A stretch of DNA of 32,292 nt from Spirogloea muscicola (taxonomy: Eukaryota; Streptophyta; Zygnematophyceae; Spirogloeales; Spirogloeaceae). Shown one piece after another: positions 1 through 32,292 of the stretch. Location: assembly GCA_009602725.1 (NCBI GenBank), contig WELB01000390.1:27980-60271 (forward strand), in the 5' to 3' direction. A program made the position numbers and the translations under genes. The notes beneath the pieces were generated by a model. The model searched no databases. It saw only the letters and a program-made list of their open reading frames with translations, and was not told the origin of the DNA. The number at the start of each line of letters is the position of its first letter. Position 1 is the first letter of the stretch.

Positions 1-76
<76 letters not shown>
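1..76. other. 76-nt homopolymer A tract at the window edge
   Basis: Uninterrupted A from the first base to 76, followed abruptly by very GC-rich sequence that seems to encode part of a mitochondrial presequence. No ATG precedes that coding frame, so the tract sits where the start codon of the next gene should be. It may be an assembly or library artefact at a contig end, or a real poly(A)/poly(T) tract. It cannot be read as coding. Confidence 0.9.
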
Positions 77-1826
<1,750 letters not shown>

Positions 1827-2555
1827 GGTGTTTTGTGGGCTTACTTTCAACCTCGATTGGAGAAGCTTGCTTATGAAGGGAATAGGTCATGGCTCATGGT
1901 GCATGGAAGACAGTGTAGAGAAGCTATTCCAAGGGGGCCGATGGCTGTGAGAGCCAGCCCAAAACGAAATGGACAAGGGTCAAGGGGTTGTAGACTCCAC
2001 TGGTTGGAGCAGTGAGAATAACATAGTTGAACTCCAAGCTGGAATTGGAGCATCTGCATGCTTAAGAAGACGAGGGAAACCTCAACTTTCAAGTGGTAGC
2101 ACTCTTACCAAGAAGCCCATGCCCAGATACTTGTCCCTCCCCCCACTGTCTTTCGCTCTACAATGGCAAGAGACCGAGTTGTGTCTGCTTCATGTCTCTC
2201 AGATCCGTTTACTGGATGCTTCTTATGTCATGAAATGCGGCCTTTACTTTGCAACCTCGCTTCCAGTGGATCCTGCGTCTCCTGCATCTACCTTCACACA
2301 GTTCCCTGGTTGCCCAAAATTCTCGAGAGCTTTGCCTGTTCGCATCACTTGTGAACACAAAAGTCATCTGGCAAGACCAACAGACTAATAGTAGTGTAAG
2401 CGAAGGAGTTTTTGATGCCTTGAATCGGTTTGGTCAACCAAAAATGAGGACCAGCGGAGCTGCAATGGCAGCAGGCCGAAAATGTGATAGACAGTAGCAC
2501 TAGGTAAGCTGGCCTTGAGAAGCAAGGCCCAGGTGATTATCCAAATATTAGGTGC
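1827..2555. other. Intergenic/3' region between NDUFS8 and the HIPL-oxidase fusion gene
   Basis: No convincing coding signal; short open frames lack recognisable motifs. A copy of the dispersed element with GGCTGTGAGAG and CCAGCCC is at 1942-1960. A TGTAA at 2395-2399, about 570 nt after the NDUFS8 stop, could be the chlorophyte-type polyadenylation signal, but a chance match is possible. The genes on either side converge here. Confidence 0.5.
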
Positions 2556-5500
2556 TTATCCAACACTGACCCACCGACCATTGGATGGCACAGTTGGCCT
2601 GTTTGATGCACTGTGCACCACCACAAAGAGCAGGTAATAGCCCGGGGGGCAAATGGAGGCCGTTGGTGGGCTGGTAAAAGACGCCGAGTACCTCCCTGCT
2701 GATCTAAGTGCAAGGCTGCTAGAGGCGAGCACTAGCATCCGCTGTCCCATGTTCCGGCCGTGCGTTGCCACGCCGGGGTCAACGAGCACAACGTCTACCG
2801 AGCTGACTGGGCCCGCTGAAAAGGAGAGTGAATACGAGCTGTTGTATAAGAGGTGTTTGGGTGACAAGGTGGAATTTATGCTCGGCCGCGGTGCAAGCTG
2901 CGCCGACAAGTAGCGCGGTGAGAAGGCCTCCACTGAGAGCGGGACGCTTGACGGGTATTGCAATGGGGGCTTCTTCGTGATGGTGCTGCCCCCTGCAACT
3001 ATGACCTTCCCATCAAAGTTGAGGGTTGCGGACGCTTGATCTGGCCTGGCGATGGTGGATGGTGGCAGGACTTGGAATCTCAAAGGGCTGCCTCGCGCCT
3101 GGCTAGAGTCCAAGAGGAACGTGGTCAACAAAGGCTTATCCGTGTCATTTTGTGCTGCCAAGATACAGGAGAAGTGTCGAAGTCAGTGCTGGACAAGGCA
3201 AGCTAAAGGCTAGTGGCCAGAGCAGCTCGACTCGAGAAGGTTATCTGAAATCTTGCTGCTCTCTCGCACACAAATCGGTACTGTGATCCCAGATGGGCCT
3301 GTAGCTACTTCGCACGAGGGTGCAGTAGAGAAACCAAGTGCTCTCGTTCTCACTATGACCATTTCTGGAGAATCAAGAGTTCTCAGCTATACCTGCTGAA
3401 CCAGAGGAAGCGCCATTGATGAAGAGGACTGTGCCATCGGGCAAAAGGACGGTGCTGAACATGGTGCGTGGCCCGGGCATTTTCTCATATGTCCACGCTG
3501 GTGATGCGTCACTGAGCTGGAGAGTGCCGCATGAAGCTGTGGCTGGGAATCCGCCTCCGCAGACCATGATGACTGCAGCATAATCAGCTGCAGCATCCAG
3601 TGGGAGCATGAAGCTGCCAGAAGCATAGGGGCTGGTCCTTGACTGAGAAGTGAGGTTCCCGCCGATAGGAATATTGGGCAAGACACGGGTGCAGTTGCCG
3701 TTTCCAGCACCGATGTCTAGCTCACAAGCCTGGGGCGCAGGCGTTGCAAAGCGTCACTATTACAATTTCACTGTCATACACAGAGCAGACAGCGAGCTTC
3801 AAAGCAGACAGTGAGCTTCATATGGACACAGAAAGGCAGGATGGCTAGTGAAGACCGAATGCAGGGAGAACTGAACAATGATGCTGAATTGATACAAGCT
3901 TGTGAGCTTCTTAGCACCTTGGTATTGACCAGCAGAAAGATGTTGCCATTGGGAAGAAGGTGCACGATGGGATAGAGGTCGTAGAACCCGTCCATGAGGA
4001 GGAGTGGAATGGGGTGCGTGTTGGACCTCTCAAGAGGTCTCTGCTTCCAAAGCAGCTCATATGAGAAGCTTGTTGCAGTGAACGAGTCCGTGTCGCTGTT
4101 CATCCCCTCACCACCGACAAAAACCATGTTGCCATCCTGCAGCCTCTGTGCGGATGAAAATAGCCTGTTGACTAGCCCACAGGCAGCAAGTGAGCGACCA
4201 GCTTTTGACCTTGCAGTGGTTTTCACGGCTTTGGTGCCATTGACATGAATAAGCTTAACTTCAAGTGGTCTGAGCATCTGTCATGTATATATGAGCCCGA
4301 GTCAACAAGGGACACAGCATGGAAACTGACAATCTGCTTTGGCTGACCTTCTTGTCCTGAGGGCCTGCTCTGTGAGATTGAAGTCGGCGGAGCCATATGG
4401 CAGCGGTTCAAAGCTACGAAGCGCATACCAGCCCTTGGGATCAGAGCCGTTCCCAATGCCACCAGCAATGAGCACAACTCCATCGGATGTTGTGTGGCCG
4501 CAGGCTCCGTACGTGTTTGTCATGGGCCCATGGAGGCCGCGTGCCTGTATAGCAGTCATCCAGTCAATAATAGTTGCAAGGCTCACAAGACCGAACACTG
4601 TCATTCAGTATATGCAAGTTGCAGACAGGCTTAGGAATTTCAGATTTAACATTAAAAAAGCCCACGAACCTGGAAAGTGGTGGTGCTGAACTCCACCGCA
4701 TGAGCAAAGCGGGAGTCGTCACCACTAGTCATGATGCCTGATTCGACGATGTCGGTGCGATCAACAAAGACGATGGTGTTGAACCGTGTCAGCACAGCCA
4801 GGGTGCCGGAGATGCCAATGTTGTCGTTGAGCACTGTGAAGCTGGTGGTGAGTGGAGGAGGAGGAGGAGGGCTGTTGGGGGGCGGGGAAGGTGGAGGAGG
4901 GTGGGGCCTGGGAGGTGGCGGCGGAGGAGGAGAACTGGGAGGGGGCCTAGGAGGCTGCGGCGGAGGAGGGGACCTGGGAGGGGGCCTCGGGGGGTGCAGC
5001 AGCGGAGGGGGGGAGCTTGGAGGCACACTGTTGGGCGGCATGCCCGCAGGAGACCTCGCTGGCGGCGGGGGCTGCCCAGCGCAGCTGGGGATGCCACAGC
5101 GGTCGTGGACAACGATCTTGTACACGCCGCTAGGCATTAGTATGTAAGGGTCGCCCAGGTAGTCTTCCCCCCAGCTGTGAAGCTCTGGCACCGAGAGCGG
5201 CGTGTTGAGCGTGTGGACGAACGGGATGCTGAGTGTGATCTCCTGAGCAGCGTAGAATCTGACAGACTGCGTCGCCATGGTTGTCCACCGCCGTTGTCCG
5301 GGTCCGCTCGTGTCGGTCGCAATCCACAACGCTCCGTATTGGTCGGCATAGAAGTACTTGCCAACGTAGCAGGGGATTCGTGGCGAGCGGTAGACAGGCC
5401 CGCCGATGATCGCAGCTTCTGTGATTGTGACGTGTGGGTCCGAGTGGGTGTACGTTGCCTTCGGCCACTGCCGACAGACAAACCGAACAGGTGAGCTCAC

Positions 5501-8175
5501 TTTGCAGAGTCATAATTTTCTGGACATGCTCGACTGCTTGACTGAAGCACGAGCAAAGTAATAAAGACTGCTTTCACTGAGGAGCTCCCACCTTGAGTGT
5601 CCCAAAGATGCGGCGGGGATCAGTCAAGCCGCCAGGTGGGGCGTGCTTATCATAAGCGGCAATCTTTGTGAAGTTCTGCGTGCCTGTGCCCCCGCCATAG
5701 AAGCTGTCCTAGTTAGGTCCACACCCTGCCTGATAGTCTGATCTACTTGCTTGCTGATTGCAGGTGGGGTGCCTAGCAGAAGGCAGCGCCGTGGCATTGC
5801 AAGTCCTTGCCAGCAAAGCCCCTGCCAGGATGGGCTTCGTATGCACCTTCAAACATGCGCCACCCGTAATTGCCTCCTGCCTCGATGACGTCAACCTCCT
5901 CAACGGTGTCCTGGTTTGCATTTGACGTCATGGTGGCAGCGTGAGCGATGTGTGAGGGACCAATTGAGGCAGTAATTGCACCAGCGACATTGTTATATTG
6001 TCAAGTTGGAGCGAGCAGATATTTGTTTAACAAGTCGAAGCAGTCCACTGTTTGGGAAGCATGTGGCGGACGTGACTAGCCATCAGACCTGCCCAACATC
6101 AGCACAGAGGAAGTCGTCGTTGTCGCGGTCGAAGACGCAGCCCCAGGGGTTGCGAAGGCCGAGCGCGTATATTTCTGGGCGGATGCCTGGGACACCCACA
6201 AACGGGTTGTCTGGCGGTATACTGTACGGCTTCGAATTGGTGTACCCGTCCACATCCAGCCGCAATATCTTGCCAAGAAAGGTCGTCCCCCGCTGAGCAA
6301 AGTTGAAAAGGTCGCCAGTTCCACCTCCATCGCCAGACATGTAGTACATGTACGGCTCCCGCACAGTGCGGCGAAATAGTATGTGGCCGCCGTTGTGATT
6401 CAGGTACGGCCTAAGCAAAGGCCAAGCCACCAGGCTCAGGATGCAGATTAGCGCGGCCGCAGTCTGCATGCGATGTTTGGCAATTGCGCTCGCCTCACCT
6501 CGCGAATGTGAGGAGTCGCCGGACCTCCACTTTGATAGCCACTGTTGCAGTCTCCGGGTTGGGGCCTGCATTGTACTCGGCGACAATGGTGTTTGCCTCA
6601 CACTTTGGCTGCAGCAAGATTCCAAGTCCAGGATATGGCATGTGGCACTCATTGACCTCATTGCACTCGCACGGCCCTTGGCAGTCGGGGTGCTTGGTGC
6701 CGTTGCAGATGTATGAGACAAAGAAGCTGCCATTGACGAGGTAGTCTGGATGCAGCGCAAAGCCCAAGAGACCCCGCTCGCCATTGAAGGTGACCCGATT
6801 CCTGAGGTCTAGAAACTGCGCCAGGAAGCGAGAGAGTGGTCAAGCGGACGTATCGATGAGACGGCAGTCGTGGGGTGGTTATCGTGGCCTTGCCGAAGGG
6901 CCAGAAGTGCTTGCTCGCTGTCGAGCAGCGGTGTCAGATGCAGAATCTGGGCTTTGCTTTATCGGTCATGGCTTACTTACAAGGGACATGTTGCCAAACT
7001 TCTGCCCGCTGCCCTCCGGCGGAATCTGCGCAAGGTACACAGCACCCTTTCGCGTGTGCAGGAAGACACGGTTTGTGCCGTCGGGATGTGGTAGCATGCC
7101 CAGGTAGTATCCATCATCAACGCGGTCGATGCAGACGTTCGGCAGTGCCGGGGCTGAGTTGCTTGGTGGCGGCGGCACATATGGAGGAGGCGGTGGCGCA
7201 GGGGGCAGGGGCCCGTTGGGATCATATGGTACGCCGCTGAAGCAGCGCGCCTCGTACGGTGATGCGCAAAAGTCAAGCCGGAACGCTTCCAGTGTTGGGT
7301 ACGCATCGCTCAAGCGGAATGGCACCGCGCTCGGCGGCGCATCGGGCTGGTCCTGTTGCGCCTGCAGGTATTGGACGTGGAAGGGCGAGAAGGAGATGAC
7401 GAGGCCCGCGCACGCCGTGTAGGCGGCATCGCAGTAGCTCCCCAAGCACAGCAGCGGCAAAGCGCGAGTAGCCCCAACTTCTGAGTCAAACAGGTGCGCG
7501 GCCCACGGGTCACATTGCTGCAGAGACAGTGCGCCGACTAGAGTCATTCAGCGCGGGGTTCGGACGTGCAAGCCAGAGGTCCACTGGCCGCCAGAATCAG
7601 GTGTTGGCTTGGGAGGGCGGCAACTAGCAGAGCTTACAGCGCAAGTGGCGCGCTGCAGGAAGGCCTGGCAAGCATGGACATCGCCAGCGCCGCCCAGAAA
7701 GTGCATAATGTTGAGCTGCTGCTGCAGGGCCACATCCGCGGCGTAGTTGCAGCAGCCGAGGTCGGCGTACGCGCCGCCGTAGAGCTGCATGCAGAAGGGC
7801 CCCGCAGGAGACTGCGGCACCGGCCCCGCTGCCGGCGTAGCCAGAGCCGCAAGCGGGTGAGGACGGTGTTAGTGGAGGTGCAGGCATTGCAAGTGGCTCC
7901 CTGCGAGATCAACTGGCTGGCTTTTACAGCCGCTCTTACTGTATTAGCAGCAGCATTCTTTTTCTGAAATCCATTCTCTCACGCTCCCAGCTAAAGCCCA
8001 GACGGTCGTGATATCTTTGTTTGAGAGCTGCGGCAGCGGCTCGCTCACAGAAGTCCTCGCAGATGGGGTGCGCCAGGACGCCGACGAGCAGCAGCGCTGC
8101 GGCCAGCGCGCAGGCAGGCCAGCTCCAGCCTGCGGGTGCTACGCGGCTACTGCCGCTCCGCTGCTGAGGCGCCAT
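2556..8175 (-). CDS. HIPL-type glucose/sorbosone dehydrogenase fused to a glyoxal-oxidase-like domain (1,275 aa)
   Basis: Predicted secreted wall or surface protein. Exons, in minus order: 8175-8049, 7828-7638, 7517-6981, 6815-6499, 6410-6089, 5910-5847, 5683-5592, 5467-4670, 4544-4348, 4164-3918, 3729-3393, 3154-2556; total 3,828 nt. Start MAPQQRSG matches MAPRRRGG of the paralogue at 24789. Order: signal peptide (about 1-37, hydrophobic ALAAALLLVGVLA); HHIP/folate-receptor-like Cys-rich domain (about 40-200); PPPPP hinge; GSDH (about 285-680) with the conserved NHNGG His, GDGGGTGD, GLRNPWGCVFD and CADVGQ; Ser/Pro linker (about 683-755); oxidase-like beta-propeller and DUF1929 (about 757-1275) ending RWVSVG. 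GSDH proteins are PQQ-dependent sugar oxidoreductases; the alga's substrate is unknown. Linker and oxidase N-terminus share one exon, which argues for a real fusion. Radical-copper ligands look lost. Exons 6-7 are the least certain. Confidence 0.85.
4850..5070 (-). other. Ser/Pro-rich (extensin-like) linker between the two enzyme-like halves
   Basis: Within exon 8 of the fusion gene, about 70 residues of SPPPP, PRPPP and PPPSPPP blocks separate the last GSDH strand (VYKIVVHDRCGIPSC) from the oxidase N-terminus (TTSFTVLNDNIGISGTLAVL). Such stretches are typically hydroxylated and glycosylated in green algal extracellular matrix proteins. The opposite strand has an open glycine-rich frame that is only a shadow. 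The homologous tract in the paralogue (about 27840-28150) is longer and ends in a stop. Confidence 0.8.
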
Positions 8176-8420
8176 TTCGCCCTCGCCACCGGAATGCTTG
8201 CGATGCTGCCCAGACCCGACTTCGGAGTCGAGGGGCAGGCCAGCCCGTGAGCCACAGCTGCCGGGCCGCCGCCCCACTTGGTCACCAGCTCTGCCGTCTG
8301 AAATCCCGCTTCCGTCTCTCGCTCCTCCCTCAGCTCAAGCTGCAGCTGGGCTCCTCATCTCCCGCCTCCATCCTCCGGCTCCTCACTCGCTGCGGCCTCC
8401 GGGCCAGGGTCCGGCGCGCC
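8176..8420. other. 5' flank of the fusion gene
   Basis: GC-rich sequence upstream (on the minus strand) of the MAPQQ start. The reading frame stays open to 8277 with an earlier ATG, but the paralogue supports the start at 8175, so this is more likely 5' UTR. No TATA box or other recognisable promoter element was found. Confidence 0.4.
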
Positions 8421-8469
8421 CTCTCTCTCCCTCTCTCTCTCTCCCCCTCTCCCTCTCTATCTCTCTCTC

Positions 8470-8527
<58 letters not shown>

Positions 8528-8556
8528 CCCCCCCCCTCTCTCTCCCTCCCTCCCCC
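8421..8556. repeat. (CT)n microsatellite with C runs
   Basis: Nearly pure CT dinucleotide repeat, interrupted by C and AT/GT units, starting right after CCGGCGCGCC and ending in poly-C blocks. The single ambiguous base (N) at 8564 follows it directly, so the repeat length is probably not exact. It is GA-rich on the strand of the fusion gene, about 250-380 nt upstream of its start codon, where GA tracts often sit in promoters or 5' UTRs. Confidence 0.95.
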
Positions 8557-9300
8557 ACATCTCNCCCACCCCGCGCCGACACGAGCAACACCATCCCCCG
8601 AGGGTGGCGCCGGCGCCTTTCGCCAGCGCGCATCCCAGCAAGGCGCCGCCAAGATCCCCGTTCCCACTGAGAACCCTCCACTCGACATTGCTGGCGTGGA
8701 GACCAAGTTGCCTCTCACCAGCCAGGAGAGTCGAGATGCTCTGCCTACGTGTTCACCATCTGGCAATCTCATCATGCAGTGGAAACGAGTGTTGGGGACG
8801 GCGGCATAATGCGCCCTGGCCCCAGGACCTGCGGCGCGGATTGGGGGCCGCAAATCTGCCACGGTTGCAGGATCGCAGCTCATGACAAGGAAAGGACGGG
8901 CCGCGTGTGCACGTGGACCAGCACGGGCCTGTCGCGACGCGCCGGCCCCCTCCCTCCGTCAGGGTCGAGAGGCATCTTCGACGCGGCGCGGGGCTGGGCG
9001 GACGGCCAAAACGATGCCGTTCGCATCTGCCACACCGCCGCCGCCGCAAGGGCGAGTCTCCCCGGCCCGGGGTATGGGGTTTAGCAGTCTGTCCCAGGCT
9101 GCCCTGAGCTCAGTCGGGCACTGCAGCTGTAACAACCCCACGCTCCTACACACACAATTGAAGGTGAGTTGTCCTCAAATTCGGCTGCATGGGCTTCAGG
9201 AGCCAACCCCCGACACGGCGAAGCACTCGCGCATCGGCGCAGCGGAAGCCTAAGCCCTGTGGCGCCGCCGTCAGGCAGCGTCTCCATCTCCTGGGCACCA
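8557..9300. other. GC-rich region with no recognised gene
   Basis: Open frames occur on both strands but are Arg/Pro/Gly-rich, as expected of GC-rich non-coding DNA. No domain, start context or splice pattern was recognised. It separates the fusion gene from the repeat graveyard that begins near 9300. Confidence 0.5.
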
Positions 9301-9325
9301 GCAAGCAGCGAGCCCACCAAGAAGA

Positions 9326-9740
9326 ACGTGCTCGCCCATAGAGAAGAAAGTGCTCGCCCATTGAGAATAGGGGCTGGAACAACCAGCCCGAAAAAGAATG
9401 AACAGAGAGAAGAGGGGCTGGCAAAGCCAGCTCAAAAAGAATGGACAATGTCCAAAGCCAAGGAAAGAGGTGCCGAAAAAGAGAAAGGGCTCGCCCATAG
9501 AGAAGAGGGGCTGGCAAGGACCTGCCACGGACGCCTCGGAGCGCAGCGAGCCGGCAGCGATCTGCCGGCGACGGGCTGCGGCATCAGGCAGCGGGGGAAA
9601 GACGCTTCCAGGCGGAGAGGTGGCAGCAGCAGGGCTGCGCCTCCGCTGCGCCTCTCTCTCAGCTTCACCGAACCGAAGAAAGTGCTCGCCCATTGAGGAT
9701 AGAGAAGAAGTGGTAGTCCCATTGAGGATAGGGGGAACTC
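9326..9740 (-). repeat. Cluster of the dispersed GGGCGAGC/GGGCTGG..CCAGCCC hairpin module
   Basis: At least four copies of the module, reading on the plus strand as GCTCGCCCAT(A/T)GAG followed by GGGGCTGG and CCAGC: near 9330-9378, 9405-9440, 9488-9520 and 9683-9735. The second continues into AAAAAGAATGGACAATGTCC and a segment shared with copies at about 10530-10612 and 16675-16725. In the flanking retroelement copies this module follows the terminal stop codon, so it is probably part of their 3' tail. Confidence 0.75.
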
Positions 9741-9930
9741 CCCGTCCGGTCTCGGCCCTAGACTCTTTAGGAGATCTCCGACGAGACCCAGAGGCGGCGG
9801 CCATAGCACGGCCCGCTCGAAAGCCCCGTGAACATCATTCGCCAGGGCCGCGAATTCATCACCAACCGGGTGATCGGCATATTTTCGCTCCTTGCCCCGG
9901 GCCGCAAAACGGTGCCGGAAAAGAAAAACT
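9740..9930 (-). mobile_element. Retroelement C-terminal fragment, internally deleted
   Basis: On the minus strand the frame reads ARGKERKYADHPVGDEFAAL and DVHGAF, then jumps to the AAASGS part of the same conserved C-terminal domain, so roughly 50 residues are missing. It is followed toward lower coordinates by the hairpin tail. The intact order is seen at 22105-22549. Non-functional remnant. Confidence 0.65.
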
Positions 9931-10195
9931 ACACACCAGGACACGAAATGGTGGGGAAGGCCCAGCCCGAGGGGCGGGCTACACGAGGGTCCAGGGTGGA
10001 CGCCGAGCCACCGGGGCCCTGTGCGGGACCCACCTGGCAAGGCCTGGTCGGTTAAGGTCCAAGCAGGTAAGCGGTGACAGCGTTCACTGGTAAGCGTTCG
10101 CTGGTTAGCGTTCAGAAGCCGGTGGGAATGTTACAGCAGCCCCTGAGAAAAACGACATCTCCAGCATTAGAAGGACGCTTCCAGGAAAGAAGGAA

Positions 10196-10235
10196 AGGGC
10201 GCGCCCATAGAGAAGAGGGGCTGGCAGGACCTGCT
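10196..10235 (-). repeat. Dispersed hairpin module copy
   Basis: Reads GCGCGCCCATAGAGAAGAGG then GGCTGGCAGGACCTG, matching the clustered copies near 9490. It abuts the next retroelement fragment, which lies in the opposite orientation, so two truncated copies are joined here. Confidence 0.65.
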
Positions 10236-10612
10236 CCAGCGGCTTGCCCGTCAGGCCATTCACCGGCGGCCGGGTCAGCCAGGGGCGCTGCACGGCTTCA
10301 ACGCCGCTGGTTCGCTCGCCCAGGTATTCCGAATGCGCCTGGCGTTTCGTTTCAACGCTCCCTTGCCTACGCCGTCCACACGCGAGCGGGCCGTGCTATG
10401 GCCGCCGCCTCAGGGTCTCGTCGGAGTGCCTCTTTCCCTGCAGCGAGTCCCTCAGACCTGATGTTGCTCACCCGTGGGCACTGAGCTTCCCTTTGCATCG
10501 TCTTGTGTTTTGTAATGTTGTCCTTTTCCGGCTCCTCTTTCTTTGGCTTTGGACATTGTCCTCTTTTTGGGCTGGCTTTCCAGCCCCTCTTCACTATGGG
10601 CGAGCACTTTCT
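10236..10612 (+). mobile_element. Retroelement 3'-end fragment with tail
   Basis: Encodes, across one frameshift, the end of the conserved C-terminal domain: FNAAGSLAQVFRMRLA-like codons (about 10290-10350), then HTRAGRAMAAASGSRRSASF and SDLMLLTRGH with a stop at 10482-10484. The tail holds TTTTGTAATG (a TGTAA signal near 10513), GGACATTGTCC and the hairpin module at 10569-10612. The domain-stop-tail order is the same as in 22105-22690, which defines the 3' end of this family. Truncated at its 5' end. Confidence 0.75.
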
Positions 10613-11040
10613 TCCAGGAGAGGGCCAACTCATGACCCCGTTACCAGGACACTTGTAAGGCTAGACTTGGCCTTCTTTCAATGATGCGCACTGCGCGCCT
10701 TCTCTGCTAGAGGACTTTCGTATATTTGGACAATCGAAGGCCGATATGGCCAAGTACAAAGGCAAGCACATCTAATGACGTAGCAGCTAGCATCTAGCAG
10801 CTTCTGGAGCTGCTAGAGGTGTGGGGCAGCAGCAGTGGCAGGCGGAATGGAGGGGGGTGGGGGGAAATGTCCTAGATGGGACTTTCCACCATCTGGGCAG
10901 CACTGCCACCGAAGGGCGATAATCCCGGGCACCTGAGCCTGGCGGCGACGCCGCCACGGCCACCGCGGGGCGGAGATTTAGCGGCACCGCGTCAGGGACC
11001 CTGCAGTACAGAAGAGAGACGTTTCCAGGAGCTTTAGGCT
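10613..11040. other. Repeat-rich spacer with fragments shared elsewhere
   Basis: No gene seen. 10670-10715 resembles the 3'-terminal sequence found at 11390-11450. The 20-mer ATGGCCAAGTACAAAGGCAA at 10745-10764 recurs exactly at 18823-18842. The rest, including a G-rich patch near 10850-10865, is unassigned. Confidence 0.5.
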
Positions 11041-11049
11041 ACGGCGTGA

Positions 11050-11455
11050 AGTGGTCCTCCCTGATCCAGCATCTGGCCCGGCTGGTTGATGCGCGTCGTC
11101 GAAGTCGGGGGGGCAGCTTGGGCCACTCCAGCATTCCGCAGGCCTTAGTTGCATATTATAGAATGCGGCTCTCGCTTAGTTTGCAGCGCTCGAAGCATTG
11201 GCTCTTCATCAATGTGCAGGGCGTGCTCTAAGTCAGGCCTGCGGCTTTCGCGGTGGCGCTCCAGCTCCCCAAGTTAGCTTGTCAGATTTGTTTGCGCTCA
11301 CCCGTGGGTACTAATGTCATCTTAGGTACTTTAGATTAGGTCTCCGTGTTATGTAGCCTTGTTTAGTCTGCACTCGACTCTGCCTGAACAATGTATTGGC
11401 TTGAATTGGCCTCCCTTTCAATTCATGCGCCCCGCGCGCCTTCTCTCTTCCAGGA
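11050..11455 (+). mobile_element. Retroelement 3' end and 3' UTR, copy in + orientation
   Basis: The first part resembles degraded C-terminal coding sequence (LARLVDARRR then RMRLSLSLQRS-like codons at 11070-11200). From about 11200 the sequence closely matches the reverse complement of 16715-16985, including GCTCACCCGTGGGTACTAAT, TGAACAATGTATTGGCTTGA and CATGCGCCCCGCGCGCCTTC. This block is the non-coding end of the family. Partial copies are near 10670, 15064 and 17758. Confidence 0.75.
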
Positions 11456-11471
11456 GAAAAGAATGAAGATA

Positions 11472-11522
11472 TTGCTCGCCCAGAAAAAGAGGGGCTAGCA
11501 AAGCCAGCCCTGTAAAGAATGG
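11472..11522 (-). repeat. Dispersed hairpin module copy
   Basis: Reads GCTCGCCCAGAAAAAGAGG then GGCTAGCAAAGCCAGCCCTG followed by AAAGAATGGG: the same arrangement as near 9411, with single-base changes. Confidence 0.7.
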
Positions 11523-11589
11523 GATCATAGAGGAGAGGACTCCATCTCCTAAATCAGACAGTCTCGGCAGACGCTGCAATCCACATTCT

Positions 11590-12830
11590 ATCTACAATAG
11601 CGGTGCCGTGGCTCTGGCTGCCTAACCCCCACTTGTTGTACCCCGATCTGTTTCAGTGGCCATGCCATGCGCCTAGCTTGTGCCACCCACCACCTGCCAC
11701 TTTGTGATACCGGGGACCTTGTGTGTTCTTTGAGGGCTGATAGGCAATGGATCACCGAGCAGCATTCGTAGTGGCCACTTGCTTGATCTGCGGCGCCTGG
11801 ACAATTGTCCGTATCTCCCTCTTGACCATTCCCGTTGGGCTGGCGTCTCACAGCCATCGGCAGGAAGACCTACTTTCTTTGGGCTGGCCGCCTTTTTCGG
11901 GTAAAGCTTCCGGTCCCTTTTAAACCATGTCCACTCATTCGCCAGGCTGGCCTTTCACAGCCATCGCCCGCTTGTGAAATTTCTTTTGTGCCTTTGACAG
12001 AGCTTCTCTCTCTTCCTTTCTCTCATCCACCTTCTGCTGCCACCGTTCCTTCTTCAGCTTCTGATCTTCTGCCAGGACCTGCCATTTTCCTTCGAAACAC
12101 AGGCAGCCGAGCTCACATCGTTGTTGCTACTTGGTCAGCTGCGCCGGTTCCTCAGCAGGCTCCCATCCAGATTCACATGTGCTGTCCCTTTTCCAGACTA
12201 GATGACTGCCCTTCTGGGTGAGCCCCCTCTCTGTCTCCCAGACCACTGTCTTCCTCAGAGAAGCGCTTCTCTTCTCGTAGACCTGCAACCCTTTTGCCAA
12301 ATGAGCCAGACATCTGTCCACTCTTCCCATCTCTTTTGAGCTGCTTCTCCAGGACCACATGCATCGTTGGCCTGGGCGTTTGCTTGATATTCGCTGTTGC
12401 AGGAGCCAGAAGAATGCCAAGTTTCTGATGTCAACGTACCAGGACATCGGGGGTTGGCTGAAGTCTGAAAGGGTGCCGAGTTGTAGTACATTCGTCATCC
12501 TCGAAAGAAAGAACGACCCACCGAGGAGGAAAGGAAACAATCTGCACCATAGGCCGAAAGCATGTTTCATCAGATTTACTGAAATTGATGACTGAACGTC
12601 CTTGTGGATGGGCTTCAAAGCCTTGCCCAGTGGAGCAAATTGGACACCAGCAGGAGCTGGGGCAGCGCCAAGAGTGTCAGCCATCAGGGGGAATGGCTTC
12701 CAGTGGAGGGCGGTGGCTGTGAGTGGCCAGCCCAGAGTGGCCCGTGGGAGGGAGCCGGCTCTTAGGCACTTCTGGCGCTGCTGCTGCCAGTCAGTCTGAC
12801 TGGCGGTGCTTACCCAGGGGATTCTGAGCG
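11590..12830 (-). mobile_element. Probable internal segment of the retroelement family
   Basis: On the minus strand about 11917-11735 closely matches 31243-31430 (GGGACCGGAAGCTTTACC, then CAAGAGGGAAATACGGACA-like, CCAGGCGCCGCA, TGATCCA(C/T)TGCCTATCAG). There the match leads into the C-terminal Cys-His region. Upstream, the frame 12834-12127 is open for 235 codons and includes MADTLGAAPAPAGVQFAPLG; a charged, possibly coiled-coil stretch (KLKKERWQQKVDERKEEREA) follows near 12060-11980 in another frame. These may be remnants of a gag/ORF1-like region. No catalytic motif was recognised, so only the 31-kb match is well supported. Confidence 0.45.
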
Positions 12831-12834
12831 GCAA

Positions 12835-13160
12835 GCCGTATTGGCGGGACCGTTATTCCGAATGACCTGCGCTCTCGTCTTGGGCTCATCCCTTTACCTT
12901 GTCCGGTCATTCTGGGCTGGCCTTCCACAGATTTCCACCCGCTGTGACCTGTACATCTCCCGGCTCCTCCGGACCTTATTCATATTTGGGCTGGCTTTAC
13001 ACAGACCTCGCTGCCTTCGCCAGAGCTGCTTCTCTTTCAGCCGACGCCTCCCTTCGGAAGAGAGTCCTTCCCTGACGGGGTCTGCCTCTCACAGCAGGGC
13101 TGCAAGCTCCTGCGAAGAAGGCAGAGGCTGCGGCCACCTCATGAGGAATAATGTGACTCT
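12835..13160. other. Spacer with degenerate GGGCTGGCC-type repeat copies
   Basis: Partial copies of the GGGCTGGC(C/T)T...ACAG motif at about 12915 and 12988, each after a CATT or TATTTGGGCTGG-like start. No gene recognised. Confidence 0.4.
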
Positions 13161-13203
13161 TGTGGGGGTGAGGGCTGTCAAAGGGGGTGAGGGCTGTCAA
13201 AGA
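13161..13203. repeat. Tandem duplication, 20-bp unit
   Basis: GGGGGTGAGGGCTGTCAAAG occurs twice back to back, immediately before the next retroelement fragment. It may mark the join of that insertion. Confidence 0.85.
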
Positions 13204-13214
13204 AGGCTAGTCCG

Positions 13215-13650
13215 ACAGTGACGACTGACGCGTTCGACTGCGCCACTCTCTCTGGCTCCAAGGCAGAGCATGCGGAGGCCAGTGCCGCTCGAGGCAAGGA
13301 GACGAAATATGCTGACCATCCGCGGGAAGACGAGTCTTCCTCCTTGCCATCGACGTCCACGGGGCGTTCGGCTCGGTGGCTCGAGCTCCTGCACCGGCTA
13401 GCGCGCAGCGCAGTGTCCCTCCGTACCAAGGGGAGCAGGCAAATCTAGCGCGGCAGGCTCTCTCGCCATGGGTATTCCATGCGCCTGTCTGTATTGCTGC
13501 AGCAGTCAACGGCACACGCGTTGCATCTGCGTACCGGGCGCGCTTTGGCTGCAGCCTCTGGCTACAGACAGGAGAACCCGCTACCCGGAGACTACTTTCT
13601 CTGACCTGCGGCTGCTTAACAGGGGATATTGAGCACCCAGTGGCCACATG
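13215..13650 (+). mobile_element. Retroelement C-terminal domain fragment, frameshifted
   Basis: Begins TTDAFDCATLSGSKAEHAEA, then ARGKETKYADHP and RSARWLELLHRLARSAV, all hallmarks of the C-terminal domain at 22115-22549. A frameshift near 13430 leads to a second frame carrying the degraded end. The following 13622-13705 (GCACCCAGTGGCCACATGAG onward) recurs at 22732-22812. Non-functional. Confidence 0.7.
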
Positions 13651-13794
13651 AGTCGCTGTGTGCTATAGCGCTTTTCTGGCCTCTTGGAACTTTGTTCACA
13701 TTGGCAATGGTCCGAAGGGGCCGAAAAGTGCTGGATTACATGACCAAGCAAGTACTATGTCGGATAACTATGAAACTGAAAATGAAAGAATGAA

Positions 13795-13960
13795 GTGCTC
13801 GCCCACTGAGGGTAGGGGCTGGGAAAGGCCAGCCCAGAAAGAGTTGACGAGTTTTAAAAGCAGTCCACTTGACAAAAGCCAGAGGCTGCAGCTAGAGCAC
13901 GGCCAGCACGCAGGTGCAAGGCGTGGGCCAGGGTCGCCTGGCGGGATGTGAACAGGCGCA
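13795..13960 (-). mobile_element. Short retroelement 3'-end fragment
   Basis: On the minus strand: LAHALHLRAGRALAAASG-like codons (about 13935-13880), then a tail with TTTCTGGGCTGGCCTTTCCC and AGTGGGCGAGCACTTCATTC. Same domain-tail order as other copies; only the last quarter of the domain remains. Confidence 0.7.
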
Positions 13961-14128
13961 TGCGAGAAACCTGCGCCAGTCAGCGGCGTTGAGGTGGCCT
14001 GCTCGCCCCGCCTGCGCGCCGATGCCCTTGGCGGCGGCTCGCCTCGAGGGGCGCGGGGGGCCTCGCCTCCGGAAATCGAACAGTTTTCTGTGGGCTGGCC
14101 ACTAACAGCCATAAGAGGAAGAAAGAGC

Positions 14129-14450
14129 TCGCCCATTGAGGATAGGGGCTGGAACAGCCAGCCCAAAAAAGAATGAGCAGAGTACAAGAAGCCCAAGAAG
14201 AAGGGGGCCAGGCGAAGCACTAAGGCGAAGCACTATGAAAGAAGCACACAAGAAGAAACAAAGCAGCTACTAACTACTCAGTAACCCCTGCTAAGCAGTT
14301 GCAGGTCAGAGAGGCTATGTTCCTGAAAGGACGTCCCCTGGCCAGAGCCAGAGGCAGCAGCGAGGGCTCGGCCGGCACGCAAGTGCAGCGCACGGGCCAT
14401 TGACCTCTGCAGCGAGACGGCCAGGCGCATGCCTTCGGCCTCTACTGAGG
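14129..14450 (-). mobile_element. Retroelement 3'-end fragment with well preserved tail
   Basis: On the minus strand: MRLAVSLQRSMARALHLRAG, RALAAASGSGQGTSFQEHSL, SDLQLLSRGY, stop at about 14281, then a tail through TTTTTTGGGCTGGCTGTTCC to AATGGGCGAGCTCTTTC at 14130. This closely parallels 22395-22682 (+). The open C-terminal codons suggest a fairly recent, 5'-truncated insertion. Confidence 0.8.
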
Positions 14451-14460
14451 AGTACTCGAA

Positions 14461-15060
14461 AAGTTAGTGGCTGTGAAGGCCAGCGTCAATCAGTGGACGA
14501 CATCTCGGGGTTCCCTGCTTTGGACCACACCCGTGATGGGGCAAAAGCGAGGCCCAAAGCAAGGGCCCACAGGACAGCCTGATGACGACGCCACTAATTT
14601 TTAAAACAAGATTCACATGGCTGGAATGTCAACGCTGCAGTAAGGCTTAAGAGATGCATGGAGACTAGACATTCTATCCGGCTGACACTAGATTGACTGT
14701 CACTGCGGCAGGATTGGCTTGACAGATGCCTGGAGACGGGACATATCAATAGGCTGAGGGAATCTGAATTTCGCACTCGAGCTGAGAGTGGCGCAATTGG
14801 GAGTCATGAGGCTGGAGACAGGGTGGTGCTGGCGCTGGAACGCGACGGGAGGTGGCAGGTGTGTGTACTACCATTATGGCATCGCTATCGGTTGTTGATG
14901 TTAATGTTGAAGATAGACTGCTCACGCTAGCCAGTTGGTAATAAACCGTCAGTTGCTAATGACAAGGCATGGACAGGTGACTGGCAGTATGGCGGTGGTG
15001 GGTAGATGGGTTTCTGTGGTAGACAATAGATAGCCGTCAACCGGTCGTGGACGGGTCTTG
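14461..15060. other. No gene recognised; contains a degenerate duplication
   Basis: AGATGCATGGAGACTAGACAT near 14652 and AGATGCCTGGAGACGGGACAT near 14724 form an imperfect direct repeat about 71 bp apart. The rest carries no recognisable coding signal. Confidence 0.5.
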
Positions 15061-15063
15061 ACC

Positions 15064-15290
15064 GGAGAGAGAGAAGGCGCGAGTACGCATGAAATGAAAG
15101 GATGGCCAACTCTAGCTAGTAAAATGTTCAGGCAAAAGCTAGTGCAGAAAGTGGGGCAACAAGTGGGACTGGAAAAGCCCGGGCAGCGTCAGTAGGTGTC
15201 GAGGGCGCGTCTTGGACGAATTCAAGTGAAGAAGCTCGCCCAGATTAAGAAGGTGGTCGGGAAAGGCCAGCCCAAAAAGAGGACAAGAGG
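15064..15290 (-). repeat. Partial retroelement 3'-terminal sequence plus hairpin module
   Basis: 15064-15145 (GAGAGAGAAGGCGCGAGTAC then GCATGAAATGAAAG and TGTTCAGGCA) is a diverged copy of the terminal sequence at 16725-16800. 15231-15285 has GCTCGCCCAGATTAAGAAGG and GGCCAGCCCAAAAAGAGG, a hairpin module copy. No coding sequence remains. Confidence 0.6.
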
Positions 15291-16600
15291 ACGCGGGCAG
15301 GGGCCACCTGGCGGAGCAGTCGCTTAGAGAGCCTACTTCGAGAAGCTCCGCATCTGGTTGCGTGAGACCAACTCACACTTGGTAAGCCACGAAGATCGTG
15401 ACGTTGTGTATGACTACAGCGCAGTACTCGAACATCGTCTTTAGCTGCTTAGAGCTGTTGCATCATTGCTTTTAGCACTCGTTGTGTACACATGTCTTGA
15501 CTTCGTTCCGGACTCTTTCACCAAGGACCTGACTTTTCTCCCAAGCTATCTAATTGGGCCGAGAAGACTCGGTGCCAAATTGTCCCACTCGGGCCGGTAG
15601 GGCCGGCATGCGGGGAGGCCCGCAGTATGTCGGGCTAGGGAACAGCACTTGCAAGGTAAGGCTATGGTGAGAGGCCAGCCCAACGGAATGTACAAGGTCT
15701 AAATTTAGGGAATATCCGATAGGGGATTTTGGTTTGAAGTTTTTTTACCCACCCTCGGACCTTTGTACCTTACTCCTGCAATATGCGATGATACTGTCCG
15801 TTACTTCGTTGTCTATGATACTGTCGCAGCCCCATCTCAAGGCCTTCCCTTCTTTTCTTGCTCCCCAGGCGGCCCGGGCTTGGCAAGCCGCAGCATTTAT
15901 TAAAAATGTCACAGGGATTACGTCGTGGTGATTGTCATGACGTCGATGAGTCCAGAAGAAGACAAATGCTGGCGTACTAGCCTACGAGCTACGCAATAAA
16001 AACAAAGATGCTGGCTACCATAATTAGTTGACATGACGAACAGTCTGATAAGAGACCAACAAGAGCGATTGTTGTCAGTCGTCAAAGATCACTACTTGTG
16101 AACAAGTCCAGCACGAATGAAATTTAACTATGTAGCATTCAAGGTGTTCCTATCTACTGGTATTGGGTGACCCCCAAAGGGTGGTCGCTATCTTCTAATC
16201 GAGCAATTGTTCTCGGGCAAGCCCGCTCCTTTTCTGTCTTCGTGATTATAACAAGCAATGCAGCCAATGGATGCACGCAAGCAATCGATTCAAGGACGTG
16301 CACTCGAGCAATGAGTGCAACACTCCAGACGTGAAGAAATGCAAGAACAGTCCAATGTTACGACTGCTCACCACACAGATTAGAACGACTTCTCGCTGTC
16401 GCAGCGGGTCCGCACGCAAGGCTCGCTATGCGCGCACGCCGTATGCGCTGGGCTCTGCTCTCTCGCGGGGACGCAGGCGCGAGTGGATGCAGGCTTGGTC
16501 GGCGCAGGCGCGGCAGGAGGCTGAGTATTGCCAAGCGGACTGCCTGGCAGAGAGCGCGCGCTCCGACTTGAGCCCGACGCGGTGAAACCCTAGCGCTACC
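15291..16600. other. No gene recognised
   Basis: Mostly unique-looking, AT-richer sequence. One GAGAGGCCAGCCCAACGGAA repeat remnant is at about 15670. Open frames at 15734-15931 and 16271-16585 have no motif or intron support that I can see. Confidence 0.4.
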
Positions 16601-16609
16601 TGAAGAAAG

Positions 16610-16725
16610 GGGGCGCCCATAGAGAAGAGGGCTGGCAAAGCTAGCCCGGAAAGAAGAAAGTAGAAGCCAGCCCAAAAAGAATGGATAATGTCCAAAGCCA
16701 AAGAAAGAGATGCCGAAGAGAGAGA
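16610..16725 (-). repeat. Dispersed hairpin module, long form
   Basis: Reads GCGCCCATAGAGAAGAGGG, GCTGGCAAAGCTAGCC, then CCAGCCCAAAAAGAATGGAT, AATGTCCAAAGCCAAAGAAA and GAGATGCCGAAG. This is the reverse-complement arrangement of the tail at 10530-10612. Confidence 0.75.
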
Positions 16726-17375
16726 AGAGGCGCGCGGGGCGCATGAATTGAAAGGGAGGCCAATTCAAGCCAATACATTGTTCAGGCAGAGTCGAGTGCA
16801 GACTAAACAATGCTACATAATACGGAGACCTAATCTAAGGTACCTAACATGACATTAGTACCCACGGGTGAGCACAAACAAATCTGACAAGCTAACTTGG
16901 GGAGCTGGAGCGCCGCCACGAAAGCCGGAGGCCTGACTTAGAGCGCGCCCTGCACGTTGATGAAGAGCCACGAAGAAGGACTACTCTACCAAACGCAACA
17001 ACACGCTAGGGAAGCTCAATACCCACGGGTGAGCAACAGCAGGGCAGAATAACTCGATGCGGGGAAGGAGGCGCTCCGCCGAGACCCGGAGGCGGCGGCC
17101 AGAGCGCGTCCTGCGCGCGTGTGGACTGTGAGGGCAAGCGAACGTTGGAACGATACCGCCAGGCGCATCCGAAAGACTTGGGCGAGCGACCCGGCGGCGT
17201 TGAAGCCGGGCAGCGCCCCAGACAGACACGGCCTCCGGTCAATAGCCCGACGGGCAAGCCGCTGGAGGAGATCCAGCCAGCGGCTTGCCGAACGCCCCGT
17301 GGACGTCAATCGCCAAGGCCGCGAACTCGCCAACCGGGTGGTCAGCGTATTTGCGCTCTTTTCCCCGGGCCGCCA
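16725..17375 (-). mobile_element. Retroelement 3' end: C-terminal domain plus 3' UTR
   Basis: On the minus strand the domain starts near 17375 (KYADHPVGEFAALAIDVHGA), frameshifts near 17300, and continues SRWLDLLQRLARRAIDRRP, FNAAGSLAQVFRMRLAVSFQ, TRAGRALAAASGSRRSASF, LLLLTRGY and a stop at about 17016. The 3' UTR follows to 16725 and includes two GCTCACCCGTGGGTA segments (near 17035 and 16870). The UTR is a near copy, in inverse orientation, of 11200-11455. Confidence 0.8.
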
Positions 17376-17757
17376 GGCCTACAGATTGGCCAGATTGCGG
17401 CCGTTCACTGCGCTGATTGGCTAAGCTGGTTTACCGGCTTTCGTGGGCCGTTCCCAACCGTGCGTCGATTTGATCGTAGACGGGGACCTGCAATGGTCCG
17501 TTCCACGATCGCTTCGCTACCACTTCGATAGCGCCCCCCTTGACGGTCTTATTGGTGGTTGAGGCGCTTGTAGATGGGCTTTCCTCGTTGAGTCTTGAAC
17601 GGTCTTCGGCCGGTTGGCGTCGTGCGTGGGCCTGGGCCCTTGTAGTCGCTCCGTTGTCGATGTCGTCCGCATTTGATGAGCGGGTAATGTTGTTGTTGAC
17701 GGCCGCATTGAATGAGTGTCGATGTCATTGGTGTCGCCGAGATGTTGTTGTTGTCGC
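17376..17757. other. Spacer, no gene recognised
   Basis: A mix of GC-rich sequence and a GTTGTTGTTG-rich stretch (17690-17755). No coding motif seen. Confidence 0.4.
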
Positions 17758-17840
17758 CGAGAGAGAAGGCGCGCGGTGCGCATGAAATTAAAGCGAGGCC
17801 AATTCAAGCCATTACATTGTTCAGGCAGGTTCGCCGAGAG
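17758..17840 (-). repeat. Retroelement 3'-terminal sequence, solitary
   Basis: GAGAGAGAAGGCGCGCGGTG, GCATGAAATTAAAG, GAGGCCAATTCAAGCC and TACATTGTTCAGGCAG match 16727-16800 closely, without the adjoining UTR or coding region. Confidence 0.75.
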
Positions 17841-17854
17841 AGAGAGTCAGAGAT

Positions 17855-17995
17855 GGGTGGACCTCCATTGTCAGCGTGAATCACACACAAGAGTGTATGA
17901 CCCAGCCTAGGAGCCACATAGGGAGAAAAGTGGTCCTCCATCCTTGGCGAGAATCACACACCGGAGTGGATGAGTCAGCCTAGGAGGCCACGTGT
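17855..17995. repeat. Imperfect tandem duplication, about 76-bp period
   Basis: Two units beginning GTGGACCTCCAT (about 17857) and GTGGTCCTCCAT (about 17930). Each continues with GAATCACACAC, a GAGTG(T/G)ATGA segment and CAGCCTAGGAG. Divergence is about 20%. No gene around it is recognised. Confidence 0.75.
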
Positions 17996-18998
17996 GAAGC
18001 CCAGTCAGCAGTCCTAGTCAAATCGACACAAATAGGCAGTCGACAGGACACGGCACGACATGGTGCTGGCCAGGTATACGATCCAAACGGACAAGGTTCA
18101 AACGACTGAAGCCCACAAGAGGCAGCAACAATCGCACGATGCAGTGCTTGCAATTTCACAATGCAGCAGATGCGACCACACGACAGGAGGTGCATATACA
18201 CACACCGCACGTTTTTTTAAACATCATCAGGATTGGCTTCAGGGTCGCTGTCACAACATATCACGATGTTTGCCGCTTGATAAGAGTGATCGACCTTTCG
18301 CGACCGGCTGCCAAAACCCTCAGGTTTTGGCTCTCCAGCTGCGCTGCTGCCCTTCCTTCACGCTCACGCCCTTTTGGCATAGCACAGAAAAAGCAAATGA
18401 CGCCCGACGGCAATGCAGCGGCGGCAGCGGCGCGGGGCAGCTTGTGCAACAGATTCTCGTATCTATTATCTGATCTATTTCGTGTACCACTCATCACCTA
18501 GTAAATGCTTCTAGTTCTCCCTTTTACTTCTACCAGAAGTAAAAATAGTTCTGAGTCCGTTTTGCCGGCCACGTGGTTCTGTGATGTCACCTGCTTCTGA
18601 ATGAATATGACTCATCCACGTCATGTGGCAGGCAACACCACTTGGCAAACAAGGTTGACGCTTCGCTGCCCTCTAAAAAATTCGCTTTGTAGAGCATTCG
18701 CAGAAGTCACACACAGTGTCATTTTTGGCGCCTTCCGGCGTTTGTGGGCTGGCTTACCCATTTGTACTTGCTGACTAGAAGACCTTTGTGTATACAACAA
18801 CTTTGAAACAAACAGAGGCCCAATGGCCAAGTACAAAGGCAATCATCTAGAGACGTCATCACCTACAGCAAATTGACCCGCTCAGTAACCACGGGTCAAT
18901 GCATAAAGGTCGCTGATCGATGTCTGAATACTAGATGGCAGATACGAAGCCCTTCTACCACCAACTAGAGCTCGCCCAGCTTTCTGGTGCAAAAAGCA
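17996..18998. other. Spacer before the reverse-transcriptase element
   Basis: No gene recognised. Contains the hairpin at 18522-18544 and the shared 20-mer at 18823-18842. A GGGCTGGCTTACCCATTTG repeat remnant is at about 18748. Confidence 0.5.
18522..18544. repeat. Perfect 10-bp hairpin
   Basis: TTTTACTTCT, loop ACC, AGAAGTAAAA: a perfect 10-bp inverted repeat with a 3-nt loop. No adjacent gene is recognised, so it could be the tip of a foldback element or a chance palindrome. Confidence 0.8.
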
Positions 18999-21655
18999 TT
19001 AGCTTGAGCACGCTGCAAACTGGCCGAAATGCGTCGTCGCAAGAACGACAGATATGCAAGCTGGCAGGCCCATCTCAGCCGGAAACACATCTGCCTGTCG
19101 TGCATAGCCTAGATTGGCAATATTCTGAAGGAGAATGTGGAAACGAGGACCTAAACAGCCAAAGATGTCAGCTGCAGCTGGCAGGAGCTGATCGCATTTG
19201 GGGTTATCGGAGGAGTGCCGCAGCTTTCTTTGTTCTGCACTGCCCACTGCGTGGCCGGCGATGTGCGTCGATGCTGGACCTTGATACGCCTCCGTAACAA
19301 CAACATCGACCAAGGCCCGTGGTCCTCCACCAGGTTGCACGCCCACAATGTCAAGTGTGCGGCGATGATGACGTTCCTGGGCATCCGTGGTGATAGGCAT
19401 AATGTTGTTCACTTCCACGACCGCACGGAACGTGGCGCCGCGCATCAAACCCGCCAGGGCATCGCGGAGGAGGTTGTGGATGCCCACCACGTCTGGTCTA
19501 GTGGGGCAACGCAGCATGTGAGTGGCGAGCTCAGCACCCTCTGCACGGAAGCTACACTCACACTGGCGCACCCCAATCAGGCAGTTAGGTGGGAGGCCGA
19601 GGAAGAGTTGAAGCGACGTCCGAAAGGCCTCGGAGCTGAAGCTGAAGGCGTTAGCGACGGCGCGTGAGGTGAACCAGTGGGTGGCACCAGGTGTGGCGAG
19701 AGAAGTAGGTCATGCCAGGCTCCTTGGATTGTTCTGAATCTCTGGCAGCCTCCTCAAGCTTCTGCGGCGCTCATCTTTCACTGCCGTAACCAATCTGAAT
19801 CGTGCCCCTCTATCAGAAGCTTGGGCGATGTCTGAGAATGGCGTGAGTAGGGGTTGTAGAGAGGGATGAGAGCCGATTGCTGAGTCGCGGATGCTCCTCA
19901 GATCCGCTTGGAAGGGGACGGAGCCTTCCTCCACATTGCGTACAGGATCGTGGAGGCAAGGGAAGCGCATGGGAAGCAGAGAGGCGGTCTGGTGCCAGCA
20001 GCCCAGGAAGGCAGCTTGCGCCGTCTGCGCCAATGACCGGCAGCCAAGGCCGCCCATGCGAGTGGGGAGGGAAGCATGGAGGGAAGATGAGGCTGAGGGG
20101 AAACATGAAGACTGAAGTAGGGATGCCAGGGACTGCAGAAGGGAAATTATCGTGTTCCTTGTAAAGCTCAATCACCATGCCCGTTGGGGCGACTGTCCGT
20201 TGCAGGTAGCATGCGCGTTGGCGCGATGCAGCGGGTGAGAATGGCTAACGCCAGCTGTGTGTCCCCAAGGAGGAGAAAGGACGGGAGGAGGGCGAGGTGT
20301 TTTTGTAGGCGTTCCCGCAAGTCCACCGCCACGTGAGGTGGTGTACCGAAGGGGACCTTGAGGATGGCCAGCACTGGCAGGGGCCTGACAACCGTGTGGG
20401 AGCTGAAGATTTGGGGGGAGACCGCGTGGGGACCATGCCACGCTCTTGGACGGGCAAAACCGCAGGCCCATCAGGTCCACTTCGCGAAACGAGCAGTGGT
20501 ACGCCGCCATGACTTGGCTGGAGATCCAATGTTGTGTGTATCATCCGCGTAAGAGGGGAAGAGGAGGTCTGCGTGTTGGCTCTGGGTGCGCCGAACAGCC
20601 CGGGAATGTGCCAAGGCAACAAGGATTGGGCTGAGGAGATACCCCTGGCGTGTGCCAAAGATGACCACAGCATCTTCCACGACTCTCCGGCTTGCCACAG
20701 CAGCCGCCCTGGGCGGCCATAGGCCATGAGGATCAAGGTTCTAAGGGAAGGGAAGTGGTCGCGCAGCTCCTCCATGATGACGCTGCGCTCGACTGCGTTA
20801 GAAGCTAAACTGATATCCAGCCCAAGGACCATCTTTGAAGGATTTACATCGAGAGCAGCGCGGATGCCGTGGACAAGGGCCTCCGCCCCGCAGGACATGC
20901 CAGCACCAAATTGGTGGGGTGATAGGTGGCTGGTCAGCTGGGGTTTCAGCTCGCTGCACACGGCCTATGATATCAGCCGCATGAAAACCTCAGTCATCGC
21001 AATGGGTTCTCACACGGCCTGTCGGCTTTGCACGGGCCAGCAGGTGGCTGGAATTTTAAGGCGTCGGCAATGCGTGGTAGAATGGCAGCCCTGGCGATGT
21101 GCCGGCAGGTGGACAGGGTCCCATCCCCATCAAAATAAAGGTCCTGCAGGTGCTCAAAGAGCCATCCAGAAGGGCTTCCAGACACCATCCGGGGGGCTTT
21201 GGTCAGGGGCCATACGGAACGCCTCTGCGCCTCTCAAGGGGACTGGGGAGCTCGCCAGCCCAGGGCTCAAGGGGGTTGTTGTGGAGGGGGTTGGAGCTGT
21301 CGCAAGATAGCCTCCGTGGCGTTGGTAGTAGCCAGGGGGGCCTGAGCTGCCCGGGAAAGTTCTCCTGCCCTGCCAAAGCGTCTTGCGCGCGCTCTATTGC
21401 CAGCTGTGAAGTGTTGAGAGGGCAGATTTGACTGATCCATTGCGCGCCCGCCGCTGTGAGAGCGCGACCCGAGCAGCCGCTGCACGCTGCTGAGCCAACT
21501 CCTCCCATTTTCCGCTTGGTAAAGTTAGCCAGTCTGTCCTGGAAAGTCTTGCGGCCACCGACGCCGAAAGAGGGAAGATGGCCAAGAACAAGCTTGGGAA
21601 AAAGCATGTACTGACTAGAGATTATTGAGCGTCCATTTGCGGAACTTTTGAGCAA
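18999..21655 (-). pseudogene. Degenerate non-LTR retrotransposon (reverse transcriptase, Cys-His motif, endonuclease-like C-terminus)
   Basis: On the minus strand, in several frames: an N-terminal region with LFPKLVLGHLPSF (about 21615); RT start PHQFGAGMSCGAEALVHGIR and VLGLDIS (about 20920-20800); GTRQGYLLSPILVALA (about 20655); the active-site box SYADDTH (about 20550); GLRFCPSKSVAWSP (about 20450); LPTRMGGLG (about 20070). The last segment (19571-18999) has CECSFRAEGAELATHMLRC, a CxC-x12-HxxxC motif, then RRTLDIVGV and ALVDVVVTEAY, resembling the restriction-like endonuclease of R2-type elements. This order is typical of such elements. Frameshifts and stops between blocks make it non-functional, though its last 190 codons are open. 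Confidence 0.8.
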
Positions 21656-21767
21656 TTTCTTTGTTGCATTTTCCGGCCACTTCAGACTTTTTGAGAGAGA
21701 TATTTGTCTTTTTCATCCCTTCGCACTGGCCTCTCACTGCCAGTGCCTTGCGTTGGAAGAGCTTCTA

Positions 21768-21795
21768 CTTCCAGCCCCTATCCTCAATGGGCGAG
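21768..21795 (+). repeat. Hairpin-tail fragment
   Basis: CCAGCCCCTATCCTCAATGG followed by GCGAGCTCTTTC, identical to the end of the module at 22650-22682. Related GGGCTGGCC(T)TTC...CAGCC fragments continue at about 21722 and 21930. Confidence 0.7.
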
Positions 21796-22104
21796 CTCTT
21801 TCTTCTACTTTCGATGCATTGGGGAAGAGCTGCTTCCTTACTTCCCTCTCTCCTCTGTCTTTGTTTCCTTGTGGGACCTGTGGACCATTAGCACATTCTT
21901 GGCCCCTTGTCCAACTCATGTGGGGCTGGCCTTTCGCAGCCTCGCCCCCTTTGGATGAGCTTACTTTCGCAGCCGTCGCGCCCTTTCTTCACAAGAGCTG
22001 CTTCTTCTCACAACAGCCATTGCCCTTCCTACCTTGAGGAATGTTCAGTCAATCATTGTGGTTGGGGCACGCTTCGGGAGGCGGGCCGGGCCGGGCCGGG
22101 CCGG

Positions 22105-22690
22105 CCATCTGCTTCTGGATGTGGTGACTACCGACGCATTCGACCGCTCCCACCCAGCCCAGTCTGCCACCAAGGCTGGGTATGCGTTCGCCTGCGCCGC
22201 TCGGGCAAAAGAGATCAAGTACGCCGACCATCCGCCGGAAGACGAGTTCTTCCCGTTGGCAATTGACATCCATGGGGCACTGGGCGCTCGGTGGCTTGAG
22301 CTACTTAACCAGCTCGCCCGCCACGCAATCGCCCGTCGCTTCCATGGTAAACCGGCAGACTTTCCTGCAGCCGGGTCGCTGGCGCAAGTGTATCGCATGC
22401 GCTTGGCCGTCTCGCTGCAGAGGTCCATGGCCCGTGCGCTGCACCTTCGTGCCGGAAGAGCCCTAGCTGCTGCCTCTGGCTCTGTCCAGGGGACCCACTT
22501 CCAGGACCCTAGCATCTCTGATCTGCGGCTGCTCAGCAGGAACTACTGAGTCATTCGTAACTGCTTTGTTTCTTCTTGTGCTTGTTTTTCTTAGCGCTTC
22601 CCCTGGCTCCCTTCTCGTACTTTGTCCATTCTTTTTTGGGCTGGCTTTTCCAGCCCCTATCCTCAATGGGCGAGCTCTTTCGGCCGGGCG
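22105..22690 (+). mobile_element. Best-preserved copy of the retroelement C-terminal domain with 3' tail
   Basis: One open frame: LLLDVVTTDAFDRSHPAQSA, KEIKYADHPPEDEFFPLAID, IHGALGARWLELLNQLARHA, AAGSLAQVYRMRLAVSLQRS, MARALHLRAGRALAAASGS, SISDLRLLSRNY, stop at 22547-22549. The tail carries a perfect 7-bp hairpin (22638-22656) and CAATGGGCGAGC. The start of the homology is fused to a GGCCG repeat at 22082-22106, so it is 5'-truncated there. In the longer copy at 31493 the domain follows a Cys-His motif, which places it at the C-terminus of a retroelement polyprotein. Its function is unknown; the DVVTTD start may be the last strands of an endonuclease fold. Confidence 0.8.
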
Positions 22691-23140
22691 AGACGGGCGG
22701 CTGCCCGAGCTTAGTCCCAGGGCTAGGGTCTATTGGGCACCCAGTGGCCACATGAGTGGCTGTGTGCTTTATCGCTTTTCTGGCACCTTCAAGCTTTGTC
22801 ATCATTCTCTTTGCTGGCCAATCGCAGCCATCTCCCAATGCTATATTCATCATTTGTTATTCAGGGCTGGCCTCTCACAGCCACCGCTAAGGGGGGGCAA
22901 TATATCCAATAGGAGTGTCGACGAAGCGCAAGCATCGTCTCGTCGTCTCTCCTAGGACTAGTCACCTGTAGTCCTAAGCCACTTCAACACGATGCTACCA
23001 GTGACGTGTCCGTCACACCACGCACCTGTGGGGACCCGGCCGCGCCGCCTGCGGCCCCGGCCTGCTCGCCGCGTCGTGCGGCCGCCCAGCTGCCGCCCGG
23101 GAGAGGGAGCTCCGCCCGGAATTAGCTTCATCTGAGCAGC
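22691..23140. other. Spacer with repeat remnants
   Basis: 22732-22812 repeats 13627-13705. A GGGCTGGCCTCTCACAGCC hairpin is at 22865-22883. The remainder, GC-rich toward 23140, has no recognised gene. Confidence 0.5.
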
Positions 23141-23149
23141 AGCTGCGGG

Positions 23150-23360
23150 GCTCTTCCGGGCTCTGCGGAGCGCAAGTACGCGGATCACCCGGTTGGAAAA
23201 TGAATTCGCGGCCCTCTTGCGATCGACGTACACGGGGCCCTACGGGAGTCGCTGGCTGGATCTCCTGCAACGGCTTGCCCGGCAGGCCATTGATCGGCGG
23301 GCGGGTCAGCAAGGGGCGGTGCCGGGCTTCAATGCTGCCGGCTCGCTCGCAACGCTAAGG
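23150..23360 (+). mobile_element. Retroelement C-terminal fragment, frameshifted
   Basis: Contains codons for AERKYADHPVG, then in another frame SRWLDLLQRLARQAIDRRAG and GFNAAGSLA. It stops matching near 23358, before the RMRL block, so it is truncated at both ends. Confidence 0.65.
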
Positions 23361-23565
23361 TAGATGGGATGTAGATGCGTCTGCCAAGACTGTCAGTTAC
23401 TAGGGTGGGAGCCCTCTATACAGTCCCCTGCTGATGATGTCTTCGTCCTAGTCCTTCGCACTTCAGACCTTGTCCATTCCTTGGGCTGGCCTTTCCCAGC
23501 CACCAGTCAATCTGGCCGCGCTTTCTTCCTTCCCGCCCCCTTCTCGTGCTTTGTTCATTCTTTTT

Positions 23566-23705
23566 TGGGCTGGCTTTTCCAGCCCCTATCCTCAATGGGC
23601 GAGCACTTTCTTCTATACAAGCACACAGAGAAACAAGCAGCTACGTATCCCTCAGTAAGCCCTGCTTAGCAGCCTCAGGTCACAGACGCTAGGCTCCTGC
23701 TCTTC
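23566..23705 (-). repeat. Hairpin tail (plus-sense) joined to a minus-sense tail fragment
   Basis: 23567-23585 is the perfect GGGCTGG-CTTTT-CCAGCCC hairpin, and about 47 nt around it are identical to 22629-22675. From about 23690 down to 23615 the minus strand resembles the end of the C-terminal domain and tail (GACCTGAGGCTGCTAAGCAG near 23680). Two copies in opposite orientation therefore meet here. Confidence 0.6.
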
Positions 23706-24540
23706 TTCTTCTATGTCAAGCACAAGAAGAAACTAAGCAGCTGCTAAGCTGCCGGAAAGTAAAACGGGAGCCACTTCTTCTTTATTTAGGAGGTGGTGGT
23801 GCCGCAGCGGTGCCGCCGCGCCGCCTGGGCCAGGTATCCTTAAATTTTCGCCCGGCGGTCGCCGTGGCGGTGCCACCGACCAGGGCAGGTGCCCGGAACC
23901 ATGGCCTGGCGGTGGCACTGCTGCCCAGATGGTGACAGCTACGGTCGAGGAGTTGTCGTCCAAGCGCAAGCATCGTCTATACGTATCAATGATAGTAGAC
24001 TAGGTGCTGGCGGTCAAGGGCCACCGTCCTACTCGGGTCGGCGGTGCGCCGGCTTGTCTGCGGCTTTTGCGAGTACGTGGCGCACGCGAAGTCGCCGCAG
24101 GTGCGCCGAACATTGGCGGCCCCATCCCCACCGGGGCCCCGCCGCGTCGTTTTCCGAGTAAAGCGCCGCGGGGTCCACTAGCAACATGCGGCGCTCTGCC
24201 GCGGATTGGTCGGCCACCACCCGGGTCGCGACAGATGCCCTTTGGAGCGAAGCGGCCCGTTGGCGGCGGCGCCACGTGAGATCGTGTGCCGGCGCTCCGA
24301 GCTGCGGGCCCCGCCACGAGGCAGGCGGCGCGCCAGGTGGCGATACGGCGTCGCGCCAAGTGGCCTCGCGGGGCCGAACGAGGCGGGGGAGAGTGACAGG
24401 AGGGAATGTCGTTTAATGATTGATTGGGACGGGCACGCCCGCCCGTCCGAGCTGAGGACGCGGGTTCGAGCCCCCCCCCTCCGCCGCCAGCCTTGTCCGC
24501 CGGAGCTGGTGCTTCCCCTGGCCCCTTCTCGCACCCTGTT
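23706..24540. other. GC-rich spacer upstream of the second HIPL gene
   Basis: GGCGGTGGC-type words recur at 23790-23930, and the region is strongly GC-rich to 24400. AGCGCAAGCATCGTCT at 23963 also occurs at 22927. No gene recognised. A tRNA B-box-like word at 24463 was considered and rejected. Confidence 0.45.
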
Positions 24541-24542
24541 CG

Positions 24543-24597
24543 TTCTTTTTGTGGGCTAACCTGTCCCAGCCCCTCTCCTCTACGGGCGAGCCCCCGT
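24543..24597 (+). repeat. Diverged hairpin module just upstream of the second HIPL gene
   Basis: GTTCTTTTTGTGGGCTAACC, TGTCCCAGCCCCTCTCCTCT, ACGGGCGAGC: the same layout as 22629-22675 with several changes. It ends about 190 nt upstream of the start codon at 24789 and so may lie in that gene's promoter. Confidence 0.7.
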
Positions 24598-24788
24598 TCT
24601 GCTTGTATGCTTCTGGCTGGCTGTCAGCAGTCGCATTCATCCTTTTTCTCCGCCGGAGCTGGCCCCAGGCCCCGGGAAGCCCGGAGGGCAGGGCTAGAGC
24701 CGCGGGGCTGCCGCTTGAGCCGGCCACTGGCCAGCACGCCGGAGTGCCGCTGAGCGCGCAGCCTGGCCCGACAGCCGGCGAGGGCGCG

Positions 24789-27700
24789 ATGGCGCCTCGG
24801 CGGCGCGGCGGCAGCTGCGCCCCGGCGGCCGCTCGCCGCAGCAGATGGCTGGCGCGCACCGTAGCCGCCGCGCTGCTGCTCGTCGGGAACGTGCTGGCGC
24901 ACCCCATCTGCGAGGACTTCTGTGAGCACCACCGCTGGTCTTGCGGCCGTAGCCAACTCCCTCCGTGTGGTCAGCTCTCGTGGGTAGCGCCTCGATCTCG
25001 GATGTAAATCATGTCTCCGTCACGGCGACAGCTGTGCCGCAGGCGGTTGTGCCTGGCATGGCCGCCCTGATGGGAGCTCTGGTGGTGGGCGCTCGCAGCT
25101 GGGCCTGTGCCGCAGTCCCCAGTGGGCCCCTTCTGCATGCAGCTCTACGGCGGCGCGTACGCCAACCTGGGGTGCTGCGACTACCACACCGACGTCCAAC
25201 TGCAGCAGCAGGTTGCTGAGATAGCCTTCTCGGGTGGCTCCGACGACGAGATTGCGGCCTGCCAGTCTTTCCTGCAGCTCGCCACCTGCGCAGTGAGCTC
25301 CCTCACATACCCAGTTTCCGATTTGTCGATCAGCGGCCACCCTGATCGCTGATTGATTGGCAGTATGCTCTGTTGCGACGCTCGCTGACGGGCTGGACGA
25401 CCTGCCATGCGTCCATGCAGCAATGCGACCCGTGGGCGTCGCATCTGTTCGACTCGGAAGTCGCCGCGGCGCGCGCTCTGCCGCTGCTCTGCCTGGGAAG
25501 CTACTGCGACGGCGCGTACGCAGCTTGTGCCGGCCTCAACATCACGTACTCGCCATTCTACCTCCAGTACCTGCAGGCGCAGCAGGACGAGCTCAACGTG
25601 CCGCCGAGCCCGACAGCATTCCGCCTGCTCGACCAATACCCGACAGTGGATGCATTCCGGCTGGACTTCTGTGCGTCGCCATACCAGGCCCGCTGCTTCT
25701 CCGGCTCGCCTTTCGATCCCAACGGCCCGCTGCCCCCGGCACCGCCACCGCCACCGTACGTGCCGCCTCCGCCGACCAGCTCGGCGCCGCCTCTGCCCGA
25801 CATCTGTCTCGACCGTGTCGATGACCAGGACTACCTGGGCATGCTACCGCACCCCGACGGCTCCAACCGCGTCTTCCTGCACTCGCGCAGTGGATATGTT
25901 TACCTTGCGCAGGTCCCGCCAGAAGGCAGCGGCAAGAAATTTGCCAACAGGACCACTGTAAGCCAAACTCCTATGCCAAGCGTGCTGCTAGTTGATGCTG
26001 CTCGAGCACCAGCGCGTGCCGCCTCCAGTGACGAGGCCGCCACGCCTTGGCGAAGGTCCGACCTGTTCACGCTGTTCACATGTGCAGTTTCTTGATCTTC
26101 ACTTGAGGACTATAGTCAACGGCGAGCGTGGCCTGCTGGGATTTGCGCTGCACCCGAACTACCTTGTCAATGGCCGCTTCTTTGTGTCGTACATCTGCAA
26201 TGGCACCCAGTACCCGGACTGCCAGGGGCCGTGCGAGTGCAATGCGGTCAATCAGTGTTCTATCCCGCAGCCCAACGTCAGTGCCTTGCTGCAGCCCTTG
26301 TGTGAGGCCAACACGGTTGTTGCTGAGTACAGTGCCGGCCCCAGCCCACGTACAGCGACAGTCGCCATCAATGCTGAGGTCCGGAGGCTCCTCACATTTG
26401 CGAGGTATGGCATGCCATGGGAGCTCCTTGGCAAAGTGAGGCATCATGTTTGCAGCAGCTGCCCGCCCATTGGATATTGACTTTGGCTGGCGAGTTGCAC
26501 GGCCTTTGTGTTCAGGCCATACGCCAACCACAATGGCGGCCACCTGCTCTTTCGGCGCACTGTGCTGCAGCCTTACATGTACTACATGTCCGGTGACGGA
26601 GGTGGAGCTGGCGACATTTTCAACTTCGCCCAGCGTGGCACGACCTTCCTTGGGAAAATCCTGCGGCTTGACGTGGATAACTACACAGCAAGCAGTCCAT
26701 ACGGCATACCGTCAGATAACCCGTTCGTTGGCGTCCCAGGGATTCGCCCCGAAATCTATGCGCTTGGCTTGCGCAACCCCTGGAGCTGCACTTTTGACCG
26801 CGACAATGATGACTTCATCTGTGCTGATGTTGGCCAGGTCTGGCGGCCAGCCACGGGCTGACTGTATAGCTGCACTGGCCAGATGCCGCTTCTCGTTGCT
26901 GTCGTCATTGTAGCTGCTTGCTTTCCTCTCATATGGATCGTTGCCTCTACTGCAAGCATTGGGAGCCTTCACCAGCTTAGACATCCTGCGCTGCAGGACA
27001 ATGTGGAGGAGGTTGATCTCATTGAGGCTGGAGGAAACTACGGTTGGCGTATGTTTGAAGGTGCGTGCGAAGTTTCGCCCCTGGCAGGAACTCCACCAAG
27101 GCATCACCAGCACTTGCTGCTGTGCATTGATGGCCTATTTGCTGGTGCCAGCTCTTATGGACCGGATGTATGGCAAGGTGCCCATCTGATTATGCAGCTG
27201 CCACTTTGATTGCACAGGAGAGTTGAATTTCACAATAGTCGCAAAATATGACATGCATGCCCCACCAGGCGGCTTCACGGACCCCTCCAACATCTTTGGG
27301 ACGCTAAAGGTAGGAGCCCTTGAGGCCCAGCCAATTATGCAGTTGTCTTGCCAAAGCTGGAGGGACCTGAAGCGCTTTCATGAGTTCTGCAGAAAGAGTG
27401 ACCGCTGACACAAGCCTTCTCATTCCTTTTTGGCCGCAGGGGCCGAAGTCCTATTACACGCACCAGGACCCGCATATCACAGTGACCTACGTTGCAATCA
27501 TCGGTGGCCCCATATACCGCTCGCCGCGGATCCCTTGCTACAGTGGCAAGTACTTCTTCAACGACCAGCTTGGCGCGTCATGGATTGCGACCGACACGAG
27601 CGCGCCTGGGCAGCCGCGGTGGACCACCATGGCCAAGCAGTTTGTCAACTGCTACGCTGCTCTTAACACCACGCTTGCTATCCCGTTCAACCATACGCCT

Positions 27701-28153
27701 GGCGGCCCGCTGGTTGTCCCAAGTATTCACACCTGGGGTGAGGACTACAATGGTGATCCATACGTGCTGACCCCAGTTGGCGTGTACAAGGTCGTCGGCC
27801 ACGACCGCTGTGCCATCCCTGGCTGCCCTGCGCAGCCAGCACCGCCTCCCACAAGCCCTCCGCCGCCACGGCCGCCGCCACCTCCACGTCCACCTGCACC
27901 TCCACGTCCACCTCCACCTCCACATCCACCTCCACCACCAGCACGTCCACCTCCACCTCCACGGCCGCCGCCACCTCCACGTCCACCTGCACCTCCACGT
28001 CCACCTCCACCTCCGCGTCCACCTCCACATCCACCACGTCCACCTCCGCCACCACGTCCACCTCCACCACCACGTCCACCACGTCCCCCTCCACGTCCAT
28101 CTTCACCTCCACCCACACCTCCACCTCCACCTCCACCTCCACCTCCACCTTAA
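24789..28153 (+). CDS. HIPL-type glucose/sorbosone dehydrogenase with Pro-rich C-terminal tract (790 aa)
   Basis: Paralogue of the dehydrogenase half of the fusion gene at 2556-8175. Exons: 24789-24921, 25099-25292, 25421-25957, 26088-26404, 26516-26837, 26997-27060, 27218-27309, 27440-28153; total 2,373 nt. Exons 3-7 (537, 317, 322, 64, 92 nt) have the same lengths as in the other copy. Order: signal peptide (TVAAALLLVGNVLA); HHIP/folate-receptor-like Cys-rich domain with FCMQLYGGAYANLGCC and CDPWASHLFDSEV; PPPPP hinge; GSDH with FNGERGLLGF-like VNGERGLLGFALHP, NHNGG, GDGGGAGD, GLRNPWSCTFD, CADVGQ and WGEDYNGDPYVL; Pro-rich tract from about residue 686 to the stop. Predicted extracellular PQQ-dependent-type dehydrogenase, substrate unknown. 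Unlike the first copy it ends in PPPP and a stop with no oxidase domain. Exon 6 could extend to 27177. Confidence 0.85.
27840..28150 (+). repeat. CCA/CCT/CCN trinucleotide-rich Pro tract
   Basis: Imperfect array of CCACCTCCACGTCCACCTCC-type units encoding PPRPPPP blocks, ending (CCACCT)n and TAA. Strong strand asymmetry (C-rich on +). It corresponds in position to the linker at about 4850-5070 but is more homogeneous and longer, which suggests slippage expansion. The open frames on the opposite strand are shadows. Confidence 0.9.
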
Positions 28154-29011
28154 ATCTGACCCTTTAATCACGAGGTGCTATGCAGACTGTCTAGACGTTC
28201 ATCGCAATACGAACTTTGGCATCCTTGCACATGTGCTGCACGTGTATGCCTAGTTGCCCACAGGCACTTTGCCACAGCGTCAGGTTGTGTACCTGCCTGC
28301 ACCCATAGACCTGCTCGTGCTTCACCATGGAGCAAACTGCAAGCACCGTGAATGTATACCTCAAATCAAATGCTGTAAGTAATGTTCGCATGACAATTGC
28401 ATCACATACATATACAGATACTGTTGACTACTTACAGCAGTCAAGTGCTTAGAATCCCTGTGAACAAGTGCTATTGACATGTGAGGTTGCTCATTAAATT
28501 GGATTCAGAAAGAGAAATGGTTTTGCTCAAGAGGCAGACTGTCCAGCTGATTGATGGCTACGTAATTTCTCCTTGAGGAATCAAAAATCAAAGAACAGAA
28601 GAATTGGACATTTTGCTGTTCTTAACTCCTGCAGAGGAAGTCTATGGGGCCCTCGGCTGGAAGGGGATCGATTATGTGGCACTGTGACTTGGATTTTGGG
28701 TGAAGGCCTGCTATCAACAGCAACATGACTTTTCTACTTACGATGAACTTGTGATATATTGTCAAAGCTTGAGCACATTGTAACCTCTGGTGCTCTGACA
28801 GACTACAAGATGCGGTGATCTTCTGTGACTTGTGAACTACAAGCTCGAGAGCTCTTAGGCCGCTGTGAATGCTAAGTAGTACTAAACAGAAATTTATCAG
28901 CAAGTATGGAGTTGGAATTGAATGGTGGGTACCGCCTGCACCATTGCTCAGCGAGAGCTTGGTGGTGGCGGTGAGGGGGGAAGGCGAAGGCGGGGGTGGC
29001 GGGTAGGTTGG
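28154..29011. other. 3' regions between the converging HIPL gene and oxidase pseudogene
   Basis: No gene recognised. AT-richer than the flanks. TGTAA at 28374-28378, about 220 nt after the HIPL stop, fits a chlorophyte poly(A) signal; TTACA at 28432-28436 is the same word on the minus strand. Confidence 0.5.
28374..28378 (+). terminator. Candidate TGTAA polyadenylation signal of the HIPL gene
   Basis: TGTAA is the common green-algal poly(A) signal and sits about 220 nt downstream of the stop codon. Five bases are a weak match, so this rests on position only. Confidence 0.35.
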
Positions 29012-29413
29012 GATCCCACCAAGCTGCACCCACCTACATATAGATGGCACAATGGCTGCGCCAACAAGGCCAGGTGTGACAGTACAAAGAGCAAGTAGTA
29101 TCCTGGGGCGGCGATGTTGCCGTTGGGCGGGACGGTGACTGTTGTGGTGAATGTGCTATTGCCGTTAGCAACGAACTTGGTGGATTGCAGCTTGACCATG
29201 CCCTGGCCCATTTTGAGGCCATGCGTGCTCACGCCAGGGTCGATCAGCACAACAGAGACGGCCTTCGCAGCCGCCGCCGAGAACGTGACCGGGACGGCCT
29301 GGGAGTAGAGGAGGGAGGTAGGCAAGGACGGCGAGATGATGGGCGGTGCAATCATCTACTAGTCGAGGTTACTGTGGCGAGAGGCTTCCACAGACAGTTG
29401 CACGGCCCGAGTA

Positions 29414-29756
29414 CAGTAAAACCTCTCTAAGCTTATCCTCCATCAGCTTATATCCTATATAACGTTATCAATTTTGGCAAACCGAGTCGGTTTAGTGACG
29501 TAAGCTTATAATCCTCTATACTGCCATACTTTACATATTTTTTCTCAAAACATAAGTTTACACCTATGAACGGACCGTGCGGACGGACCGTGCGGCGGAC
29601 CGTGCGACGGCGTGCGACGGACGGACCGTGCGACGGACCGTGCGACGGCCGTGCGATGGCCGTGCGACGGACCGTGCGACCTGTGTACCGTTATAACCTG
29701 TTTAACGTTACACAAACCTCCCCAACCGACCGTATAACCTTAGACAGGTTTTACTG
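29414..29756. mobile_element. 343-bp MITE-like TIR element with TA target duplication
   Basis: Ends are inverted copies of CAGTAAAACCTSTCTAAGST; the match runs 23 nt with two mismatches. TA flanks both sides (29412-29413 and 29757-29758), as expected for Tc1/mariner/pogo-type insertion. Subterminal AACGTTA words are also inverted. No transposase frame fits, so it would be non-autonomous. It interrupts the last exon of the oxidase pseudogene. Confidence 0.85.
29571..29686. repeat. Minisatellite of GGACCGTGCGAC-type units inside the TIR element
   Basis: About nine imperfect copies of a 9-13-bp unit built on GGACCGTGCGACGGACCGTG, with shortened CGTGCGATGGC variants. It fills the centre of the TIR element and is far more GC-rich than the arms. 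Confidence 0.9.
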
Positions 29757-31242
29757 TACTTACTTGGGGCAGGCAACGTGTAGGGGCTTCCTCCCGCCAG
29801 GATGTTCCTGCTGTCATGGGCGAGCGTGGCAGACGCCTGAAAAGGCCTGGCGATGGTGGACGGTGACAAGACGTTGAACCTCGCTGCCGAACTGGGCGAC
29901 ACGGCTGGATTGTGAAGGTATGGGTCTGATGCTGGCATGCCAGCGGCACTATTACCTGCGGCAGGCATCCATGTGCACAAGCGGAGCTTATACAGCGGCA
30001 CATGTGAGCTTGACTGCCAATGACGAATTTCACTAGCTTACCAGCACGCAAGTTGCATCAGATGACTTATCAAGTATGCGGTACAGATCTCAACAGAGCC
30101 AATGCTGATCCCTCTTCACACCTGCATAGCCCGAGCTGGCACCGTTGATGAAGAGCACCTTCCCGATGGGCAGCAGGATCGTGTTGAACATGGTGCGAGG
30201 CCCAGGCATGAATTCGTACACCCACACAGGGCTGCCAGACGGGTCGTCGACCCTGAGGGAGCTGCAGCTCGCTGTGGCAGGGTAGCCGCCACCACTGACC
30301 ATGATGGTGGTGGAGTAGTTCGTGGCGGCATCCAGTGGCAGCATGAAGCTCGACGCACTGTGTGGACCGCTCCGCAACGCCGAAGTATTGCTCCCAGCTG
30401 CTGCAATGTCCGGGTATGTCTTGACGCAGGCGCCACTACCAGCTGTGATATTCATCTCGCACGCCTGCAGAGCTTACATTGGGGTGAGCCGAGCCCAAAC
30501 ACTAGGGCTAGATCGGGTGAATAGCAGGGAGAGTGTGGCCATCTGGACTTGCTTAACAAGAAAGACAGCAGGACGCACGACGCTGCCTCTGGCATTGGGA
30601 GGCCCGCCTTACCTTGGTGTTGGCGAATATGAAGATATTGCTGTTCTTGAGAAGGTGGAGGATGAATGACAAGTCGTACCCGCCAGTACTTTGCAGGAGA
30701 GCAATGTGGTGAATGTTGGATGCCTCCAGTTGTTGGTCTTGACCAGCAGCTCGTATGACCAGCTGCAGGAACTGTACGGATTGGCATCAAGGACCTGCCC
30801 TTGGCCGCCAACAAACAGCACGTTGCCATTCGGCAATCTCTGGGCAGAAGACAAGAGCCTGCATCACAGGAAGCAGCAGCAGTGCGATGAGCACCCCTAC
30901 AGAGATAAATGTGGCCATGTTTGAGCTTTTATCACAATGTTGACGTGCAGTCAGTTTGTGGGCAAGCAGGTTGGGTTGACCAGCCTGCGCTGAGCTCTGG
31001 CATGCACTGGCGTGCTCTTGTAGACGTTGTCGTGCAAGTGGCGCCTCACCTCCTGCTCCTGAGTGCTTTCTCTGGGTAGTCAAATTCGGCGGTGCCATCG
31101 CCGGTGGAGTAGAAGCTCCGCATGGCATACCAGCCAGTGGTGCTTGAACCGGTGTTTATGCCACCAGCAAGGAGGATGTGGCCATCAGGAGTGGTGTGCC
31201 CGCATGCGCCGTACGAGTTTGTCACGTGGCACCGGATGCTGT

Positions 31243-32180
31243 CACGGGACCGGAAGCTTTACCTAAAAAAGGCGGCCAGCCCAAACAAAGTAGCTCTTCC
31301 TGCCGATGGCTGTGAGAGGCCAGCCCACAAAGATTGGTCAAGAGGGAAATACGGACAGTTGTCCAGGCGCCGCATATCAGCAAGTGGCTACGGCGAATGC
31401 TGCCCGGTGATCCACTGCCTATCAGCCCCCAAAGATGATGAACTCTTCCGTACGGCTATCCATCGCCTGGGTCTCCCCCCGCCGTCTGCTTGGCGTGCTG
31501 CAGTGTGAGTGCGGGGAGCGGTCGCCGGACCCGGCGGAGCTGGCGGCGCATATCCTCCGCTACGCCACTGGAGGCGAAAGTACAGCTGCTCACGACCTCC
31601 TCCGCGATGCAATGTTTGGCATCGTCCAGGAGGCCGGATACACGGTGGCAATGGAGAATACTTCGGTCATGCCATTCCTGCAGAGGGCCGACGGACTTCA
31701 CACGCGCCGCGTCGACCTGGTGGCGTCCACGCCGGGCGGCGGCGCGCGCATCATTGCGGATGTGGTCACCACTGATGTGGTCGACCGCTCCAACCCGGGC
31801 TCTCTGCCTTGCGGGCTGGCCACGCTGCGGCGAAGGCCGCTCACAGCAAGGCGGCCAAACACGCCGACCACCCGGCTGGAGATGAGTTCGTTTCCCTGGA
31901 CGTGCACGGGGCTCTCGGGACCCAGTGGCTCGACCTGCTGGCCAGGCTCGCACGGCGCGCTGTGTCCCGCAGGCGCTGTGAGCCGGCTGACTTTGACGCC
32001 GCTAGCTCGTGGGCTCAAGTCTATCGTATGAGATTGTCTGCATCCCTTCAGCGGTCCATGGCCCACGCTCTGCACCTGCGTGCTGGCCGTGCTCTTGCTG
32101 CGGCCTCCGGCTTTCGTCAGGGGGATGGTTTTCCGGCAGCTAGTCTGTCAGATCTGAGGCTCCTCACTCGTAACTACTGA
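31243..32180 (+). mobile_element. 5'-truncated retroelement: Cys-His motif, endonuclease-like and family C-terminal domain
   Basis: Starts at GGGACCGGAAGCTTTACC, which matches 11917 downward on the minus strand. It then reads AIHRLGLPPPSAW, the Cys-His region CECGERSPDPAELAAHILRY (final Cys replaced by Tyr), HDLLRDAMFGIVQEAGYTVA, TRRVDLVASTPGGGARIIAD and VVTTDVVDRSNPG. A frameshift near 31805 leads to AKHADHPAGDEF, LDVHGALGTQWLDLLARLAR, QVYRMRLSASLQRSMAHALH, RAGRALAAASGF, SLSDLRLLTRNY and a stop at 32178-32180. It is the longest copy of this family here and shows that the repeated domain follows an R2-like Cys-His/endonuclease region. Its tail probably runs past the window end. Confidence 0.8.
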
Positions 32181-32292
32181 GTGATCCATCCTCCCCCTGT
32201 TCTGACATAGCATCTCAGGCCCCTTTGTACTTTGACTACTTCCTAACGGTTTTTCCTTGCTGCTCACCGCGCAATAGTACTTGAGGTCGTGG

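Follow-up and report, generated by a model that had tools for sequence, protein, structure and literature searches.

The locus described here raises the question of whether one algal gene joins two oxidoreductase-type modules and, if it does, what kind of protein such a gene would encode. The window, meaning the whole stretch of DNA that was analysed (32,292 nt of Spirogloea muscicola, C390:27980-60271), was compared with its own genome (153 Mb, 471 contigs), whose loci are labelled by contig. An earlier note on this DNA had claimed that a single gene fuses a HIPL-type sugar dehydrogenase (GSDH) to a glyoxal-oxidase-like (GLOX) module, and that its twelve exons sum to exactly 1,276 codons. The gene model was rebuilt on the minus strand with exons at 8175-8049, 7828-7638, 7517-6981, 6815-6499, 6410-6089, 5910-5847, 5683-5592, 5467-4670, 4544-4348, 4164-3918, 3729-3393 and 3154-2556. 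All 11 introns of this model are GT-AG, and the spliced length is 3,828 nt with a single, terminal stop, in agreement with the codon count. The features of the gene and of its surroundings are collected in Table 1.

Table 1. Positions of the fused gene, its parts and neighbouring features in the window.
Feature	Position	Strand	Basis
Complete fused gene, 12 exons, 1,275 aa	2556..8175	-	Spliced gene model
Exon 1, with the start codon and a hydrophobic, signal-like peptide, aa 1-42	8049..8175	-	Hydrophobicity
Folate_rec-like Cys-rich N-terminal domain, aa 62-161, exons 2-3	7353..7772	-	PF03024, 3.7e-07
GSDH/HIPL-type propeller module, aa ~231-680, exons 3-8	5078..7145	-	PF07995, 9.8e-26
Exon 8 (shared exon): GSDH end, Pro-rich linker and GLOX start in one frame, aa 551-816	4670..5467	-	Stop-free
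Pro-rich linker, aa 681-755, 75 residues, 63% Pro, 12% Ser	4853..5077	-	Composition
Glyoxal_oxid_N match, aa 775-1023, exons 8-11	3553..4795	-	PF07250, 6.1e-26
Asp1115-Gln1116 at the site of the copper-ligand Tyr-His pair	3036..3041	-	Alignment to PDB 9n3u
Galactose-oxidase-like E-set domain, aa 1166-1274	2562..2888	-	PF09118, 1.4e-21
4Fe-4S exon, convergent to the fused gene	1356-1700	+	Fer4, 8.6e-09
Second HIPL-type gene with its own Pro-rich tail, stop at 28151-28153, without oxidase half	24789..28153	+	GSDH exon structure of the fused gene
Degraded GLOX copy (GLOX2 type), convergent to the second HIPL gene	29066..31238	-	Sequence comparison

The exon boundaries were compared with those of related loci by DNA alignment. 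The exon-6 donor at 5847 (GAAG/GTG) and the exon-7 acceptor at 5683 (CACAG/G) were common to all 12 loci aligned, the fused gene included, and the exon-10 acceptor at 4164 was read as CAACAG/GCTATTTTC from 9 loci together with the exon start of C185. Such alignments ruled out an alternative exon-2 boundary and a 1,300-aa model lacking the normal exon-6 donor, as well as GC-AG introns at exon 6. TGTAA, a green-algal poly(A) signal, gives no support for the 3′ end, because the sequence from the stop codon down to position 1800 contains none.

A Pfam search of the 1,275-aa product (listing threshold E ≤ 0.001) recovered Folate_rec, GSDH, Glyoxal_oxid_N and GO-like_E_set in that order, which was the domain check that the earlier note had proposed. 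The GSDH match covers aa 247-543 with 91.3 bits against a cut-off of 25, and the two oxidase-half domains scored 91.6 (PF07250) and 77.1 bits (PF09118). Folate_rec, at 30.6 bits, lies barely over its cut-off of 29.8, and in the paralogue at C95 it reached 24.2 bits, under the same cut-off. The most hydrophobic 15-mer of the whole protein starts at residue 21 (score 2.69), and exon 1 resembles that of H390, C95 and C12.

We were then concerned with whether the two halves belong to one gene. The exon at 5467-4670 had been claimed to run unbroken from GSDH through the linker into the N terminus of the oxidase. Its 798 nt hold no stop, as did only 3 of 2000 mononucleotide shuffles of the exon, and the reading is kept in related loci. 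At least 16 GSDH matches were found in the own-genome search. Among the matches listed, five loci carry both halves in-frame across the linker (the fused gene of the window, C95, C12, C123 and C289), one same-strand pair is not in one frame (C118), seven have an oxidase-type match on the opposite strand, and three have no nearby E-set match (C28:42539, C42 and C39). The shared exon is stop-free in four of the five fused loci, measuring 765 nt in C95, 762 nt in C12 and 918 nt in C123 (a 921-nt slice minus the preceding codon), and all four lengths are multiples of three, while the linker varies in length among the paralogues. In C289 the exon has 2 stops. Three of the five loci are intact, namely the gene of the window, C95 and C12; the last two are open throughout and share its exon-intron structure, with exons 3-7 and 9-11 identical in length. 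C123 keeps the open junction, and its GSDH half carries two frame breaks; it was rejected as an intact copy, as its exon 3 is 1 nt and its exon 4 is 4 nt shorter than in the gene of the window and the aligner forced introns there. C289 was likewise rejected as a working copy, being a degraded pseudogene with stops.

The halves were also compared for divergence. Between the gene of the window and C95, the GSDH part gave dN 0.156, dS 0.877 and dN/dS 0.18, and the GLOX part gave dN 0.152, dS 0.814 and dN/dS 0.19, indicating purifying selection in both. The five fused GLOX modules form one clade (support 100/100). Equal age alone would be possible for neighbouring genes as well; it is the equal divergence of the halves together with the open exon that argues for one gene.

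The opposite reading, that a HIPL gene and an adjacent GLOX gene are only apparently joined by a splice model running through the linker, draws on several observations. HIPL-only genes that end in a Pro-rich tail and a stop occur in the genome and in the window itself, and the shared exon holds in-frame Met codons at 614, 661, 693 and 796. At C118:66632-75346 (L009, L049, L027), a more distant pair that is only a possible fusion, a HIPL module is followed on the same strand by two GLOX modules; the stretch from HIPL to the first GLOX contains stops, and a longer fusion would require an intron there. Against two genes stand the position of the junction inside one stop-free exon, the length changes in multiples of three and the equal divergence. 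Moreover, the oxidase half has no second signal-like stretch, the best hydrophobic 15-mer past residue 100 scoring 1.65, and TGTAA is absent from the shared exon. We therefore regard two separate genes as improbable. The claim of a single fused gene holds on the gene model, the Pfam domains, the selection on both halves and the join kept in paralogues.

Given one gene, the next point is whether its two heads work as enzymes. With a provisional gene model as query, 9n3u was the sole solved sequence that matched the oxidase half at E ≤ 0.001. This entry is FgrAldOx, whose copper ligands are Y738, H739, H826 and Tyr510, the last cross-linked to Cys450 (PMC13094651). Three of the five copper-site residues are missing in the oxidase half, where Leu883, Asp1115 and Gln1116 replace Tyr, Tyr and His. 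Cys831 and His1208, the latter in the E-set domain and copper-ligand-like, are retained. The assignments of Cys831 and of Leu883 at the cross-link Tyr come from the family alignment, as the alignment to 9n3u begins later. The cross-link position holds Leu in the gene of the window, Phe in C95, C12 and C123, and Ser in C289, there read through a forced splice. Asp-Gln stands in place of Tyr-His in all five fused modules, and the pair is absent from all 18 related modules in the alignment.

Other GLOX loci of the genome were examined for the same motifs. R-x-Y-H is kept in six of them (L026, L028, L029, L032, L037 and L038; L041 and L043 overlap two of these and were not counted as distinct) and in two further loci (L035 and L036). 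The Trp-Tyr motif is also found in six of these eight (L026, L028, L029, L032, L035 and L036). This control covers only Tyr-His and Trp-Tyr, because the third-His pattern had no match in the 11 stretches scanned and the Cys matches there could not be placed. At the level of motifs, this shows that the copper-site loss is not genome-wide, which does not mean that the GLOX genes retaining them are active. In prokaryote and viral collections, peptide patterns from four GLOX modules, a search that could miss distant relatives, found no relative at E ≤ 1e-3; the scans gave 39 and 41 pattern matches and none was confirmed.

For the GSDH half, the best solved relatives of the provisional model were chains of HHIP (7.5e-20 to 9.2e-20), a Hedgehog-binding protein, ahead of PQQ glucose dehydrogenase (5.7e-14 at best). 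In a local hhalign comparison, its NHxGG and RNP motifs align with E. coli YliI at His396 (6395-6397, minus strand) and Arg477-Asn478 (6149-6154, minus strand), which we take to be the catalytic residues of PQQ sugar dehydrogenases. The YliI stretch with a Lys and Arg-x-Arg, presumably the PQQ ligands of its C-terminal blades, is without counterpart in the GSDH half, in a region where the confidence of the global hhalign alignment is only 0-1. The role of this head is uncertain; it appears more HIPL-like than enzyme-like, and a PQQ-dependent activity is possible.

These data bear on the reading of an active bifunctional enzyme, in which the GSDH half would oxidize sugars and the oxidase half would oxidize aldehydes or alcohols with production of H2O2. 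Both domains have oxidoreductase folds, and each keeps some of the relevant residues, the YliI-aligned ones on one side and Cys831 and His1208 on the other. However, Tyr-His is Asp-Gln in every fused copy even though other GLOX loci retain the motifs, the cross-link Tyr is gone, HHIP is the nearest solved relative of the GSDH half, and the PQQ-ligand stretch has no counterpart, subject to the very low alignment confidence there. A bifunctional enzyme thus seems unlikely to us. With three of five copper-site residues gone, a cell-wall building block is likelier than a working oxidase, and the oxidase head is probably non-catalytic. The earlier note's assignment of the two parts to extracellular oxidoreductase families is not supported in the sense of a working pair, since the copper site of the oxidase half has lost a Tyr, a second Tyr and a His. 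That the copy in the window is decaying or functionless is even harder to accept, for although its closest relative C289 is degraded (dN/dS against it 0.71 for GSDH and 0.54 for GLOX) and C123 has its frame breaks, the gene itself is open with regular introns and its low dN/dS against C95 was measured at dS above 0.8.

The HIPL-only genes allow the history of the fusion to be considered. The convergent layout of HIPL and GLOX matches seen in the window recurs, among the matches listed, at six further genomic sites, and in all seven opposite-strand loci the two matches lie within about 2.5 kb. Three of the seven HIPL-only genes read cleanly (H390, H105 and H28), and the other four contain a stop or can be read only with forced introns. 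The seven HIPL-only GSDH modules group in a single clade (98/98) next to the C95 group, and the gene of the window and C289 fall outside; the fork joining them to the C95 group has support of 87/89. The root of the GSDH tree is formed by two long-branched rows (C118 and H28b), for which the program warned of possible false joining, and the trees include degraded copies read with forced introns. The GLOX2 copy in the window, into which the aligner forced many odd introns, groups with G105 and G285, and the three convergent GLOX modules that were read, of seven loci, make up their own clade (100/100).

In all three HIPL-only loci tested, of seven known, the DNA flanking the missing oxidase half on either side aligns with fused loci. 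In these three convergent loci, the match to the fused loci runs up to the linker and resumes about 220 nt behind the oxidase stop of the latter. Degraded GLOX2 copies were also found downstream of the fused genes at C95, C12 and C123, and at the fused gene of the window no match on the right-hand (GLOX2) side was found down to window position 1021. A simple inversion of the oxidase half was rejected as the source of the convergent pairs. The convergent GLOX modules belong to an old separate clade (dS of 1.6 or more against fused GLOX, up to saturation), whereas their HIPL partners H390, H105 and H28 are young (dS 0.23-0.33 against the C95 group), and the GLOX2 copies downstream of fused genes further rule the inversion out.

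In the simplest history, the ancestral layout would have paired a fused gene with a second GLOX gene convergent to it. One clade would then have lost the fused oxidase half and become HIPL-only, the breakpoints falling within or next to the repeat-rich linker. The three tested HIPL-only relatives look like fused genes minus the oxidase half, and most likely the fused state is the older one, from which the HIPL-only form was later derived when that half was lost.

The rest of the window was surveyed as well. A Pfam scan of ten open frames gave one match, the exon at 1356-1700, which we take to resemble complex I NDUFS8. Several long frames at 18900-21700 on the minus strand resemble retroelement pieces by eye, and none of the four scanned had a Pfam match. 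The window starts with a long A run (1 to about 76), and a single N at 8564 falls within a simple repeat rich in GA, shortly upstream of the fused gene; single Ns were present in 9 of the 28 genome stretches compared, the window included.

Taken together, a single hydrophobic N terminus, 11 N-glycosylation sequons (4 on the GSDH side and 7 in the GLOX part) and the Pro-rich rod suggest that the protein is secreted and belongs to the wall or matrix, and the earlier suggestion of a two-propeller extracellular matrix protein can fairly be drawn from the signal-like N terminus and the rod. We consider it quite probable that the gene encodes a secreted dumbbell glycoprotein of hydroxyproline-rich type, located in the wall or matrix, whose heads act as binding or assembly modules and not as oxidases, with the fused state being the older. 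One end would consist of the signal peptide, the small Cys-rich domain and the HIPL-type propeller of GSDH fold, the middle of a proline-rich rod of variable length, and the other end of the glyoxal-oxidase-fold propeller with its E-set domain. The rod would be hydroxylated and glycosylated, and the secreted protein would become part of the cell wall or matrix, its heads perhaps serving in binding or assembly, for example by binding wall glycans. A wider proposal, which we put forward tentatively and at slightly less than even chances, is that two former oxidoreductase propellers of different origin came to serve as the non-catalytic heads of a dumbbell resembling that of pherophorins, in an algal wall family that gains and loses modules on rods.

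If this is true, the assembly of green-algal matrix proteins would extend beyond the pherophorin domain to other, unrelated globular heads carried on Pro-rich rods, and enzyme folds would have found a second use as heads without catalysis. An annotation based on domain names would give a sugar dehydrogenase or a glyoxal oxidase, a label that is probably wrong for the oxidase half. Because fused and HIPL-only versions coexist in one genome, the effect of losing one head is testable. Among the papers listed on algal GLOX, galactose oxidase, HIPL or GSDH, in a collection with few subscription journals, none describes a GSDH-GLOX fusion, as judged from titles and the starts of abstracts.

The fused protein was compared with four known systems. 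Plant HIPL proteins have the same order of Folate_rec and GSDH, and human HHIP is the best solved relative; relative to these, the fused protein adds the Pro-rich rod and an entire glyoxal-oxidase-like module. With the AA5_1 glyoxal/aldehyde oxidases (FgrAldOx, PDB 9N3U) it shares Glyoxal_oxid_N and GO-like_E_set, and it differs in having Asp-Gln for Tyr-His and Leu for the cross-link Tyr. FgrAldOx is described as carrying WSC domains, not GSDH (PMC13094651). In plan the fused protein resembles the pherophorins of Volvox and Chlamydomonas, described as dumbbells whose two globular domains are joined by a Pro-rich rod that differs strongly in length (PMC9818292), with heads postulated to bind carbohydrate (PMC9200674). 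Its sequence likewise has a Pro-rich rod between two heads. Its heads, on the other hand, are GSDH/HIPL and glyoxal-oxidase propellers, and because Pfam found no pherophorin domain in it at E ≤ 0.001, it is pherophorin-like in plan and not a member of that family.

The genome itself offers the last comparison, with GLOX tandems at C20:605618-614400, C118, C152 and C2 (L007, L025, L027, L031, L033) and perhaps another at C341 (L005, L008, L034), where the spacing is similar. All tandem GLOX modules aligned lack the Tyr-His copper pair. Both partners of a tandem are GLOX, unlike in the fused gene, and among the matches listed a GSDH match adjoins only the one at C118. As in the fused gene, an open frame crosses a Pro-rich stretch to reach the following module, here from the E-set domain. 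GLOX modules are thus joined in-frame by Pro-rich stretches, indicating that rod-joined propellers recur in this genome.
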